Source: Bacteroidota bacterium (GTDB lineage: Bacteria; Bacteroidota; Ignavibacteria; Kapaibacteriales; HRBIN21). From it: DNA of 64,000 bases. Positions 1 through 64,000 of the stretch are shown piece after piece. The notes beneath the pieces are model-generated. The model ran no database searches. It was not told the DNA's origin and saw nothing but the letters and a program-made list of their open reading frames with translations. The translations under genes and the position numbers were made by a program. The DNA lies in contig JAUQPL010000009.1 in assembly GCA_030550395.1 (NCBI GenBank), forward strand, positions 1-64,000, read 5' to 3'. Positions within the stretch are counted from its first letter, which is position 1. Each line of letters opens with the position of its first letter.

Positions 1-1
1 A

Positions 2-1486
2 GCAGAAATCACGGTTGCTGTTCCCGAGGGGTTCATCGTAGCTTCCAACGGATGGCTGGACACGGTCATAACCGTTCCGGGTACGTTGCCCGGGGTTGAA
101 CGGGTGCTGCTATATCGGTGGAGGGACACTGTGCCGATAGCGACGTACTTGATGGTCATTCATGCTTCACGGTATGCGCATTTTCGTGATGAATATCGGC
201 GTTCCGATGGGAGTCGGGTTCCGCTGTGGTATTACGTGTGGGCACGCGACGTAGAGAGCCCCGATACGACAGGGAGGCGATACAATGCTCGGTATGCTTT
301 TCGGGATGTTCCAGAGATGATGCGGGCGTACGAGAGCTTTTTCGGGCCATATCCTTTTGTCAAGTACGGCATGGCGGCTGTCCAGCCGTTTGCTTACGGC
401 GGAATGGAACACCAGACGATGACAACCGTTAACCGTTCATGGCTTCGGGGATGGGCTGAATTAGGCATTGCCCACGAGTTAGCACACCATTGGCTGGGGG
501 ATTTGGTCAGTTGTGCGACGTGGAAGGATATATGGCTCAACGAGGGTGGAGCGACGTGGTCGGAAGCTCTGTGGTTGGAATGGCGACGGGGAATTGGGGC
601 TTATCAGGAGCGTATGGAACAAGCTCGCAGTGAGTATCTACGGCAATATCCGAGGGTGATGCAATTACCTCTCTATGCCCCTCCCCGCGAGCTCATCTTC
701 TTCTACGCTACCACCTATGCCAAGGCAGCATGGGTTTACCATATGATGCGCCGGATGGTGGGGGATAGTCTCTTCTTCCCCGCACTCCGGGCGTATTTCC
801 AGCATTATCGGTATGGGGCGGCAGAGACAGAGGACTTGTTGTCGGTGTTGCAAAGGGAGATTCCTAACCCGCCGGTGTCGTGGCGAACTTTCTTTGACCA
901 GTGGGTCTACAGTGCTGGGCATCCGATTGTGGAGATTTATCCTACGGTTTCCTCGCTGGGTGATGGTCGGTATTGGGTACGGTGTTTGGTGCGGCAGGTG
1001 CAGACTGGGGATATGGTACCGGAGGTGTTTGTGATGCCGTGGAAGCTGCGGTTTCGCAATCTTTCCGGCAACGGCGCTGAGTGGGAGTTTGTGAGCACAG
1101 AGCGGGAGCAGGTGGTGGAGGGGATGTTGTCGTTTTTGCCAACTTCTGTGGAGTTGAATCGGGAAGATGTCTTGTGTGAGTACTCCGTGTTTCCGGTATC
1201 GGTTGCTTTGGAGGGGTTAGGAGATGTGGGGCTTCGGATTTTGCCGGAGCCAGCCTCGGGGGGAGCTGTCGTAGAGTTTGAGGTAGTGCGGGAGGGAGAG
1301 GTGGAGATAGAGGTAGTGACGCTGACAGGGGCATGTGTGAAGGTGCACCGGAGCTTTATGGTAAAGGGGATATATCGGTTGCCGTTGTCTTTGGAGCGGT
1401 TGGGGGCCGCGGCGGGTGTATATGGGGTTCGGCTGAAGGTGGATGGGCGTGTCGTGGCAGCGAAGGTGTTCCAGTGGAAACCGTAA
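2..1486 (+). CDS. M1 family metallopeptidase, secreted, 5'-truncated by window edge
   Basis: Zinc aminopeptidase of the gluzincin M1 family; it would remove N-terminal residues from peptides outside the cell or in the periplasm. The frame is open from base 2 without a start, so the N-terminus lies outside the window; an internal TTG at 86 is unlikely to be the start. The zinc motif HELAHHWLGD (bases about 473-502) is followed about 20 residues later by the third ligand in LNEGGATW, as in M1 enzymes, and upstream GGMEHQTMT matches the substrate-binding GxMEN-type loop. The last ~80 residues (LRILPEPASG, then a beta-rich segment with a late GVYGVRL) resemble a type IX secretion C-terminal sorting domain, which implies export and cell-surface attachment. 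The next gene starts 4 bases after the stop. Family assignment is firm; secretion route is inferred. Confidence 0.9.
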   Translation, partial: AEITVAVPEGFIVASNGWLDTVITVPGTLPGVERVLLYRWRDTVPIATYLMVIHASRYAHFRDEYRRSDGSRVPLWYYVWARDVESPDTTGRRYNARYAFRDVPEMMRAYESFFGPYPFVKYGMAAVQPFAYGGMEHQTMTTVNRSWLRGWAELGIAHELAHHWLGDLVSCATWKDIWLNEGGATWSEALWLEWRRGIGAYQERMEQARSEYLRQYPRVMQLPLYAPPRELIFFYATTYAKAAWVYHMMRRMVGDSLFFPALRAYFQHYRYGAAETEDLLSVLQREIPNPPVSWRTFFDQWVYSAGHPIVEIYPTVSSLGDGRYWVRCLVRQVQTGDMVPEVFVMPWKLRFRNLSGNGAEWEFVSTEREQVVEGMLSFLPTSVELNREDVLCEYSVFPVSVALEGLGDVGLRILPEPASGGAVVEFEVVREGEVEIEVVTLTGACVKVHRSFMVKGIYRLPLSLERLGAAAGVYGVRLKVDGRVVAAKVFQWKP

Positions 1487-1489
1487 GGA

Positions 1490-2671
1490 ATGAGGTGTGA
1501 ATTGCCGTATGAGCAGGAAATTGAGCAATATCGGGTGCATTTCCCGCATTGCCGTCAAGGTATTGTGTACCTGGACCACGCGGCGACGGGTCCGATGCCG
1601 ACGCCAGTTGTGGAGGCGGTACAGCGCTACTTAGAGCACCGCCAGAATGGGCAGAGTGGGTTAGAGTGGGAGATGGAGTGCATTCAGCGTGCGAGGGAGC
1701 AGATAGCGCGGCTTGTTGGTGCGTCCTCTGCCAGGAGCATTGCGTTGATGCCGAACACGACGATGGGGTTGGCAATAGTTGCACTGTCTCTGTCATGGAA
1801 GGCTGGTGACGTCATCGTGCTCGGGGCGCAGGAGTTTCCAGCGAATGTATACCCCTGGCGTTCTTTAGAGCGCTTTGGTGTGGAGCTTCGCTTTGTTCCC
1901 ATGCCTGATGGAAGGCTTCCGTTAGAGCGCGTCTGTGCGGCTTTCGATGAACGAGTTCGCCTTGTAGCGCTGAGCGCTGTGCAATTCCTCTCGGGCTACC
2001 GGGCGGATCTGGAGCAAGTGGGGAGAATGTGTCGGGAGCACGGGATATTGCTCGTTGTGGATGGGATGCAGGCTGTCGGAGCTGTCCGTCTCCATGTTGA
2101 ACAGGCTCAGGTAGCTGCCTTAGCCTGTGGTGGGGCGAAGTGGTTATTGGCTCCTCACGGTACGGGGTTTTTATACGTGGCACCGGAATTGCTGGAACGG
2201 CTCAACCCGGCGGTGTTAGGCTGGTTAGCGGCAGAGGAGCCGTGGGATTTCTTTGCTTTCCACCAACCGTTGGCACGAACGGCACGACGCTTCGAGGGGG
2301 GCTCGCTCAACATCGGTGGGGTCGTTGGACTCTGTGCTGCTGTGGAACTGCTGCAGGAATATGGTCCTGAGCGGATTGAGAAACGGGTCCTTGCTCTCAG
2401 TGGGCTCCTGCGAGAACGGCTACAGGAGGTGCTTCCAGGAGCGCACATCCTCACCCCAGCGGAGCCGGAGCAGCGGGCTGGCATTGTCGCTGTTGAGCTT
2501 CCTCATCGTGAACTGGCTGCCGAGGTTGTGGCAGAACTGGCACGACGCTGTGTGCGTTGCTCGGCGCGGCTTCACTATGTGCGGTTCTCTCCCCATTGGT
2601 ACAATACGGCGGACGAAATTGAGTATGCTGTGGCAGCCATGGCGGAGATATGGGCAACTCTGGGTAAGTGA
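1490..2671 (+). CDS. Class V aminotransferase (cysteine desulfurase-like fold)
   Basis: PLP-dependent fold-type I enzyme of aminotransferase class V, 393 residues. Visible landmarks are LDHAATGPMP near the N-terminus (cofactor/substrate loop), the aspartate in VVDGMQAVGA (D201) that pairs with the PLP pyridine nitrogen, and the Schiff-base lysine in CGGAKWLL (K217). The C-terminal region lacks the RxGHHC-type loop carrying the persulfide cysteine of SufS, and a true SufS is encoded at 25330-26589, so this is probably not a cysteine desulfurase. Many isopenicillin-N-epimerase-like or selenocysteine-lyase-like paralogues share this layout; the substrate cannot be read from sequence. The start ATG sits 4 bases after the upstream stop and the 3' end overlaps a possible GTG start of lysS. 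Confidence 0.85.
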   Translation: MRCELPYEQEIEQYRVHFPHCRQGIVYLDHAATGPMPTPVVEAVQRYLEHRQNGQSGLEWEMECIQRAREQIARLVGASSARSIALMPNTTMGLAIVALSLSWKAGDVIVLGAQEFPANVYPWRSLERFGVELRFVPMPDGRLPLERVCAAFDERVRLVALSAVQFLSGYRADLEQVGRMCREHGILLVVDGMQAVGAVRLHVEQAQVAALACGGAKWLLAPHGTGFLYVAPELLERLNPAVLGWLAAEEPWDFFAFHQPLARTARRFEGGSLNIGGVVGLCAAVELLQEYGPERIEKRVLALSGLLRERLQEVLPGAHILTPAEPEQRAGIVAVELPHRELAAEVVAELARRCVRCSARLHYVRFSPHWYNTADEIEYAVAAMAEIWATLGK

Positions 2672-4233
2672 CCTCTTCAGCAGTGGAAATATCCATGCAA
2701 CGTCTGAGCGATCAGGAATACCGACGGCGTCAAGAATTGGCACTACTTCGTAAAGCCGGTGTGGAACCATATCCCTATGCTTACGAGCGAACGCATGCCA
2801 TTGCCCAATTGCGCCATGGAGCTGAGGTATCCGGCGTGGAGATGTTTACGGACGTATCCCTTGCCGGACGCATCATGGTCTTCCGTCGAATGGGGAAGGT
2901 AACGTTCGCCGACGTACACGATGAGAGTGGGCGTTTGCAGCTGTACTTCCGTGCTGATGATCTGGGAGGTGAATACGAACTGTTGCGCTTGTTGGACATC
3001 GGTGATATCATTGGGGCAAGGGGCTTTTTGTTCTACACCCGTACTGGCGAGCTGACCCTCCATGTCCGGTCGTATCAATTGCTCTGCAAGGCGCTGCGTC
3101 CAATCCCAGTGCCCAAAGAGGAAGTGGATGAGCAGGGACGCCGCATCCGGCATGATGCCTTTACGGACAAGGAGCAGCGCTATCGGCGTCGGTACATCGA
3201 CCTTGTTGTCAATCCGGAGGTACGGGACATATTCCGCAAGCGGGCTCATGTTATCCGCGCAATCCGTGCCTTTCTTGATGCTCGCGGCTGGTTGGAGGTT
3301 GAGACTCCAATATTACAGCCCATCTATGGCGGTGCAAATGCGCGTCCCTTCCGGACATACTTCCACGCCCTGGAGGCGGAATTCTACTTGCGCATTGCGA
3401 CTGAGCTTTACTTAAAGCGACTCATTGTCGGCGGATTTGAAGGGGTTTACGAAATCGGCAAGAATTTCCGCAATGAGGGCATAGACCGATTGCACAATCC
3501 AGAATTTACAGCGTTGGAGCTCTACGTTGCCTATCGGGACTATCACTGGATGATGGGGTTAGTGGAGGAGCTACTTGTGGCTGTAGCCCAGGAAGTCAAT
3601 GGACATCTTGGACTGCGCCGAGGCGAGCATCGCATTGAGCTCCATCCCCCTTTTCGGCGCATTCGCTGGTATGATGCTGTCCGGGAAGCGACTGGCTATG
3701 ACCTTCGGAAGTGCACTCCAGAGGAGCTATGGCAGGTGGGGCACCAGCTTGGATTAGAGCTTCCGGACAATGCCACAGAAGCCAAGATCTTGGATGAGAT
3801 TTTCAGTGCCACCGTGCAACCTCGGCTGATTGAGCCGACGTTCGTGCTAGACTACCCCTTGAGTCTTTCCCCATTAGCGAAGCGTCACCGGAGTGAACCG
3901 GATGTTGCCGAGCGCTTTGAGCTCTTCATTTTCGGAATGGAGATTGCAAATGCCTTCTCTGAGCTCAATGATCCGCTGGAACAGCGTCAGCGCTTGGAGC
4001 AACAGGTTCGGTGGCGGCAGAAAGGAGATATAGAAGCCATGCCGATGGATGAGGATTTCTTAATGGCCTTGGAGGTTGGGATGCCGCCGACGGCGGGTTT
4101 GGGGATTGGAATTGACCGGTTGGTGATGCTCTTGACCGAGCAGACGACCATTCGGGATGTTATTCTCTTCCCCCATATGCGTCCAGAAGCACCACACCAG
4201 TTGCCGGTTGTGTCAGAGTCAGGAGAATCCTAA
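2668..4233 (+). CDS. lysS: Lysine--tRNA ligase, class II
   Basis: Class II lysyl-tRNA synthetase: activates lysine with ATP and charges tRNA-Lys in the cytoplasm. The protein has the N-terminal OB-fold anticodon-binding region (about residues 60-170), class II motif 2 (FRNEGIDRLHNPEFT) and motif 3 (GLGIGIDRLVMLL near the C-terminus). Length of about 510-521 residues is normal. Two starts are possible: GTG at 2668, which overlaps the upstream stop as GTGA, and ATG at 2695, whose product begins MQRLSDQEYRRR and fits the usual LysS N-terminus better. Neither has a clear ribosome-binding site. The gene is followed 4 bases after its stop by a site-2 protease gene, so the four left-edge genes probably form one transcript. 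Confidence 0.97.
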   Translation: MTSSAVEISMQRLSDQEYRRRQELALLRKAGVEPYPYAYERTHAIAQLRHGAEVSGVEMFTDVSLAGRIMVFRRMGKVTFADVHDESGRLQLYFRADDLGGEYELLRLLDIGDIIGARGFLFYTRTGELTLHVRSYQLLCKALRPIPVPKEEVDEQGRRIRHDAFTDKEQRYRRRYIDLVVNPEVRDIFRKRAHVIRAIRAFLDARGWLEVETPILQPIYGGANARPFRTYFHALEAEFYLRIATELYLKRLIVGGFEGVYEIGKNFRNEGIDRLHNPEFTALELYVAYRDYHWMMGLVEELLVAVAQEVNGHLGLRRGEHRIELHPPFRRIRWYDAVREATGYDLRKCTPEELWQVGHQLGLELPDNATEAKILDEIFSATVQPRLIEPTFVLDYPLSLSPLAKRHRSEPDVAERFELFIFGMEIANAFSELNDPLEQRQRLEQQVRWRQKGDIEAMPMDEDFLMALEVGMPPTAGLGIGIDRLVMLLTEQTTIRDVILFPHMRPEAPHQLPVVSESGES

Positions 4234-4237
4234 AGCA

Positions 4238-5338
4238 ATGGGGTACACGCCGCTGCCACGCATACCGACTGTCGAAGTCCGCTACCCACCCGTGCGATCA
4301 CGGTTGTGGCTCCATCTTCTGCTGTTTGTCTTGACTTTCTTTTCTGTTCTCTTAGCTGGCGTGCAGTGGATGGGGCGCGATCCGCTGGAGCTCTCTAATC
4401 TCCACTATGGCCTGACCTATGCTGTGCTCATCCTCTGCTTCCTGGCGGCTCATGAGTTTGGGCATTACTTCGCCGCCCGTTTCCACGGGGTTGATGTATC
4501 GCTGCCGTACTTTCTGCCTGTCCCGCTGCCTTTTTTCTTCCCTTTCGGAACACTAGGGGCGGTTATCCGGGCATGGTCTCCGATACGATCGCGCCGGGCC
4601 TTGTTTGATATCGGTATTGCAGGTCCGCTGGCAGGGTTTGTGGTAAGTGTGATTATCTTGGTCTTGGGATTCCAGACACTCCCGCCCAAGGAATACCTCT
4701 ACACCATTCACCCAGAGTACGCTCTGCTGGGACAGATTCCGCCGAGGGGACTGCATTTCGGGGATATGCTGCTGTACCATTGGATTGCTTCGCTGGTAGC
4801 TCCACCAGGGCGGTTTATCCCACCGATGAACGAGATGTACCACTACCCCTTCCTCTGCGTGGGGTGGTTCGGGCTATTTGTGACGATGCTAAATTTACTG
4901 CCATTGGGACAGCTGGACGGCGGACACATTACTTATGCGCTTTTCGGGCGCTTCCATGCGGTATTGGCGCGTCTGGTCTGGTGGGTTCTGCTGCTGCTGG
5001 GATTGGGTCCTGTATTCGGATGGCTTGTGCAGCTCCTCGGCGTAGACTCCCCGAACCTCTTGGTGCAACTTCTGCAGCAGACAATATTGCCGTTGCTGCG
5101 GGGGATTGAGTCCATTGCTCCATGGTACTTCCGGGCGTGGGAAGGATGGTTATTGTGGGCGTTGTTCACTCGCTTTCTCATCCGATTGGAGCATCCCCCT
5201 CTGTTTGATCCGGAGCCGTTAACGTGGGGACGTCGAGTCTTGGGTTGGCTGGCTCTGGGGATTTTCGTCGTGTGCTTTAGCTACAACGGTATTTACGAGA
5301 TTTCTTCGCCGGTGGCGGCCTCTTCTGTGTTCCCTTAG
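4238..5338 (+). CDS. Site-2 protease family (M50) membrane metalloprotease
   Basis: Intramembrane zinc metalloprotease of the S2P/M50 family, 366 residues. Residues 72-76 are HEFGH within a hydrophobic segment, the metal-binding helix; a later LGQLDGGH motif supplies the third ligand (the LDG motif), and there are about six hydrophobic segments. A glycine-rich GTLGAVI element follows the catalytic helix. Proteases of this group cleave membrane-embedded anti-sigma factors or other transmembrane peptides; the substrate here is unknown and no anti-sigma gene is adjacent. I place the start at ATG 4238 because AGGAG lies at 4221-4225 and the upstream in-frame ATG at 4157 is inside lysS. The stop overlaps the convergent rnr stop by four bases. 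Confidence 0.92.
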   Translation: MGYTPLPRIPTVEVRYPPVRSRLWLHLLLFVLTFFSVLLAGVQWMGRDPLELSNLHYGLTYAVLILCFLAAHEFGHYFAARFHGVDVSLPYFLPVPLPFFFPFGTLGAVIRAWSPIRSRRALFDIGIAGPLAGFVVSVIILVLGFQTLPPKEYLYTIHPEYALLGQIPPRGLHFGDMLLYHWIASLVAPPGRFIPPMNEMYHYPFLCVGWFGLFVTMLNLLPLGQLDGGHITYALFGRFHAVLARLVWWVLLLLGLGPVFGWLVQLLGVDSPNLLVQLLQQTILPLLRGIESIAPWYFRAWEGWLLWALFTRFLIRLEHPPLFDPEPLTWGRRVLGWLALGIFVVCFSYNGIYEISSPVAASSVFP

Positions 5339-7473
5339 GAGCCGACGTAGCGTAGGTCAATGTGGCGCCGCTTGAGGTCTACCCGCACAATCTGCACCCT
5401 CAGCCGTGAGCCCAAGGTGAAACTTTGCCGGGTCCGTTTGCCGACGAAGCGGTATCGGTGCTCGTCGAAGGTATAGAAGTCATCGGGCATTTCCCGTAGA
5501 GGGAGCAGTCCTTCTACGAAGCATGTGTCCAGCAAGACAAATAGACCGAAGGAGGTGACGCCAGTGACAGTCCCCCAGAACTTCCGTCCGATGAGACGGC
5601 TAGCAAGGAGTGTTTGCGCAACTTTAACGGAGGCACGTTCAGCTTCGACGGCGACCTGCTCGCGCTCGGAGCAGTGTTGACCTGCGGTTTCCAGGTATTC
5701 CCGTAGTTGGCGGAGACGATGAGCGGAAGGCTTTCTCGGACGGGAATACTCCTTGAGAAGGCGGTGGACGATGAGATCGGGGTACCGTCGGATAGGGGAA
5801 GTGAAGTGAGTGTAGGCAGCAAACCCTAACCCATAGTGCCCGATGTTGTAGGGTGAATAAATCGCCTTCGCCATAGCCCGCAGGAGTAGTTGGTGGAGCA
5901 GGAGTTTGTCTGGACGTCTCTGCAGGGTTTGGAGTATCTCTGTCCACTCCTGGGAGTTGCGTGGAGGGGTCCGGACAGGGACACCAAGGGCACGGAGGAT
6001 CTCCAGAACGTCGCGAACCTTTGCTGGGTCGGGGATGTCGTGGATACGGTACAGGAAGGGCAGAGGTTCGTGGAACTGCCATTGTCGTGAGCGTTCGTGG
6101 ACGAAGTGAGTAACAGTGCGGTTGGCTGCCAGCATGCACTCTTCCACCAGACTTGTAGCCTCCGTTCGCCCTTTTGGAATCACGGTCTGAGGAAATCCCT
6201 GCTCGTCTAATCGGAAAGCGAGCTCTATGGTTTCGAAGTCAATTCCGCCTTCGCAGAAACGGCGTTGGCGGAGCGTCTGTGCTAGCTGGTGGAGGAGGAG
6301 GATGGAATCGGCATACTCGCCACTGCCTGTCTCAATGATGTGCTGGACTTCCGAGTATGTGAAGCGGCGGTGGCTACGGATGACGGATTCGCAGAGTTCG
6401 TAGTGCTGAAGCACTCCGTCGGGGGTAAATTCCATGAGCACGGAGTAGGTCAGGCGGTCCTGCCCTGGAAGCAGCGAGCAGATGTCTGTCGAGAGCGCCT
6501 CAGGAAGCATAGGCACAACACGGTCCACCAGATACACGCTTGTACCGCGGTTGAAAGCTTCATGGTCGGTTGCACTACCTTCGGGAACGTAGGAGCTGAC
6601 ATCGGCGATATGGACTCCAAGCAGGAGGTTTCCATTAGGGAGACGACGGATCGAGAGAGCATCGTCGAAGTCTTTTGCGTCTTCTGGGTCAATTGTGAAG
6701 GTAATCTCTGCCCGAAAGTCTCGGCGCTGGGCGATTTCCTCTTCCGTCGGTGGATGGGCAAAGCGTTGGGCTTCTTCCTCAACGGCGGTGGGGAATCGGA
6801 AGGGCAGTCCAAATTCTTTCACGACAGTGGCAAATTCTGTCCTTGGGTCGCCGGCGCGACCGAGGATTTCAACAACTTCTGCCTCCGGGCTCTTGAGGGG
6901 GTCAGTCCACCGCACAAAGCGGGCAAGCACTTTGTCGCCACTTCGTGCGCCGTGGAGCTTCTCCGGCGGAAGGAGGAAGTCCACGTAGTAGGCCTCGTCG
7001 TCGGGGACCAGGAAGAAGAAGCTTCCGTCGTATTCCACTGTGCCCCCGATGAGTTCGCGACAGCGTTGGAGGATGCGGACGACCTCCCCGCGCGGTTTGC
7101 GGCGGGAGCTTTCGCGGAGTGGACGCACCAATACGCGATCTCCCGGAAGAGCGGTCCCGAGGTGGTGGCGCCGGACTATGATTTCGGGGTAGTCGGGGTG
7201 CGGGCTCCGAACGATGCCGATACCGTGCTCAATCTGCAGTGTACCTTCTATCGAGGGGCTGTCATCGGGAGATTGCAGAAAATACCGTCGGCGGCCGCCG
7301 CGTCGGATGAGCCCCTGGGCTTGGAGCCATTCTATGGTGCCGAGGAGGGTTTCATAGCGAGGATCGTCGTTGGAAATGCCAAGGCGGCGGGCCAATTCGT
7401 AGAGGCGATAGGAACGCTCCCGCAGCAGGCGAAGGATCGCTTCTGTCAGTTCAGGGTAGAGTGGATTGTCCAT
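5335..7473 (-). CDS. rnr: Ribonuclease R (RNB-family 3'-5' exoribonuclease)
   Basis: Processive 3'-to-5' exoribonuclease that degrades structured RNA and takes part in rRNA and tRNA quality control. The 712-residue protein begins with a winged-helix-like region (about residues 1-70), continues with cold-shock/OB domains, the RNB catalytic domain containing DPEDAKDFDDALS with its metal-binding aspartates, and ends with an S1 domain (GTVTGVTSFGLFVLLD and following). Length and order match RNase R rather than RNase II. The downstream stop overlaps the convergent site-2 protease stop; its start is 4 bases from the stop of the GAF protein gene, so the two are likely co-transcribed. Confidence 0.96.
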   Translation of the reverse strand: MDNPLYPELTEAILRLLRERSYRLYELARRLGISNDDPRYETLLGTIEWLQAQGLIRRGGRRRYFLQSPDDSPSIEGTLQIEHGIGIVRSPHPDYPEIIVRRHHLGTALPGDRVLVRPLRESSRRKPRGEVVRILQRCRELIGGTVEYDGSFFFLVPDDEAYYVDFLLPPEKLHGARSGDKVLARFVRWTDPLKSPEAEVVEILGRAGDPRTEFATVVKEFGLPFRFPTAVEEEAQRFAHPPTEEEIAQRRDFRAEITFTIDPEDAKDFDDALSIRRLPNGNLLLGVHIADVSSYVPEGSATDHEAFNRGTSVYLVDRVVPMLPEALSTDICSLLPGQDRLTYSVLMEFTPDGVLQHYELCESVIRSHRRFTYSEVQHIIETGSGEYADSILLLHQLAQTLRQRRFCEGGIDFETIELAFRLDEQGFPQTVIPKGRTEATSLVEECMLAANRTVTHFVHERSRQWQFHEPLPFLYRIHDIPDPAKVRDVLEILRALGVPVRTPPRNSQEWTEILQTLQRRPDKLLLHQLLLRAMAKAIYSPYNIGHYGLGFAAYTHFTSPIRRYPDLIVHRLLKEYSRPRKPSAHRLRQLREYLETAGQHCSEREQVAVEAERASVKVAQTLLASRLIGRKFWGTVTGVTSFGLFVLLDTCFVEGLLPLREMPDDFYTFDEHRYRFVGKRTRQSFTLGSRLRVQIVRVDLKRRHIDLRYVGS

Positions 7474-7476
7474 GGT

Positions 7477-9462
7477 TTAGGCGTAAAGGACGACGGTATT
7501 ACCCTTCTGCAGGGCTTTCTGGAGCGCAGTTTGAACAGCCTGCAGGGCATCGGAAGCGCTTTGATGTCGGTGTAGCTCCGTGATTCCGACGCTCAGTGTT
7601 ACATTGAGCCGCCGTGACTGAAGGGAGAGAATTGTTGTAGCAACTTGCTTGCGGATGCTTTCTGCCCAGAGCTGAGCATGGGTGAGTTCCATGCCGGGCA
7701 AGAGCACACCGAGGATATTTTCGCTGATAGAGCCTATCACGTCAAATGGACGGAGATGGGAGCGGAGTATGGGCAGTATGTGGGTCATGACAAGCTCACG
7801 AAGTTGGGCGGGGGAAAGCTCTGCCAACACTCCGTAGCGATCCACTTGAATTGCGCAAAAGGCGGTGTGGAGCTGGAGATGGCGGATCCGTTCCCTTTCC
7901 TCGGCGACTCGGTGGTGGAAGCCCATCTCGCTCCAGATTCCGTAGTGCGGGTAAAACCAGAGTCCGCCTTGGAGCTGCTGATTCCAGTAGCGATGTTCCG
8001 CAATTGCTCCTACCCACTCGCATAGAGTTTGTAGAAGTTCCAGCTCTTGGGAGGGGAGTGGATTGGGGACTTCACAGTAAAGGGCTCCGTAGGCATGGGT
8101 TGGGGAGCAAAAGGGGATGGCGTAGGCATGGCATGTTTCTGTAAGCGGAGGCTCGTCCGGATGGAGTCGGTAGGGGAATATGTCGGCATTCCAGTGCTGA
8201 GGTTCCCCGTGGTGGATAGCATGACCGACCAACGTCTGCTCTATAGGACAGGAGGCTTCTCGGAGGGATTCCCACGGTGAGGGGGCGCGGAGGGCAGCGA
8301 TATTCCATTTGCGGTGATGGTGTGAGTAGAGGCATATGACGACTACGGGAGCTTGGGTGATGGCAGCGAAAAGCTCACAGAGCTGCTCTGCAAAGATTTC
8401 CTCGTTGACCGTTGTGAGCTTCCACAACGTGCGGATATGCTCCCATGCCTGGGTTTTCTGTTGCAGTTCGTAATGGTAGATGTAGCTCTGCAAAAGCCCA
8501 CTGATCAGGAGCACTACATGTCCCAGGAGGCTGACAGTGGTTGCCGTATATGCCTGTGGTTGGGTGCTATCTAAGCAGAGGACGCCCACGGTCTGGTTTT
8601 GCAGTATGATAGGGACTCCAACAAAGGAGCTCGTGTTGGCAGATTGTCTGTAGTAGGGCAGGAGCTCTAATTCGGCTGTCGGTTGAATCTCCGTAACGAT
8701 CTCTGCCCGTCCTCCCAAGGCGATTTGACTTATGATGTCGTGTCCGATGGGGAATTTCTTCCGTTCCGTTAGCAGTTCTGGGGTTTCCGATTGCCATGCC
8801 TCAAGCACCAAGAGTTGGCGGTCAGAGTCGATCCAGAAAAGGAGGGCTGTTCGCGTAGGAGTGAGGAGCCGTGCGAGGTTGAGAAGACGCTCCAGGAGAG
8901 TCCGAAAGGACTGGCGGGGCTCTGTTGGGATTACCACCGAAGAAGGTGTCAGCATAAAGTCGGGGATATTGACCGAGCGGATACGGGCCGGTGGAGCTGT
9001 CTGAGGAGCTTTTTCCGTTGGAGGCGGCGTGGGTGGAGGGGTAAGTGGCGCTTTGCTGGGAAAGCGCTTTACGATTCGGACGCCCGAGATTTCGTCAGAG
9101 AATTCTTCGCTAGGAGTGCGCCAGCTATTGTCTTCGTCGGGGGCAGGTGCTGTTGTGTCGGCAAAGGTTTCAGCAAAGTCATCAAAGATAAGGCGGGTTC
9201 CTCCTCGTGCTTGCTGTACCGTCTGGCGCAATTGAGCAGCTTGGGAACGCAGTGCAGGGCTATACGTACCCTCCTCGCCGAGCCGTTGGGAAAGCAGGAG
9301 AAAGAAGGCAACAGCACCCAGTAGAGTAATGGAGACTCCGATAAGGCGAACAGCGGGATCGTCTAGTACAAGAGCTATCAAAAGGCCCAGGGCGACGACG
9401 CCAGCTGCCAGCCAATCTACCGGGGTCAGGAGGCGTAGCAAACGCTTCAGTTCTTCAACCAT
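7477..9462 (-). CDS. Membrane protein with GAF domains and a degenerate GGDEF domain
   Basis: 661-residue probable sensor. Two adjacent hydrophobic segments lie at about residues 16-57, so the rest is likely cytoplasmic. A proline-rich linker (about 140-165) leads to a GAF-like domain (about 190-330, with FVGVPIILQNQTVGVLCLDS), a second GAF-like region (about 345-500), and a C-terminal domain (about 530-661) with the fold pattern of a GGDEF domain, including LSVGIT near the end. At the position of the signature loop (about 577-581) it reads SISEN instead of GGDEF, so diguanylate cyclase activity is not expected; it may bind nucleotide, dimerise, or be vestigial. It overlaps the upstream lipoprotein gene by 16 bases. 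Ligand and output are unknown. Confidence 0.7.
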   Translation of the reverse strand: MVEELKRLLRLLTPVDWLAAGVVALGLLIALVLDDPAVRLIGVSITLLGAVAFFLLLSQRLGEEGTYSPALRSQAAQLRQTVQQARGGTRLIFDDFAETFADTTAPAPDEDNSWRTPSEEFSDEISGVRIVKRFPSKAPLTPPPTPPPTEKAPQTAPPARIRSVNIPDFMLTPSSVVIPTEPRQSFRTLLERLLNLARLLTPTRTALLFWIDSDRQLLVLEAWQSETPELLTERKKFPIGHDIISQIALGGRAEIVTEIQPTAELELLPYYRQSANTSSFVGVPIILQNQTVGVLCLDSTQPQAYTATTVSLLGHVVLLISGLLQSYIYHYELQQKTQAWEHIRTLWKLTTVNEEIFAEQLCELFAAITQAPVVVICLYSHHHRKWNIAALRAPSPWESLREASCPIEQTLVGHAIHHGEPQHWNADIFPYRLHPDEPPLTETCHAYAIPFCSPTHAYGALYCEVPNPLPSQELELLQTLCEWVGAIAEHRYWNQQLQGGLWFYPHYGIWSEMGFHHRVAEERERIRHLQLHTAFCAIQVDRYGVLAELSPAQLRELVMTHILPILRSHLRPFDVIGSISENILGVLLPGMELTHAQLWAESIRKQVATTILSLQSRRLNVTLSVGITELHRHQSASDALQAVQTALQKALQKGNTVVLYA

Positions 9463-10499
9463 CCCCGTTGAGCGAGCCGGAACTGGACATGCGAGCTGGC
9501 GAAGTGTCGGAAGCTCTCCTCCTGCTTTTGGAGAGTGTCCCGTACGAGCACCTCAAAGCGGGAGACCACGTGGACCTCTTTCGCGATCGTGTATCCTTGG
9601 CGGGCATCAATCAGGATGCGTCCACTCCCGGAGAGAGATTCACGACGGAGTTCTGCTTGGAGTTGACCTTCCTGGATCTGCCGTTTCTGCACGTGGGAGC
9701 GCAGTCGTGCTGCGATCTCCAGTGTAGGGCGTTCGCCAGCGGTGCGGGCGCCCAGGATGCGGTATTCTGCCGTGTTCTGCGTGGGGAACAGTGAGGCAAT
9801 AACATCCTGGTACTCGTGGCGCCAGCTCCGTGTGCTATCTATCGGTCCGGTGGGGAAGGCCAAGTACTCTTGCTGTAGGGGACGATACATCTGCTCCGCT
9901 ATCTGGCGTTCCAGAAAGGGGTCCAATGTCGCAGGGAGCGTATCCGGACTGAGGCGGCGGAGACGTTGCACGACGGTTCGGAGGGCAAAGACGGAGTCAA
10001 TGCGTCCATCCGGAGTTACCAGCATGCGCACTTCCGTTCCCAGCAAGGCTGTTAAGTGGGCGAAGTCGGGATTGCGCCGGTCTTCGGCTTTCCGAGAATC
10101 GTAGGAGAAACGGCGCACCGAGCCGGCTGTGTCTGCCGGCATCGTGAAGCTAGCAATCAGGGTGTCAATCCGTACGCTTAGCTCAATGCGCCCGTCCGGA
10201 GTAATGCGGTGGATGAGCTTGGTGTAGTACTGCTGTACCATACTGGTTTGCTGGACAGTGTCAGTCCGGAGAGTGTCTGTCCGGAGCATCCAGTATGCGT
10301 ACCACTCCCGGGGGGTGACGGTATAGCGGAGGGTATCGGGGAGAGCAATGGTTTCCACAGGTACAAGAGTATCCTGAGGGAGACCAGAGACATCAGCCTC
10401 CGGAGCAGTGCGCTGTTCCGGCGAGGGCTGAGAACGACATGCAGCGAGCACCAACCATAGGCTAATGGCAACGATTATTCTTCTCGTATGAAGCGCCAT
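9447..10499 (-). CDS. Putative lipoprotein, paralogue of the next upstream gene
   Basis: 350-residue protein with a lipoprotein signal: basic start, hydrophobic core and lipobox VLAAC with the acylated cysteine at residue 21. The mature part is beta-rich with no motif I recognise. It aligns by eye with the protein encoded immediately upstream (10475-11488): both carry an N-terminal segment ending in a tyrosine-rich strand, then a stretch HLTALLGTEVRMLVTPDGRI here against YLSSVLGTEPEILFSPYGDI there, and a similar later layout. The pair probably arose by tandem duplication. The gene overlaps its upstream neighbour by 25 bases and its downstream neighbour by 16, so the three are likely translated from one mRNA. 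Function unknown. Confidence 0.75.
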   Translation of the reverse strand: MALHTRRIIVAISLWLVLAACRSQPSPEQRTAPEADVSGLPQDTLVPVETIALPDTLRYTVTPREWYAYWMLRTDTLRTDTVQQTSMVQQYYTKLIHRITPDGRIELSVRIDTLIASFTMPADTAGSVRRFSYDSRKAEDRRNPDFAHLTALLGTEVRMLVTPDGRIDSVFALRTVVQRLRRLSPDTLPATLDPFLERQIAEQMYRPLQQEYLAFPTGPIDSTRSWRHEYQDVIASLFPTQNTAEYRILGARTAGERPTLEIAARLRSHVQKRQIQEGQLQAELRRESLSGSGRILIDARQGYTIAKEVHVVSRFEVLVRDTLQKQEESFRHFASSHVQFRLAQRGWLKN

Positions 10500-11488
10500 G
10501 TTAGGGTAACTTGGGTAGTTTGACGGAAAGGCATTGTTGGCCCTATCGGGCTGATGTCGGATTCGGTGTAAGCGTGGAGTTCAGAGCGTAGGATGAGCCC
10601 TCGCGGAGCCAGCTCAACCGTTATCTGGGCATGTCCTTGCCCATTACTCAGATTTGCTGCCGTTGGGAAGCGATCGGGAAGCCAGACCCTGGAGGTTGTA
10701 GGGGTGAGCTTGGGAAGGACGCCAACGAGAATGCGCGTGGTGTCCGTAGTCTGAGCAATGTGGATATGGGCCGTATCACGCCATTCAGTTCCCTCAATCC
10801 ACAGGTGGACCAGGCGATGCCAGGTGGAATCCTCACGGATGCGGGTTCCGGGCACAATCCCTTTGTGCAGGTCAAAGAGGACAGTCCATCGGGCATCGGA
10901 GATAGCAGATAACCGTGCAGCTGCAAGATTGGTGTCTTTGCCCATTTCGCTCCGTATGTATTCTCGGAGCCACTCCAGTTGCTCGCCCCCAATGCGGGCA
11001 ATGTCTCCATAGGGCGAAAACAGGATTTCGGGCTCAGTTCCGAGAACAGAGCTGAGGTAGTCTAAGTCTGGGATGCGGCGCTCAAGGTGCTCGGGATGCT
11101 GACTATTAAACGTCACAAGCAGAGTATCGGCTCGGAGGTGGTACTGCAGCTCCTCAACTCGGCAAGCGACTTCGGTCATACCATGCTCGCGGGAAGTAAA
11201 AGCATAGAGGCGCAGTTGGTAACGTACGTTCCGCTCTAAGCTCTGCCTCGTACTATCGGGGAAGAGCCGGTGGATTCGGCTGTGTTCATGGAGCTCGTAG
11301 TAACGGACTCGTCCAACGGGGATAGAAGCAAAGAGCCGGGGGCGGAGTGCCTCCTGCTTGCCAGGCTGCTCACCGGCGATCTGGGCATTCAGCATGACGC
11401 TGCCGAAGAGCCATACGAGTAAGGGGCACAAGGAATGGTGCCGCGCTATATCCCACTGCGGGAGCCTTGCATGGTTTTGTCGCAGCAT
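10475..11488 (-). CDS. Putative exported protein, paralogue of the adjacent lipoprotein
   Basis: 337-residue protein with a probable cleavable signal peptide (hydrophobic stretch around residues 20-35 ending in MLNAQ) but no lipobox cysteine in the usual place. The mature region resembles the downstream lipoprotein (9447-10499), including the shared LGTExxxxxxPxGxI segment, so the two form a tandem pair with different membrane attachment. No catalytic motif is visible. The start codon is uncertain because the region before the hydrophobic stretch is unusually long for a signal peptide. It lies between ndk and the lipoprotein gene on the same strand, 21 bases from ndk. Confidence 0.7.
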   Translation of the reverse strand: MLRQNHARLPQWDIARHHSLCPLLVWLFGSVMLNAQIAGEQPGKQEALRPRLFASIPVGRVRYYELHEHSRIHRLFPDSTRQSLERNVRYQLRLYAFTSREHGMTEVACRVEELQYHLRADTLLVTFNSQHPEHLERRIPDLDYLSSVLGTEPEILFSPYGDIARIGGEQLEWLREYIRSEMGKDTNLAAARLSAISDARWTVLFDLHKGIVPGTRIREDSTWHRLVHLWIEGTEWRDTAHIHIAQTTDTTRILVGVLPKLTPTTSRVWLPDRFPTAANLSNGQGHAQITVELAPRGLILRSELHAYTESDISPIGPTMPFRQTTQVTLTWRFIREE

Positions 11489-11509
11489 CGTGTTCAGTCT
11501 TGGTATGCT

Positions 11510-11938
11510 TCAGGATGTATGATCCACCAGTTCCGTCAGGCTGAAGAAGAAGGCAATCTCCCAGAGAGCGTTCTCAACGGAGTCAGAGCCATGGATAGCG
11601 TTTTCCCCTTTGGAGGTTCCAAAACGGTGACGGATAGTCCCGGGGAGAGCCTCGGCGGGATCGGTCGCACCGATGAGGGAACGGAAGTCCTCAACGGCAT
11701 GGTCCTTTTCCAACACCATGACAACGACCGGGCCGCTGCTCATAAAGCGCGTGAGGTCCTCAAAGAAAGGGCGTCCTCGGTGAACCTGGTAGAAGTTCTC
11801 GGCTTGTTCTTTCGTCATGCGCAGCAGTTTCATACCGACGATGCGGAATCCAGCTTGGGTGATGATTGTGATGATTTCTCCCGTGAGGTTCCGCCGGACA
11901 GCATCGGGTTTGATAATGGCAAGGGTGCGTTCGGTCAT
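11510..11938 (-). CDS. ndk: Nucleoside diphosphate kinase
   Basis: Transfers the terminal phosphate from ATP to nucleoside diphosphates through a phosphohistidine intermediate, balancing cytoplasmic NTP pools. The 142-residue protein shows the family signature NAIHGSDS with the catalytic histidine at residue 116, the N-terminal [12 protein letters not shown] strand with the ATP-contacting lysine (K10), and normal length. Its ATG overlaps the stop of sucD as ATGA, so it is probably translationally coupled to succinyl-CoA ligase, an enzyme that itself makes nucleoside triphosphates; this coupling of functions is an inference. Confidence 0.98.
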
Positions 11939-12897
11939 GACCGTTTCCGTCGTGTTGTTCGGACTCGGTAGGTTCGTGCTTTAGGAGGTTGCTGATTCTG
12001 CTGAGCCAGTGTTGCTGCAATTGTAGAGCCGATGTGAGCTGGGGACTCAATGACAATGATGCCGGCTGCTTCAAAGGCGGCGATTTTCTCCGCCGCCGTT
12101 CCGCGTCCGCCGCTGATAATAGCGCCGGCATGTCCCATGCGGCGTCCTGGTGGGGCAGTCCGCCCGGCAACAAATCCGAAGACGGGTTTGCGCATAGACC
12201 GTCGGACGAATTCCGCTGCCTCCTCTTCAGCGGTTCCTCCGATTTCCCCGATGAGGAGGACGGCGTCGGTGTCGGGGTCCTCGTTGAATAGGGCCAGCAA
12301 GTCCACGAAGTCAGAGCCAATGATAGGGTCACCTCCGATCCCAACGCAGGTAGATTGCCCGAGACCAGCGTCGGTAATTTGTTTGACCGCTTCATAGGTC
12401 AGTGTTCCGCTCCGAGAGATAATTCCAATGCGTCCGGGGCGGTGGATGAAGCCAGGCATGATTCCGATTTTGCATTCCCCCGGTGTGATAATACCTGGGC
12501 AATTCGGACCGATGAGCCGCGAGGAGCTCCCGCGGAGAGCCTCGCTTACGCGGAGCATGTCCCGAACGGGGATTCCTTCGGTAATGCAGACGATAAGTGG
12601 GATTTCCGCTTCAATAGCTTCCAGCAGAGCGTCGGCAGCAAAGGGAGCGGGAACGAAAATCACCGTTGCATTAGCACCAGTGGATTCAACAGCTTCCCGT
12701 ACAGTGTTGAAGACCGGAACGGGTTGGGGGAAGATGTCTGACCCTTTGCCCGTGTACAATATTCCACCCTTCCCGGGCGTGACGCCGGCAACGACGCGAG
12801 TGCCGTACTGCAGCATCTGGGCTGTGTGGAAGGTCCCTTCCGTACCGGTAATGCCTTGGACGAGGACCCGTGTCGTGCGGTCAATCAAAATGCTCAT
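11935..12897 (-). CDS. sucD: Succinate--CoA ligase, alpha subunit
   Basis: Alpha subunit of succinyl-CoA synthetase of the TCA cycle, which converts succinyl-CoA to succinate with formation of ATP or GTP. The 320-residue protein has the CoA-binding Rossmann region ([13 protein letters not shown], then GVTPGKGG), the [10 protein letters not shown] segment, and the active-site histidine in [11 protein letters not shown] place the start at ATG 12897 because the product then begins [15 protein letters not shown], the usual alpha-subunit N-terminus; an in-frame upstream start adds 14 unrelated residues. The beta subunit (sucC) is not in this window. A TAAGTTTG promoter element lies at 12941-12948 on the same strand, about 45 bases upstream. 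Confidence 0.97.
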
Positions 12898-12940
12898 GGA
12901 TGCGGATAAGCAGGAATATGCAACAACTTCCAAAGTCACG

Positions 12941-12948
12941 CAAACTTA
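12941..12948 (-). promoter_or_regulatory. Bacteroidota-type -7 promoter element upstream of sucD
   Basis: Reads TAAGTTTG on the minus strand, an exact match to the TAnnTTTG -7 element of Bacteroidota promoters. Transcription would begin near 12934, giving a leader of about 37 bases before the sucD ATG at 12897. No clear -33 TTG was found at standard spacing. Confidence 0.6.
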
Positions 12949-12982
12949 CGGCACTCTGTGCGAAGCAGCTGCTCTCTCCCGT

Positions 12983-14110
12983 TTATGGGAAGTTCACGGG
13001 CAAGGAGCAGGTTAGTACTCTGCGGAACCAAAGGGAACCGCACTGGCGATAACCGTGCCAGAGTGTGGAAAGCGGTTGGATCGGAGCAACCCCCATTAGG
13101 TGCTCCAGCAGGCGCAGGTGCAGGGCTTCAAAGCGATAGCCATGGCGCTGACTCTGCCGGAGGGCTTGACGGAGGAGGGCGTGGATTTCTGCTGGAGGAG
13201 CCTGCCCGTGGAGGGCAAGTAGTTGAAGACGCGCCAAGGTAAGGTATACCCTGCCCCGGCGATCCCCTGTCTGACGGAACAGAGCTTCGGCAGCTTGGAG
13301 ACGTTCTTCAGCACTATCCCAGCGGGACTGCAGCAGAGAGCTCATGGCCTCGCCCCAGAGGGTGTATGCATAGCTTAGGCGGTCGCCAATCTGCTCATAG
13401 TGCAAGCGGGCAATAGAGAAGTAATGTTCCGCCAATTCCCAAGCTTGGAACATGCGGTAGGCGTTCGCGATCCCACATGCGGAGTAGGCGATGCCGAACG
13501 GATCCTCGTTGCGCATGGCGTAGGTGTGGGCGCGTAGGTAGTAAGTGAGCGACCGTTTGAAGGCTCCTTGCATCCGGGAGAGTCCTCCGAGAGCGCAGTA
13601 GAGATAGGTCAGGGCGTCTGTGTGATCTTTCTTGCAGAGCTGAAGGGCATACTGGAGGTAGTGCTGGGCGCTGCGGAAGTCCCCGGCAAAGCGGAGTGTG
13701 GTTCCCAATGCCCAAAGGGTATGGATGATTCCCTCCGTATCACGGCGTTTGCGGTAGCTTTGGAGAGCTTGCTGGAGGAAGGCGAGGGCGGTGGACAAAT
13801 GTCCCAGTGCCCGTAGTGCGAGCGCTTGTCCAACGAGCGCATCCGTTGTGGAAAAGTTAGCCCTGCTCCGATTGTCCTGGCCGAGTTGCCGATATAAGCG
13901 GAGCGCTTGATGAAATGCACCGGCAAGGCGCAGACAGTGAGCACGATGGAGTTGACAGGTGTACCACTCTGCGGTCCAGGCAGGGAGTGCGCGAGTTAAA
14001 CGGCTGTACAGTCGGGCAGCTTCTGCATAGCGGCTTTCCGCGTAGGCTTTCTCCGCTTGTTCCCATAAGGAGCTATGTCGGGATTGTTCCTGCTGCCGAG
14101 GGCGTGGCAT
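12983..14110 (-). CDS. Tetratricopeptide-repeat protein
   Basis: 375-residue cytoplasmic protein made almost entirely of helical TPR-like repeats (for example AEKAYAESRYAEAARLYSRL near the start, then ALALRALGHLSTALAFLQQAL, HTLWALGTTLRFAGDFRSAQ and several more). No signal peptide, membrane segment or enzymatic domain is visible, so it is probably a protein-protein interaction scaffold. Its ATG overlaps the stop of the fibronectin-like gene as TAATG. The C-terminal ~40 residues do not fit the repeat. Partners are unknown. The 85 bases between its stop and sucD hold the sucD promoter element and nothing else I recognise. Confidence 0.8.
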   Translation of the reverse strand: MPRPRQQEQSRHSSLWEQAEKAYAESRYAEAARLYSRLTRALPAWTAEWYTCQLHRAHCLRLAGAFHQALRLYRQLGQDNRSRANFSTTDALVGQALALRALGHLSTALAFLQQALQSYRKRRDTEGIIHTLWALGTTLRFAGDFRSAQHYLQYALQLCKKDHTDALTYLYCALGGLSRMQGAFKRSLTYYLRAHTYAMRNEDPFGIAYSACGIANAYRMFQAWELAEHYFSIARLHYEQIGDRLSYAYTLWGEAMSSLLQSRWDSAEERLQAAEALFRQTGDRRGRVYLTLARLQLLALHGQAPPAEIHALLRQALRQSQRHGYRFEALHLRLLEHLMGVAPIQPLSTLWHGYRQCGSLWFRRVLTCSLPVNFP

Positions 14111-14523
14111 TAGCGAAACATTTCTTTAATCATGCCCCACGTGCGGCGAACACCACTGACATTGTAAGCCACAGTCACCGTCTGGCTATATGAAATGCTC
14201 CCGTCCTTGCCGACGATCTTGATGCGGTACGTGTACACACTCTGTTCAGGTGCAGAGGGACGGAGTACGTCGCGGTCCTCGTATGTATACGTTGCTGGTG
14301 CCCCTTTCGGGGCAAGCGAGCTTAGACGGCGGAATTCGGAGGAACCGGCAGAAGCCCGTTCAACTTCGTATCGGGCAACCCCTTCTTCACGGCTGACGCG
14401 CCACTCCAGGAGAATGCTGCCACTTTGCGGACGGGCGGTGAAGCTATCAATGACCACAGTAGCGCTCCAGAGCGCTATCGGAATACTTCCCAACAATACT
14501 GCAACCCAACCCCACCGCTCCAT
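14110..14523 (-). CDS. Membrane-anchored fibronectin type III-like small protein
   Basis: 137-residue protein: a hydrophobic segment at about residues 4-24 (GWVAVLLGSIPIALWSATVV), then one beta-sandwich domain with the FN3-like pattern SILLEWRVSREEGVARYEVER followed after a spacer by YTYRIKIVGKDGS. Such domains are common in exported proteins of this bacterial group. The start is ATG 14523; longer in-frame readings upstream run through the tRNA-Arg gene and give the typical tRNA artefact VAQLDRAS. It begins 19 bases after the tRNA 3' end and overlaps the downstream TPR gene start, so it is probably on the rpsT-tRNA transcript. Function unknown. Confidence 0.7.
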   Translation of the reverse strand: MERWGWVAVLLGSIPIALWSATVVIDSFTARPQSGSILLEWRVSREEGVARYEVERASAGSSEFRRLSSLAPKGAPATYTYEDRDVLRPSAPEQSVYTYRIKIVGKDGSISYSQTVTVAYNVSGVRRTWGMIKEMFR

Positions 14524-14542
14524 GGATCTCGGAAGGCTCACT

Positions 14543-14619
14543 TGGCGCACCCGCAGGGACTCGAACCCCGAACCTTCTGGTCCGTAGCCAGACGCTCTAT
14601 CCAATTGAGCTACGGGTGC
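14543..14619 (-). tRNA. tRNA-Arg (anticodon ACG)
   Basis: 77 bases with an encoded CCA end. On the minus strand the acceptor stem is GCACCCG pairing with CGGGTGC, discriminator G, then CCA (14545-14543). The D arm contains GCTC-AATTGGATA-GAGC, the anticodon arm TCTGG-CTACGGA-CCAGA with ACG at positions 34-36, and the T arm CGGGG-TTCGAGT-CCCTG. All four stems pair. Anticodon ACG reads CGU and, after A34 deamination to inosine, CGC and CGA. It lies one base after the rpsT stop codon and 19 bases before the next ATG, an unusually tight protein-tRNA-protein arrangement. Confidence 0.97.
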
Positions 14620-14620
14620 G

Positions 14621-14905
14621 TCACTGTATGCTGCCAGAGGCAGCAAGGCGTTGCCGCAGTGTTTGGACGAAGTTCGCCAGCCGCGATTTTCGGTTCGCGG
14701 CCGCGTTCTCGTGGATGACACCGTGAGCCGCTACTCTGTCAATGACGCTATATGCTTTCCGTAGGAGCTCTTCGGCTTGCTCCAGCGTTGTGGCTTGGTA
14801 GACGGCTTTAATGGCTTCTTTGAGGAGACGCTTGTTGCGCCGGTTATACAGCCGGCGCTTCTCAGATTGACGAACACGCTTTTTGGCAGAGCGATGATGA
14901 GGCAT
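14621..14905 (-). CDS. rpsT: 30S ribosomal protein S20
   Basis: Small-subunit ribosomal protein bS20, which binds 16S rRNA. The 94-residue product begins MPHHRSAKKRVRQSEKRR, contains NRRNKRLLKEAIKAV and the NAAANRKSRLANFVQ region typical of S20, and is strongly basic and helical. Start ATG at 14905 gives the canonical N-terminus; an in-frame start at 14938 would add 11 unrelated residues. Its stop codon ends one base before the tRNA-Arg 5' end, so RNase P cleavage of a joint transcript would cut directly behind the coding region. A TAATTTTG promoter element overlaps the end of the upstream endonuclease V gene. Confidence 0.97.
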   Translation of the reverse strand: MPHHRSAKKRVRQSEKRRLYNRRNKRLLKEAIKAVYQATTLEQAEELLRKAYSVIDRVAAHGVIHENAAANRKSRLANFVQTLRQRLAASGSIQ

Positions 14906-14935
14906 GGAAGGCAACGGAGAGCTTTTTGGAACATG

Positions 14936-14943
14936 CAAAATTA
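14936..14943 (-). promoter_or_regulatory. Bacteroidota-type -7 promoter element upstream of rpsT
   Basis: Reads TAATTTTG on the minus strand, matching TAnnTTTG. Predicted start of transcription near 14929, about 24 bases before the rpsT ATG at 14905. It overlaps the stop codon of the endonuclease V gene. No convincing -33 element was seen. Confidence 0.5.
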
Positions 14944-15657
14944 CAAACTCCCCTCAACCCGAGCCGATAATACTGTACCGCTGCGGGCGGCCTGTTTACT
15001 TAGTAAATCTGCCTGTCGGAGAGGTTCGGGAAGTCGGTAGCCCCGGCAGCAGCGGAGGAGGAAGGAAACAGCAAAGGGCAGGTCTACCCGATGCCCGATG
15101 GAAACGTACACTGGCTTTACCCGTGGACGTGTGCGGACCGCCATGGCGATGAGCTCCCCCCGGTCCCACACTGGAGCTGTTGCCCCGCGAACGTGCGAGG
15201 GCTCGGAAGCAACACCGCACAGGAGTGACTTTGCACAGCCAATGGTAGGAAGGTCCGTTGCAATTCCTATATGGGAAGCAAGCCCCAGGCGCCGTGGGTG
15301 AGCGATTCCCTGTCCGTCACAGAGCAGGATGTCCGGGCGGATTCGGAGAGCTTGGAGTGCTTCTAAGATTGCCGGGGCTTCCCGAAAGCTCAGAAGGCCG
15401 GGAACATAGGGGAACTCTACAGGGCGGGCGTGCACGATAGTGTCAACAACCCGGAGTTCGGGGAATCGCATCACGACAACGGCTGCCAACACTTGGTTGC
15501 CTCCGTACGCCGCATCAATCCCAGCAACGAAGGTTATGTCGCCTAAGAGCTCAAGTTGGCGGCGAACACGCTGCGCCCACTGTTGTTGTAGCTGCAAGGC
15601 TTCTGCAACAGAGACTCGCCACCATGACGGTGGCAGGCTGGTCTTTACCGCACCCAT
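14941..15657 (-). CDS. nfi: Endonuclease V (deoxyinosine 3'-endonuclease)
   Basis: DNA repair nuclease that cuts near deoxyinosine formed by adenine deamination. The 238-residue protein has the family's metal-binding aspartates in VAGIDAAYG and ILLCDGQGIAHPRRLGLASH, the mismatch-wedge PYVPGLLSFRE segment, and the catalytic lysine in IGCAKSLLCG; the C-terminal part RVDLPFAVSFLLRC also fits. ATG at 15657 is chosen because the product then starts just before the conserved domain, and in-frame starts further upstream lie in the giant secreted protein gene. It overlaps that gene's 3' end by 13 bases. Confidence 0.95.
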   Translation of the reverse strand: MGAVKTSLPPSWWRVSVAEALQLQQQWAQRVRRQLELLGDITFVAGIDAAYGGNQVLAAVVVMRFPELRVVDTIVHARPVEFPYVPGLLSFREAPAILEALQALRIRPDILLCDGQGIAHPRRLGLASHIGIATDLPTIGCAKSLLCGVASEPSHVRGATAPVWDRGELIAMAVRTRPRVKPVYVSIGHRVDLPFAVSFLLRCCRGYRLPEPLRQADLLSKQAARSGTVLSARVEGSL

Positions 15658-18600
15658 GGTATCACCATGCGGAGCGATTTCCCCTCCAGCATTGGGTAAA
15701 CGGATAAAGCATAAACCCCCGTTGCCAGAGAAGCGGCGGGGATAAGTATTTCCCGGTTCCCCTCTACCTTCCCTTGCCACCTCCAGCAGAGACGCCCATC
15801 TGCTGTGCTTAAGGAAACTGTCCATGGCTGGGGGAGGGAACTTTCGAGCCCCACACGGATGCCCTCGTCCGTCACTATTGCTGTTGCCCATGCTTGCTCG
15901 TGGAGTCTGAGCTGCCGGATATTCGGTCCGCAAAACAGCACGCTGAGGCGTCCGTCGGTGACATTCAGAATAGTCCGCTTCTGCGCAAAGACCTCAGCCT
16001 GTGCAAAGTGTAGGGGTGTCTCTGATGGGAACGCTGCAAGAACCAATCCGGTCAGTACAGCTATAGCCTGTGCACTCACCGTATCTGGCTGCGGTGGAAT
16101 AGGCAGCGAGAAAGAAAGACTTCCGTTCCTTCCGACCGAAAACGAAGTCACACCTGCTTTGCTGTGCAATTCTAAGGGTAGGAGCAAGGCGGGGTCAAAG
16201 TGGAGTTCTCCACTGATGCGCTCTACCAGGGCTCTCTGTGTTGCCCCTTGAAGCCAGATAGGCATCCACACGGTGTCCCCAGGTCGGACAACATGATGAT
16301 CCATCCAAAGCCGAAGGGTATAGAGTTCTGGTGGGACATAGGCTGTGAAGAGTACCGCCGCTGTATAAAGGCATGTGGTAGACCGAGCGGCAATGCGGAG
16401 GGAAGCCTGGAATGTTCCGGAGTCCGATGCGGTGAAGCGGAGTGGCAAGGTCATTTGCTGTCCTGCTGGCAAGAGGGTGGGTAATGGAGGTGATTCGATG
16501 GAGAGTCCGGGGATGGCTGGCTCTATCCAGATGCTGTCAATAAGCAGGTCTATGCTGGACGGATTCGTTACGGAAAGCTCCTGAGTGAAGGATTCCCCGA
16601 AGGGTACAGTTCCGGCTTCCACAATAGATGGTTGTGCCTGAAGCCGCGGATGGAGTCCTGTGGCACTCAGTTGTACCTGCTGTTCGTGTGGGCAGAAGAG
16701 GCTGCGGAGGCGTAAGATGGCGCTGTTTTGCCCTTCGGCTAACAGAGAGGACACCAGCAGGATGCGGACTGTGTCCGTGCTTCCGCCAGGTAGTATAAAC
16801 TGAGCGGGGCTTTGGAGACGGAAGGCGGACGAGGCTGGTAGGAGCTCTACCGAGACAGTGTCCGCAAGGGACCCACGATTAACAAGCGGCAAGGCGATTG
16901 TGCGTTCTTCACACGGTTCCACGGTTCCGAAGTCTATACTCGGAGCAGCCAGGAGTTCGACTTGAGAGCGATATAGCTCTGCGCGCAGGGTCAGCAGGAG
17001 TGTGGTTTCGCCGTGAGAGAACACCACTTGCAGTCGGGCTTCCTCTTGTCCCTCTGTTGTTTTGTGGACGCGGAGCCGAAGAGGGATAAGCCCGCCGGGC
17101 TGTAGGGAGTACGGCGAGAAGGGAGGGCTGGTTACCTGGAAGGTCGGTGTAGGGGGATCCAGTATGTACTGGATGGTATCGGGCCGAACCGCATCGGGGT
17201 TTGCGATGGTGTAAAGGGTTACGACAGTGTCAATAGGGGTGCAGAAACTGGACCAGTGGTATTCCTTGGTGATGGATTGTCCTCGGCGAAGCTCAATCAG
17301 GACACAGAGCGAGGTAGGACATTCGGCATCGGCTTCTATACAGAGCGTCCCCGTGTACTCTTCCTGGCCTGGTACAGGAAGCGCGGCAAGACGAAGGGGA
17401 ATCCGTTCGCCGCTCTGTAGCCATGTCCCCGGAGTGGGCTCCAAGATGCGTATCCACGGTGGGGCAGGGGGATCCCACCGATAGCGCTCTATCCGAACAT
17501 GGGCTGAACCCGATGCCCGAAGAGCAACAAGGAGGGTGTCTTCCTCAGAGGACGGTACGGATGCCTTCAGTTGCGTTGGAGTTGCTTGGAGCAATGCCTG
17601 AATTCCCTCTCCGCGGAGGGCGATGGCGATGCGCTCTCCGCACGGAGTCGCGGTGATGATGACGGTGTCAGTGAAAAGCCCTTCCCAGGCGGGGGAGAAG
17701 CGGATGCGAAGCCCTACGGAATCCCCACCCAGTACAAGCGGTGGATTCCGCCGATCTTCCAGTTCTGCAGCAAATGGTGGGGATACTCGCGGCTGCGAAA
17801 GGAAGGCGGTCAATGTCCCCTGGTTCCGCAGGCGGAGCCGGAACTCTCGGGTTGTCCCAAGGCATGTTCGCCCGAAATCGTACGTAGACAGCTCAGCAGT
17901 AATCAAGCTCCGGCGGGCTTCCCCGCTAAGCTCTATGCGGAAGGGATTCTTCTGCCCGCGAGCCTTCGTGGAGTCATTGTTCTCCAGCCATAGTGTTGCG
18001 ACGAAGGTCCCCTCGGTCGGTGGTTGGAGGAGAAGCAGCAAGGTGTCAGCGTAGTGTGGAGGGATGGAGAGAGGAAAATCCCGCTGACTGGTCCAACCCA
18101 GAACGGTGACGCTCCCGGGTGGAGATTGGTCCAGCCAGAAGCGCGAGATCACAAGAGTATCGTTGCCTGTGTTGACAATCGGCAGAGAATCCAGCCGAGC
18201 TAGTTGGCAGCGGAGTGTGTAAGTGCGGGAATTCGGCGCTGTGAGAATGGGGGAGACACCGTACGCGCGGACGACAATTACCGTGTCGTACGCGCAAGGG
18301 TAAAGGCGTATGCGGAATCGGGCTTCAAGCCAGCCGGTATCGGTCGGTAAGACAGAAAAGGTAAGCTCTGTGCCACTGCGTGGGATGGGGAGGGGAATAA
18401 GGGATTCGTATTGGATGCCGCCATATCCTCCGATCCAGTCTATGCGGACGATAGCGGCGCTGTCATTGCTGCGCCATCGCAGATGTGCCCTTGTCCGGAT
18501 ACCGCACGGTGCTGCTGGAATCAGCAATGTATCTTTTTCAGGGAAGCCATCTCGGGTGCGCCCAATCCCAATGAGCTCAACGCGGCGCACCATACCATCG

Positions 18601-19826
18601 GAGAAGGTTGCAACCAACTGTGCTTGGTGAAGTCCTGGGCGCGTGGGTTCAAAGCGCAGAGTTATCGAGGTCCATGAGCAAGATGCCAGGATAGCGTTGG
18701 AGGGGAAGCTTACCAGGCGGAAGGCAGAAGCATCCGGTCCAGTGAAAGTGAGGCTGACAGACGACTGGCTGAAGGAGCGGTTCTCTAATCGGAGCGTTTT
18801 GTCAGCACTTCCCGGGAGGCATACCTCCGGAAAAGCAAGGCTATCGCGATCGAAGCGACGCTCCGGGGGTCCATAGCGCCAGACTCCCTGGCCGACTACC
18901 CAGCCAAGGGTGTCGTTTACAAACCAGATGTCATCCAAATGCCGTGTCGTATCAATGCCGCAGTTGCGCAGTTGCCACGTCTGCCCCCCGTCGCTGGTGT
19001 AGTAGAGGGCGCCATTGTATCCGCATGCCCATCCCGTGGTCGGCGTTAGCAGGAAGGCGCCGAACATAGGTTTGCCAGTAATGAATTCGCGCCATGTTGT
19101 CCCGCCATCGGTGGAAAAGCGCATGCCGCCGGTATTGCCTTGCCCACTGCAACTGGTGCCAGCGAATGGAAGGAGAAAGGAGTTTCCAATCTTGGTAAGC
19201 TCCTCCTGCCATATGTTAGAGCCTGTGGTGGCAAAGACTGTCCACGTCTGTCCACTGTCGCTGGTGTACCAGAGGCGTCCACTGCTGACGGCAAATCCCG
19301 TTCCGTCAGGCAACAGCAGGAGATCCGTTAGTCCGCTGTTCGGTTCGTTGCCAGTAAAGAGGCTCCATGTGATACCCCCGTTAGTAGTGCGAAAGAAGTG
19401 CTGTGGCGCGCTTCCGCAGCCACCTCCGATTACCATGCCTACGGCGGAGCTTAGAAAGTAGCAACCCCACAGAGCGAAGGCGCTGTCAGGGGTTACTTCA
19501 GTCCATGTTATGCCTCCGTCAGTACTCCGCCAAATCCCGTCGGGTCCGGAAGTGTAGCCAATGGTGGGTGTAACGAAGTGAATGCTTTCCAGCTGGTAAG
19601 CTCCGGGGATTTGTGTCCCTTGCCACGTACGCCCACCATCGGTTGTGCGGATGACCATCCCGTTAAAGCCGCATATCCAGCCATATTGCGGATTGGATGG
19701 CAGAAAGAAGACATCCAGCCAGTAGTTCGTGGCGTACGGTGCGGGAATAGTTGTGACGGGCTGCCACTGCTGTGCGGTGGTGGCAAGCGGAAGAACTGCG
19801 ACGATAGCTGGAAAAGAAAAGCGCAT
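15645..19826 (-). CDS. Giant secreted protein: YCF48/BNR-like repeats, Ig-like domains, sorting domain
   Basis: 1393 residues with an N-terminal signal peptide (MRFSFPAIVAVLPLATTAQ). Residues about 20-330 contain repeated TTDGGxTW / TSDGGQTW motifs, each with a GWxCGxNG or VGxG phrase, typical of YCF48/BNR-like beta-propellers. Residues about 330-1150 contain at least six beta-sandwich modules of the choice-of-anchor D type (recurring phrases such as LRLRNQGTLTAF, PLVNRGSLADTVSVEL, and LSVTNPSSIDLLIDSIWI). A cohesin-like module follows (RPGDTVWMPIWL, then ISGELHFDPALLLPLEL), and the last ~80 residues (WTVSLSTADGRLCWRWQG, then GVYALSVYP) look like a type IX secretion sorting domain. It is probably a cell-surface protein; ligand unknown. 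SD-like AGGGAGAA precedes the ATG. Confidence 0.85.
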   Translation of the reverse strand: MRFSFPAIVAVLPLATTAQQWQPVTTIPAPYATNYWLDVFFLPSNPQYGWICGFNGMVIRTTDGGRTWQGTQIPGAYQLESIHFVTPTIGYTSGPDGIWRSTDGGITWTEVTPDSAFALWGCYFLSSAVGMVIGGGCGSAPQHFFRTTNGGITWSLFTGNEPNSGLTDLLLLPDGTGFAVSSGRLWYTSDSGQTWTVFATTGSNIWQEELTKIGNSFLLPFAGTSCSGQGNTGGMRFSTDGGTTWREFITGKPMFGAFLLTPTTGWACGYNGALYYTSDGGQTWQLRNCGIDTTRHLDDIWFVNDTLGWVVGQGVWRYGPPERRFDRDSLAFPEVCLPGSADKTLRLENRSFSQSSVSLTFTGPDASAFRLVSFPSNAILASCSWTSITLRFEPTRPGLHQAQLVATFSDGMVRRVELIGIGRTRDGFPEKDTLLIPAAPCGIRTRAHLRWRSNDSAAIVRIDWIGGYGGIQYESLIPLPIPRSGTELTFSVLPTDTGWLEARFRIRLYPCAYDTVIVVRAYGVSPILTAPNSRTYTLRCQLARLDSLPIVNTGNDTLVISRFWLDQSPPGSVTVLGWTSQRDFPLSIPPHYADTLLLLLQPPTEGTFVATLWLENNDSTKARGQKNPFRIELSGEARRSLITAELSTYDFGRTCLGTTREFRLRLRNQGTLTAFLSQPRVSPPFAAELEDRRNPPLVLGGDSVGLRIRFSPAWEGLFTDTVIITATPCGERIAIALRGEGIQALLQATPTQLKASVPSSEEDTLLVALRASGSAHVRIERYRWDPPAPPWIRILEPTPGTWLQSGERIPLRLAALPVPGQEEYTGTLCIEADAECPTSLCVLIELRRGQSITKEYHWSSFCTPIDTVVTLYTIANPDAVRPDTIQYILDPPTPTFQVTSPPFSPYSLQPGGLIPLRLRVHKTTEGQEEARLQVVFSHGETTLLLTLRAELYRSQVELLAAPSIDFGTVEPCEERTIALPLVNRGSLADTVSVELLPASSAFRLQSPAQFILPGGSTDTVRILLVSSLLAEGQNSAILRLRSLFCPHEQQVQLSATGLHPRLQAQPSIVEAGTVPFGESFTQELSVTNPSSIDLLIDSIWIEPAIPGLSIESPPLPTLLPAGQQMTLPLRFTASDSGTFQASLRIAARSTTCLYTAAVLFTAYVPPELYTLRLWMDHHVVRPGDTVWMPIWLQGATQRALVERISGELHFDPALLLPLELHSKAGVTSFSVGRNGSLSFSLPIPPQPDTVSAQAIAVLTGLVLAAFPSETPLHFAQAEVFAQKRTILNVTDGRLSVLFCGPNIRQLRLHEQAWATAIVTDEGIRVGLESSLPQPWTVSLSTADGRLCWRWQGKVEGNREILIPAASLATGVYALSVYPMLEGKSLRMVIPWVR

Positions 19827-19893
19827 GGTGTTCTCCCTGTAGAGTTTTGTAGGGTAAAATACGAAGATGGCAGGACACGGTAGGCACTAAAGC

Positions 19894-21573
19894 TTATGGA
19901 GATGCCAGAAGTTGTGTCAGATGCCGCTCCATGAGTGCCGTGAGCACGGAACGACAGAGAGTCTCTGTCGGTGCCGTCGCTTGGAGTAGGAGATGCTCCT
20001 CTGTTGGGAGCTCTTCGGGAGGCTCGTAGCGGGGGGCAAGCCGCTCTAGTTCCCGAATACCAGCGTCGGAGTCTGTCGGTTTACGGAGACGTTCCCTGAC
20101 GCGCTGGCGTAGGACTTCCGTCGGAGCGGAAAGCTCTACGAACAGCAGTCGTATCCCGCGCTGTTGTGCCCAGTTGCGGAAGGGTTCGCGTAGATCGCGG
20201 CGGGCAAATGTAGCATCAACGATAGCGCCTCCCTGGAAGCGGACAAGCTCTTCGGCGCTTTCCCATAGCTGGCGGTAGGTGCGGCGTGTCATCTCAGCTG
20301 AGTACAGCCATGGGCGCATCCACTCAGGGCTGGGTTCCCAGGCAGAAAGTCCGGCGATAGTCTTCCGGATTGTATCGGAGCTGAGAACTGACCAGCCCAG
20401 TTCCTGTGCCAGTGCATGAGCAAGTGTCGTCTTACCCGAGCCAATTGGTCCCATAATGATGAGCACAAGGGGTGAGGAGCCGACCGTTGCATACCGTAAG
20501 GCAAGCTGGAAGTAGCGCCGTGCACGCTCTCGGGCAAGCTCCCGTTCCGATTCCGGCACCTCCGGTGCTGTACCGCGCATACTTTCTACTTTCCCCCGCA
20601 CGTACGCGCGATAACAGCGGTAGAACTCTGCCAGGAGCGGCAGCTTGGGGTCATTGAGGACAGCTGCCAGCGTTTCAACGGCGAGATTGCCCAACTCGGG
20701 GTAACCGTAGTAGTCCAAGTCCATCGCCAAGAAGGCGATATCGTTTGCAACATCAATGCACCGGAAGCGTTCGTTGAATTCAATGCAGTCGTAAATCAGG
20801 ATCCGGCGCCCCGAGTAAGCAATGTGCTCGCTGTGGAGATCCCCATGGCATTCCAAAATGCGGTGTTCGGTGACCCGCTGGGTGAACAGCGCGTGCCCGT
20901 GCTCGTACATTGCTTCGGTGTAGCGTTGGATGAGTTCGTATGCCGTTGGCGAAAGGGTAAGCCCGAGGAAGGGACGGGTTTGTTCAAAATTCTCGTCCGT
21001 GCTGATACGCAGGCGCTCTGGAGTTCCCCAGACGAGGACATCAGGGCTGGGATGCTGTCCGGCATAGAGCTTTGTAGCGATGAAGCGGACGATGCGGCGG
21101 ATCTCAGAAGGGCGCACACCTTTGCGTCCTTGCTGAAGGCGATGGCGGAGCACCCATTCTTCTGGGATGTAGCGCATTTGCAAGGCGTACTCTACCGGCG
21201 TGCCGCGCCCACCAAAGCGGAGCCCTCCTCCAGCCGTGCGCACAATGGGCACAATCCGCCGATATATGCCCGGTGCCAATGGGCGATTCAGTTGAAGCTC
21301 CCGCTCAATGAAGAAGCGTCGGCGTTCCAGGGTGGAGTAGTCCAGGAAACCCAGGTTGACGGATTTCTTTACCTTGTACACCCATGGGGGGACGAGAGCA
21401 ACGTAGGAAGCGTGTGTTTGGATAAGCCATACGCGTGTTGGCTTGTGGGGGTAGGAGGCGGGATTTTGGAGAAAAGCTTGAAGCTCCCGGGCAGAAGGGA
21501 GTTCAGGAAGAGCGGGAGGGGCTGTCTGTGAAGGTTCCTCAGGGGTGAGAGGCATGTTCTGCGGGGGAGTCAC
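19894..21573 (-). CDS. Two-domain kinase: APH-like N-domain fused to AAA/P-loop kinase
   Basis: 559 residues. The N-terminal half is an aminoglycoside-phosphotransferase-like protein kinase fold with the catalytic loop ECHGDLHSEHI and, downstream, the metal-binding IYDCIEFNERFRCID segment. The C-terminal half starts with a Walker A motif (IIMGPIGSGKTT, about residues 375-386) followed by VLSSDTIRK, as in gluconate-kinase-like and zeta-toxin-like P-loop kinases. This fusion (COG2187 plus COG0645 type) is a known but uncharacterised family; the substrate is unknown. ATG at 21573 overlaps the response-regulator gene by 35 bases; ATG at 21555 is an alternative. Downstream, 67 bases separate it from the giant secreted protein gene. 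Confidence 0.88.
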   Translation of the reverse strand: MTPPQNMPLTPEEPSQTAPPALPELPSARELQAFLQNPASYPHKPTRVWLIQTHASYVALVPPWVYKVKKSVNLGFLDYSTLERRRFFIERELQLNRPLAPGIYRRIVPIVRTAGGGLRFGGRGTPVEYALQMRYIPEEWVLRHRLQQGRKGVRPSEIRRIVRFIATKLYAGQHPSPDVLVWGTPERLRISTDENFEQTRPFLGLTLSPTAYELIQRYTEAMYEHGHALFTQRVTEHRILECHGDLHSEHIAYSGRRILIYDCIEFNERFRCIDVANDIAFLAMDLDYYGYPELGNLAVETLAAVLNDPKLPLLAEFYRCYRAYVRGKVESMRGTAPEVPESERELARERARRYFQLALRYATVGSSPLVLIIMGPIGSGKTTLAHALAQELGWSVLSSDTIRKTIAGLSAWEPSPEWMRPWLYSAEMTRRTYRQLWESAEELVRFQGGAIVDATFARRDLREPFRNWAQQRGIRLLFVELSAPTEVLRQRVRERLRKPTDSDAGIRELERLAPRYEPPEELPTEEHLLLQATAPTETLCRSVLTALMERHLTQLLASP

Positions 21574-22288
21574 TTACAGACGCTGGGCTAGGGCGGAAGC
21601 GGTAGCCGATATGCTTGACGGTCTCAATCATCGGTCCGAAGCGACGCAATTTTGCTCGGATTTTGGCAATGTGAACATCCACGGTGCGAGGAGTGACCAC
21701 TTGGCTTTCGCCCCAGATAAGGCGCAGGAGTTCCTGTCGGGTGAAGACCCGACCTGGGTTTGCTGCCAGTAGAGCGAGGAGCTCAAACTCTTTGCGGGCG
21801 AAGAAGACTTCCCGTCCGTCGACAATCGCACTATAGCTGGCACGGCGTAGCTCCATACCAGCAATACGGATTATCTCGGGAGCAACCAGTGTCTCCGTGC
21901 GGACGCGCTCCCGGAAACGGCGCAGGATGGCGTTGATACGGGCAATAAGGAGGCGGGGGCTGATGGGTTTGACGATGTAGTCGTCAGCACCTAGCTCTAA
22001 GCCGACGATTTGATCCACCTCCTCTGTGCGGGCAGTCAGGAAGAGCACGGGAATGGAGGCAGTTTCGGGATATTGTCGAAGGCGGCGGTAAACTTCAAAG
22101 CCATCCATTCCCGGCATGAGAATGTCTAAGACGATGAGATCCGGGCGCCTCTGCCGTGCCTGCTCTATTGCTGTGGGTCCGTCGTGCGCGGTGAGGGTGT
22201 GCCATCCCTGCTGCTTGAAGGCGTAGGCGAGCAACTCGGTGATGTCCCTTTCGTCATCCACGACCAAAATCCGGGTGGGCTGCAGCAT
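21539..22288 (-). CDS. OmpR/PhoB-family response regulator
   Basis: 249-residue two-component regulator. The receiver domain (residues about 5-120) has the acidic pair VVDDERD, the phosphoacceptor aspartate in LIVLDILMPGMDG, the LFLTART threonine and the IVKP lysine. The C-terminal winged-helix DNA-binding domain (about 140-235) ends in RTVDVHIAKIRAKLR and TVKHIGYRF, typical of OmpR/PhoB. A histidine-kinase gene is not adjacent; the two kinases in this window (54995-56518 and 57377-58417) are 30 kb away and lack their own regulators, so either could be the partner. Nine bases from the superoxide dismutase stop and overlapping the downstream kinase gene. Confidence 0.95.
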   Translation of the reverse strand: MLQPTRILVVDDERDITELLAYAFKQQGWHTLTAHDGPTAIEQARQRRPDLIVLDILMPGMDGFEVYRRLRQYPETASIPVLFLTARTEEVDQIVGLELGADDYIVKPISPRLLIARINAILRRFRERVRTETLVAPEIIRIAGMELRRASYSAIVDGREVFFARKEFELLALLAANPGRVFTRQELLRLIWGESQVVTPRTVDVHIAKIRAKLRRFGPMIETVKHIGYRFRPSPASVSDSPAEHASHP

Positions 22289-22297
22289 GCAGAGAAT

Positions 22298-22933
22298 TTA
22301 CAGGCTCCGGAGCACGTATGTTCGGTACAGTTCGTTGATCCGTCCCCAATGGAGATGGGATAGGAAGTTGTCCACGTAGCGGGCACGGGCGGGTCCGTCC
22401 TTGTGGTAGTAAGCATGCTCAAAGACATCGCAGGCGATCAGCGGAATGCCACCCCAGATAGCGCCGTAATGGTGCTCGTCTACCAGGACGTTGAGAAGGC
22501 GTCTGCTATAGAGCTGGTCATACACCAGCAGAGCCCAGCCTGAGAGTTTTGCCGAAAGAGCGGTTGCTTTGAAGTCTGCTTTCCAAGCCTCCAGGCTTCC
22601 GAATTCTCGCTCAATGGCTGCTACTACGTCCGGTCCTTTTGCTGGGTCTCCGTCTCCGCCGAGTACTTTCCAGTAGATGTCGTGAAGGAGGGCACCGGCG
22701 TGATTCCATGTGAAGCGGCGCTTGAGTTCCCCAATATGTGACCAGTTCCCGTTGGCTGCGGAGCGATCGGCCTTTTCCAACTCTTCTTCAATGCGGTTGA
22801 GGGCTGTGACGTAGCCCTTGTGATGCGTGTTGTAGTGCCAGTCAGAGGTTTCCGGAGAGATGACCTCTTTGAGGAGTTCACGAGCTTCTTCATCCGAATA
22901 CGGGCGCGGATTAAATTGCCAGACGTATGCCAT
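22298..22933 (-). CDS. Iron/manganese superoxide dismutase
   Basis: Dismutates superoxide to hydrogen peroxide and oxygen. The 211-residue protein has the four metal ligands H33 (in DWHYNTHHKGYV), H84 (in ALLHDIYW), D169 and H173 (in CDVFEHAYYHKDG). Differences from standard enzymes are DVFEHAYY rather than DVWEHAYY and the ALLHDIYW context of the second ligand, which resemble divergent archaeal-type Fe/MnSODs; I cannot tell iron from manganese from sequence. No signal peptide, so cytoplasmic. It follows the Suf operon by 32 bases on the same strand, which suggests joint expression under oxidative or iron stress. Confidence 0.93.
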   Translation of the reverse strand: MAYVWQFNPRPYSDEEARELLKEVISPETSDWHYNTHHKGYVTALNRIEEELEKADRSAANGNWSHIGELKRRFTWNHAGALLHDIYWKVLGGDGDPAKGPDVVAAIEREFGSLEAWKADFKATALSAKLSGWALLVYDQLYSRRLLNVLVDEHHYGAIWGGIPLIACDVFEHAYYHKDGPARARYVDNFLSHLHWGRINELYRTYVLRSL

Positions 22934-22965
22934 GGGACTGGTTTACCGATTGTGGGACAGAAGCT

Positions 22966-23355
22966 TCAGACAGCAAACGAGTGTCCACAGCCGCAGGTGC
23001 GGACTGCGTTTGGATTTCGGAAGGTAAAGCCGCGCTGGAGGAGACCGTCCGCAAAGTCCAGCGTCACGCCCATCAAGTAGAAGGCGCTTCGCTGGTCAAT
23101 GAAGACAGGGATACCAGCGGCATCCAGGACAAAGTCATCGGGGCGAGGCTGAGGATCAAAGCCTAAGACATAGGAGAATCCGGAGCATCCACCGCCGCGA
23201 ATCCCCATGCGGAGACCGTAGTGGGCAGGGATGTTCTGTTCCTGCCGAATGCGATGGAGTTCTTCTAGTGCTCGTGCCGTAATTGTGATCAGGTCACTGG
23301 TATCGGCACCTTCGATGGCAACGGAGAGCTGCACATCGCCGATAGCGGTCTTCAT
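22966..23355 (-). CDS. sufA: A-type iron-sulfur carrier protein (SufA/IscA/ErpA family)
   Basis: Carrier that receives Fe-S clusters from the scaffold and delivers them to apoproteins. The 129-residue protein keeps all three ligand cysteines: C57 in RGGGCSGF and C121/C123 in RTCGCGHSF. The core ITITARALEELHRI and ARSAFYLMGVTLDF-like segments are typical. Its ATG overlaps the stop of the Rrf2 regulator gene by four bases. The fused protein at 24143-24871 contains a second copy of this domain without cysteines; comparison of the two shows that this one is the functional carrier. Confidence 0.93.
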   Translation of the reverse strand: MKTAIGDVQLSVAIEGADTSDLITITARALEELHRIRQEQNIPAHYGLRMGIRGGGCSGFSYVLGFDPQPRPDDFVLDAAGIPVFIDQRSAFYLMGVTLDFADGLLQRGFTFRNPNAVRTCGCGHSFAV

Positions 23356-23774
23356 GCTGTCGGTTGCGCTTCTGTGTGTTCAACTAACTCAGCTAACGTT
23401 GTGGATTCCAAGACAGCTCGGAATCGGTCTTCTAAGACGCTCAAGGGACGGCGGATCGTGCAATGAGGGAAGAGCACGCATTGATTGGGCTCAGTACGGC
23501 ATTCTACCAAGCCGGTCCAGGAGTCCTCCACGGCCTCGATGATGGTGGCCAGGGTCAGTGATTGAGGGGGATGGAGGAGAACATAGCCTCCACGGACACC
23601 ATGCTGTGCATGGACAATGCCGGCACGGCACAGTTGTTGCAAGACCTTTGCCAGGAACTCAGGGGAGAGGTGGTAAACGTGGGCAATCTCCCGAACGGAA
23701 CTCACCCGGCGCCGGCGGGCTAAGTACTGGAGCGCCAGGAGAGCATACTCTATGCGACGAGATAGGCGCAGCAT
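23352..23774 (-). CDS. Rrf2-family transcriptional regulator, likely Fe-S sensing
   Basis: 140-residue winged-helix regulator of the Rrf2 family (IscR/SufR/RsrR group). The N-terminal helix-turn-helix (SRRIEYALLALQYLARR, VSSVREIAHVYHLSPEFLAKVLQQL) is followed by a beta wing VRGGYVLLHPP. Three cysteines at 92, 99 and 105 (spacing C-x6-C-x5-C) match the cluster-binding cysteines of IscR (92, 98, 104), so it could bind a [2Fe-2S] cluster and repress the Suf operon when clusters are plentiful. Located inside that operon, overlapping sufA by four bases and the ferredoxin gene stop as TAATG. A candidate operator lies upstream of sufB at 30191-30203. Autoregulation is inferred. Confidence 0.92.
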   Translation of the reverse strand: MLRLSRRIEYALLALQYLARRRRVSSVREIAHVYHLSPEFLAKVLQQLCRAGIVHAQHGVRGGYVLLHPPQSLTLATIIEAVEDSWTGLVECRTEPNQCVLFPHCTIRRPLSVLEDRFRAVLESTTLAELVEHTEAQPTA

Positions 23775-24115
23775 TACTGATCGTAGTCAACCACAATCCG
23801 TTCGGTCAAAGGGATGGCTTGGCAGGTGAGGATGTAACCTTGGGCAACCTCTTCTTCCGTGAGGGCATCATTGATTTCCATACGGACACGCCCCTCCATG
23901 AGTTTGGCACGGCACGTAGCGCAGTAGCCACTTAGGCATGAATGAGGAGCATCCAGTCCAGCTTCAATAGCAGCATAGAGGATATGCTCGCTTGGTTTCA
24001 TCGTGAAGGAGTGCTCCTCACCGTAAAGGCGGGCAATCACCTGCACTGCCGATAGAGGGAGCCCATCGATTTTCTGCTGCTCTTCGGTCGGAGGGGGACT
24101 CTGTGTATCGGCCAT
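23774..24115 (-). CDS. [2Fe-2S] ferredoxin
   Basis: 113-residue plant-type [2Fe-2S] ferredoxin. Ligands are C60, C65 and C68 in the SCLSGYCATCRAKL motif (C-x4-C-x2-C) and C98 in ILTCQAIP. The sequence around the cluster, with a short SG-Y-C loop, resembles the C-terminal ferredoxin domain of PaaE-type reductases more than Isc ferredoxin, but here it stands alone. Within the Suf operon it could supply electrons for cluster assembly or for the Fe-S enzymes; this role is inferred from position. Start ATG at 24115 is followed by an acidic, proline-rich N-terminal tail of about 18 residues. Confidence 0.93.
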   Translation of the reverse strand: MADTQSPPPTEEQQKIDGLPLSAVQVIARLYGEEHSFTMKPSEHILYAAIEAGLDAPHSCLSGYCATCRAKLMEGRVRMEINDALTEEEVAQGYILTCQAIPLTERIVVDYDQ

Positions 24116-24142
24116 CGTGCTCTTTTCAGGGTGAGACCAACA

Positions 24143-24871
24143 TTACAGCAGACCCAATTGGAGGCGAGCCGCTTCGGACATCATCCCCATGTGCCATGGG
24201 GGCTCAAAGGTCAGTTCTACGGTTACATTGCCTACTCCCGGGACCTGGCGGACGGCGTCTTCTACCTGGCGTGGCAGCAGATCGGCCACTGGGCATGCTG
24301 GAGCGGTCACCGTCATAGTGATGTGGACGTTGTTGTGAGGGTCAATGTCAATTCGGTAGATGAGCCCTAAGTCCCAAATATTGACGGGGATTTCGGGATC
24401 GTAGCAGGTCTTTAGCGCTTCAATGATGCCGGTGCGCAGGGCATCTTCCGAAGCTGCAGCATCAGCGGGCTTCCCGGAGCGCCGGGCCGTGGGCTCCCGG
24501 AATAGAAAACCTCGGCCAGATGGACCGTCGGTGTAGTCTAGAGTAACGCCCATAAGGTAGAAGATGCTACGAGCGTCCACGACGAAACGGAGGTCGTCTA
24601 CTGGGAACTCGTAATCTTCGGGACGGACGCTGGCATCAAAGCCGAGTGTATACGGTACTCGTCGTGGCATCGGTCCGGTTCGGATGCCGATGCGGACAAC
24701 GTAGTGCTCGGGGAGGTGGTTCAGCTGGCGCAGTTCGCGCAGCGCCTCCAGCGCTCGTTCGGTGACGAAAATATCATCCTCCGAGGTTGCCCCTTCAATG
24801 AAATGACTGACGGGCAAGGAGCGCGTCGGCAGTTCCAGCGCCATAGGTCCTATGTTGGTGGACTCGGCCAT
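24143..24871 (-). CDS. sufT: Fusion: cysteine-less SufA-like domain + SufT (MIP18/DUF59) domain
   Basis: 242 residues with two domains. Residues about 30-135 follow the A-type carrier SufA closely (VTERALEALRELRQL, ARSIFYLMGVTLDYTDG, RGFLFREP), but every ligand position is lost: RIGIRTGPMPRR replaces RMGIRGGGCSGF, and the C-terminal CGC motif is absent (FREPTARRSGK). Residues about 145-242 are a MIP18/DUF59 domain (SufT) with CYDPEIPVNIWDLGLIY and the conserved cysteine 193 in TAPACPVADLL. SufT proteins assist late Fe-S maturation. The fused domain may serve as a docking module for the neighbouring SufA or scaffold; this is a hypothesis. The reading frame is intact across the junction. Between sufU and the ferredoxin gene in the Suf operon. 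Confidence 0.88.
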   Translation of the reverse strand: MAESTNIGPMALELPTRSLPVSHFIEGATSEDDIFVTERALEALRELRQLNHLPEHYVVRIGIRTGPMPRRVPYTLGFDASVRPEDYEFPVDDLRFVVDARSIFYLMGVTLDYTDGPSGRGFLFREPTARRSGKPADAAASEDALRTGIIEALKTCYDPEIPVNIWDLGLIYRIDIDPHNNVHITMTVTAPACPVADLLPRQVEDAVRQVPGVGNVTVELTFEPPWHMGMMSEAARLQLGLL

Positions 24872-24881
24872 GGTGGTGGGT

Positions 24882-25325
24882 TTATTCCGTTGTTACGGTC
24901 TCCGGTACCTGTTGGAGGGCTGCTCGCAGCGTATGCCATCCCAGTGTTGCACATTTGACTCGTGAGGGAAATTCCCGGACTCCGGCGAAAGCGTCCAGGA
25001 GATCCAGCTCTGAGTTCGGCGGCTCCTTGCCAGTTACGATACGCTGGAAGCGCTCACAGAGGGCTTCCGCTTCTGCCATAGTTTTCCCTTTGACGAGTGT
25101 CGTCATAACGGATGCGGAGGCTTGAGAAATAGCGCATCCGCTACCACGGAAGCGAATCTCCGTGATGCGTCCCTCTTCTATGCGGAGCGCAACCTCCAAT
25201 CGGTCACCGCAGAGTGGATTGTGTCCTTCGGCACGATGAGTAGCCTCTGGTAACTCTCCAAAATTACGGGGATTGCGGTAGTGCTCTAAAATGATTTGCT
25301 GGTAGAGTTCCCGCAGCTCTTCCAT
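24882..25325 (-). CDS. sufU: Iron-sulfur cluster scaffold SufU
   Basis: 147-residue SufU-type scaffold or sulfur acceptor from SufS. It has the three conserved cysteines in HNPLCGDRL, GSGCAISQASASV and VKCATLGWHTL, the last of which is the SufU-specific form of the C-terminal motif. The insertion between the second and third cysteine motifs (relative to IscU) is typical of SufU. Start ATG 25325 lies 4 bases from the sufS stop. Operon context (sufS upstream, sufB-C-D further up) supports assignment to a SufBCD-type machine with SufU in place of SufE. Confidence 0.95.
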   Translation of the reverse strand: MEELRELYQQIILEHYRNPRNFGELPEATHRAEGHNPLCGDRLEVALRIEEGRITEIRFRGSGCAISQASASVMTTLVKGKTMAEAEALCERFQRIVTGKEPPNSELDLLDAFAGVREFPSRVKCATLGWHTLRAALQQVPETVTTE

Positions 25326-25329
25326 TTCG

Positions 25330-26589
25330 CTATCCCCGGAATAGCTCTATAGCTTTCTGGACGGCAGCCACTAAGCGGTCAATCTCCTCCGGCGTGTTGT
25401 ATAGGGCGAAGGATGCCCGTGCAGTTGCCGGTATACCGAAGAAATCCATCACTGGTTGCGTGCAGTGATGTCCGACGCGGATGGCAATTCCTTCGCGGTC
25501 GGCAATTGTTCCCAGGTCGTGGGGATGGATACCCTCCACTGTGAAGGAGACAATGGAAGCCTTGTGCCGTGCAGTCCCAATGATCCGTACTCCTGGGATA
25601 CTTTCCAGCTGCTCGGTAGCGTATGCCAATAGCTGTTGCTCATGGGCAGCGATTCGCTCCAGACCTAAACTTTGAACATACTCCAGGGCGGCCTTTAGCC
25701 CGATGGCACCGGCAATATTCGGCGTTCCTGCCTCGAACTTGTATGGCACTTCGTTATAGAGAGTTCGCTCAAAGGTGACAGAGCGAATCATGTCTCCGCC
25801 ACCTTGGTATGGGGGAAACTCTTCCAACCAGTACCGTTTGGCGTAGAGTACGCCGATGCCAGTGGGACCGTAGACCTTGTGCCCGGAGAAGGCATAGAAG
25901 TCACAGTCCAGCTCCTGTATGTTAACCGGTAGGTGGGCAACAGCTTGTGCCCCATCGACCAAGACGGGAATACCGTACTCGTGGGCTTTGCCAATGAGTT
26001 CTCTCACGGGGTTGATTGTCCCAAGGGAGTTAGAAACATGGACGACAGCCAATAGGGCTGTTCGTTCGGTGAAAAGCTCATCCTCGTGGTCCAACTTTAG
26101 CTCCCCGCTTGCGGTGATAGGAATCACGCGCAGCCGAGCGCCTGTCTGCTCTGCAGCAAGCTGCCAAGGAACGATGTTGGAGTGGTGTTCCATTTGAGTC
26201 AGGAGGATTTCCAGGCCAGCTCGAAGGCGCGTCCGTGCCATGCAGTGAGCCACTAAGTTGATAGCTTCTGTCGTACCGCGGACAAACACAATCTCCTGGG
26301 GGGAAGCTGCACCAATGAATCGCTGCACGGTGCGCCGAGCATCTTCGTAGAGTTCCGTGGCTTGCTCGCTGAGGTAATAGACTCCACGGTGGACATTGCT
26401 GTTGAGTTCGCTGTAGAAGTGCTGCAGGGTTTCAATGACAACGCGTGGCTTCTGTGTTGTGGCGGCGTTGTCTAAGTAGACCAGCGGTTTACCGTAGACG
26501 GTGCGGTGGAGGATAGGAAAGTCTGCTCGCCATGCTGCTACGACTTCCTCCGGTACAGTGACGGAGGCCAGCAGGGAGGGGTTGGTCAT
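25330..26589 (-). CDS. sufS: Cysteine desulfurase SufS
   Basis: PLP enzyme that extracts sulfur from cysteine as a persulfide and passes it to SufU. The 419-residue product has LDNAATTQKP, HSNIVPWQ, the PLP aspartate in LVDGAQAVAHLP, the Schiff-base lysine in AFSGHKVYGPTG, and the active-site cysteine in RVGHHCTQPVMDFFG. I place the start at ATG 26589, where ATGA overlaps the sufD stop; an in-frame start further upstream would reach into sufD. Group II desulfurase features (short active-site loop) fit SufS rather than IscS. Confidence 0.97.
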   Translation of the reverse strand: MTNPSLLASVTVPEEVVAAWRADFPILHRTVYGKPLVYLDNAATTQKPRVVIETLQHFYSELNSNVHRGVYYLSEQATELYEDARRTVQRFIGAASPQEIVFVRGTTEAINLVAHCMARTRLRAGLEILLTQMEHHSNIVPWQLAAEQTGARLRVIPITASGELKLDHEDELFTERTALLAVVHVSNSLGTINPVRELIGKAHEYGIPVLVDGAQAVAHLPVNIQELDCDFYAFSGHKVYGPTGIGVLYAKRYWLEEFPPYQGGGDMIRSVTFERTLYNEVPYKFEAGTPNIAGAIGLKAALEYVQSLGLERIAAHEQQLLAYATEQLESIPGVRIIGTARHKASIVSFTVEGIHPHDLGTIADREGIAIRVGHHCTQPVMDFFGIPATARASFALYNTPEEIDRLVAAVQKAIELFRG

Positions 26590-27884
26590 GGCTTGACAGC
26601 TTGAAGGTGAGTCCGTTCGGCGATCAAGATGTCGGCATATTCCCAAAGTGCTGCGTCGGAAAGGGACTTCAAGGGTTCGCTCAGGAAGGCGTGTAACAGT
26701 AGAGCTCGTGCATAGTCAAGAGGGATACCGCGAGAGCGCATGTAGAAGAGAGCATCTTCGTCCAGCGAACCCACAGTAGCCCCATGCGTACAGCGGACGT
26801 CATCGGCATAGATCTCCAATTGTGGTCGAGCATTGACGGTAGCCTTCTCTGACAGCAGGACCGCACGGTGTGATTGGTATGCATTCGTCTTTTGCGCCCT
26901 TGGATGGACGTAGATGCGCCCCGTGAAGGTCACGGTTGCCTGGGCATCGGCAATGGATTTGTAAAGCTGGTTGCTGAGACATTGCTCCGCCTGGTGCTCT
27001 ACCTGAGTGCGGTGATCAACGATTTGCTGTCCGCTCACCATGGTTGCTCCGAACAATTGAGTTTCAGCACCCGGCGCAGCAAGGCGAATATACAGATTGT
27101 TTCGTATCAAAGCCCCACCCAGGGCAAGGGTCCAAACGGTCAGTCGGGCAGAGCGATCCAGTTCCGCACCGACGGTTGTAATAAGGAAGGATTCCGATGG
27201 CTCTGTTTGCCAGAGGATAAGCTCCAGGTCGGAATTGGGCGCAAGACGGACTTCTGCAACGAAGTTCGTTAGGCTCGGGTAGCTCCCGAGGGTATGGAAG
27301 CTGAGTAAAACCCGCCCACGTGCTTCCGGTTCTAAGGTGAGGCAGAGCCGCGGTTGAGATAGCTGTGGTTCCTCCACAGCGCTTGTTACAACAGCAATGT
27401 GGAGGATTTCCTTCGCCTGTCCAGCAAGTGAAAGGGTTGCAACGTCAGGAGCAAACGCCGTATTGAGGGCAATGAAGGTTTCTGCGTCAGGGCGGAGGAT
27501 TTCTCCTAGCCAAGGGGGGACTTCGCCGTCACTGTAAAGCAGACTGTCCAGGCGCACATAAGGTGGTAGGGATGCGACAACGGGAATCCCGGTCAACATC
27601 CATATATGTGGGCCTGGGAGGCTTTCCAATGCGGGAAGTTGGGAAAGGAGGGACGAGGTTTCTGCTGGAGATGGGGGTTCAATTCGGTATGCCGGGCGGA
27701 GGACGGGAGCTAAACTGGTGTACTTCCAGTCCTCATGGCGAGAGGTGGGGAAGCCCATCTTCTGGAATGCCTCCAACGCAATACGGCGGAGAGGATGGTG
27801 CGGACTCCAGCGGTGATGGTTGCTCTCCTGAAGCCAGCGATGGAAGGTTTCGACCAGGCGAGTTTGCAGTTCGGTAGTAGCCAT
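26586..27884 (-). CDS. sufD: Fe-S cluster assembly protein SufD
   Basis: SufD subunit of the SufBC2D scaffold complex, 432 residues. It shows the SufBD beta-helix region with MVSGQQIVDHRTQVEHQAEQCLSNQ-like sequence broken across the helix, GRIYVHPRAQKTNAYQ, the conserved RPQLEIYADDVRCTHGATVGSLDEDALFYMRSRGI stretch (about residues 350-385), and the C-terminal helices. The conserved histidine of CTHGATVG is present. SufD stabilises SufB and promotes iron loading. It sits 2 bases after sufC and overlaps sufS. Confidence 0.96.
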   Translation of the reverse strand: MATTELQTRLVETFHRWLQESNHHRWSPHHPLRRIALEAFQKMGFPTSRHEDWKYTSLAPVLRPAYRIEPPSPAETSSLLSQLPALESLPGPHIWMLTGIPVVASLPPYVRLDSLLYSDGEVPPWLGEILRPDAETFIALNTAFAPDVATLSLAGQAKEILHIAVVTSAVEEPQLSQPRLCLTLEPEARGRVLLSFHTLGSYPSLTNFVAEVRLAPNSDLELILWQTEPSESFLITTVGAELDRSARLTVWTLALGGALIRNNLYIRLAAPGAETQLFGATMVSGQQIVDHRTQVEHQAEQCLSNQLYKSIADAQATVTFTGRIYVHPRAQKTNAYQSHRAVLLSEKATVNARPQLEIYADDVRCTHGATVGSLDEDALFYMRSRGIPLDYARALLLHAFLSEPLKSLSDAALWEYADILIAERTHLQAVKP

Positions 27885-27886
27885 GG

Positions 27887-28675
27887 CTACGAAATACTTG
27901 GGAGAACAAGCTCTTCACCTTCGGCACGCAGCCAATCATAGCCCCGTTCCTCTAACTGCAGTGCCAATTCTTTGCCACCCGAACGGACGATGCGTCCATC
28001 GTAGAGCACATGGACAACATCGGGGACAATGTAGTTAAGCAGGCGCTGATAGTGCGTGATGACCACGAAAGAGCGCTCGGGTGAACGCATGCGGTTGACA
28101 CCGGAGGCGACAACTTTGAGTGCGTCAATGTCCAAGCCGGAATCAGTTTCATCTAAAATCGCCAACTGCGGTTCCAGAAGTAGCAATTGGAAGATTTCGT
28201 TCCGTTTTTTCTCACCGCCGGAGAAGCTCTCATTGACACCGCGTTGGAGGAACTCAGGATCAATCCCGACCCAAGACATGCGCTCCCGGGCTATCTTCAG
28301 GAAGGCGATCGGGTCTAAAGGTTCTTGTCCGCGCGCTTTCCGGATTTCGTTGAGAGCCGTCCGGAGGAAGGTCGCCATAGTAACTCCTGGGATTTCTACC
28401 GGATACTGGAATGCCAGGAAGAGCCCAGCCCGGGCTCGTTCTTCAGGCTCCATCTCCAGAAGGTTCATTCCATTGTACAGAACCTCGCCTTCCAGGATGT
28501 CGTAGCCTTCGCGTCCTGCTAAGACGGCCGCCAGTGTACTTTTCCCTGAGCCGTTCGGTCCCATAATAGCATGGACCTCGCCACGGCGGACTTCTAAGTC
28601 CACTCCATGGAGGATCTCTTTGCCTTCGACAGCAACCCGGAGGTTGCGAATGATGAGAATGTTGTCCATAGGCAT
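27887..28675 (-). CDS. sufC: Fe-S cluster assembly ATPase SufC
   Basis: ABC-type ATPase of the SufBC2D complex, 262 residues. Walker A is GPNGSGKSTLAAVLAG, the Q-loop lies in FLAFQYPVEIPGV, the signature is SFSGGEKKRNEI and Walker B is LAILDETDSGLDIDALK. The SufC-specific GREGYDILEG and ETDSGLD sequences exclude a transport ATPase. The start may be ATG 28675 or ATG 28669 (product beginning MDNILI). Co-transcribed with sufB (13-base gap upstream) and sufD. Confidence 0.98.
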   Translation of the reverse strand: MPMDNILIIRNLRVAVEGKEILHGVDLEVRRGEVHAIMGPNGSGKSTLAAVLAGREGYDILEGEVLYNGMNLLEMEPEERARAGLFLAFQYPVEIPGVTMATFLRTALNEIRKARGQEPLDPIAFLKIARERMSWVGIDPEFLQRGVNESFSGGEKKRNEIFQLLLLEPQLAILDETDSGLDIDALKVVASGVNRMRSPERSFVVITHYQRLLNYIVPDVVHVLYDGRIVRSGGKELALQLEERGYDWLRAEGEELVLPSIS

Positions 28676-28688
28676 TGCACCTTGAGTT

Positions 28689-30134
28689 TTACCCTACACT
28701 TCCTTCCAAGGAGATTGCTAACAGTTTCTGTGCCTCAACAGCAAATTCCATAGGCAGATGGAGGAGGACCTCCCGGCAGTACCCATTGACAATCAGGGCG
28801 ACAGCGTCTTCTTCGGAAATGCCCCGCTGGCGGCAGTAAAAGAGCATATCGTCACCGATCTTGGAAGTTGTCGCCTCGTGTTCGGTAATCGCTGTAGGAT
28901 TCAGCACCTCAATGTAAGGGAAGGTGTGTGCCCCACAGGTATGACCAATCAGGAGTGAATCGCACTGGGTATAGTTGCGGGCATAATCGGCACCGCGAAG
29001 GACACGAACGAGTCCTCGGTATGTGTTGTTACTGCGCCCTGCAGCAATTCCTTTGGAGACGATCCGGCTCCGTGTGTGCCGCCCGATGTGAATCATTTTC
29101 GTACCAGTGTCAGCTTGTTGGTAGTTGTTTGTGACGGCGACAGAGTAAAACTCTCCGACGCTGCCATCCCCTTTCAGGATGACGCTGGGATACTTCCACG
29201 TGATGGCAGAGCCTGTCTCAACTTGGGTCCAGGAAATCTTGGACTCCTTCCCAAGGCAGATTCCGCGCTTGGTAACGAAGTTGTAAATACCACCCCGACC
29301 TTCGCGATCGCCGGGGTACCAGTTCTGTACGGTGGAGTACTTAATCTCGGCTCCGTCCAGTGCAATCAGTTCAACAACGGCGGCGTGGAGTTGGTTCTCG
29401 TCCCGTATCGGGGCTGTACATCCTTCTAGGTAGCTTACGTAGGAGCCTTCGTCAGCAATGATAAGAGTACGCTCAAACTGCCCTGTGCGGGCGGCATTAA
29501 TCCGGAAGTAGGTGGAAAGTTCCATTGGGCAGCGGACCCCCGGAGGGACGTAGACGAACGAACCATCGCTGAACACAGCAGAGTTCAGGGCAGCAAAGAA
29601 GTTGTCCGTATACGGAACTACAGAGCCCAGGTAGCGTTGTACCAGATCCGGATGCTGCTGAATTGCTTCACTCATGGAACAGAAGATAATTCCCAGTTCT
29701 GCTAACTTTTCCTTGAATGTGGTGGCGACAGAAGCACTGTCCAAAACCGCATCAACGGCAACTCCGGCTAATAACTTTTGCTCCTCCAGTGGGATGCCCA
29801 ATTTTTCAAAGATACGGCGGATTTCAGGGTCTACCTCGTCCAAGCTCTGCACTTGTCGCTTTTTCGGGGCGGCATAGTAGCGAATAGCTTGGTAATCAAT
29901 CGGGGGATAGGTAACCTTTGCCCATCGTGGCTCTTGCATCGTCTTCCAGTGCCGGAATGCGCGTAAACGCCACTCCAGCATCCACTCCGGCTCGCCCTTC
30001 CGCTCCCAGATGTAGTGGATGATCTCTTCGTTGAGCCCGACAGGGGCTAGCTCCTCTTCAATGTCGGCAACGAAACCGTACTTGTACTCAGAAGCAGTTA
30101 CTTGCTGAAGGAGTTCGTCCTGCTGAGTAGCCAT
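28689..30134 (-). CDS. sufB: Fe-S cluster assembly protein SufB
   Basis: Scaffold subunit on which the nascent cluster is assembled, 481 residues, first gene of the operon. Visible features include the N-terminal helical region ([20 protein letters not shown]), [29 protein letters not shown], the NWYPGD and VTKRGICLG strands, and the C-terminal [19 protein letters not shown] segment with the conserved cysteine and [15 protein letters not shown]. Length and motifs distinguish it from the shorter SufD encoded downstream. The 115 bases upstream of its ATG contain a 13-bp inverted repeat that may be an operator. Confidence 0.98.
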
Positions 30135-30190
30135 TGAAGGAAGAACCTCTGCTGATACAACCAGCAGCGATGTAGACGAGGGGAAAAGCA

Positions 30191-30203
30191 GACTATTTTA
30201 GTC
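30191..30203. promoter_or_regulatory. Candidate operator of the Suf operon (perfect inverted repeat)
   Basis: GACTATTTTAGTC: five-base arms GACTA/TAGTC around TTT, perfectly palindromic. It lies 57 bases upstream of the sufB ATG, in the only substantial non-coding region before the operon, and overlaps an AT-rich segment (TAAAAT on the minus strand) that could be a -10/-7 region. The operon encodes an Rrf2 regulator, whose family binds AT-rich palindromes. Arms this short can arise by chance, so this is a candidate only. Confidence 0.35.
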
Positions 30204-30219
30204 GGTTTTAAGGCCACAG

Positions 30220-30240
30220 CCATTCCTGCATCGGGAATGG
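30220..30240 (-). terminator. Hairpin after the thiolase stop, possible weak terminator
   Basis: Seven-base perfect stem CCATTCC/GGAATGG with a seven-base loop, ten bases downstream of the thiolase stop codon (minus strand). No uridine tract follows directly; a TTAAAA run comes about ten bases later. It could end thiolase transcription upstream of the sufB promoter, or be a 3' stabilising stem-loop. Confidence 0.3.
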
Positions 30241-30249
30241 GGGGAGCCC

Positions 30250-31431
30250 TTACTGGAGGTTTTCGACAATGAGAGCGCTTGCTTCCCCGCCGCCGATGCA
30301 AATGGCTGCCATACCGTATCGCTTCCGGTAGCGGCGCAGGGCATAAAGGAGTGTTGTAAGGATCCGAGCTCCCGAAGCTCCAATGGGATGACCCAAGGCG
30401 ACAGCTCCGCCGTGGACGTTGAGTTTATCCAGTGGAATGTTGAGCTGCCTTTGTGCAACGAGTGCTACAACGGCGAAAGCTTCATTAATCTCGAAGAGGT
30501 CAATGTCTTCCAAGGGCAGACCTGCTTTCTTCAGCACATGCTGTATGCCTTCAATAGGAGCGGTTGTAAACCATTCAGGGCGCTGGGCAACGGAGCCGTG
30601 GGCAACGATACGGGCTAGCGGTTGAAGCCCTAATGCTGCCGCCCGTTGCTCGGACATGACCACGAGTGCCGCGGCCCCGTCATCGATGGAGCTGGCGTTG
30701 GCAGCTGTGACTGTGCCGTTGGGGCGAAAGACTGGTTTGAGATGTGGGATTTTCTCAAAGCGAACCTTTGAGGGTTCCTCGTCCGTGTCAATCGTGACGG
30801 TCTGTCCGTTCGGGCGTTCGTAGGTGACGGGCACGATTTCATCGGCGAAGTATCCTTGAGCCTGGGCTTCCAGGGCACGGCGGTAGCTAAGGATAGCATA
30901 TTCGTCTTGCTCTTCTCGGGGAATATTACAGGTGCTAGCGCAGAGTTCTGCAGCATCGCCCATGTGGAATTGGTTGTATACGTCCCAGAGCCCGTCGTGA
31001 ATCATAGAATCAATAAGCTGTGCATGGCCCATGCGAAGTCCAGACCGGGCTTTGGGGAGGAGATAGGGGGCGTTGGACATAGACTCTTGTCCGCCAGCGA
31101 CGACAATTTCGGCATCTCCGCAGCGGATTATCTGGTCGGCGAGCATGACAGCTTTCAATCCGCTGCCGCAGACCTTGTTGATAGTCATGCAAGGGACATG
31201 CTCGGGAAGACCAGCGAAGATAGCGGCTTGGCGGGCGGGGGCTTGCCCCACACCGGCTGTCAGTACATTCCCCATGATCACCTCATCCACCATGCTCGGT
31301 TCAATGCCGGCACGGCGGATAGCTTCTCGGATGGCGATTGCCCCTAGGCGGGGGGCAGGAAGTTCCGATAACGAACCCAGAAAAGCCCCAATAGGGGTGC
31401 GGACAGCAGAGACAATGACAGAATTTGGCAT
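30250..31431 (-). CDS. Acetyl-CoA acetyltransferase (thiolase)
   Basis: Thiolase that interconverts two acetyl-CoA with acetoacetyl-CoA, or cleaves longer 3-ketoacyl-CoAs. The 393-residue protein has the nucleophilic cysteine in INKVCGSGLKAV, the catalytic histidine in GGAVALGHPIGASG and the second cysteine in AICIGGGEASA. The sequence is closest in character to biosynthetic-type AtoB/PhaA enzymes, but substrate length cannot be fixed from motifs. It stands alone between the Suf operon and the divergent VWA gene. A TAATTTTG promoter element with an upstream TTG 17 bases away precedes the start. Confidence 0.95.
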   Translation of the reverse strand: MPNSVIVSAVRTPIGAFLGSLSELPAPRLGAIAIREAIRRAGIEPSMVDEVIMGNVLTAGVGQAPARQAAIFAGLPEHVPCMTINKVCGSGLKAVMLADQIIRCGDAEIVVAGGQESMSNAPYLLPKARSGLRMGHAQLIDSMIHDGLWDVYNQFHMGDAAELCASTCNIPREEQDEYAILSYRRALEAQAQGYFADEIVPVTYERPNGQTVTIDTDEEPSKVRFEKIPHLKPVFRPNGTVTAANASSIDDGAAALVVMSEQRAAALGLQPLARIVAHGSVAQRPEWFTTAPIEGIQHVLKKAGLPLEDIDLFEINEAFAVVALVAQRQLNIPLDKLNVHGGAVALGHPIGASGARILTTLLYALRRYRKRYGMAAICIGGGEASALIVENLQ

Positions 31432-31461
31432 TGCTGGATGCTCCTCTGTGTAAGACGGCTA

Positions 31462-31489
31462 CAAAATTACCGTTGCCTTTCCGGAGCAA
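31462..31489 (-). promoter_or_regulatory. Bacteroidota-type promoter of the thiolase gene
   Basis: Minus-strand TTG at 31489-31487 and TAATTTTG at 31469-31462 are separated by 17 bases, matching the -33/-7 arrangement of Bacteroidota promoters. Transcription would start near 31455, about 24 bases before the thiolase ATG. Confidence 0.55.
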
Positions 31490-31523
31490 GGGCGGTGAAG
31501 CAAAAAGTTTCTAATTTGCCTTC

Positions 31524-33104
31524 GTGGTGAGCCGGTCATGGGGACGCAGGACACCGATGGCGGCGTTTGGTGAGGACGTGGAAGCCTTCCTCCTGGGGAT
31601 GCGAGAGTTTGGACTCTTTGAAGACGTAGAGCGGCATCTGCCGGCAGAGTTTTCGGCAGTCTATGAAATTGCCCGGGTGCTGCATGATCCGGAGCATCCC
31701 CTGTGGCACCGGTTTGCTCCTCTTTTGAACCTTTTCCACACCCATGATCCGCAGCAACAGGAAGCCAGCGCTGCCTTACCCCGGCAGTATAGTTCTGAGG
31801 AGTATGATGCCGAACTAATTCGGCATTACCGAGATGTGGTCCGCATTTATCCCCATCAGTTTCTGTTGCCCGAGGAGGTTTTCTACCACCGTCTGGCGGA
31901 ACGCACACTGTGGATGCCGGTTCCCCGACCGCCGCGGGTTTACGGGTATCAAACTCATGGGGATGTGTACGCCCCGGACATTCGCAAGCAGAAGGTCTAC
32001 ATTCTCTTTGACACCTCTGCCTCCATGCAGCAGCACCATCGGATCCAGTTGGCGAAGGCAATTGCGTATACCTTTCTGCGGCGGAATCAAGCGGAGTTAG
32101 GCGAGGTGTTCTTGCGCACCTTTGACCTTCATATTGGGGAGCTCCACCATGCTTTTGACCAGTTGTCGTTTGAGCGCTTGTTGAGAACGGTCCTGCGATT
32201 GCAGGCAGTCGGTCAGGGTACGATGTTAGAGCAGGCGATTATGACAGCAATTGAGGATATTCGCCGGAAGCCATCGCTTGTGCAAAGTGAAATTCTCCTC
32301 TTCACCGATGGGATTGCCTATCTGCACGTCGGGCGGATACGGGAGCTATTGGGAGATGATATTCGGCTGCATGCGGTGCGTCTGGGGGCAGGACCCCTCC
32401 ACTTACAGGCGAAGGCTGTAGAGGATTTCGCCTACCGGGATGACGGAGAGGCGAGTCGTCAGTTTCGACGCCTACAGGATGAGAAGCACCATATTGAGCG
32501 GCAATTGGCGCATGTTTCCGGAGAGCATCAGCGGCGTCTCCTACAGAACCAGCTCCATTCCCTGGAACAGCAATGTTCCCTGATTCTGCGTCAGCTAGAG
32601 CGGCAGGCACAGAATCATTATGCCACGGCGTTACGGGAGTTGTGCACGGTGTACGTTGCCGTAGAGGATGTGCCGCTTGAGCAGTTGGTGCAGCTTTCGG
32701 CCGAGCGCCGTCGGAGTTTGGAGCAGGCGGCACAGGAGCTTATCCATCGGCTTCGGGAGGCACCCACGAGTGAGGATTTCCAGACAGCGGCTCTGCTGAG
32801 CGAGTACATGAGTTTTTTAGCACAGTGTTGCTCGGAGGCATCCTCACTTCGGGAGCTGGCGCAGCAACTGCGGCGGCTGATAAGTGAAGCCGTTCAGCAG
32901 AGGGGATACCGTGCTGCCTCTCAGGAGGTGCGGATGAGCCGAGTGGAACGCCGTATCCTTATGCAATTGGTAGCAATACCGGGGCTCTCCTTCCGGCAAC
33001 TTCTGCGCTTCCTTTCGCTGCACTACTGGTTTCGGCGCCTTCGTCTATGGCTCCGCCGTCTGGGATGGCAGTGGCGTTTACGACATCTACAGAGGTATAA
33101 ATGA
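31524..33104 (+). CDS. VWA domain protein with coiled-coil C-terminal half
   Basis: 526 residues, cytoplasmic. Residues about 150-300 form a von Willebrand A domain with the metal-ion-dependent adhesion motif DTSASMQQ, a later threonine in GQGTMLEQAI and the aspartate in LLFTDGIAYL. N-terminal about 140 residues are helical with no recognised motif. The C-terminal 200 residues are rich in Q, E, R and L with heptad-like spacing (RRLQDEKHHIERQLAHVSG, then long helices), suggesting a coiled coil and ending in a basic segment. VWA proteins of this type often work with MoxR-type AAA ATPases, but none is adjacent. Start is GTG 31524 or ATG 31557. The 3' end overlaps the next gene by four bases. Confidence 0.75.
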   Translation: MVSRSWGRRTPMAAFGEDVEAFLLGMREFGLFEDVERHLPAEFSAVYEIARVLHDPEHPLWHRFAPLLNLFHTHDPQQQEASAALPRQYSSEEYDAELIRHYRDVVRIYPHQFLLPEEVFYHRLAERTLWMPVPRPPRVYGYQTHGDVYAPDIRKQKVYILFDTSASMQQHHRIQLAKAIAYTFLRRNQAELGEVFLRTFDLHIGELHHAFDQLSFERLLRTVLRLQAVGQGTMLEQAIMTAIEDIRRKPSLVQSEILLFTDGIAYLHVGRIRELLGDDIRLHAVRLGAGPLHLQAKAVEDFAYRDDGEASRQFRRLQDEKHHIERQLAHVSGEHQRRLLQNQLHSLEQQCSLILRQLERQAQNHYATALRELCTVYVAVEDVPLEQLVQLSAERRRSLEQAAQELIHRLREAPTSEDFQTAALLSEYMSFLAQCCSEASSLRELAQQLRRLISEAVQQRGYRAASQEVRMSRVERRILMQLVAIPGLSFRQLLRFLSLHYWFRRLRLWLRRLGWQWRLRHLQRYK

Positions 33105-33634
33105 GTCCATGGCGATTGTTCGGGGCATTGGTAGCTTTCTACAGTGGAGCCGTGCTATGGATAGGTGCCCTTGTGACTTTCGGGACTTCCGTTGCTGCCG
33201 TTCCCTTTGAAGTCCTTTCCCGTGATAGTGCCGGGATGGTGAATCGGCTGATTCTGGCACGGCTCCACGTATTGGAGGTTGTGGGGGCCATTCTCTTGGG
33301 GATGGGTTTGTGGATGGTGAACGTGCGAATCCGTAATTGGAAGTGGTGGATTCCCCCGGTCGGCTTTGTGATTATGGTGACGCTGTTCGGCGTTTATGCT
33401 GGGTTGTTGGAGCCGATTATGAATGGGATCGCTCGCTCGGTGAGCTTTGATAATCCGGCGCCGGAGACAGCGGCGGCTATTGCGCGCTTTGAAGGGTATC
33501 ACCGCCTTTATTCTCTACTGGCAGCAGTGACGGCGCTCCTTGGAGTTGCCGTTTTCGTCTGGCAGACGTGGTTATTGGTACGCCTCTTCCACGGACGGGA
33601 AAGTTTTCAGAGTCCAAGTTCTGAGAGGTCGTAG
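33101..33634 (+). CDS. DUF4149-like integral membrane protein
   Basis: 177 residues with four hydrophobic segments (about residues 5-30, 55-75, 85-105 and 135-165). The pattern of a short first loop containing a PFEVLSRDSAG segment and a long amphipathic loop (SVSFDNPAPETAAAIARFEGYHRLYS) resembles DUF4149/TMEM205-type proteins. No function is known for these. ATG overlaps the VWA gene stop (ATGA), so the two are coupled. It converges with recA with only five bases between the stops. Confidence 0.65.
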   Translation: MSPWRLFGALVAFYSGAVLWIGALVTFGTSVAAVPFEVLSRDSAGMVNRLILARLHVLEVVGAILLGMGLWMVNVRIRNWKWWIPPVGFVIMVTLFGVYAGLLEPIMNGIARSVSFDNPAPETAAAIARFEGYHRLYSLLAAVTALLGVAVFVWQTWLLVRLFHGRESFQSPSSERS

Positions 33635-33639
33635 CGGTC

Positions 33640-34695
33640 TTATTTAGCTTCTGTGCTCTTTTTGGCGGGGGAACCGTTGTGTCCGTTGTCCACTGGGGGC
33701 AACTTAAGTGCTGCGCGCACGGACTGCTCCAGCCGTTGGCGGAGTGCAGCATCCTCTTGCAGAAGCTTTCGGAGCGCTTCCCGTCCCTGTACGCGCTCTT
33801 CGCCATAGGCCAGCCATGAACCACTGCGGCTGATGATTCCGTGTTCCAGACCCAGGTCTATAAGCTCGTTGAGTCGGGAGATGCCTTCGCTGTAGAGGAT
33901 GTCAAACTCTCCCTCCTTGAAGGGAGGCGCTACCTTGTTTTTGACGACCTTGAAGCGGATACGGCTCCCAACGATTTCGGTTCCTTCTTTGATGACATCC
34001 TTGCGGCGCAGGTCTATACGCACGGAGGCGTAGTATTTGAGCGCATTGCCGCCGGTGGTTGTCTCCGGGTTCCCGTATAGGACACCAATTTTGCTCCGCA
34101 GTTGGTTAGTGAAGACGACCACGGTATTAGAGCGACCAATGGCAGCACTCAGTTTACGCATGGCTTGGGACATCAAGCGGGCTTGCAGACCGACCTGAGC
34201 GTCGCCCATTTCGCCCTCAATCTCCACCCGGGGAGTCAAGGCGGCTACCGAATCAATGACGATGACATCTACAGCGCCGCTGCGGACCAGAGTTTCCACG
34301 ATCTCCAATGCTTGCTCACCGAACTCTGGCTGTGAGAGGAGAAGGTTGTTTAGGTCCACGCCCAATCGCTGAGCATATTGGACATCGAGGGCATGTTCAG
34401 CATCTACGAACGCGGCAATGCCCCCGCGCTTTTGAGCTTCGGCAATAATATGGAGGCAGACCGTTGTTTTTCCGGATGACTCCGGACCGAAGATTTCCAC
34501 GATGCGTCCGCGCGGTACACCACCTACGCCAATGGCGGCATCCAGAGTTAGGCTCCCCGTTGAGATTGCCTCTACGGGAACAACCTGTGAGTCACTCAGG
34601 CGCATGATTGCGCCTTTGCCGAAGTGCTTTTCAATCTGCTCAATAGCCAACTGCAGCGCTTTTTGTCGCGCCTCCGTAGGACGTGCCTCTGGCAT
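33640..34695 (-). CDS. recA: Recombinase RecA
   Basis: Homologous recombination and SOS coprotease, 351 residues. Walker [10 protein letters not shown], the AEHALD segment, the Walker B region [15 protein letters not shown]2 loop [30 protein letters not shown] (about residues 195-225) and the acidic C-terminal tail are all present. I place the start at ATG 34695 because AAGGAG lies about eight bases upstream and the product then begins [14 protein letters not shown]; an earlier in-frame start would add 34 unrelated residues. No E. coli- or Bacillus-type LexA box was found in the 190 bases upstream. Converges with the DUF4149-like gene. Confidence 0.98.
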
Positions 34696-34857
34696 GGGAA
34701 GACTCCTTAGGTTTGTTGGACTCTTCGTGCGGGGCGTGTGCTCCAGCCGGCGTATTACCGGACTCAGAAACTGGAAGCAGAGAAGACGCCTCGGCACACG
34801 ATATGACGTTTTGCCCTTATCCTTTCATGCACGCAGAGTCTGAGCCAGGGTTTTGCA

Positions 34858-34865
34858 TAAGTTTG
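34858..34865 (+). promoter_or_regulatory. Bacteroidota-type -7 element upstream of the methyltransferase
   Basis: TAAGTTTG, an exact TAnnTTTG match, 22 bases upstream of ATG 34888; transcription would begin near 34872. No standard-spaced -33 TTG. The rest of the 192-base divergent region between recA and this gene shows nothing else I recognise. Confidence 0.5.
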
Positions 34866-34887
34866 TAGTTGGCATCCCGCTTCTGCA

Positions 34888-35523
34888 ATGGATGTTAGCG
34901 TAGCAGAGTACTGGTCCGAGCGTTATCGCCGGGGTGAGACCGGATGGGATTTGGGCGGCGAGACCCCGGTATTGCGGGAGCTGCTCCAGGGAGAGCACTT
35001 TCCAGCGGTAGTGCAAGGTGCCACTGGAAGGGCGGCTCGGGTTCTTGTGCCCGGCTGTGGCTATGGGCATGATGTTCTTCTCTTAGCACGCCGAGGATAC
35101 GAGACAATTGCTGTGGACTTTGCCCCGGAACCTTTAGCATGGCTTGCAGAGCGTCTTCGCCAGGAGGAGCTTTTGGCGCAACTTCTCTGCGAGGACATTT
35201 TCCAGCTCCCTGACCGAGGGCTGGAGCCGGTGGATGTGGTGTGGGAGTATACGTGCTACTGTGCCATTGATCCGCGTCGGCGGAGCGACTATTTTGCCCT
35301 TATGGCCCGACTGATCCGTCCGGGAGGATGGCTGTTCGGGCTTTTCTTTCCTTTGGGCTCTGAACCTCCGACGAGCGGACCGCCGTTCCCGGTAGTGCGC
35401 ACAGAGGTCCTTGCTTTGGCGCAGCGATATGGTTTTCGGTTAGAGTGGTCAATGATTCCGCAGACATCGCATCCGGCCCGTCAGGGGCGGGAGGAGCTGA
35501 TGGTGTGGAAGAAAGAAGGGTGA
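34888..35523 (+). CDS. TPMT-family SAM-dependent methyltransferase
   Basis: 211-residue class I methyltransferase of the thiopurine S-methyltransferase family. The N-terminal YWSERYRRGETGWDLGGETPVL is the TPMT signature; motif I is VLVPGCGYGHDV, the acidic motif II is AVDFAPE, and DVVWEYTCYCAIDPRRR is the family's active-site stretch. Bacterial members methylate thiols, selenite or tellurite, or thiocyanate; the substrate here is unknown. It starts a plus-strand run with an OsmC protein (four-base gap) and a ferritin-VIT1 fusion, consistent with a metal/oxidant-stress cluster. Confidence 0.9.
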   Translation: MDVSVAEYWSERYRRGETGWDLGGETPVLRELLQGEHFPAVVQGATGRAARVLVPGCGYGHDVLLLARRGYETIAVDFAPEPLAWLAERLRQEELLAQLLCEDIFQLPDRGLEPVDVVWEYTCYCAIDPRRRSDYFALMARLIRPGGWLFGLFFPLGSEPPTSGPPFPVVRTEVLALAQRYGFRLEWSMIPQTSHPARQGREELMVWKKEG

Positions 35524-35527
35524 AGCC

Positions 35528-35986
35528 ATGAGAGCAGAGTTGAAGCTGGTAGATGCTGGTATGCGTCTTGCTGGGCGTAATGAGCGGGGTCAGGTCATCT
35601 TTTTTGATGCTGATCCGGCTGTGGGCGGAAGCGATAGTGCTCCACGTCCGATGGAGGTTTTTCTGGAGGCGATGATGGCATGTACGGCGATGGATGTGCT
35701 CAGCATCGTTCGGAAGAAGCGGCGGACAGTGACGGCATTCCGACTCACAGCCGAGGCGGAGCGGGCAACGGAGCATCCCCGGGTATTCACCCGCATTCAT
35801 CTGCGGTATGAGCTCGTCAGCCCGGATGCGACGGAGCAGGATCTGCACCGTGCCATTGAGCTTTCCCAGGGCACGTACTGCAGTGCTTCCATTATGGTGC
35901 GCCGTTCGGGATGTTCCATCACGTGGGAAGCGCATGTCATTCGTCCAGAAAGCGTCCCACAGCAGGCGGAAGAGGGAGAGTTGTGA
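35528..35986 (+). CDS. OsmC-family peroxide reductase-like protein
   Basis: 152-residue OsmC/Ohr-fold protein. The two cysteines of the family are in MACTAMDVLSIVRKK (helix) and GTYCSASIMV, the arrangement that forms the peroxidatic/resolving pair; PRPMEVFLEAM is the usual loop before the first helix. Members reduce organic hydroperoxides with lipoylated or thiol partners. This one is closer to the YhfA-like OsmC branch than to Ohr, judging from the GxxxxPxExxLxAMxxC pattern. Overlaps the next gene as TGATG. Confidence 0.9.
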   Translation: MRAELKLVDAGMRLAGRNERGQVIFFDADPAVGGSDSAPRPMEVFLEAMMACTAMDVLSIVRKKRRTVTAFRLTAEAERATEHPRVFTRIHLRYELVSPDATEQDLHRAIELSQGTYCSASIMVRRSGCSITWEAHVIRPESVPQQAEEGEL

Positions 35987-37089
35987 TGGAAACACGTCGT
36001 CTACTAGAGCATTGGCATGATGAGGCAGAGTCAGCACTGATCTACGAAGCATTGGCTCAAACGGAATCCAATTCCGAGCGGCAGGCGCTCTATCGGGAAT
36101 TAGCGCGGGTGGAGCGCCAACATCAGGCTTGGTTTGAGGAGTTATTACGGGAACGGGGAGTGGTTCCACGACCACGTCCGCTGAGCTTTCGGACGCGGTT
36201 TTTGCTGTGGATGATTCGCCGAGGTCATCGGCGTTATGTGGTGCGAGCTCGTATCCATGAGGAGGCCCAGGAGGTCCAGCAGTATTTGCGGCGACGGCGT
36301 CAATTGCCGGCGCCTGTGGCTCAGGTTACTGCTCGTGTGGCTCGTGACGAGGCAGAGCATATCACCCAATTGAATCGCCTGCTGGGATACTACAGTGAGC
36401 CGTGGCATCAGATTGAAAGCGGTGGTTTTCTGCGGAACGTTGTCTATGGTTTCAACGATGGGCTGACGGCAAATTTCGGGTTGGTGATGGGAGTTATTGG
36501 AGCGGAGGTGGCACCGCACATTGTTCTTCTTTCAGGGCTTGCCGGCTTAGTTGCCGATGCTCTTTCTATGGGTGCCAGTGGGTATCTGGCAGCGAAAAGT
36601 GAGCGGGAGGTTTACGAGCATGAGATCCAAATGGAGCGGGAGGAACTCCGTCTGATGCCGGAATTGGAACAGGAGGAGTTAGCTCTGCTATATCAGGCAA
36701 AAGGGATGTCGCCGGAGGCGGCGCGTCGGTTAGCTGAGCAGATCATGGCCAATCCGGAGGCAGCCTTACAGGAAAAGGTGCGGGAAGAGCTGGGTCTGGG
36801 AGAGTTCCGGAGCTCCCCCGTGCGGGAGGGGATTGTAACGGGTGCTGCGACGGCGTTGGGGGCGTTGGTTCCAGTAGTGCCCTTCTTTTTCGGGCATAGC
36901 ACGCTCATAGTGTGGTTGTCTTTTGCGGTCAGCATGCTTATGCACTTTGTCGTTGGGGCGGCTCGGAGTGTCTTTACGGGACGGGGTTTTTTCCGGAGCG
37001 GGTTGGATATGTTTCTTGTCGGGCTGGGGGTTGCTGTGGTGGGGTACGTGGTTGGGGATATTCTCATGCGCCTTTTGGCTGGTGGGTAA
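35986..37089 (+). CDS. Ferritin-like domain fused to VIT1/CCC1 transporter (MbfA-like)
   Basis: 367 residues. Residues about 1-140 form a ferritin/rubrerythrin-like four-helix bundle with the iron-ligand pairs in HWHDEAESALIYEALA, ELARVERQHQAW, RARIHEEAQEVQQ and ARDEAEHITQLN. The C-terminal part is a VIT1/CCC1 membrane domain starting with VYGFNDGLTANFGLVMGVIGA, then GLVADALSMGASGYLAAKSE and two C-terminal helices. Such membrane-bound ferritins export iron or manganese. Start ATG 35986 overlaps the OsmC stop; an upstream in-frame ATG lies inside osmC. With OsmC and the Suf/SOD genes this points to managed iron stress, but that link is inferred. Confidence 0.9.
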   Translation: METRRLLEHWHDEAESALIYEALAQTESNSERQALYRELARVERQHQAWFEELLRERGVVPRPRPLSFRTRFLLWMIRRGHRRYVVRARIHEEAQEVQQYLRRRRQLPAPVAQVTARVARDEAEHITQLNRLLGYYSEPWHQIESGGFLRNVVYGFNDGLTANFGLVMGVIGAEVAPHIVLLSGLAGLVADALSMGASGYLAAKSEREVYEHEIQMEREELRLMPELEQEELALLYQAKGMSPEAARRLAEQIMANPEAALQEKVREELGLGEFRSSPVREGIVTGAATALGALVPVVPFFFGHSTLIVWLSFAVSMLMHFVVGAARSVFTGRGFFRSGLDMFLVGLGVAVVGYVVGDILMRLLAGG

Positions 37090-37132
37090 CCCAGGGGGCT
37101 GGTGTTATGGGAGACGATAGTGGGGAGGGGCC

Positions 37133-38818
37133 ATGGGGTTGGAGGTGCGCAAGTGGCTGTTGGGGGTTGTGGGGAGCGCGTTAGGGATAGGGCTAATAGT
37201 GGTGTGGGTGCGTTTGGTGCAGTTACAGGTCTTTCAGGCCCCGCAGTTACGCCAGGCGGCTCAGCGGCAGGGATATGTCCGATTGCACCTTTTGGCTACC
37301 CGTGGGGAGATTACGGACCGCTGGGGCAACATTATTGCGATGAGCGTAGAGGCACCTTCGTATGGAGTTGATCCTGCTGCGGTGCGTTGTGTTGAGTGTT
37401 TGTGCCGTGCTGCTCGTGCGGTGTTAGGGGTAGATGAACAGGAATGCCAGCGGCTGATTACATCGAGTCGGGGCCGATTCCTCTGGCTGCGACGTGGTGT
37501 ATGGGGACGGGAGACGAAGGGGCTGGATACGCTAGAGGAACCCGGGTTGATCCGTTTGCGTGAGCGCGTGCGGGTTTACATTCCGGAAGGTCTTTTCCTG
37601 CCAGCGCTGGGAAGTGTCGGCGTGGACCAACAAGGGCTTTCTGGGTTAGAGTTAGCTTACGACTCCGTTCTTCGAATGGAACCGATGACAGTCTTGATGC
37701 GGCGAGATGCTCGTGGGTGGCTTTTCCCGACGGTAGAGCACGTGTTGGAGTCTCCCAGGAGACCGCCAGTGCTGCATACTACCCTGGATGGCTTGCTGCA
37801 GCGCATATTGACCTACGAACTGGCTCGGGGAGTCCAGCAAGTACAGGCTGCCGGTGGAGTGGGGATTGCTCTTGAACCAGCCACAGGAGCTATCCGGGCT
37901 TTCGTTGCTGTACCTTCTCCACCTCGTGGGAGTGCTCATGCGCCACTGGTCAGCCAGGTGTATGAGCCTGGTTCGGTCTTTAAGCCGATTATTGCCGCCA
38001 TCGCTTTGGAGTTGGGGGTGGTACGACTAAATGACACGCTCAGTGGGCACAACGGGCAGTGGATAATTGGGACCCATCGGGTTGTGGATGAGCATCCTTT
38101 GGGGCGAGCTACACTGCGTGAGGCATTGACGTTTTCCAGTAATGTCGTTTTTGCTGAGCTTGCTACGCGGATTCCGCGGATGCGCTTGTATCAGTACCTA
38201 CGGGATTTCGGTTTTGGAGCGCCGGTGGAGAGCGGCTTGCCGGGGGAAGCCGCTGGGATTATGCCTGAGCCAGAAGAAATTGACTCCACAACGGTGGCGT
38301 TTTGGGGCTTCGGATATGGAATAGCAGTAACGCCCTTACAGCTTGCCTGTGCTTACGCTGCCATTGCCAATGATGGGGTCTTCGTGCGTCCCCGCTTGGT
38401 AGAAGCCATTGGTGGGGAAAACGGTGGCTACAGGCTATTCCCCCAGCCAATCCGGCGCGTAGTATCAGCTGCGACGGCAAGGTGGCTCCGGCACGTGCTC
38501 TGTAGCGTTGTGGAGGAAGGGACTGGACGCTTGGCTCGGTTGCCGGGAGTTTCCATTGCGGGGAAGACAGGAACGGCACAACAGACGGTCAATGGGCGTT
38601 ACAGTCGCGAGGCCCATACAGCCTCGTTTGTCGCCATGGTCCCTGCAGAGCGTCCGCAGTTAGTCCTCCTTGTGATGGTTGTCCGACCTCAGGGAACGAT
38701 TTCAGGAGGGGAAGTTGCGGCTCCAATTGTTCGGCGGGTGCTACAGCGCATGGCGGCACATCCAGTGTTAGGAACGTATCTCGGAATAGGCACTGCTTCT
38801 GAGAAGCGTTCGTCATAA
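37133..38818 (+). CDS. Penicillin-binding protein, FtsI/PBP2 type transpeptidase
   Basis: Class B penicillin-binding protein, 561 residues, which crosslinks peptidoglycan in the periplasm. One membrane segment (about residues 8-28) is followed by a dimerisation/pedestal domain (RGEITDRWGNIIAMS) and the transpeptidase domain with the active-site motif SVFK (S281-K284), SSN (in TFSSNVVFAELA) and KTG (in IAGKTGTAQQ). The VYEPGSVFKP and GYGIAVTPLQLA sequences are typical of the divisome enzyme FtsI. There is no C-terminal PASTA domain. It lies outside a recognisable dcw cluster, so a paralogue rather than the essential ftsI is possible. Confidence 0.93.
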   Translation: MGLEVRKWLLGVVGSALGIGLIVVWVRLVQLQVFQAPQLRQAAQRQGYVRLHLLATRGEITDRWGNIIAMSVEAPSYGVDPAAVRCVECLCRAARAVLGVDEQECQRLITSSRGRFLWLRRGVWGRETKGLDTLEEPGLIRLRERVRVYIPEGLFLPALGSVGVDQQGLSGLELAYDSVLRMEPMTVLMRRDARGWLFPTVEHVLESPRRPPVLHTTLDGLLQRILTYELARGVQQVQAAGGVGIALEPATGAIRAFVAVPSPPRGSAHAPLVSQVYEPGSVFKPIIAAIALELGVVRLNDTLSGHNGQWIIGTHRVVDEHPLGRATLREALTFSSNVVFAELATRIPRMRLYQYLRDFGFGAPVESGLPGEAAGIMPEPEEIDSTTVAFWGFGYGIAVTPLQLACAYAAIANDGVFVRPRLVEAIGGENGGYRLFPQPIRRVVSAATARWLRHVLCSVVEEGTGRLARLPGVSIAGKTGTAQQTVNGRYSREAHTASFVAMVPAERPQLVLLVMVVRPQGTISGGEVAAPIVRRVLQRMAAHPVLGTYLGIGTASEKRSS

Positions 38819-38838
38819 CCGGTAGCTACTGGGGCTCC

Positions 38839-39591
38839 GTGGTGGAGGAAATGGAAGAGCAGCAGACGACAACGCGAGAGTGGCTCTGGGGGTTTGTTGC
38901 TATCCTTACGGCTCCCTCCAGGGTATTGCCTCTCCTTGGAAGGCACGCAGGGAAGGTGTTTGTAATGGCACTGCTGGTTTCAACAGGTGCGAGTGTCCTT
39001 ACGAACTGGCTATATGCTCATTCCTGGGCATTGCACCGTCAGATGGTTGAGATTGCCCGGCAACGGTTGGAGGCGTATATTGCTCAGCATCCGCAGCTGA
39101 CACCCAAGCAACAGCAGGAGCTTCACCAGCAATTGCAGCTGGGGATGCGATTTTCTCTACCACGGAGTCTTATAGGGGGGCTCTTCAGTAACACGGTGGC
39201 GTTGTTGTCTCTGTTGGGGCTGCTTTGGTTAGTGCAACCACTCGTTTGGGTGCGATGGGGTGGACTCCGTCTAGGAGTGATAGTAACCGCCTTTGGATAT
39301 ACTGTTCTGTGGAGTGCTTGTGGTGAAGTGCTGACAGCAGTGTTCCAGGTTATCGGTGGGTCGTTGCAAGTGCAGCCTAGTTTGGCAGCGTTCGTTGTGC
39401 CAGAACAGCAGCCGGTGCTATTCGCTGCGCTAAGCCGTTTCCATCTGGGGACTTTGCTCCAGTTTGGGATTTTAGGGTTTCTTTTGAAACAGGCGGCAGC
39501 GTTACCCCTCTGGCGGGCAATGGCGTGGAGTTATAGTGCCTTGCTGCTGTGGGTTGCAGCAATTTATGGTATGGGTATTGCGATGACATGA
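38839..39591 (+). CDS. Yip1-domain-like multi-spanning membrane protein
   Basis: 250 residues with about five hydrophobic segments. N-terminal GFVAILTAPSRVLPLLGR resembles the start of the YIP1 family, which has a conserved cytoplasmic segment before the first helix. Between the first and second segments is a Q- and H-rich helical stretch (about residues 70-100). GTG 38839 is the first start; ATG 38851 follows GGTGGAGG very closely. Function unknown. Follows the PBP gene by 20 bases. Confidence 0.55.
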   Translation: MVEEMEEQQTTTREWLWGFVAILTAPSRVLPLLGRHAGKVFVMALLVSTGASVLTNWLYAHSWALHRQMVEIARQRLEAYIAQHPQLTPKQQQELHQQLQLGMRFSLPRSLIGGLFSNTVALLSLLGLLWLVQPLVWVRWGGLRLGVIVTAFGYTVLWSACGEVLTAVFQVIGGSLQVQPSLAAFVVPEQQPVLFAALSRFHLGTLLQFGILGFLLKQAAALPLWRAMAWSYSALLLWVAAIYGMGIAMT

Positions 39592-39624
39592 GGATAGTGA
39601 TGTTAGACGGAGGAGGGAACAGCT

Positions 39625-40134
39625 GTGAAGCAACCCTATGTGTTAGTGGTCGATGACAACCGCATCACAGTGAAGCTTCTGCGCCGTTACTTGGAAAAGC
39701 ACGGCTACGAGGTAGGCGAGGCATACGATGGGACAGAATGCTTGAGCGCTATCGCGCAGCGTCTTCCTGATGCTATCGTCCTGGATGTCATGATGCCGCA
39801 GATGGATGGGTACACGACCGTTCGCCATCTTCGGCAGCAGCCAGAGACGGCCTTGATCCCTGTGGTGATTGTGACAGCGCTCAACGATGTCCCCAATCAG
39901 GTGCGGGCAATTGAAGCAGGAGCAGATGACTTCCTAGGCAAACCGGTAGATGAGCGCCTTTTGATCGCAAAGGTCAAGCTCCTGACAACCGTAAGCCGGC
40001 TGCGGCGGGCATTCCGGGCACTCTGTCAGTATGTGGAACAGACAACAGGGTTAGAAACATTGCCGTCCGATATACGAGAGCTATGGGCTTTAGCAGGTTT
40101 GGACGTGCAATCGCCATCGGCCTCTTCCTCCTGA
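39625..40134 (+). CDS. Single-domain response regulator (receiver only)
   Basis: 169 residues. The receiver domain (about 5-125) has VVDDNR, the phosphoacceptor aspartate in IVLDVMMPQMDG, VTALND and the lysine in LGKPVDE. The last ~40 residues are helical without a recognised output domain, so it may act by protein interaction, as CheY- or Spo0F-like proteins do. GTG start with GGAGG about eight bases upstream. The gene end overlaps the LEA14-like lipoprotein gene by 52 bases in another frame. Confidence 0.93.
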   Translation: MKQPYVLVVDDNRITVKLLRRYLEKHGYEVGEAYDGTECLSAIAQRLPDAIVLDVMMPQMDGYTTVRHLRQQPETALIPVVIVTALNDVPNQVRAIEAGADDFLGKPVDERLLIAKVKLLTTVSRLRRAFRALCQYVEQTTGLETLPSDIRELWALAGLDVQSPSASSS

Positions 40135-40706
40135 GCACTGGCTGTGGAACAGTTCGGCAGGTAACCGAAGCTTTAGTTGGTATTGAGCGCTTGCGTTTTC
40201 GGTTGCAGGGAGTTTCAGACTTCCGCTTGGCAGGAATCCCTTTGGCGCAGAAGCGGAGGGTGGCGGATTTCAGCGTTACTGAAGCGGCACAACTTCTGGG
40301 ACTCTATCGTGCGGGGAAGCTCCCAGCCGAGTTTACTGTAGAGGTAGCTGTGATCAATCCCAACGATGGTGTCGGAGGACGCCGTCGGTTGCCAGTGACG
40401 TTGACCCAGATGAAGTGGCGCCTCTCTATTGATCGGGTTCCGACGGTATCTGGAGTTATGGCACAGCCTATTGAAGTTCCGCCAGGTGGGGAATCCGTGA
40501 TAGTTCCTCTTCAGGTTCAGCTGGATCTTATGGAGTTTTTCCGGCAGACCTATGAGGATGTGCTCCAGTTGGCGCTAGGGATTGGGGGAGCTCAAGGAGG
40601 ACCTTCTCGGCTGACCTTGGAAGTGGAACCCGTCCTTTCAACGCCGATAGGGACGCTGCGCTACCCACAACCGGTGACGGTTGTTGACAAGGAATTCCGC
40701 CCATAG
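40083..40706 (+). CDS. LEA14/WHy-domain-like lipoprotein
   Basis: 207-residue protein with a lipoprotein signal (basic start, hydrophobic core, LLSTGC with cysteine 21). The mature part contains one beta-rich domain with the pattern of a water-stress WHy/LEA14 domain: VEVAVINPND, then LPVTLTQMKWRLSIDRVPTVSG and VPPGGESVIVPLQVQLD. Such periplasmic or outer-membrane lipoproteins are frequent in this phylum; the role is unknown. ATG at 40083 lies within the response-regulator gene, which makes the two translationally linked. Confidence 0.75.
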   Translation: MGFSRFGRAIAIGLFLLSTGCGTVRQVTEALVGIERLRFRLQGVSDFRLAGIPLAQKRRVADFSVTEAAQLLGLYRAGKLPAEFTVEVAVINPNDGVGGRRRLPVTLTQMKWRLSIDRVPTVSGVMAQPIEVPPGGESVIVPLQVQLDLMEFFRQTYEDVLQLALGIGGAQGGPSRLTLEVEPVLSTPIGTLRYPQPVTVVDKEFRP

Positions 40707-40720
40707 AATCATCGGCGGCG

Positions 40721-41761
40721 ATGGATGAGCTTCTGTGGCTACTCCTTGGCATTACCCTTTTGGGAGAGTTTCTGCTGAATCTTTGGCGCGGCGTCATTGA
40801 AGGGGAGCCGTGGATGTTGATATCGGAGCGAGGAGAGGAAGAGGTTCGCCTCCATTGGGCAGCGCTGAACTTTGTGGATACGATTATCGGCGGGGGGATA
40901 CTCTTTGCCATCTTCTTCTTGCTACATCGTGGGACGCTGCCGCTGGAGTGGCAGCTTGGAGGGGTTGCGCTTATGGTTGTCCTACTCAGCCTGCTGAAAC
41001 CCATTGCCCAGGTAGTGGGGATGCTGTACGCAGGGACTCTCTTCCCTGTGTTGCGTCGTCTCCTACCTCTTTTTCAAATTGTGGAGGCTCCGTGGCGCTT
41101 CGTACTGCGCTGGCATCGCTTCCCCGATTCACGGTGGACGGAGTTAGCACGGCAGGAGCTTTCCGTTGTTGTTGAAAGCGCTCGGCAGGAGGGGGTGTTG
41201 GATCTGAAGGAATACCGCTTGGTGACGAATCTGATGCGTTTGCGGAACATCCGTGTTGCAGATGTGATGACGCCGCGGATGGTTATGGTGACCTGTCCGG
41301 CGGATATCCCCGTTCGGGATGCCCTCCGTATCCCAGAGTTGCGCACCTATTCCCGCATTCCCGTGTGGGAGGAAGATCCGGACACCATCATTGGGTATGT
41401 GCTGACGAAGGACCTGTTATGGGCAGCCTTAGAAGGGAAGGAGCAGGTACCGGTGCGTCACTTTCTCCGGGAGGTCTCCTTTGTTCCGGAACACTTAGAG
41501 CTGGACCGCGCTTTGGAGACTTTCCTTCAGAGGCGGCAACACCTGTTTGTGGTTGTTGACGAGTACGGCGGTGTAGAAGGGGTTGTCACGCTGGAGGATC
41601 TCATGGAGACGCTGTTAGGGGTGGAGATCGTTGACGAAGCCGATCGGGTTGCCGATCTCCGGGAGCTGGCAAAGCAATTGCGAGAAGAGCGGGTTGCTCG
41701 TATTCGTGCTACCTCCGCAGGGAGGGGACCGTTGGGAGAACATTCGGCAGAAGCTCCGTAA
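40721..41761 (+). CDS. CBS-domain membrane protein (CNNM/HlyC-CorC type)
   Basis: 346 residues. The N-terminal half has about three hydrophobic segments (about residues 1-20, 48-66, 75-100), and residues about 180-300 contain two CBS domains (VADVMTPRMVMVTCPADIPV, then YGGVEGVVTLEDLMETLLGVEI). RVADVMTPR and the GVVTLEDLMETLLG sequence are typical of CorC/HlyC-type proteins linked to cation (Mg2+, Co2+) efflux. The transporter-associated C-terminal domain seen in longer members is missing, replaced by a short charged tail. Confidence 0.85.
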   Translation: MDELLWLLLGITLLGEFLLNLWRGVIEGEPWMLISERGEEEVRLHWAALNFVDTIIGGGILFAIFFLLHRGTLPLEWQLGGVALMVVLLSLLKPIAQVVGMLYAGTLFPVLRRLLPLFQIVEAPWRFVLRWHRFPDSRWTELARQELSVVVESARQEGVLDLKEYRLVTNLMRLRNIRVADVMTPRMVMVTCPADIPVRDALRIPELRTYSRIPVWEEDPDTIIGYVLTKDLLWAALEGKEQVPVRHFLREVSFVPEHLELDRALETFLQRRQHLFVVVDEYGGVEGVVTLEDLMETLLGVEIVDEADRVADLRELAKQLREERVARIRATSAGRGPLGEHSAEAP

Positions 41762-41802
41762 CTTGCATGTATGGTTTAGTTTCCCGTTGTGGAGAGGAAC
41801 AA

Positions 41803-42084
41803 ATGCGGCGTCAAGATGCAGTGCGGCATATTAGCCGGAAGTTAGGTGTGGAGGCAGCACAGGTGCGCGCCGTGATGGAGGAGTTACTGGAGTTCGTCCA
41901 GGAGCATGTGGCTCGTGGAGAACGAGTGGATTTCCGTGGTTTTGGCTCCTTTTTCCTGCGATGGCGGCGTCCTCGGATGGCGCGCAACCCGCGCACGGGC
42001 GATCCCGTTCCGCTTGGGGAGCGGCAGGTTCCTGCTTTCAAGCCGTCGCCGAAATTTATTCAGCGGGTCCGGCAACAATCGTAG
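41803..42084 (+). CDS. HU-family DNA-binding protein
   Basis: 93-residue nucleoid protein of the HU/IHF family. The helical N-terminus (RRQDAVRHISRKLG) is followed by the characteristic GERVDFRGFGSFFLRWR strand-turn and the DNA-intercalating arm ARNPRTGDPVPLGERQVPAFKPS. The arm has the conserved RNPxTG and the proline. Start ATG 41803 has GGAGAGG about seven bases upstream. Encoded between the CBS-domain protein and a TPR protein on one strand. Confidence 0.96.
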   Translation: MRRQDAVRHISRKLGVEAAQVRAVMEELLEFVQEHVARGERVDFRGFGSFFLRWRRPRMARNPRTGDPVPLGERQVPAFKPSPKFIQRVRQQS

Positions 42085-42087
42085 AGG

Positions 42088-42651
42088 ATGCTCCGACCGT
42101 GGTTTATCTTAGCAGCGCTGGTGCTGAGCCTTGCTCTCGGTTCGTGGGTAGTGCGGCGGATAGCCGTGCCATCGCCGAGCGGGTCCGAGCAGACGCAGTT
42201 GGCTCCGGAGCAAAGGGCACGGTTGGAGGCGCTCCAACAGGCTGTGGCACTCAATCCGGACAATCTGGCAGCGGTATTAGAGCTGGCAAATCTCTACTAC
42301 GATCTTGGGCGTTTCCAAGAGGCAGTGCCTCTATACCAGCGCTATCTCAGCGCCGATCCAGGGCAGGCGGAGGTGCGGATTGACTACGCCTATGCTCTCT
42401 TTGCCAGTGGGGAACAGGAGGCGGGCATTGCGGAGCTACGTCGTGTGTTAGAGCGCTTTCCCGATCACCCGATTGCGCTGTTTAACCTTGGGATACTCTT
42501 GGCGCAACAGGGGAAGTTTGACGAAGCGCGGCAATTCTTCCGAGAGCTTATCCGTCTCCATCCCACGCTCCCATTGAGCCAGCGAGCACGACAAGCCTTG
42601 CAGATGGTGGATTCTGTGCAGAGATGGGAAGGTATCACAGTGGGGAAATGA
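42088..42651 (+). CDS. Membrane-anchored TPR protein
   Basis: 187 residues: one N-terminal hydrophobic segment (about 4-22, likely an uncleaved anchor), then about four TPR repeats (ALQQAVALNPDNLAAVLELANLYYDLGRFQEAVPLYQRYL is the first pair, broken over residues 49-88; later ALFNLGILLAQQGKFDEARQFFREL). The protein probably serves as an assembly scaffold facing the periplasm. Follows the HU gene by three bases. Partners unknown. Confidence 0.85.
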   Translation: MLRPWFILAALVLSLALGSWVVRRIAVPSPSGSEQTQLAPEQRARLEALQQAVALNPDNLAAVLELANLYYDLGRFQEAVPLYQRYLSADPGQAEVRIDYAYALFASGEQEAGIAELRRVLERFPDHPIALFNLGILLAQQGKFDEARQFFRELIRLHPTLPLSQRARQALQMVDSVQRWEGITVGK

Positions 42652-42654
42652 GCG

Positions 42655-42750
42655 ATGCCGTGCGGACGGAAGCGAAAGCGGTATAAAATGAACCGCCATA
42701 AGCTCAAGAAGCGGCGCCGGAAGAATCGGCACAAGAAGAAGAAGCGCTAA
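42655..42750 (+). CDS. AURKAIP1/COX24-like (mS38-like) mini-protein, putative ribosomal protein
   Basis: 31 codons from ATG 42655 to TAA 42750, three bases after the TPR gene stop. The product is extremely basic (about 24 of 31 residues are K, R or H), with the pattern KRKRYKMNRHKLKKRRRKN typical of the C-terminal COX24/AURKAIP1 domain. This domain is found in the mitochondrial small-subunit protein mS38 and in short bacterial proteins of the Bacteroidota/Chlorobiota, which are probably ribosomal. The reading frame, rather than random low complexity, matches that motif in order. It is easily missed because of its size. Confidence 0.75.
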   Translation: MPCGRKRKRYKMNRHKLKKRRRKNRHKKKKR

Positions 42751-42783
42751 AATTCTTCCGAGCTGTGGCTGACGAGCAGGGGG

Positions 42784-43818
42784 ATGGTATCGGGCAAAAT
42801 TGATATCCATGCGCATTTGATACCACCGGAGTGGCCAGACCTGAAGAGCCGTTTCGGCTACGGGGGGTTCCTGCGCATGGAGCACTATGCTCCGGGACGT
42901 GCTCGCATGGTCCGCGACGATGGGTCGGTCTTCCGCGAGGTGGGGGAAAATGCGTGGAATCCTGAGCGAGTGCTGGAGGATATGGAGCGCTACGGGATTA
43001 CCACCATGGTGCTTTCCACAGTGCCGGTCTTATTCAGCTACTGGGCGCGTCCGGAAGACTGTTACGAGTGGTCGCAGTTTCTAAATGACCACTTAGCTCA
43101 AGTCGTAGCGCTCTATCCGGGGCGTTTCTGGGGATTCGGGACGGTGCCGTTGCAGGATACGGATTACGCTATCCGTGAGCTGGAACGCTGTATCCGGGAG
43201 CTTCACTTCCCGGGAGTGGAAATTGGCTCCAATGTGAACGGGAAAAATTTGGACGATCCTTCCCTGTTCCCTTTCTACGAAGCGGCGCAGGAGTTAGGAG
43301 CGGCGCTTTTTGTGCACCCATGGGAAATGCTCGGTCGCGAGCGTCTGCAGCGCTACTTCCTGGAATGGCTCGTGGGAATGCCGGCGGAGACAGCGTTGGC
43401 AATCTGTAGCTTCATCTTTGGAGGTGTTTTTGAGCGGTTTCCCCACCTCCGAGTCCTGTTTGCCCATGGTGGAGGCTCCTTTCCCTTTACGCTCGGGCGG
43501 ATTGCTAAGGGATACCAGGCGCGACCGGACTTGTGTAATGTCAATGAAGTTGCCCCCCCGCAGGCATACGTGGGGCGATTCTGGGTCGACAGCATCACCC
43601 ACGACGTCCGGGCACTGCGCTTTTTGTTGGAAACAGTTGGACCCGAGCGGGTCGTTTATGGGACGGACTATCCGTTCCCCTTGGGGGACTTTGGGGATAG
43701 TTCGGTTATTTCTCAGTTGGAGCTTCCCGAAGAGATTGCGGAACGTATCTTTGTTCGGAATGCACTGGAGTTCTTAGGTCTGCAGACCACAGAGCCAGTT
43801 GCACCATCGCTCCAATGA
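42784..43818 (+). CDS. 2-Amino-3-carboxymuconate-6-semialdehyde decarboxylase (ACMSD)
   Basis: Amidohydrolase-fold decarboxylase of the kynurenine pathway, 344 residues. It diverts ACMS from spontaneous quinolinate formation toward catabolism. The match to characterised ACMSD is extensive: N-terminal metal motif DIHAHLIPPEWPDLK, LSTVPVLFSYWARPED, LFVHPWEMLGRE, WLVGMPAETALAICS, FAHGGGSFPFTLGRI and GTDYPFPLGD near the end with the catalytic aspartate. Overlaps the kynureninase gene by four bases. The two genes make a short tryptophan-degradation operon; kynurenine monooxygenase and 3-hydroxyanthranilate dioxygenase genes are not in the window. Confidence 0.95.
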   Translation: MVSGKIDIHAHLIPPEWPDLKSRFGYGGFLRMEHYAPGRARMVRDDGSVFREVGENAWNPERVLEDMERYGITTMVLSTVPVLFSYWARPEDCYEWSQFLNDHLAQVVALYPGRFWGFGTVPLQDTDYAIRELERCIRELHFPGVEIGSNVNGKNLDDPSLFPFYEAAQELGAALFVHPWEMLGRERLQRYFLEWLVGMPAETALAICSFIFGGVFERFPHLRVLFAHGGGSFPFTLGRIAKGYQARPDLCNVNEVAPPQAYVGRFWVDSITHDVRALRFLLETVGPERVVYGTDYPFPLGDFGDSSVISQLELPEEIAERIFVRNALEFLGLQTTEPVAPSLQ

Positions 43819-45137
43819 CAAGCAGCCAGCACGAAGCCACGGCGGAGTATGCTCGGGCTTTAGACGAAGCCGACGAGCTCGGCTCTTTTCGGGGACATTT
43901 CTGGATTCCGCAGCAGAACGGAGAACCGGTTGCTTACTTCTGTGGGAATTCGCTTGGCTTATTGCCGCGTACGGCGGAGGCGGCAGTTCGGGAAGAATTG
44001 CGGGTATGGGCAGAGTACGCCGTGGATGGACACTTTGCTCCACCCTGTCCGTGGTTTTCCTACCATCGTCTCCTGACCCCATACCTTGCAGAGTTGGCGG
44101 GTGCATTGCCTGAGGAAGTGGTGGCAATGAACTCGCTGACGGTCAATCTGCACCTTCTCTTCGCTACTTTCTATCGCCCTGTCGGACGCCGACGGAAGAT
44201 TCTCTTGGAGTACTATCCCTTCCCTTCGGACCTTTATGTTGCGCAGACGCAGTTGCGCTGGCGCGGACTGGAGCCGTCCCAGTGTGTAGTTTTCGCAGAA
44301 CCGACCTCTGGGGAATTCCTGGTGCAAACGGAGGACATTTGCAGTCGGATTGTGGAGATAGGTGAGGAGCTAGCCTTAGTCTTCCTCAGTGGGGTTCACT
44401 ACTACACGGGACAGCGTTTTCAGCTTGAGGCGATCACCCGAGCAGCCCATGCAGTGGGAGCATACGTCATTGTGGACTTAGCTCATGCAATTGGGAACGT
44501 GGAGCTAAAGCTCCATGACTGGGATGTGGATGCGGCGGCATGGTGTTCGTACAAGTATCTCAACTCTGGTCCAGGAGGTGTCGGAGGGCTGTTCGTCCAT
44601 AAGCGCCATGGAGGCAAGGCGGAGCTGGTTCGCTTGGGAGGTTGGTGGGGAACGCCGGAGGAGGTACGCTTCCGTCTGCTGTCGGAATTCCAGCCAGCCT
44701 ATGGTGCGGAGGGATGGCAGCTGAGTAATGCCCCAATTTTAGCAATGGCCGTGCACCGGGCTGCACTGGAGCTTTTCCATAAGGCCGGTTTCCCAGCACT
44801 GTGTCGCAAACGGGATCGCCTCCATGACTATGCCCGGTGGTGGATTGAACGAGTGCGCACCATAGTTCCTCAGGCACCGTTGCGGATAGTGACGCCGGAG
44901 GATGTGTCACAACGGGGATGTCAGCTTTCGCTGTGGGTCGGGGCAAATGGGAAGGAACTCTATCGGTATCTGCGTGCTGCCGGCATTGTGGTGGATTGGC
45001 GGGAGCCCAATGTAATCCGCTTGGCGCCCGTTCCGCTCTATAACAGTTTCCACGACGTCTATCGCTTCGGGTGTGCTCTCCTGAATGCAGCACAAGCCTT
45101 ATGGGGTGGGGGCCATCGGGGTGTAGAGAGGGGATAG
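43815..45137 (+). CDS. kynU: Kynureninase
   Basis: PLP enzyme that cleaves kynurenine (or 3-hydroxykynurenine) to anthranilate (or 3-hydroxyanthranilate) and alanine. The 440-residue protein has the family landmarks FCGNSLGLLPRTAEAAVREE, MNSLTVNLHLLFATFY, the aspartate in VDLAHAIGNVEL and the Schiff-base lysine in WCSYKYLNSGPGG. Overlaps ACMSD at its start. Its last 39 bases overlap the end of the convergent MlaF-like gene, leaving no terminator. Activity on 3-hydroxykynurenine would feed the ACMSD route; which substrate is preferred cannot be told. Confidence 0.96.
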   Translation: MTSSQHEATAEYARALDEADELGSFRGHFWIPQQNGEPVAYFCGNSLGLLPRTAEAAVREELRVWAEYAVDGHFAPPCPWFSYHRLLTPYLAELAGALPEEVVAMNSLTVNLHLLFATFYRPVGRRRKILLEYYPFPSDLYVAQTQLRWRGLEPSQCVVFAEPTSGEFLVQTEDICSRIVEIGEELALVFLSGVHYYTGQRFQLEAITRAAHAVGAYVIVDLAHAIGNVELKLHDWDVDAAAWCSYKYLNSGPGGVGGLFVHKRHGGKAELVRLGGWWGTPEEVRFRLLSEFQPAYGAEGWQLSNAPILAMAVHRAALELFHKAGFPALCRKRDRLHDYARWWIERVRTIVPQAPLRIVTPEDVSQRGCQLSLWVGANGKELYRYLRAAGIVVDWREPNVIRLAPVPLYNSFHDVYRFGCALLNAAQALWGGGHRGVERG

Positions 45138-45905
45138 GTAGCGCTCTAAGAAGCGTTGTACGATTGGCTCAGGACTCTGCAGCATCTGGAGCGGAGTTCC
45201 TGTAAAGACCACAACTCCGTCCTCCAGCAGAGCTACGTTCTGGGCGATGCGAAAGACGGTGAACATATCGTGGGTAATAACGACCGAAGTAACCTGGAGG
45301 CGGGAGGCCAATTCGGCGATGAGTTGGTCGATCTGTTCGGAAGTGATGGGGTCCAGTCCACTGGTAGGCTCGTCGTAGAAGACATACTCTGGTTGCCCGA
45401 CCAAGGCGCGGGCGATGCCGACGCGCTTGCGCATGCCACCGGACAAGTCGGCCGGGTATTTTCGGCAGAGAAGCTCGTATTCTCGGCGGAGGGTAGCAGT
45501 GTCGGCCTCCTCTGCCGGTGGGAGAAGCCCGACAGCACTTAGCACCCGCTGAGCCTCTTGGTGTAGAAGCTGCTCGTCACGGATATCGTGTTCGTAAAGC
45601 CCAATGACGACGTTCTCAAAGACAGTAAGCGAGTCAAATAGAGCAGCTCCCTGAAAGACATAGCCGAAGCGTCGGCGGATTCGGAACCATTCGGGTCGGC
45701 TCATGCGGGTGACTTCTTCTCCATCGATCCAGATACTGCCGGAGTCAGGGCGTAGCAATCCCACGATGTGCTTGAGCAAGACGGTTTTCCCTGAGCCGGA
45801 GCGTCCAATGATACAGGTGGTCTGCCCTGGAGGGATGCGGAGAGAGACATCCTTGAGAACGAGCTTCGTGCCGAAGCGCTTTGTCAGATGGCGGACCTCA
45901 ATCAT
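45099..45905 (-). CDS. ABC transporter ATPase, MlaF-like
   Basis: 268-residue ABC ATPase. Walker A is [14 protein letters not shown], the Q-loop [19 protein letters not shown], signature [15 protein letters not shown] and Walker [15 protein letters not shown]. The [13 protein letters not shown] and GMRKRV sequences are typical of MlaF/Ttg2A ATPases that drive retrograde phospholipid transport. The permease and MCE-domain partners are not adjacent. Overlaps kynU by 39 bases on the opposite strand and the peptide-ABC ATPase by four bases (upstream). Confidence 0.9.
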
Positions 45906-47698
45906 GTGGGCGTCGGAGACTGCAGTCGGCGCTGTTGGAGCTTCTCCAAAGTGACTGCTGGAATGGAGGCGATGAGACGGCGTGTGTAGTCATGGCGCGG
46001 ATGGGCGTAGAGCTCTTCTGCGTCTCCCATTTCAACGATATGTCCGGCATGCATGACGGCAATGCGATCACTGATGAATTTGACCACGCTCCAGTCATGC
46101 GTGATGAACAGATACGTCAACCCAAATTCTTCGCGCAGCTCCACAAGAAGATTGAGGACTTGTGCCTGGACGGAGACGTCAAGAGCGGAGACAGGCTCAT
46201 CACAGACGATAAAGCGCGGCTGAACGGCGAGGGCCCGGGCAATGCCGATTCGCTGCCGTTGTCCGCCGGAGAATTCATGGGGATAATGCCAGAAGTGGCG
46301 CGGCTCCAAACCGACCTTATTCAGGAGCCAGAAGACGTATTCGCGGCGTTCGCGGTCGGAGTCAAAAAGCTTATGGACGCGTAGCACTTCCATCAGGGCA
46401 CCCCCGACGGAAAGGCGGGGGTTGAGGGAGGCATAGGGGTCTTGGAAGATAATCTGCATCTGCCGTCGCAGAGCTTTGAGTTCATTGCCTGAAAGGGCAA
46501 GGATGTCTGTGCCGTTGAAAAGAATCCGTCCGCTGGTAGGCTCCAGAAGACGTAGGATGGCACGTCCGGTGGTTGTCTTGCCACTGCCAGATTCACCAAC
46601 CAGGCCCAGAGTCTCGCCACTGCGAATGGTCAACGAGACACCGTCGACAGCTTTGACATAGCCGCGCACACCCCCGAAGAGCCCTTTCCGAATAGGGAAA
46701 TGGACGTGGAGGTCTTCCACCTGTACTAATACGGGCTGTTGCTCAAGGGAGGCTTTGCGCTTTTGGAGTTCCTCTCGGGAAAGGGTCAAGTGGTCAATGT
46801 ATTCGTGGACGCTGATGTGGACTCTCTCGCGAATGGTGCTGTCCGGTAGCTCTTCCATAAAGTCCCGGACGGTAGGGAGGATGCGGAGCTTGCGGTCCAA
46901 GCGGGGGCGGCATGCTAGGAGCCCTTTCGTATACGGATGTTGGGGGTCCGTGAAGATACGCTCTAAAGGTCCCGACTCCACGATGCGCCCTTTATACATC
47001 ACGGCGATTTCATCGGCAATTTCGGCAATGACTCCCAGATCGTGCGAGATGAAAATCAGTGCCATCTGGTGCGACCGCTGGAGCTGTCGCATCAGTTCCA
47101 GGATAGTTGCCTGCACGGTCACGTCCAGAGCTGTCGTGGGTTCATCGGCGATGAGAATATCGGGTTCACAGCTCATCGCCATGGCGATCATGACACGCTG
47201 CTTTTGCCCGCCGGAGAGCTGGTGTGGATAGCGCTCTAACATGAGCTCAGGGTCCGGGAGCCCAACCTCGGTGAAGAGCTCCAGTGTCCGTTGGCGGGCT
47301 GCCTTCCGGTCCATCTTCCGGTGGAGCATCAGGGCTTCCATGACCTGGTCCCCACAGCGGAAGACGGGGTTGAGGGAGGTCATCGGCTCCTGGAAAATCA
47401 TAGCGATTCGGTTACCACGATACCGCTGCATCTCGCCTTCGGGGAGCTTTAGTAAGTCAACCACCGTACCGTCGTGATGGTGGAAGAGTACTTCCCCCTG
47501 GACGATTCTGCCGGGCGGAGTGGGAATCAAGCGCATAATGGAGAGAGCCGTAACGGATTTCCCAGAGCCAGACTCCCCAACAATGCCCAACGCTTTTCCC
47601 CGCTCCAAGCAGAAGCTGACGTCGTCGACTGCCCGTATGCTATACTGCTCGGAGTGGAACTCCGTCGTTAGATGCCGAACTTCCAGGACTGTTGCCAT
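45902..47698 (-). CDS. Dual-ATPase subunit of a peptide ABC transporter (DppD-DppF fusion)
   Basis: 598 residues made of two complete ABC ATPase domains in tandem, as in YejF/GsiA. Half 1 has [18 protein letters not shown] and signature [15 protein letters not shown]; half 2 (from about residue 325) has [18 protein letters not shown] and [15 protein letters not shown]. Both halves contain the oligopeptide-type C-terminal extension (for example [17 protein letters not shown]). No permease or binding protein gene is next to it. A TAAGTTTG promoter element lies 29 bases upstream, inside the lipoprotein gene. Confidence 0.95.
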
Positions 47699-47715
47699 CG
47701 AGGAGCTGAGAAGCT

Positions 47716-48324
47716 TTATCGTGGTGCAAACTTAGGGAGTGCGGCGGGACCAGGGACATTCGGAGAATTGATGGCCGTGCAGCGTGCCAGAGGGAGGTAA
47801 CGGGACCGAGGGAACTGACGCTGAAGTTCAGCGAAGAACTGGGCTGCTTGTTCAGGAAATCCCTGAGCGCAGAGAACGTGTCCAAGGCGCAGAAGAGTGC
47901 GCTCGCGTAAGCCCACGTGGAGCTGGGTTTGCCTTAAAAGATGTTCATAGCTGCTTTGAGCCGTGGAGAGCTCACCCAAGGCGGCGGAACATTCAGCTGA
48001 CAGGAAGAGGGCTTCTCTGGCCAAGGAATCTGGTACAGACGGTGTGTAGACCAGTTGCATAAGGAGCGAGCGGGCATGAGTATATTCCCCCCGCTGAAAG
48101 AGCTGGAGTGCTTGGGTAAACAGTGGCTCGAAATCCGTAGGGCTAAGCTCTGTAGGGGTCAGGTACAGCGTGTCTTGGAAGCGCTCGTATGTTTGAGCCG
48201 AAGGCTCTGCTTTCTGGGAAGTGGTCTGGAAAAGGGTGGTTCGGACAGGGGATAGTGAAGGCGTTGTGCAACTTGGTATCAGCAGGACTCCGAGCAGAGA
48301 GCCGGCAATAAGGGAAGCTCTCAC
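47716..48324 (-). CDS. Lipoprotein with TPR-like repeats
   Basis: 202-residue lipoprotein (LLIPSC, acylated cysteine at 19). The mature part has helical repeats similar to TPR/YbgF-type ([23 protein letters not shown], then [18 protein letters not shown], and [21 protein letters not shown]), ending in a proline-rich tail. Such outer-membrane-facing proteins often assist envelope assembly. Function unknown. It lies between the peptide-ATPase and the small outer-membrane protein, with six bases to the latter. Confidence 0.75.
47727..47734 (-). promoter_or_regulatory. Bacteroidota-type -7 element for the dual-ATPase gene
   Basis: TAAGTTTG on the minus strand inside the last codons of the lipoprotein gene. 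Transcription would start near 47720, about 22 bases before ATG 47698, so the dual ATPase can be expressed independently of the upstream lipoprotein. Confidence 0.45.
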
Positions 48325-48330
48325 GACAGT

Positions 48331-48858
48331 TCAGCGGAAGTAGTACATGAGCCCGAACTGAGGCATGGGGAGAACTTGGACGGCGTCTCCGTTGGTGTAT
48401 GCTGTCAGTGCCAGCTCTGCCCCAAGGGCTAACCATTGGATCGGGAAGACTTCAACTCCCAATCCCAGGCCGAAGCGAACTGGCCAGATGGATTCGGGCT
48501 TTTCATCTGTGGTATGGGAATAGTAGCCCAGACCGGCAAGCAAGTAGGAGCGATAACTCTCGGATATGCCCAGGCGATAGTGTACTTCGCCGCCGAGGGA
48601 CCAAAAGCTCATGTCTTTGAGCTTCAGGATACCGAATGCAAGCTCCCCGCCCCAGCGGAGTGGGGAAGAAATGCGGAAGCTCAGTCCAAAGCCGCTCATC
48701 CATCCTACTTGAAGTCCAGCACCAAAGTAAGTAAAGCGCTCGAAGGGATGGAGAGTGCTTCCGGGAATCTGTTGTTCCGGCGCTTCCCCAATACGGTATT
48801 GGGGAACCTGCTGCGCCCAGAGGGGGGCAGTGATGACGAGGATGAAGAGGAGCTTCAT
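48331..48858 (-). CDS. Small outer-membrane beta-barrel-like protein
   Basis: 175 residues with a signal peptide (MKLLFILVITAPLWAQ). The mature part alternates short beta-like segments (AGLQVGWMSGFGLSFRIS, YRSYLLAGLGYYSHTTD, RFGLGLGVEVFPIQWLALGAELALTA) and ends PQFGLMYYFR, with a terminal arginine after an aromatic, typical of an outer-membrane barrel C-terminus. ATG 48858 gives the signal peptide directly; an earlier in-frame start adds 18 unrelated residues. Close to the end of the enoyl-reductase gene (23 bases). Confidence 0.7.
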   Translation of the reverse strand: MKLLFILVITAPLWAQQVPQYRIGEAPEQQIPGSTLHPFERFTYFGAGLQVGWMSGFGLSFRISSPLRWGGELAFGILKLKDMSFWSLGGEVHYRLGISESYRSYLLAGLGYYSHTTDEKPESIWPVRFGLGLGVEVFPIQWLALGAELALTAYTNGDAVQVLPMPQFGLMYYFR

Positions 48859-48881
48859 TTGGGCATTGTCGGTTATGGAAC

Positions 48882-49712
48882 TTATGACAGCTGTGAGGAG
48901 GGTTTCCACCAAGTAATGTCCACCACGTTTTCCCCGCCATCGGCGGCAATAATGGAACCGTTAATCCAGTCTGCTTCCGGGCGAACCAGGAGGGTAATGA
49001 TGCGGGCAACGTCGTCAGGGGTTGTCAAGCGATGGTGGGGATTACGGGCGATGGCGTTTGCAATCAAGATGTCGTTGCCCGGTATCCGGCGTAGGGCTGG
49101 AGTATTGGTAACGCCGGCTCGGATGGCATTGGCGGTAATGCCGTACGGGGCTAATTCCAGTGCCAATTGGCGGACGTAGGACTCTAAGGCAGCTTTTGCG
49201 GCAGAGACAGCGCCGTACATGGGGATGACTCGTTCGCTGCCGGCACTGGTCATTGCCAGGATGCGTCCCCCACGGGTCATCAAGCGTTCGCGTACGATAT
49301 CCTGCGTCCAGTATACCAGGCTGTTTGCCATAACGTCAAGCGTCATCTCCAGACGCTTCTGCGTCACTACTTCTTGCGGCGGCTCGGCGATGAAAGGAAG
49401 CAATGTTCCGAAGGCAAGAGAATGAAGCAAGACGCGCAGCGTTGCTCCAGGATAGCGAGCAAATTCCTCCTTGAGAGTTTCAATGACCTGTCTCCGGCAT
49501 GCAGGGTCGGCAGCGTTTTGGTTGAAGAAGAGAACCCGAACACCATGCGAGAGGAGTTCAGCCTTAAGCTCTTCGACCATAGGAAGGGTTGCTGCCCGGT
49601 CCAAATGGACCCCCACGATATGGTAACCCTCTCGCGCCAACGCTAAAGCTGTGGCCTTTCCGAATCCGCTGGAAGCCCCGAGAATGAGAGCGTAAAGAGG
49701 CGCTTGGCTCAT
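48882..49712 (-). CDS. Enoyl-ACP reductase-like SDR (FabL type)
   Basis: 276-residue short-chain dehydrogenase/reductase. The cofactor loop is GASSGFGKATA, and the active site is Y-x6-K (MYGAVSAAKAAL), the spacing of enoyl-ACP reductases rather than the Y-x3-K of most SDRs. The C-terminal half (ELAPYGITANAIRAGVTNTPALRRIPGNDI, then GSIIAADGG) resembles FabL (ENR III). It would reduce trans-2-enoyl-ACP with NAD(P)H in fatty-acid synthesis; FabI-type GVANxxSIA is absent. Start ATG 49712; an upstream in-frame ATG at 49772 would precede it by 20 residues with no motif. A TAACTTTG promoter element lies 37 bases upstream. Confidence 0.8.
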   Translation of the reverse strand: MSQAPLYALILGASSGFGKATALALAREGYHIVGVHLDRAATLPMVEELKAELLSHGVRVLFFNQNAADPACRRQVIETLKEEFARYPGATLRVLLHSLAFGTLLPFIAEPPQEVVTQKRLEMTLDVMANSLVYWTQDIVRERLMTRGGRILAMTSAGSERVIPMYGAVSAAKAALESYVRQLALELAPYGITANAIRAGVTNTPALRRIPGNDILIANAIARNPHHRLTTPDDVARIITLLVRPEADWINGSIIAADGGENVVDITWWKPSSQLS

Positions 49713-49748
49713 GCACTCGATAGGGAAGTTGCACAACGGTAAGCAGTA

Positions 49749-49756
49749 CAAAGTTA
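49749..49756 (-). promoter_or_regulatory. Bacteroidota-type -7 element for the enoyl-reductase gene
   Basis: TAACTTTG on the minus strand in the divergent fabL-like/uvrA region; start of transcription expected near 49742, about 30 bases before ATG 49712. Confidence 0.5.
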
Positions 49757-49792
49757 TGAACTCTGGAAGCAACCATCGGTGCTGGCTTTTGA

Positions 49793-49800
49793 TATTTTTG
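49793..49800 (+). promoter_or_regulatory. Bacteroidota-type -7 element for uvrA
   Basis: TATTTTTG, matching TAnnTTTG, 26 bases upstream of the uvrA ATG at 49826 in the same 113-base divergent region; start of transcription expected near 49807. Confidence 0.45.
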
Positions 49801-49825
49801 CAACTTTACTGGCGATGGAACTCCT

Positions 49826-52636
49826 ATGGCAGAGCCGAGGTGGATCGTGCTCCGCGGGGTGCGGACGCATAATCTGAAGAACATTTCTTTGAGGCTGCCT
49901 CACAACCGGCTTATTGTGATTACGGGGGTCAGTGGTTCCGGGAAGTCATCGCTGGCGTTGGATACTCTGTATGCGGAAGGGCAACGTCGGTTTGTTGAGT
50001 CGCTCTCTGCTTATGCGCGACAGTTCTTAGAGCGGATGCCAAAGCCGGATGTAGAGAGCATTACGGGGCTTCCACCCGCAATTGCTCTGGAACAGCGTCC
50101 GTTGCAGCGCAATCCGCGGTCAACCGTGGCCACGATGACGGAGTTGTATGACTACTTCCGTCTGCTCTATGGGCGAATCGGCAAGACGTACTGCGCACGC
50201 TGCAACCGGCTGGTCCGACGCTTTGCTCCGCAGAGTTTTGCTGCGGAGTTGCAACAGCAAGTGCCATCAGGGAGTCGGATTTTCGTGGGGTTCCCATTTC
50301 CCGAGAAACCTCCAGCTCTACAAGAGCGCCTTGCTCAGCTTCAGTCTGCTGGATTTGTCCGCCTTTTGCACCGCCCCACAGGGGAAGGGCTGGCTATATC
50401 GGAGGCAGCTTCACACAATCTTCGGGCGGAAGAATGGATAGTCGTCGTCGATCGCCTTGTCTTCCGAACGGATGACCAAGAGGTGATATCCCGCTTAGTG
50501 GAGGCGTTGGAAGTCTCTTTTCGGATGGGGGAGGGGCGTGCGATTGTCTACGAGCGTGACCGCCGACAGGAGTACCGGGCAAGCCATCGGTACGAATGTG
50601 CGTATTGTCAGGTTGAGTACGTTGAGCCGGAGCCGCGCTTATTCTCCTTCAACAGCCCTTTGGGTGCCTGTCCGGTCTGTCAGGGATTTGGGCGGACCAT
50701 TGGTATTGACCCGGAGCTGGTCATACCGGACAAGCGGCGTTCACTGCGGGATGGGGCAATCCATCCATTCCGTAGTCCAGCGTATGCCCATCATTTGCAG
50801 CGCTTGTTAGTGGTGGCGAAGCGATACCACATTCCGACCGATGTCCCCGTGGAGCGGTTGAGTCCTGAGCATTGGCGTATTCTCTGGGAAGGGGCTGATG
50901 AGTACATTGGGCTGTATCGCTTCTTTGCGCAATTGGAGGAGCAGACCCACAAGGTACAGGCTCGGGTCATGCTGAGCCGCTATCGCGGCTACACTCGTTG
51001 CCATGCCTGTGGAGGAGCGCGGTTGCGGACCTCTGCGCGGCGGGTTGCTGTCGGCGGCTTATTTTTTCCCGATCTGGTCGCTATGAGCCTATCGGCGGCG
51101 CTGGAGTGGTTCCTGCAGCTTCGGCTGCAGCCTTCAGAGGAAGCAATTGTGGGCACTGTGTTGTCGGAAATCCGGCGGCGTCTGCAGATTTTGGTAGACC
51201 TTGGGTTGGGCTACTTGACGCTGGACCGCCTCTCCCACACCCTCTCCGGTGGAGAAGCCCAGCGGATTCAGTTGGCGACGGCGCTCAGTTCTTCGCTGGT
51301 GGGCACATTGTACGTGCTGGATGAGCCCAGCATTGGATTGCATCCTCGCGATACCGAGCGGCTGCTGCGCATCCTTTTCCGCCTGCGGGATTTGGGCAAT
51401 ACGATCGTCGTCGTCGAGCATGATAGGGACATCATTGAGCGTGCCGATTGGGTTGTAGAGTTAGGTCCTGGGGCAGGCGAGCAAGGGGGTATAGTTGTTT
51501 TTGAAGGCACGGTTGAGCAGCTACGGCGCTCGGAAACGCTGACGGGGAAATATCTTTCGGGTTGCCAGCGGATTGAGCTACCTGTGAAACGTCGGTCACC
51601 CAGAGGATGGCTGCGGATTCGGAAGCCGGTAGCGCACAACCTGAAAGGCGAAGATGTAGAAATTCCCCTGGGTTGCTTGACTGCTGTCACAGGCGTTTCA
51701 GGTTCGGGCAAGAGTACGCTCCTCTACGACGTACTCTATGCCAATATCCGTCGCCTGAAAGGGTATCCAGTTGAGCATGTGGGCCACTGTGCCAGTATTG
51801 AGGGGGCAGAGGCTATTGAGCAGGTTGTTCTTGTAGATCAAGCTCCGCCCGGGCGCTCTAGCCGTTCGACGCCAGCAACATACACGAAGGCCTTTGATCC
51901 GATTCGGGAGCTGTTTGCCACTACCGACTATGCTCAGCAGCGGGGCTGGACGCCGGGCTACTTTTCCTTTAACATCCCCGGCGGGCGATGCGAGGTCTGC
52001 CAGGGAGAGGGAATTGTCTGGGTGGAGATGCAATTCCTCTCCGACATTCCGTTGGAGTGCGAGGCGTGCCGTGGGACGCGATACAAGGCGGAAACTCTCT
52101 ATGCTCGTTACCGGGGCAAAAGTATTGTAGACGTGCTTCAGATGACAGTGGATGAAGCATTGGACTTCTTCGCCGAGCACCGCCGAATTGTGGAGCGCTT
52201 GCTCCCGCTCCAGCAGGTTGGATTAGGATACCTGCGGTTAGGACAGCCGACGACAATGCTTTCCGGTGGTGAAGCGCAGCGACTGAAGTTAGCGGCATAT
52301 CTGTTAGAGGAGGTCTCGGGTCCGACGCTCTTCCTTCTGGATGAACCGACAACGGGCTTACACCTCCACGATGTTGCTCGGCTTTTGTCCGTGTTGCACC
52401 ATCTGGTGGACCGAGGACACACGGTTGTCGTCATTGAGCACCACATGCACGTTATCGCTTCCGCCGACTGGGTGGTGGACTTAGGGCCGGAGGCGGGGGA
52501 AGAAGGGGGATACGTAGTGGCGATGGGAACGCCAGAGCAGGTGGCGCAGAGCCGGCGTTCTTATACGGGGGCAGTGCTTCGCCGTTTCCTGCACCACCGG
52601 ACAAGCAGAGCTAGTTATTCCCATGCCGCATCCTGA
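49826..52636 (+). CDS. uvrA: UvrABC excinuclease subunit A
   Basis: Damage-recognition ATPase of nucleotide excision repair, 936 residues. It has two ABC-type ATPase halves with Walker A motifs GVSGSGKSS (about residue 36) and GVSGSGKST (about 625), signatures LSGGEAQRIQLA and LSGGEAQRLKLA, and zinc-binding CxxC pairs (ECAYC and CPVCQGFG in the first half, CEVCQGEG and CEACRGTR in the second). The VRTHNLKNI start and length are normal. Its last 14 bases overlap the YbhN-like gene. Confidence 0.98.
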   Translation: MAEPRWIVLRGVRTHNLKNISLRLPHNRLIVITGVSGSGKSSLALDTLYAEGQRRFVESLSAYARQFLERMPKPDVESITGLPPAIALEQRPLQRNPRSTVATMTELYDYFRLLYGRIGKTYCARCNRLVRRFAPQSFAAELQQQVPSGSRIFVGFPFPEKPPALQERLAQLQSAGFVRLLHRPTGEGLAISEAASHNLRAEEWIVVVDRLVFRTDDQEVISRLVEALEVSFRMGEGRAIVYERDRRQEYRASHRYECAYCQVEYVEPEPRLFSFNSPLGACPVCQGFGRTIGIDPELVIPDKRRSLRDGAIHPFRSPAYAHHLQRLLVVAKRYHIPTDVPVERLSPEHWRILWEGADEYIGLYRFFAQLEEQTHKVQARVMLSRYRGYTRCHACGGARLRTSARRVAVGGLFFPDLVAMSLSAALEWFLQLRLQPSEEAIVGTVLSEIRRRLQILVDLGLGYLTLDRLSHTLSGGEAQRIQLATALSSSLVGTLYVLDEPSIGLHPRDTERLLRILFRLRDLGNTIVVVEHDRDIIERADWVVELGPGAGEQGGIVVFEGTVEQLRRSETLTGKYLSGCQRIELPVKRRSPRGWLRIRKPVAHNLKGEDVEIPLGCLTAVTGVSGSGKSTLLYDVLYANIRRLKGYPVEHVGHCASIEGAEAIEQVVLVDQAPPGRSSRSTPATYTKAFDPIRELFATTDYAQQRGWTPGYFSFNIPGGRCEVCQGEGIVWVEMQFLSDIPLECEACRGTRYKAETLYARYRGKSIVDVLQMTVDEALDFFAEHRRIVERLLPLQQVGLGYLRLGQPTTMLSGGEAQRLKLAAYLLEEVSGPTLFLLDEPTTGLHLHDVARLLSVLHHLVDRGHTVVVIEHHMHVIASADWVVDLGPEAGEEGGYVVAMGTPEQVAQSRRSYTGAVLRRFLHHRTSRASYSHAAS

Positions 52637-53621
52637 GCGGTGGCGCTTCTGGTTCCGGTGGGGGCTGAGCCTGCTCCTTTTAGCCGTATCGGGAGTACTT
52701 GCAGTGCGTTTGGTCGAATGGAGGGCATTCCTTCAGGCGCTCCAGTACGCTGCTTCCGAGCGTCTCTGGCTCTTAGGTCCAGTCATCATTGCTGCGCATC
52801 TGCTCCGGGCGTGGCGGTGGCAGTTCCTGATTGAGGCAGCGCTTGGACGCCGCCCAAACTTATGGCACGCATTCTCGGCGGTCATGATTGGATATGCGGC
52901 AAATATGCTCGTGCCGCGGTCGGGGGAGCTTATTCGCCCGTACGTTCTCAGCCGTCGGGAGAAGATGCCGTTGGCTACTTTGGTCTCCGGGGTTATCGTA
53001 GAGCGCCTGTTTGATGTGCTGACGTTGGTATTCCTGTTACTGCTAGGGCTCCTCATCTTTGCTGAGAAGCTCTTTGTTGTGACTGGCGGTGGACGGTCTG
53101 TGGGTGTTTCTCTGGGGGTGGGAATTACGGTGCTTGGCGTACTCATAGTGCTATTGGCAAGTGCGCGACGGTGGGGTGGTTGGATTCTGCGCTATTTGCG
53201 GCGTTGGACTCCGGCTCTGGCTCAGCGGGGAGAGCGCGTCATTGAGCAGGTGCAAATAGGTACCCATGCTCTCAAGCACCCTCGGCTCTATGCTCCGATG
53301 ATAGGGGTGACCATAGCGATGTGGTTGCTGTACTGGGCTCCACTATACGGTCTTTTTTGGGTTTTCGAGCTCCCTTTGGGCCCATTGGAGGCATTCCAGG
53401 TGCTTTTGGTCTCGGCTGTAGCAATTACGCTTGCTCCAACGCCTTCGGCAGCGGGGGTCTACCATATCACGGTTCAGTTGGCGCTCATGGAGTTATTTGC
53501 TGTTCCTGCGGAAAAGGCGTTAGCATATGCCACCGTTGCCCACGGACTCAATACTTTGCTGATGCTACTCGTAGGGGGTATTTGCTGGCTCTGGGAACAG
53601 AGGGCTCTGCCACAGGAATGA
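52623..53621 (+). CDS. YbhN/LPG-synthase transmembrane-domain protein
   Basis: 332-residue membrane protein with about eight hydrophobic segments. The N-terminal part (WRAFLQALQYA then LLRAWRWQFLIEAALGRRPNLW) and the conserved VIGYAANMLVPRSGELIRPYVLSRRE followed by VIVERLFDVLTLV identify the UPF0104 / lysylphosphatidylglycerol synthase TM region family. It lacks the soluble aminoacyl-transferase domain of MprF, so it is more likely a lipid flippase-like protein or a glycosyl-lipid handler; this is family-level inference. Overlaps uvrA by 14 bases. Confidence 0.85.
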   Translation: MPHPERWRFWFRWGLSLLLLAVSGVLAVRLVEWRAFLQALQYAASERLWLLGPVIIAAHLLRAWRWQFLIEAALGRRPNLWHAFSAVMIGYAANMLVPRSGELIRPYVLSRREKMPLATLVSGVIVERLFDVLTLVFLLLLGLLIFAEKLFVVTGGGRSVGVSLGVGITVLGVLIVLLASARRWGGWILRYLRRWTPALAQRGERVIEQVQIGTHALKHPRLYAPMIGVTIAMWLLYWAPLYGLFWVFELPLGPLEAFQVLLVSAVAITLAPTPSAAGVYHITVQLALMELFAVPAEKALAYATVAHGLNTLLMLLVGGICWLWEQRALPQE

Positions 53622-53709
53622 CGGCAAGCGGAGCTGGGAAGCCTTACTGCGCCACCGCATGTCGGAGAGAGCTCATTCGTCTTCGTACGTAAGCAGAGAG
53701 TCAATCCCC

Positions 53710-54414
53710 ATGCTGAGGCAGCCGACGCAGGAAGCTCTGGCGAGCATTGATCCACTGCGGGAGAGCTTTTACGTCAGCGAGATTTTCTACTCCATTCAGG
53801 GGGAGGGAACGCGGGCAGGAAGGCCTTGCGTATTTGTGCGGTTACAGGGATGTGCGCTCCGCTGCAGTTGGTGCGATACACCATATGCCTTGCATCGTCG
53901 CCGGGGTGGTGAGTGGATGACGGGGGAGGAGATTGTCCATAGGGTCCGTTCGTACGGGTGTGGCTTTGTGGAGTTTACGGGTGGGGAGCCGTTGGAGCAG
54001 TGGGGAAGCTTTGGGCTTATGCAAATCTTGTGCGATGAAGGATACACGGTGGCGGTAGAAACGGGCGGGCACATTGCTATTGAGCTGCTTGATGCCCGTG
54101 TTATCCGGATTGTGGATGTCAAGTGCCCTTCGTCGCGGATGAGTTCGCTGAATTACTGGCGGAATTTGGAGGTGCTGCGCGGGCATGATGAGGTGAAATT
54201 CGTGTTGGCTGATCGACGTGATTACGAGTGGGCGTGTGGGGTGATGGAGCGTTACCGCTTGGCAGAGCGGGTAGCGGCGGTTTTGTTCTCGCCTGCCTTT
54301 GGGCTCCTGTCGCCTCGGCAGTTGGCGGAGTGGATTCTCCAGGATCGGCTCCCTGTTCGGCTCCAGCTCCAGCTGCACAAGTATATCTGGGATCCGAATC
54401 AGCGTGGGGTATGA
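53710..54414 (+). CDS. queE: 7-carboxy-7-deazaguanine synthase QueE
   Basis: Radical-SAM enzyme of the queuosine pathway that converts 6-carboxy-tetrahydropterin to 7-carboxy-7-deazaguanine. The 234-residue protein carries the cluster motif CALRCSWC (C-x3-C-x2-C), the substrate-binding SIQGEGTRAGRPCVFVRLQG before it, EFTGGEPLEQ after it, and the VDVKCPSS segment. Start ATG 53710 is chosen because an earlier in-frame start at 53659 adds only unrelated residues. The next gene overlaps its stop (ATGA). Other queuosine genes are not in the window. Confidence 0.95.
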   Translation: MLRQPTQEALASIDPLRESFYVSEIFYSIQGEGTRAGRPCVFVRLQGCALRCSWCDTPYALHRRRGGEWMTGEEIVHRVRSYGCGFVEFTGGEPLEQWGSFGLMQILCDEGYTVAVETGGHIAIELLDARVIRIVDVKCPSSRMSSLNYWRNLEVLRGHDEVKFVLADRRDYEWACGVMERYRLAERVAAVLFSPAFGLLSPRQLAEWILQDRLPVRLQLQLHKYIWDPNQRGV

Positions 54415-54998
54415 GGGCGCCGGCTTTCGTTCCCATTGAGGACATCCTTGTGGATACTAGCCTTGCGGACATCCCCTTTGCGTGTCCAGTGGAGCGGTGT
54501 CATGGAGCATGTTGTACGGTTCCAGGGGCGGACGAAGGAGCCCCGCTTTTGCCGGAGGAAGCCGAACGCATTGCAGAGCTGCTTCCGAAGGTTTTCCCCC
54601 GCTTATCGGTGGAGGCCCAGCGGCTCATACAGCAGCAGGGGGCAGTATTGGAGCGGGAAGGGAAGTACTACACCCGCTGTGTGCAGCGGGGACCGTGTGT
54701 TTTCGTGATATGGGAGGGGGTGGTTGCCCGTTGTGCTCTGGAACAGGCGTATGAGGAAGGCTTAATCTCTTTCCGCAAGCCCTTGTCTTGTCACCTCTTC
54801 CCGCTGCGTTTACGCTCTCGGGCAGGACGGCGGTATCTTGTGTTTGAGCCCTTTGCTGAGTGTGCCCCGGCGTATGCTTACGGACGGCAGTGTGGGCAGA
54901 CGGTGCTGACGATGGTTTCGGCGGCGTTGGAGCGCGCCTTTGGTGCGCAGTGGTGCGAGGAGCTCCGGCGGGTATTCCGTAGTCAGTGGGCACAATGA
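54411..54998 (+). CDS. DUF3109-family cysteine-rich protein
   Basis: 195-residue cytoplasmic protein with about ten cysteines. Motifs include CPVERCHGACCTVPGADEGAPL, RCVQRGPCVFVIWEGVVARCALEQAY, LSCHLFPLRLR and AECAPAYAYGRQCGQ, a pattern typical of the DUF3109 / YkgJ-like zinc- or iron-sulfur-binding family. Function is unknown. Its ATG overlaps the queE stop and its stop overlaps the histidine-kinase ATG, so the three are translationally linked. Confidence 0.85.
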   Translation: MRAPAFVPIEDILVDTSLADIPFACPVERCHGACCTVPGADEGAPLLPEEAERIAELLPKVFPRLSVEAQRLIQQQGAVLEREGKYYTRCVQRGPCVFVIWEGVVARCALEQAYEEGLISFRKPLSCHLFPLRLRSRAGRRYLVFEPFAECAPAYAYGRQCGQTVLTMVSAALERAFGAQWCEELRRVFRSQWAQ

Positions 54999-56518
54999 TT
55001 GGGCATCGCTTGTCGCTGCGGGCACGGTTGACGCTCTGGTATGGGGCAATGGTTGCGGTGGCTCTTTTGGGTTTCGGGGGGTTCTGGTACTGGAGTGTGC
55101 GGAAGGAGCTCTACGATAGCCTGCAGCGGTCGCTGGAGCAGGTGGCACAGGCACTAGGGCTCATTTTGGAGCAGGCTCATGGGCAAGGACACCGGCCATT
55201 GCGTCCGCTACGGCGCCGTCAAACGTTGTTCCCATCTTCTGCCTTCTCTATAGCTCCGACGGTCCGGAGCTTTATTGGTCCTCTGCCCAGCGACACGCTG
55301 GCAGTGGTAGAGAGCCCTGTCTGGAGGGCTATTTACCAGTACATCCTGCTCAACCCGCGCTCCTACTCCATTCAGATTGCCGATACGGCGGGGCGCATCA
55401 TTTGGCGTTCGGAGAATCTCTTGGAAGACACGTTACCGGTGCTTCGCCAGCTTAGTGTCGGTGGGATGCAGGAGTTACAGGTGTTTTTGCGTGGAGAGGA
55501 GCAGTCCGTGGTGGTCTATCGCAGCCCTCTGGCAGAGATCGCCGTTGGGTACGGCGTAAGGGAGATTGAAGCGGTCCTGCAACGGTTGGGATTCCTTCTG
55601 CTGTGGGCTATCCCTGCGGTCTTGGGTTGTTCCGCCTTTGGAGGGTGGATGCTAGCCCGGGCCTCGCTGCGCCCGGTGGAGATTATGCGTCGGACGGCGG
55701 AAAGCATTACGGCGCAGAACTTAAGTCTTCGGGTGCCAGAGCCTCCGACAAATGACGAGTTGGCGCATTTGGCACGAACGCTCAATCAGATGATTGCACG
55801 CCTGGAGTCCTCCTTTGCGCAGATTCAGCAATTCAGTGTGGATGTCTCCCATGAGCTACGGACGCCTCTGACGATTCTCATTGGGGAACTGGAGTTGGCC
55901 TTGCGTTCGCGAAAACGGGCAGAAGAGTATGAGGCCATTCTGTCCAGTGTGCTGGAGGAGGTGTTACGTCTCCATCGGATTGTGGAGACCCTCTTTGAGC
56001 TTGCTCGTGCCGAGCAGGGACAGCTTTCTCTCAAGCGGGAGCTAGTAGACTTTAGCATGCTTGTGGAGGAGGTGGTGGAGGATGTAGAGCCGTTAGCGCG
56101 GGAGCGGAGCATCAGCATTCAACATCGGGTACAGCCAGGGGTAGGTGTGATTGGCGATCCACTCCGGTTGCGGCAGGCAGTCCTGAACGTCGTGGATAAT
56201 GCGCTCAAGTATACGCCAGCGGGAGGTCATGTCACTGTGGCGGTGTGGTCGGAGCCGGGAGGGGTTGTTCTTGAGGTGACCGATACCGGGATTGGCATTG
56301 CTCCGGAGGATATACCCCATGTGTTTGAGCGTTTCTATCGGGCGGAAAAGTCGCGAACGCGTATGACTGGATCGGATGGGGCGGGGTTAGGGTTATCCAT
56401 TGTGCGCTGGATTGTAGAGGCGCATGGAGGGCGGGTTGAGTTAGACAGTGAGCTGGGGCGCGGCACGCGGGTCCGTTTTCACTTCCCACAAGCGGAGCGG
56501 TACGATGCGGCATCGTAG
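54995..56518 (+). CDS. Sensor histidine kinase with HAMP domain
   Basis: 507-residue two-component kinase. Two membrane segments (about residues 10-32 and 195-220) flank a periplasmic sensor region of about 165 residues with no recognised fold. Then come a HAMP linker (RTAESITAQNLSLRVPEPPTNDELAHLARTLNQM), HisKA (SVDVSHELRTPLTILIGELE, phosphoacceptor H) and the ATPase domain with N box DNALKYTP, GIGIAPEDIP and GLGLSIVRWI. No response regulator is adjacent. Its ATG overlaps the DUF3109 stop and its stop overlaps the YihY-family start by 14 bases. Confidence 0.96.
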   Translation: MIGHRLSLRARLTLWYGAMVAVALLGFGGFWYWSVRKELYDSLQRSLEQVAQALGLILEQAHGQGHRPLRPLRRRQTLFPSSAFSIAPTVRSFIGPLPSDTLAVVESPVWRAIYQYILLNPRSYSIQIADTAGRIIWRSENLLEDTLPVLRQLSVGGMQELQVFLRGEEQSVVVYRSPLAEIAVGYGVREIEAVLQRLGFLLLWAIPAVLGCSAFGGWMLARASLRPVEIMRRTAESITAQNLSLRVPEPPTNDELAHLARTLNQMIARLESSFAQIQQFSVDVSHELRTPLTILIGELELALRSRKRAEEYEAILSSVLEEVLRLHRIVETLFELARAEQGQLSLKRELVDFSMLVEEVVEDVEPLARERSISIQHRVQPGVGVIGDPLRLRQAVLNVVDNALKYTPAGGHVTVAVWSEPGGVVLEVTDTGIGIAPEDIPHVFERFYRAEKSRTRMTGSDGAGLGLSIVRWIVEAHGGRVELDSELGRGTRVRFHFPQAERYDAAS

Positions 56519-57380
56519 GTGGTGGCATCCTTTTTGGTGGCGTATCCGCCGTGGGTGCAAGGTGCTGCGCACGGTGGTGCAGCAATTGGCCGAGCGGCAT
56601 ATCTTCTTGTTGGCAGGGGGCATCGCTTTCAATGTAGCGGTGTGTTTTCTGCCTTTGGGACTTCTTGCGTTATGGTTGTTTGCGGGGGTCGTTCCTATGG
56701 AGGTGGTGGAGGAGGCGGTGAGCCGCGTCTTGATTTTGCCACTTTTGCCTTCGGAGCGAATGCAGCAGTTGGTGGAAGCGTTGATGGAGCAGCTGGAGTT
56801 GGCGGTCCAGCGGCGTTCAATTGTTGGTCTTGTTGGGCTTGTGTCATTGTTGTGGACAGCGTCGGCTCTACTGCAGTCGGTGCGGACAGGATTGCACGCT
56901 GCTTTCCGCTTGCCGATGGTGCGGCGGCGAGGTCACTTTCTTTGGGGTCGGTTGCGGGATGTAGTGTTGACTGTGGTACTGTTAGGGCTTACGCTGCCTT
57001 TGTCCGTTGTGCTGGTCGGCTGGGGGATTTTGATGGCGTGGGGAGCAGATTTGCTGCCCTCCTTCTGGCGCGGAATAGTCCGGCAGATCGCGGGGGCGGT
57101 GGCCTCTATCCTGCTGGAGGTGGGGCTTTTTGGGTTTGTTTTTCGCTATGTGCCGATGGTTCGTCTGCCGAATCAGGTAGTGGCATATGCTGTCGGTAGC
57201 GCCGTTGTGCTGACGGAGATATTGCGGGTTGGGTTTGTCTGGTACTTGGAGCACTTGGCACCGTGGGGATGGATTTACGGGGGCTATGCAGCGGTAGTGT
57301 CCTTAGCTGTGTGGGCATATGGAGTGGCTTTCATTCTGCTGTTGTCGGGGGTGATTAGTTCCGTGCTGGTGCAGCGATGA
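56505..57380 (+). CDS. YihY/BrkB-family integral membrane protein
   Basis: 291-residue protein with about six hydrophobic segments. The start MRHRRWWHPFWW is followed by ERHIFLLAGGIAFNVAVCFLPLG, which matches the conserved AAxxAFxxxxxLxPL segment of the YihY/BrkB (once called RNase BN) family. SLLWTASALLQSVRTGLHAAF and WGWIYGGYAAVVSLAVWAY are also typical. Function is uncertain. It is placed between two histidine kinases and overlaps both. Confidence 0.88.
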   Translation: MRHRRWWHPFWWRIRRGCKVLRTVVQQLAERHIFLLAGGIAFNVAVCFLPLGLLALWLFAGVVPMEVVEEAVSRVLILPLLPSERMQQLVEALMEQLELAVQRRSIVGLVGLVSLLWTASALLQSVRTGLHAAFRLPMVRRRGHFLWGRLRDVVLTVVLLGLTLPLSVVLVGWGILMAWGADLLPSFWRGIVRQIAGAVASILLEVGLFGFVFRYVPMVRLPNQVVAYAVGSAVVLTEILRVGFVWYLEHLAPWGWIYGGYAAVVSLAVWAYGVAFILLLSGVISSVLVQR

Positions 57381-58417
57381 GGTTGAGCATTGGGGGATTT
57401 TGGCGCCGGCGGCTGTGGAGAGTGGTGTTTCTGTGGTGGGGTATTGCGGTTGGAGAACTGGGGCTCCGAGAGGCCGGCATTGGGATGGGAGTGTGGCTTG
57501 GACCCGTTGTTGGATTCCTGGGATCGTGGTGGCTGCTTCGGCGTTGGAGACGGCAGTTTGAGGAAGAGCTCCAATTCTGGCTCTCTGATCTGAGGGAGCG
57601 ATTGGAGCGATTGCAGCACGGGGCATTTTCGGTGCGCCTATCGCCGCAGGATTTCCCCGAGGAGCTCCAGGGTCTGCTGAGCCAGCTGAATCGTGTGGTG
57701 GAAGTGGTGGAGAGCGAGTTGGGGCGAGTGCGGAAATTAGAGCGGATTCGGAGCGATTTCGTAGGAAATGTTTCCCACGAGCTGCGGAATCCTCTTTTTG
57801 CCTTGCGCGGATATTTGGAGGTATTGGCAGAGCAGCCTCCTCAGGAGCCGGAAATGGTTCAGCATTTTGTCCAGAAAGCGCTGCAGCATGCCCGGCGTTT
57901 GGAGGCTCTTTTGACGAGGCTTTTGGAGCTTTCGCGCATAGAGAGCGGGGCTATCCGTATGCGGTTACGAGCGTTCTCGCTGACAGAGCTTGTCCGAGAG
58001 GTTGTTGCGGGATTTGCTGAGCGGGCGGAAGAGCAGCAGGTTCAATTGAGCGTGGAAATTCCCTCGGAGCCAGTGGAGGTGGTTGCTGATCGGGAGCGCA
58101 TAGAGCAAGTATTGGTCAACTTGGTGGATAATGCGATCAAGTACAACCGTCAGGGTGGGGCGGTTCGGGTGCGGGTACAGCCGCAGGGAAAGCGTGTGTT
58201 GGTGGAGGTATCGGACACAGGCATTGGGATTCCTCCGGAACATCAGGAGCGGGTCTTTGAGCGCTTCTACCGTGTGCGGGAGTCTGCTTCTGCCGTGGAA
58301 GGTAGTGGGCTGGGATTAGCAATTGTGAAGCATATTTTGGAGGCTCATCAGGCGCCGTATGAGTTAGAGAGCACGCCGAATGTGGGGACAGCCGTTCGCT
58401 TCTGGCTTCGGAGTTGA
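57377..58417 (+). CDS. Sensor histidine kinase, PhoR-like, minimal sensor region
   Basis: 346-residue kinase. Two hydrophobic segments (about 15-50) with a very short periplasmic loop, a HAMP-like linker (about 60-110), HisKA (NVSHELRNPLFALRGYLEVL, phosphoacceptor H), and the ATPase domain with DNAIKYN, SDTGIGIPPEHQERVFERFYRV and GLGLAIVKHI. The layout is PhoR-like. Overlaps the YihY-family gene by four bases. No response regulator is adjacent; the OmpR-type regulator at 21539-22288 or the orphan receiver at 39625-40134 may serve it. Confidence 0.95.
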   Translation: MRLSIGGFWRRRLWRVVFLWWGIAVGELGLREAGIGMGVWLGPVVGFLGSWWLLRRWRRQFEEELQFWLSDLRERLERLQHGAFSVRLSPQDFPEELQGLLSQLNRVVEVVESELGRVRKLERIRSDFVGNVSHELRNPLFALRGYLEVLAEQPPQEPEMVQHFVQKALQHARRLEALLTRLLELSRIESGAIRMRLRAFSLTELVREVVAGFAERAEEQQVQLSVEIPSEPVEVVADRERIEQVLVNLVDNAIKYNRQGGAVRVRVQPQGKRVLVEVSDTGIGIPPEHQERVFERFYRVRESASAVEGSGLGLAIVKHILEAHQAPYELESTPNVGTAVRFWLRS

Positions 58418-58456
58418 GAGTTGTCGGGTGCTGAAGTGGGGAGGGATGCTTTTGCC

Positions 58457-58464
58457 TAAGTTTG
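58457..58464 (+). promoter_or_regulatory. Bacteroidota-type -7 element upstream of the MFS gene
   Basis: TAAGTTTG, exact TAnnTTTG match, in the 60-base gap between a histidine-kinase gene and the transporter. Transcription would start near 58471. That leaves only about seven bases before ATG 58478 and about nineteen before ATG 58490, which favours the second start. Confidence 0.5.
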
Positions 58465-58477
58465 CAAGTTCTGGTAA

Positions 58478-59698
58478 ATGAATTGCAGGATGAGGACTTC
58501 AGGGAGCTTTGTGCGGGGACGGGCGCTGGGGGTTTTGTTTGTTGCAGTGTTTGTCAATCTGATTGGCTTCGGGATTATCATTCCCTTGTTGCCTTTTTAT
58601 GGGCAGCGGATGGGCGCATCGGAGGTAGAGATTGGACTGCTGTTTGCCAGTTTTTCGCTAGCTCAGCTTCTTGCCTCGCCTCTATGGGGAGCGCTTTCGG
58701 ATCGATGGGGGAGGAAGCCTTTTCTCCTGTTGGGTTTACTGGGGGCAGCGGTAGGGTATGTTGTGATGGCTCTTGCACCCTCGCTGGAGTGGCTCTTCGT
58801 TGCTCGCCTTGTGGATGGGGCTTGCGGTGGTATTATCACGACGGTACGGGCGTACTTAGCAGATATTCTGGACGAGCAAGAACGGGCGCGGGGGTTCGGG
58901 CTGATTGGAGCCGCCTTTGGGCTGGGGTTCATTATGGGTCCGCTCTTGGGGGCGGTGCTGGCTCGCTGGGGACTGGGTGCGCCGGCGTGGGGAGCAGCGG
59001 CGCTGAGTTCCCTGGCAGCCCTGTGGACTTTGATTGGTTTGCCCGAACCCCCGAACCGTCGCTCAAGCCAGGTGTCGGTCATGGCAGCTCTGCGGCGAGT
59101 GTGGGCATACCGTCCATTGCGTCCGCTGTTGATGTTTGATTTCCTCTTCTGGAGCTGCCAGGCGGTCTACCAGACGGGATTTGCGCTATTGGTACATCGG
59201 CGCTTCGGGCTTGGGGAACAACAGGTGGGGTACTTCTTGGCATTTGTGGGGATGCTCGGGGTACTGGCACAGGTTGGTTTAGTTGGACCCGTGGTGCGTT
59301 GGATTGGGGATGGGCGGGCTTTCTGGATTGGCGTCTTGATAGCAGCGTTGGGACTGGGGGGAGCGGCTGTTGTGCCGTCGGTAGAATTGTTTACGGCATG
59401 TCTGATACCGGCTGCTATTGGCTCTGGGGTGGCAATTCCAACTTTGTTGAGTCTAATCAGTCGGACAACCCCGGCAGAGTACCAGGGCAGTCTCCAAGGG
59501 GTCACAACTTCGTTGGAGAGTCTGGCGCGTATTATCGGACCTATCTGGGGCAATGGGAGTCTGGCGCTGTCATCCTTACTTGCCTTCGGGTCAGCGGCGC
59601 TGGTTTTGGTCGGTGTTGGGGTGGCAGCGTCGTGGTATGTTCAACGGATGTCCTCGGTCCATGGTGCCGCGGAAGGCCTTTCTGAGCGTATGGGATAA
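58478..59698 (+). CDS. Major facilitator superfamily transporter (TetA/multidrug-like)
   Basis: 406 residues with about twelve hydrophobic segments. The loop 2-3 motif is GALSDRWGRKPFLLLG, the MFS signature GxLaDrxGrrxxL; an antiporter-type motif C-like segment (GLGFIMGPLLGAVLARWG) lies in the fifth segment. These features fit TetA/multidrug efflux exporters; substrate unknown. ATG 58478 or 58490. The end overlaps purH by 38 bases, so the two are linked. Confidence 0.92.
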   Translation: MNCRMRTSGSFVRGRALGVLFVAVFVNLIGFGIIIPLLPFYGQRMGASEVEIGLLFASFSLAQLLASPLWGALSDRWGRKPFLLLGLLGAAVGYVVMALAPSLEWLFVARLVDGACGGIITTVRAYLADILDEQERARGFGLIGAAFGLGFIMGPLLGAVLARWGLGAPAWGAAALSSLAALWTLIGLPEPPNRRSSQVSVMAALRRVWAYRPLRPLLMFDFLFWSCQAVYQTGFALLVHRRFGLGEQQVGYFLAFVGMLGVLAQVGLVGPVVRWIGDGRAFWIGVLIAALGLGGAAVVPSVELFTACLIPAAIGSGVAIPTLLSLISRTTPAEYQGSLQGVTTSLESLARIIGPIWGNGSLALSSLLAFGSAALVLVGVGVAASWYVQRMSSVHGAAEGLSERMG

Positions 59699-61181
59699 AA
59701 CGGGGATTGTGGAGTTTGCCCGTGGGCTGCGGGAGCATGGTGTAGAGCTGGTGGCCTCGGATGGTACAGCGCATGTATTACAGCAGGCGGGCATTGCTGT
59801 CCAGGCGGTGTCCGAGCTGACGGGATTTCCGCCGGTATTGGGTGGGCGTGTCAAGACATTGCACCCTCTCCTGCATGCCGCAATTTTAGCGCGGCGGGAT
59901 GTTCCGGAGCAGATGGAGCAGCTGCGGCGCCTTGGGGTGGAGCCGATAGACGTGGTCGTGGTGACGTTTTACCCCTTTGAGCATGCAGCGGGCTTGCAAG
60001 CTGAGCTGACGCAATTGCTGGAGTTCATTGACATCGGAGGACCGGCTTTGGTACGGGCAGCGGCGAAGAATTTCCCATGGGTAACTGTGCTGGTTGACCC
60101 GGGGCAATATGGGGAGTTTCTGGAGGTGCTATGTCAGCTGGGAGAAATTCCCGAGGAGTTCCGTCGGCGTTGTGCGGCAGAGGCCTTTGCACGCACGGCA
60201 GCGTACGATGCCACCATTGCCGCGACTCTCTCCGCAGATGCTCCACCGCTATGGCTCCGGAGTTTCCCTTTGGTGCAGCAACTCCGCTATGGGGAAAACC
60301 CGCATCAACGGGGATGGCTGTTCGGAGAAGGATTCCGCCGTTGCTTCCGGCAGCTTCATGGAAAGGAGCTGTCGTACAATAACGTCTTAGACGCCGACGC
60401 TGCCGTACGCCTCATCCTGGAGTTTGAAGAGCCGACCGTTGCAATCCTCAAGCATACTACGCCCTGTGGGGTTGGCAGTGCTGCATCGTTGGAACTTGCC
60501 TGGCAGAAGGCATTGGCGACCGATCCGGTATCTCCCTTCGGGGGGATCGTGGTCGTAAACCGTTCGCTTCCGCCCGAGCTTGCGGAACAGTTAGCCGGGG
60601 TCTTCCTGGAGCTTGTCCTTGCTCCTGAATTCTCCGATGAGGCTCTCCAGATTCTGCAGCGGAAGAGGAATCTCCGTCTCCTGCTGTACGATGAGGCAGC
60701 TATTCGGGAGCAGTGGCAGGAAGATTTCCGGAGCGTCCTTGGGGCAGTGTTGGTACAGACACCGGATAAGACGCTGCTGCCGGAAGAGGGATGGAAAGTT
60801 GTTACACGAAGGGAGCCAACGGCCGAGGAAGTTGCGGCACTTCGTTTTGCTTGGCGTGTAGTCAAGCACGTGAAGTCCAACGCTGTTGTGTTTGCGACAG
60901 AAGATCGGACAGTGGCAATCGGTGGGGGACAACCCTCACGGCTGGATGCGGTCCGGGTGGCCATCCGTAAGGCATACGATGTCGGAATTTCACTCCGAGG
61001 GACCGTTGTGGCTTCGGATGCCTTTTTCCCCTTTCCCGATGCTTTAGTGGAGGCGATAACTGCGGGAGCAACAGCCGTTATTCAGCCCGGCGGCTCTATT
61101 CGGGATGAGGAGGTGATTGCTGCGGCAGATGCCCATGGTGTGGCGATGGTCTTCACCCAGATGCGCCATTTCCGGCACTAA
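59661..61181 (+). CDS. purH: Bifunctional AICAR formyltransferase / IMP cyclohydrolase
   Basis: Last two steps of purine biosynthesis (AICAR to FAICAR to IMP), 506 residues. The N-terminal cyclohydrolase has KAFLSVWDKTGIVEFARGL, GGRVKTLHPLLHAAILARR and VDVVVVTFYPF; the transformylase half has LRYGENPHQRGWL, LKHTTPCGVG, SPFGGIVVVN and VKHVKSNAVVFA. ATG 59661 gives the usual N-terminus; an earlier in-frame start adds 36 unrelated residues. It ends three bases from the convergent lptB stop. Confidence 0.98.
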   Translation: MVPRKAFLSVWDKTGIVEFARGLREHGVELVASDGTAHVLQQAGIAVQAVSELTGFPPVLGGRVKTLHPLLHAAILARRDVPEQMEQLRRLGVEPIDVVVVTFYPFEHAAGLQAELTQLLEFIDIGGPALVRAAAKNFPWVTVLVDPGQYGEFLEVLCQLGEIPEEFRRRCAAEAFARTAAYDATIAATLSADAPPLWLRSFPLVQQLRYGENPHQRGWLFGEGFRRCFRQLHGKELSYNNVLDADAAVRLILEFEEPTVAILKHTTPCGVGSAASLELAWQKALATDPVSPFGGIVVVNRSLPPELAEQLAGVFLELVLAPEFSDEALQILQRKRNLRLLLYDEAAIREQWQEDFRSVLGAVLVQTPDKTLLPEEGWKVVTRREPTAEEVAALRFAWRVVKHVKSNAVVFATEDRTVAIGGGQPSRLDAVRVAIRKAYDVGISLRGTVVASDAFFPFPDALVEAITAGATAVIQPGGSIRDEEVIAAADAHGVAMVFTQMRHFRH

Positions 61182-61184
61182 GCC

Positions 61185-61928
61185 TTATTCCCACCGATAG
61201 CGCTCCAGGTGGAAGCTTTCGCCTAAGTAAAGGCGTCGCACGTCGGGATGGGCAGCGATTTCTTCAGCAGTGCCGGAGTAGAAGATGCTGCCGTCAATGA
61301 GGATATAAGCTCGGTCAGTGATGGAGAGAGTTTCGTGCACATTGTGGTCTGTGATGAGAACACCGATGTTGCGGGCTTTGAGACGACGCACCAACCGCAT
61401 GAGGTCTTCTACGGCCAGGGGGTCGATACCTGCAAAAGGTTCGTCAAGCAAGATAAAGCGGGGGTCCGTGGCAAGAGCACGGGCGATTTCACAGCGCCGG
61501 CGCTCACCGCCGGAGAGCATATAACCCTTCCGGTGCCGAATCTGGTGAATACCGAACTCTTCTAGCAACTGCTCCAGTCGCTCCCGCTGTTCATGGCGAG
61601 GTAATCCCCGTGTTTGCAGGATTGACCGAATATTATCCTCAACCGTCAGCCCGCGAAAGACCGAGGGTTCCTGTGGGAGGTAGCTAATCCCCAAGCGAGC
61701 ACGCTGGTACATGGGCATGGAGGTTAGCTCCTGCTCATCTAAGAAAATGCGTCCAGCATTGGGGGAGATCATGCCGACGAGCATGTAGAAGGTCGTGGTC
61801 TTGCCAGCACCGTTCGGACCTAATAGGCCGACCACCTCGCCTTGGTGGACTTCTAAGGATACCCCTCTGACTACCGGGCGTCGTCGGTAGAGCTTGGTCA
61901 GACCCGTGCACCAGAGACGGCTCTTCAT
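61185..61928 (-). CDS. lptB: LPS export ABC transporter ATPase LptB
   Basis: ATPase that powers extraction of lipopolysaccharide from the inner membrane by LptFG, 247 residues. [19 protein letters not shown] (Walker A), [17 protein letters not shown] (Q-loop), [15 protein letters not shown] (signature) and [16 protein letters not shown] (Walker B) are the LptB forms. The ATG overlaps the HtrA protease stop by four bases. The presence of LptB supports a lipopolysaccharide-bearing outer membrane. Confidence 0.97.
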
Positions 61929-63115
61929 GGGCGACGTTTTCCAACGGTGAGGGTGACCACTTGTTCCCTCCCGCCCCGGAGGATTGTCAGCCGAAGGCGC
62001 TGTCCGACAATACTGTCGGAGAGGAGGAGTTCGGCGTCCTTGCTATCACGGACGCGTATACCGTCAATGGCGATGATGATGTCGCCGGGTTCCAGTCCTG
62101 CCCGATCAGCGGGGGAATCCCGACGGACACTGATGATCAATGCTCCGTACTGTCCCATCCCTGGGGCATATTGCTCTAAGTTGCCTAAGCGGATGCCGAT
62201 ATCAATGTTGCGCTCAAGAGTGCCTGCGGCATGGAGGCGTTCGATGATGAATTTCACTCGGTTGATGGGAATAGCAAAGCCAATACCGATGCTACCGGCA
62301 CCCTGCCAATTTTGCGCTGTGGAGATGATGGCAGCGTTGACGCCGATGACCTCTCCCAGAGCGTTGACCAAAGGTCCGCCGGAGTTCCCCGAGCTGATGG
62401 CGGCATCGGTTTGAATCATCCCGCGGTAGATACGTCCTTGCTGCTGGAAGTTGACTCCTGTGTTACTGACCACGCCGACGGTAACAGTAGGTTTTGCGTT
62501 CAGGTCAAACAGCCCGAAAGGATTGCCGAAGGCGATGACCCATTCGCCGACAGTGATGGAATCAGAATTCCCCAAGCGCAGATAGGGGAAACGGCGGTTG
62601 CTCTGAGAACGCAACTTCAGAAGAGCAATGTCGCTTACCGGGTCGGCTCCCACAAGTTCGGCTTCATAGTGCTCTCCACCAACCAGAGTCACCGTAATCC
62701 GCGTGGGATTCTCCCCGATGACGTGCTGGTTTGTGACTACATAGCCGTCGGGCGAAATGATAAATCCAGAGCCCAGGTTGCGAATGGTATAACGCCGGCG
62801 GTATTCCCGAGGCTCTCCAAAAAAGAAGCGAAAGATGGGGTCGTCAAAGAACCAAGAGCTAAACGGGTCACGATAGACTACTTCGCGCTCGTCCGTGACC
62901 GTGATGCCAACGACGGCGGGGCTGCAGAGTTGAACCGCTCGTGTGATGGCGTTTGCCCTCAAGCCGGTCAAGGTTGTATTCAGCAGGCTGCGGAGAGTGT
63001 CGGGCGAATATCCAGTGCTTTCCTCATAGAGCTTCTGTCCACCGCTGCCGGAACAGTTCAGACCAAGAACAAGAAGACTTCCCACAAGCCATGTGCTGCA
63101 TCGGAGGCGATGCAT
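61925..63115 (-). CDS. HtrA/Deg-family serine protease with one PDZ domain
   Basis: 396-residue periplasmic protease/chaperone. After an N-terminal hydrophobic segment (possible lipobox LGLNC at 17-21, with an atypical asparagine before the cysteine) comes the chymotrypsin-fold protease with the triad in VVTNQHVIG (H), [11 protein letters not shown] (D) and [11 protein letters not shown] (S), then one PDZ domain ([20 protein letters not shown]). DegQ/DegP have two PDZ domains, so this is DegS-like in layout, though without evidence of a DegS role. Start ATG 63115; an in-frame start far upstream adds 82 unrelated residues. The 151 bases to the next gene contain a candidate promoter on the plus strand and none I can support on the minus strand. 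Confidence 0.94.
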
Positions 63116-63213
63116 GGAGGCAATCCTGGCGGCTACTACAACTTGCTGGAGTATTGACGAAGTGACAGTTAGCTTTTGGACGATATGAAGTAGCAGCGAG
63201 AAACCGTGCGCAT

Positions 63214-63244
63214 TTTTGCAGAGTATAAAGCGGCTGGAAGTTTG
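63214..63244 (+). promoter_or_regulatory. Candidate promoter of the right-edge outer-membrane protein
   Basis: TTTTG at 63214-63218 and GAAGTTTG at 63237-63244 are separated by 18 bases, close to the Bacteroidota -33/-7 arrangement with one mismatch in the first base of the -7 element. Start of transcription near 63251, about 16 bases before ATG 63267. Confidence 0.4.
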
Positions 63245-63266
63245 TCCCTTTCGGACCGAAGAGACC

Positions 63267-64000
63267 ATGGGCGTTAGAGTCCTTCTGCTGGTAGTCGTCG
63301 CGGTAGGGGTCGTTGCGCAGGAGAGAACGTCCACACCAATACAGGTGCAAGGGAATCTCAATGTGACGGCAGAGGCGTATACCAGTTCCGGAGATGGTGC
63401 GGAGCCACGATTCCTGCCTCGGTATGGGATGCGGGTCTTTTTCCGCCCTGTAGTGCGCCTTTTCGGGCAGATGGAGCTTCCCTTTGAGCTCTCGCTCGGT
63501 GCTAATACGGGAACGCGAGCCAGTTACCCGCTTGCTTTCCAGCAACCTTTCAATCAGCTGGGAGCCAGTCCGCAGATTACCTCATGGCTGCGTTTGCACG
63601 GTGGATATTTCTCTCTGCAACTTTCCGAGCTTACTTTCGGGGATCTCCGAGTCCTTGGGGGAGGGATGGAACTTTCTCCTGGAGTATTGCGACTGAAGAG
63701 TTTTTACGGCATCGTCCAGCATTCGCGCCCGGTGGATACCACCGTTGGATTCCCCGGTGTATATCGTCGTCGAGCATGGGGGGGCTCCGTGGGAATTGCA
63801 ACGGAGGGAGGAACCGAGATCCTGCTCCACTATGTCCGCCTTCTGGATGATACGGCCAGCATTCGCCTTCTCCGTGTTCTTCGGGACTCGCTGCGGACGG
63901 ACACAGTTGTGACGCCAGCGCAAGACAATGCTATTGCAGCGCTGAGCTTTCGTGCGCCGATTGCAAAGTCGGTGGTCCTCCAGGGTGAAGTAGCCTTCAG
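63267..64000 (+). CDS. Large outer-membrane protein, 3'-truncated by window edge
   Basis: Frame open from ATG 63267 to the right edge (244 complete codons). A signal peptide (MGVRVLLLVVVAVGVVAQ) is followed by VQGNLNVTAEAYTSSGDGAEPRFLPRY and then alternating beta-like segments rich in aromatic and glycine residues (WLRLHGGYFSLQLSELTFGDLRV, then GGMELSPGVLRLKSFYGIVQ). This pattern, with FRPVVRLFGQMELPFELSL early on, is typical of large beta-barrel outer-membrane proteins in this group. The function cannot be given from the fragment. A promoter-like TTTTG/GAAGTTTG lies upstream. Confidence 0.75.
   Translation, partial: MGVRVLLLVVVAVGVVAQERTSTPIQVQGNLNVTAEAYTSSGDGAEPRFLPRYGMRVFFRPVVRLFGQMELPFELSLGANTGTRASYPLAFQQPFNQLGASPQITSWLRLHGGYFSLQLSELTFGDLRVLGGGMELSPGVLRLKSFYGIVQHSRPVDTTVGFPGVYRRRAWGGSVGIATEGGTEILLHYVRLLDDTASIRLLRVLRDSLRTDTVVTPAQDNAIAALSFRAPIAKSVVLQGEVAF

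Follow-up and report, generated by a model that had tools for sequence, protein, structure and literature searches.

A SufT protein fused to a cysteine-less A-type carrier domain in genomes without Nfu

What might an A-type carrier fold that lacks all of its cysteine ligands contribute to SufT? The question is raised by a gene at 24143-24871 on the minus strand of the window (the whole stretch of 64,000 nucleotides analysed here), which encodes a protein of 242 aa that is the sole SufT of its genome. There is no settled view of the role of SufT (DUF59): Fe-S proteins depend on it, yet according to reports it binds neither iron nor a cluster. The open reading frame is uninterrupted, with no stop and no frameshift, and comprises three parts, all on the minus strand: a degenerate A-type carrier domain (ATC*; about residues 19-132, 24476-24817), a variable linker (about residues 133-142, 24446-24475) that replaces the CGCG tail of A-type carriers (ATCs), and a SufT/MIP18 (DUF59) domain (about residues 143-242, 24146-24445).

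The C-terminal ~100 residues match PF01883 (E 7e-23) and not the Nfu family PF01106, and this SufT part scores 144.2 bits with TIGR02945, above the cut-off of 143.4. The long-SufT profile TIGR03406 matched the DUF59 part alone and did not reach its cut-off (122.9 vs 202.6 bits), and the NfuA profile TIGR03341 gave 18 bits vs a cut-off of 269. The ATC-like stretch makes up the N-terminal ~115 residues and is recognised by TIGR00049 (E 1e-10) and PF01521 (E 8.5e-4), in both cases below the curated cut-off (41.5 vs 58.8 bits and 20.0 vs 26.3 bits, respectively). An AlphaFold2 model of the fusion (mean pLDDT 88, pTM 0.57) shows two folds separated by a low-confidence linker, with the lowest pLDDT at residues 131-133. 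ATC* has a well-defined ATC (HesB/IscA) fold in this model (pLDDT mostly 92-98), and a Foldseek search of the PDB matched it to the IscA/SufA structures 1nwb, 2d2a, 1s98 and 1x0g; the SufT domain matched the DUF59 structures 3cq2 and 3lno, and also 6tbl. The only cysteines of the protein, C156 and C193, lie within the SufT domain, leaving ATC* and the linker with none. C193, in the motif TAPACP, is equivalent to the conserved reactive cysteine C62 of the M. tuberculosis protein, and is invariant in all nine fusions described below.

The gene lies within a suf operon, all on the minus strand. Upstream of it are genes for SufB (28689-30134), SufC (27887-28675) and SufD (26586-27884), assigned from the ORF list and synteny in relatives, SufS (25330-26646 as listed, also syntenic in relatives) and SufU (24882-25325; TIGR01994, 157.6 bits). 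Downstream are a [2Fe-2S] ferredoxin (23774-24115; PF00111, E 1e-14), an Rrf2-family regulator (23352-23774; PF02082, E 2e-32), an intact SufA/ErpA-like ATC (22966-23355; TIGR00049, 109.5 bits) and, conserved at the operon end, a superoxide dismutase (SOD; 22298-22933; ORF list and synteny in relatives). The intact ATC has all three cysteine ligands and is the only one in the genome. It lies about 0.8 kb downstream of the fusion and is 47% identical to ATC* across query residues 19-132. Thus the original prediction, which described a cysteine-less SufA-like domain, homologous to the real SufA 0.8 kb downstream, joined to an intact MIP18/SufT domain with cysteine 193, agrees with the profile, structural and alignment data on each of these points.

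The operon typically runs SufB-C-D-S-U-SufT-ferredoxin-Rrf2-ATC-SOD across the order, with some variation, and in the window's family (f1) the fusion occupies the slot that holds plain sufT in families f4, f7 and others. A census with PF01883 found the fusion to be the only SufT in each of the nine genomes that carry it, DUF59 otherwise occurring in a PaaD-like protein and at the Mrp N-terminus (in genome G297, the census recovered two of the three DUF59 proteins). The PaaD-like protein has 167 aa and a cysteine-rich C-terminal end, and is found in every f1 genome (L003, G000:C14:455385-455654). The operon also varies at other positions. The ferredoxin at 23774-24115 is similar to the [2Fe-2S] portion at the C-terminus of PaaE, and several f3, f5 and f53 (sister-family) genomes have a protein of 350-400 aa with that domain in the same slot. 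Between Rrf2 and the ATC, f4 (L201, L202, L203) has a second SufS-like cysteine desulfurase, 25-29% identical to SufS. Finally, L144 (G379) encodes an extra ATC paralogue at 1059-1457 (-), with the C-terminal motif VNCGGCPIC instead of CGCG.

To determine how widespread this architecture is, we searched for further proteins that join an ATC domain to DUF59. Family f1 consists of one genus with six genomes, and all six encode a full-length fusion within the suf operon together with a separate, intact ATC; the relatives include L033, L034 (Bacterium HR21) and L035 (Candidatus Kapabacteria). With ATC* by itself as the query, a search of the order brought up a second family, f54, in which three of three nearly identical genomes encode a divergent fusion, 43-44% identical to the window protein, outside the suf operon and beside a dUTPase-like gene (L139 6733-7443 (-), L140 7124-7834 (+) and L141 5643-6353 (+)). 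Each of the nine fusion genomes, six from f1 and three from f54, has exactly one intact ATC, located in the same operon as the fusion in f1. The alignment of ligand positions across homologues that had been proposed as a check shows all three cysteine ligands to be absent from all nine fusions.

In other families of the order, SufT is plain and carries no A-type domain. No open full-length fusion was found beyond f1 and f54 among 391 genomes of the class and phylum-wide samples of 395 and 296 genomes, using single-sequence and profile searches, nor did 72,556 plasmid records yield any at a query cover of 80%; other phyla were covered by a contig pattern scan and the plasmids. As these searches covered genome samples alone, rarer fusions may exist elsewhere. 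Three candidates were set aside. Several genomes of f8 with matches spanning both domains have a stop between them, and the one inspected has an intact ATC gene adjoining sufT; a longer match in L049 (residues 83-242) comes from a normal SufT ORF whose upstream sequence aligns by chance; and a SufT-ATC frame in L045 contains ambiguous bases and retains the CGCG tail. SufT has a different N-terminal partner in f3, where an apparently SufE-like domain (identified by inspection) keeps its GCTS cysteine motif (L014 1498-2307 (-) in G059, L126 128-970 (-) in G232); SufU was not seen in the f3 operons examined.

The fusion might in principle be an assembly artefact, a frameshift or recent decay. All of the genomes are drafts in several to many contigs, and two of the records of the three named relatives (those with descriptive titles) are metagenome-assembled genomes (MAGs). 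However, the same uninterrupted ORF recurs with its ligands gone in nine genomes of two families. The frameshift between domains that had been named as a threat to the prediction is absent, since the same frame is uninterrupted in the five congeneric genomes, and the conserved ORFs together with the purifying selection described next rule out frameshift or decay. We regard an artefactual origin as so improbable that it can be set aside.

We then compared what ATC* has lost with what it has kept, taking as reference the columns that are at least 85% conserved among 26 intact ATCs of the order. In f1, ATC* retains nearly all of these core columns: T37, A40, P54, Y57, R60, G62, Y74, L76-D79, D86, D99, S102, F104, L106-G108, L111, D112, G121, F122, F124 and P127. 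Two sites depart from this. The first ligand loop, GGGCSG in true ATCs, is rewritten in the window protein as TGPMPRRV (residues 65-72, 24656-24679 (-)) and in f1 generally as [TSF]GPxxRR, one residue longer than the original, with GPxxRR invariant in all six congeners. The second is the CGCG tail, replaced in the fusions by the variable linker. The same two sites are gone from the f54 ATC*, where the loop instead reads RRFMARP; S-x-FYLMG, kept in f1, is also gone, so the two ATC* surfaces may differ in job. Among the six congeners, pN/pS is 0.22 for ATC*, 0.22 for SufU, 0.20 for SufS, 0.20 for the intact ATC and 0.15 for the SufT part, although synonymous sites are near saturation and the ratios therefore overstate dN/dS. 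The core of ATC* is under purifying selection, and the loss of ligands is focal.

The selected non-cluster role that was originally proposed for this domain is thus well supported, by the focal loss of the ligand sites, the lineage-conserved replacement motif, purifying selection, and recurrence in nine genomes of two families. Two alternatives were also considered. ATC* could be a structural add-on without a docking role, for instance one that stabilises SufT in heat, or a neutral rearrangement that stuck. Its confinement to two small families fits this, as does the suggestion, inferred from the name, that relatives such as bacterium HR21 are hot-spring MAGs. However, selection on ATC* is comparable to that on SufU and SufS, the replacement motif at the former cluster site is invariant, and other families of the order manage with plain SufT, which together make an add-on improbable. 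More improbable still is a reading in which ATC* uses ligands other than cysteine to hold iron or a cluster, or has a cluster in common with C156 and C193 of the SufT part. All six congeners conserve H52 and H56, and two cysteines are present in the SufT part of all nine fusions, but the histidines are not retained in f54 and a CYDPE motif occurs in unfused SufT proteins too.

Given the literature on NfuA and on Nfu and SufT, we also took a census of Nfu (PF01106). Of the order's 122 genomes, 105 encode Nfu, but the nine with the fusion all lack it. A Fisher test that ignores phylogeny gives p 2e-9 for this association. However, a tree of SufB, SufC and SufS places f54 as sister to f1 (support 90/87), with f4 next. 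As f1 and f54 are probably sister families, the fusion and the loss of Nfu may each represent one event, and this p value is not a fair measure. By genus, Nfu is absent from 4 of 51; counted as a single lineage, the fusion genomes would then lack it by chance with a probability of about 0.08, and counted as two independent lineages with one of about 0.005. Some genomes, G109 for example, have neither Nfu nor the fusion, and in five such genomes completeness is 90% or higher and contamination 5% or lower. Among the related families examined, f4 is the closest, and there nfu comes immediately after mrp. In the window's genome, mrp has two conserved ORFs behind it, ribosomal proteins L21 and L27 as judged by inspection, and no nfu. 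All nine fusion genomes encode LipA and Mrp, the latter in G297 with weak ParA matches only.

A grouping of the f1 and f54 ATC* domains in one clade (support 58/52) is neither shown nor rejected by the gene trees, and the same holds for a derivation of ATC* from the f1/f4/f54 ATC lineage (AU p 0.18-0.35). Likewise, the ATC* and SufT trees neither show nor reject a single origin.

On balance, we favour the reading that the fusion targets SufT and follows the NfuA plan, with the cluster-less ATC* docking and the SufT domain doing the work. By analogy, a role for ATC* as a docking surface is plausible, and the fusion probably steers SufT to partners in Nfu's place. ATC* would bind the partners of a true ATC, namely the intact ATC of the genome and/or apo-clients such as lipoyl synthase, and would thereby hold SufT at the point of cluster hand-over. 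The role of Nfu in late [4Fe-4S] maturation may have passed to the fusion in the lineages that carry it. The fusion could further represent a second, independent invention of the NfuA type, in which one copy of a duplicated carrier lost its cluster site, was fused to SufT and took the place of Nfu in late [4Fe-4S] delivery; this we put forward tentatively, as conceivable but somewhat doubtful.

A narrower version would make ATC* the heterodimer partner of the genome's own intact ATC, which would bring SufT to the loaded carrier and not to clients. Each fusion genome has a single intact ATC, in f1 within the same operon, the f1 ATC core including RS-x-F-x-LMG-x-TLDY is almost unchanged, and a complex between ErpA and NfuA has been reported (PMC8593673). 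However, S-x-FYLMG is gone from the f54 ATC* even though f54 genomes encode an intact ATC, and we consider this version rather unlikely.

A natural fusion of SufT with a dead A-type domain in Nfu-less genomes points to SufT acting at the late targeting step of NfuA, and provides a one-polypeptide tool for finding the partner of SufT. The fusion also suggests that Fe-S biogenesis can reuse "dead" A-type domains as docking modules.

How does the fusion compare with known systems? Its closest counterpart is NfuA (E. coli YhgI; TIGR03341), which likewise has a cysteine-less degenerate A-type N-terminus followed by another domain for Fe-S maturation. In E. coli NfuA, the A-type part has been described as "degenerated"; it is reported to carry no cluster and to direct NfuA to apo-proteins (PMC8593673). 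When aligned, E. coli NfuA has the same two focal changes as ATC*, with a loop that reads NPGTPNAE and a linker after PNA. In contrast, NfuA ends in an Nfu domain, with CxxC, that binds [4Fe-4S], while the fusion ends in SufT/DUF59, and a profile comparison between the fusion and NfuA gave no significant match. The likeness lies in the architecture and in which sites were lost, and does not prove common descent. Compared with true carriers (SufA/IscA/ErpA; PF01521, TIGR00049), ATC* shares the fold and core sequence, but lacks the three cysteine ligands and falls short of both curated cut-offs.

On the SufT side, the fusion resembles ordinary SufT (TIGR02945, SUF_assoc) in passing the curated cut-off, in its conserved cysteine and, in f1 though not f54, in its placement in the suf operon; plain SufT has no A-type domain, although some f3 genomes have SufE-SufT. 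The SufT of M. tuberculosis has SufS, SufU, Acn and SufR as partners, and interacts with SufS, SufU and 4Fe-4S clients via its conserved cysteine (PMC9045647); Nfu and SufT overlap, and in S. aureus they are synergistic (PMC4982691). The eukaryotic CIA targeting complex also uses a DUF59 protein in client targeting, CIA2/CIAO2B, which is related to the fusion by the structural match 6tbl but is partnered with CIAO1 and MMS19 and has no A-type domain. In Oligotropha carboxidovorans, OCA5_c02770 is reported to join SufT to an N-terminal domain from another Fe-S maturation factor (PMC4982691), although that domain is described as the N-terminus of Nfu, with no A-type fold identified. The original prediction knew of no described protein with this layout, which holds for a fusion of an ATC domain to SufT, but both the Nfu N-terminus-SufT protein and NfuA itself, a degenerate ATC joined to Nfu, come close. 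The combination of domains is new, while the underlying principle is known from NfuA.

Follow-up and report, generated by a model that had tools for sequence, protein, structure and literature searches.

The window, i.e., the whole stretch of 64,000 nucleotides that was analysed, carries at positions 42655-42750 a frame that is, almost certainly, the bS22 gene of this Kapaibacteriales (Bacteroidota) bacterium, its ribosomal role being assigned by homology to solved ribosomes. The gene, the constraint on its codons, its family and its neighbourhood are observed directly in the genomes compared here. It constitutes a fresh example of an already known ribosomal protein, reported previously from Actinobacteria, Flavobacterium and Borreliella, and is in this sense of low surprise. 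The gene is real, though it is less remarkable than the first-pass annotation anticipated, being near-universal in the phylum and already present in solved ribosomes.

The gene and its immediate context

The features of the region are the following.

41767..42084, + strand: HU/IHF-family DNA-binding protein (PF00216, 77.9 bits), upstream of the TPR gene
42088..42651, + strand: TPR-repeat protein with an N-terminal hydrophobic segment, upstream of bS22
42655..42750, + strand: bS22 gene, small-subunit ribosomal protein, as judged from its frame, its matches to solved bS22 chains and its conservation
42784-43818: Amidohydro_2 protein (ACMSD-like), downstream of bS22, its ATG lying 33 nt past the bS22 end

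The frame opens with an ATG at 42655, closes with a TAA at 42748-42750 and spans 31 codons, exactly as the first-pass annotation had placed it, and encodes the peptide MPCGRKRKRYKMNRHKLKKRRRKNRHKKKKR. The extreme basicity announced for this peptide is borne out, K or R accounting for 20 of its 31 residues; size and composition agree with those expected of a bS22 of the Bacteroidota/Borreliella type, about 28-31 residues with K or R in the majority.

The gene lies between a TPR protein and an ACMSD candidate, as had been described. Its ATG is found 3 nt beyond the stop of the TPR gene, a spacing that ranges from 3 to 7 nt across the genus (all six genomes), which suggests translational coupling between both genes. 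Downstream, the Amidohydro_2 gene is followed by a kynureninase gene (TIGR01814, 387 bits), and this pairing is consistent with an ACMSD identity for the Amidohydro_2 protein; the ACMSD-like amidohydrolase and the kynureninase (42784-45137) would form a kynurenine pathway pair directly 3′ of bS22. No Rfam family was found in positions 40001-46000 of the window, and the promoter and terminator scan returned one promoter-like site over the end of the bS22 gene and no terminators, both counts within the range of shuffled sequences.

Family assignment

When the window peptide was compared by phmmer with all PDB sequences, three chains made up the total return: bS22 of Borreliella (8fmw_V, E 2.8e-6), a 30S S22 protein (7jil_5, E 1.9e-5) and an “AURKAIP1/COX24 domain-containing protein” (9i5v_10, E 5.5e-5). 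The match to bS22 chains seen in ribosomes is significant and spans the full length, and the ungapped identities to the three chains are 21/28, 21/30 and 22/30, respectively. A profile built from 14 family members recovered the same chains (8fmw_V, 1.9e-10; 7jil_5, 6e-13; 9i5v_10, 2.8e-13) and no further one at E <= 10. Since two-thirds of the peptide are K or R, and the phmmer bias of 12-16 bits inflates scores, composition-preserving shuffles were used as a control for this bias: none of 20,000 attained the observed alignment score or identity for any of the three chains, the observed scores (112-116) exceeding those of the shuffles by 11 to 12 standard deviations.

The domain model behaves differently. 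Pfam COX24_C (PF08213) gives the window protein 10.2 bits (E 0.73), under its gathering cut-off of 23 bits, and at E <= 10 it matches only two of the 14 aligned family members; NCBIfam yielded no match for the window protein or the family members. A COX24_C search of the bacterium's own genome at E <= 10 did not retrieve the bS22 frame; its one weak hit, at G000:C3:243723, scored 12.6 bits, covered no more than positions 17-28 and was taken as chance. The COX24_C domain search that had been recommended thus leaves the window protein below the cut-off. The COX24/AURKAIP1-like identity proposed at that time holds insofar as the relatives in the PDB are named bS22 or AURKAIP1/COX24, and fails at the level of the Pfam model. 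Membership of bS22 accordingly rests on direct relatives and not on COX24_C. The curated model misses the Kapaibacteriales branch, and such genes need a branch-specific profile.

Constraint on the coding frame

The codon comparisons establish that the bS22 frame is a real gene under strong selection at the protein level. In the genus (six genomes, counting that of the window), each pair differs by 5-13 synonymous codons, the changes falling almost exclusively at third positions. No non-synonymous codon separates the five genomes in which the gene has 31 codons; the sixth lacks one lysine codon, which adds a single non-synonymous codon to each of its pairs. At the level of the order, all pairs of 30 loci over the first 29 codons accumulate 1571, 906 and 6511 differences at first, second and third codon positions, respectively. 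Of the codons that differ, 5865 do so synonymously and 1070 non-synonymously; these pairwise counts are not independent since the loci share ancestry. In all 30 loci the frame opens with ATG and is 30 or 31 codons long. The conservation of start and frame that had been put forward as a check is therefore found in the relatives, where the protein is maintained and changes are mostly synonymous. Moreover, of 66 loci, 48 have a Shine-Dalgarno-like 4-mer between -18 and -5, whereas shuffling the upstream DNA would lead one to expect 6.1. The bS22 of genome G294 (L147, position 1498) starts with GTG (VPSGKK...), similar to the GUG reported for Borreliella.

Neighbourhood across relatives

The neighbourhood was compared in 66 loci from 66 genomes, of which 30 came from the order search, 22 from the phylum search and 14 from a relaxed search; they are not a random sample, consisting of the best-scoring loci of the order and phylum searches and of chosen genomes from the relaxed one. 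In 64 of them, an HU/IHF homologue lies upstream of bS22, on the same strand and within about 1.5 kb. The window's genome has only two HU/IHF genes, so this linkage is not expected by chance. A homologue of the window's TPR protein precedes bS22 in 47 of the 66 loci. Downstream, the ACMSD-like gene and the kynureninase accompany bS22 in five of the six genus genomes, and the 60 loci from elsewhere all lack them there; the frame downstream of bS22 looks, by eye, RNase G-like in L136 and L143. The consulted portions of the bS22 literature (PMC10618245, PMC10085706, PMC6582356, PMC9976891) mention neither the HU linkage nor losses of the gene, and we make no claim that these are unpublished.

Distribution and apparent losses

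A bS22 homologue was found in 60 of the 61 genomes of the order, the window's own included, covering 26 of 27 genera; matches were accepted at E <= 1, and the best one of every matching genome reached 3.6e-5 or lower. The sole order genome without a match, G047, is a 360-contig assembly. In a sample of 392 genomes drawn across the phylum, with completeness of 95 or more, 378 carry a match. The 14 misses correspond to G396, all seven genomes of family f45 and six of the ten of genus g114, and a relaxed search of these 14 together with G047 gave no credible bS22 match.

Several candidates arose in this search and were discarded. Weak partial matches in the bS22-less genomes came from G313, G319, G408 and G047; two of them (L149 and L150) have family-like beginnings, but reading them in frame showed something other than bS22. 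The remaining hits cover internal stretches, with E 0.136 or worse. A 17-base search for a HKRKKR-type pattern in 15 genomes, 12 of them among the 15 bS22-less ones, gave nine places in eight genomes, of which three are true genes (G310, G371 and G136). The six remaining frames are not bS22, and a reversed control pattern also gave six places.

In two genomes of genus g114, G136 and G371, bS22 directly follows HU. The six bS22-less g114 genomes (L166, L168-L172) keep the HU gene at 89-96% identity, and no bS22 can be read in the three forward frames of the 420 bases after it. This pattern reads as a loss, the alternative being a copy at another place in the genome that has diverged too far to be recognised. 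Altogether, bS22 appears to have been lost in family f45 (locus L174) and in part of genus g114. Its absence from 14 of the 392 phylum genomes means that ribosomes of this kind can do without bS22.

Alternative readings

It could be argued that a low-complexity basic frame, open by chance, would produce matches that merely mirror its K/R content, an idea encouraged by the abundance of K and R in the peptide (20 of 31) and by the insignificant Pfam COX24_C match. Nevertheless, none of the 20,000 shuffles of identical composition attains the scores of the PDB matches, the peptide family recurs throughout most of the phylum (378/392), and codon change is almost purely synonymous, a pattern that by itself already refutes this explanation; we regard it as practically negligible.

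A second alternative accepts the conserved basic peptide and gives it another main role, such as assisting the neighbouring HU/IHF protein, serving as leader to the gene that follows or acting, once secreted, as an antimicrobial. The linkage to HU/IHF in 64 of 66 loci would agree with the first of these roles, and it has been reported that free C. acnes bS22 blocks bacterial growth and in vitro (cell-free) translation (PMC10085706), in line with the last. Against them, homologues at 70-75% identity are present in solved ribosomes. A leader function is furthermore unlikely since the downstream gene differs between lineages, being ACMSD-like in five of six genus genomes and in none of 60 others, and, by eye, RNase G-like in L136 and L143. 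We consider these other roles together very improbable, if somewhat less so than a chance frame, and retain the assignment as a bS22 ribosomal protein.

Proposed ribosomal role and its meaning

In Borreliella, bS22 is described as 61% K/R, occupying a pocket of 16S h2, h27, h44 and h45, contacting 23S H68 and analogous to mS38 and eL41; tryptic mass spectrometry failed to detect it in that study (PMC10618245). The C. acnes protein reportedly touches H67, forming an extra bridge (PMC10085706). In turn, yeast mS38 is reported to stabilise h44 and to be required for efficient mitoribosome formation, and a common origin of mS38 and bS22, with convergence of eL41, has been proposed (PMC6582356). 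By homology, the basic window peptide would fold as a bent helix, lodged in the 16S rRNA pocket formed by h2, h27, h44 and h45, and would contact the 23S rRNA (H68 in Borreliella; H67 in Cutibacterium), acting both as an RNA glue and as an extra inter-subunit bridge near the decoding region and the neck. We infer its expression, its incorporation into the ribosome and its bridge role in the source organism.

From the perspective of ribosome biology, the window gene confirms what solved structures had shown, and Kapaibacteriales join the groups shown to encode bS22; only the patterns of loss and linkage are of specialist interest, the apparent losses offering natural contrasts for testing the function of the pocket protein. 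A broader picture can be sketched, one that we hold as tentative and rather doubtful: bS22 of Bacteroidota might be a lineage-tunable and dispensable bridge protein, set in an ancient HU/IHF locus and cleanly lost at least twice (in f45 and in the g114 subset that keeps HU). If this were true, bS22-less bacteria would be natural experiments on the site shared by bS22, mS38 and eL41, and the HU-bS22 linkage would mean that the output of ribosome and nucleoid proteins is set jointly.

Comparison with known systems

The bS22 of Borreliella burgdorferi (8fmw_V; PMC10618245) resembles the window protein in length, in its start (MPCGRKRK) and in its end (KNRHKK), with 21/28 identical residues in a chain that comes without the final three. 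It was also unannotated when discovered and is reported to start with GUG (PMC10618245), whereas the window gene starts with ATG. Flavobacterium johnsoniae, given as the source organism of 7jil (PMC9976891), belongs to the same phylum as the window's bacterium; its bS22 (7jil_5), a sequence listed in the PDB under both names, 30S S22 and 50S L38, shares 21/30 residues and differs at residues 3, 5, 10, 12-14, 17, 21 and 23. The AURKAIP1/COX24 domain-containing protein 9i5v_10 is identical at 22/30.

Mitochondrial mS38 (COX24/AURKAIP1) and eukaryotic eL41 reportedly sit in the same rRNA pocket as bS22 (PMC10618245, PMC10085706), yeast mS38 being longer, with 111 aa (PMC6582356). Neither the peptide nor the profile matched mitochondrial mS38 or eL41 chains in the PDB at E <= 10, and the putative kinship with mS38 rests on published structure comparisons (PMC10618245, PMC6582356, PMC10085706). 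The earlier suggestion of a small-subunit protein common to this group and mitochondria is thus upheld by the matches as regards the 30S, while its mitochondrial half comes from those published structures only. The actinobacterial bS22 were not reached from the profile of the window family in the PDB search, and the F. johnsoniae and C. acnes proteins are reported to be 37% identical (PMC10085706); in M. smegmatis and C. acnes, bS22 occupies by structure the same pocket that the protein described here would occupy by homology.
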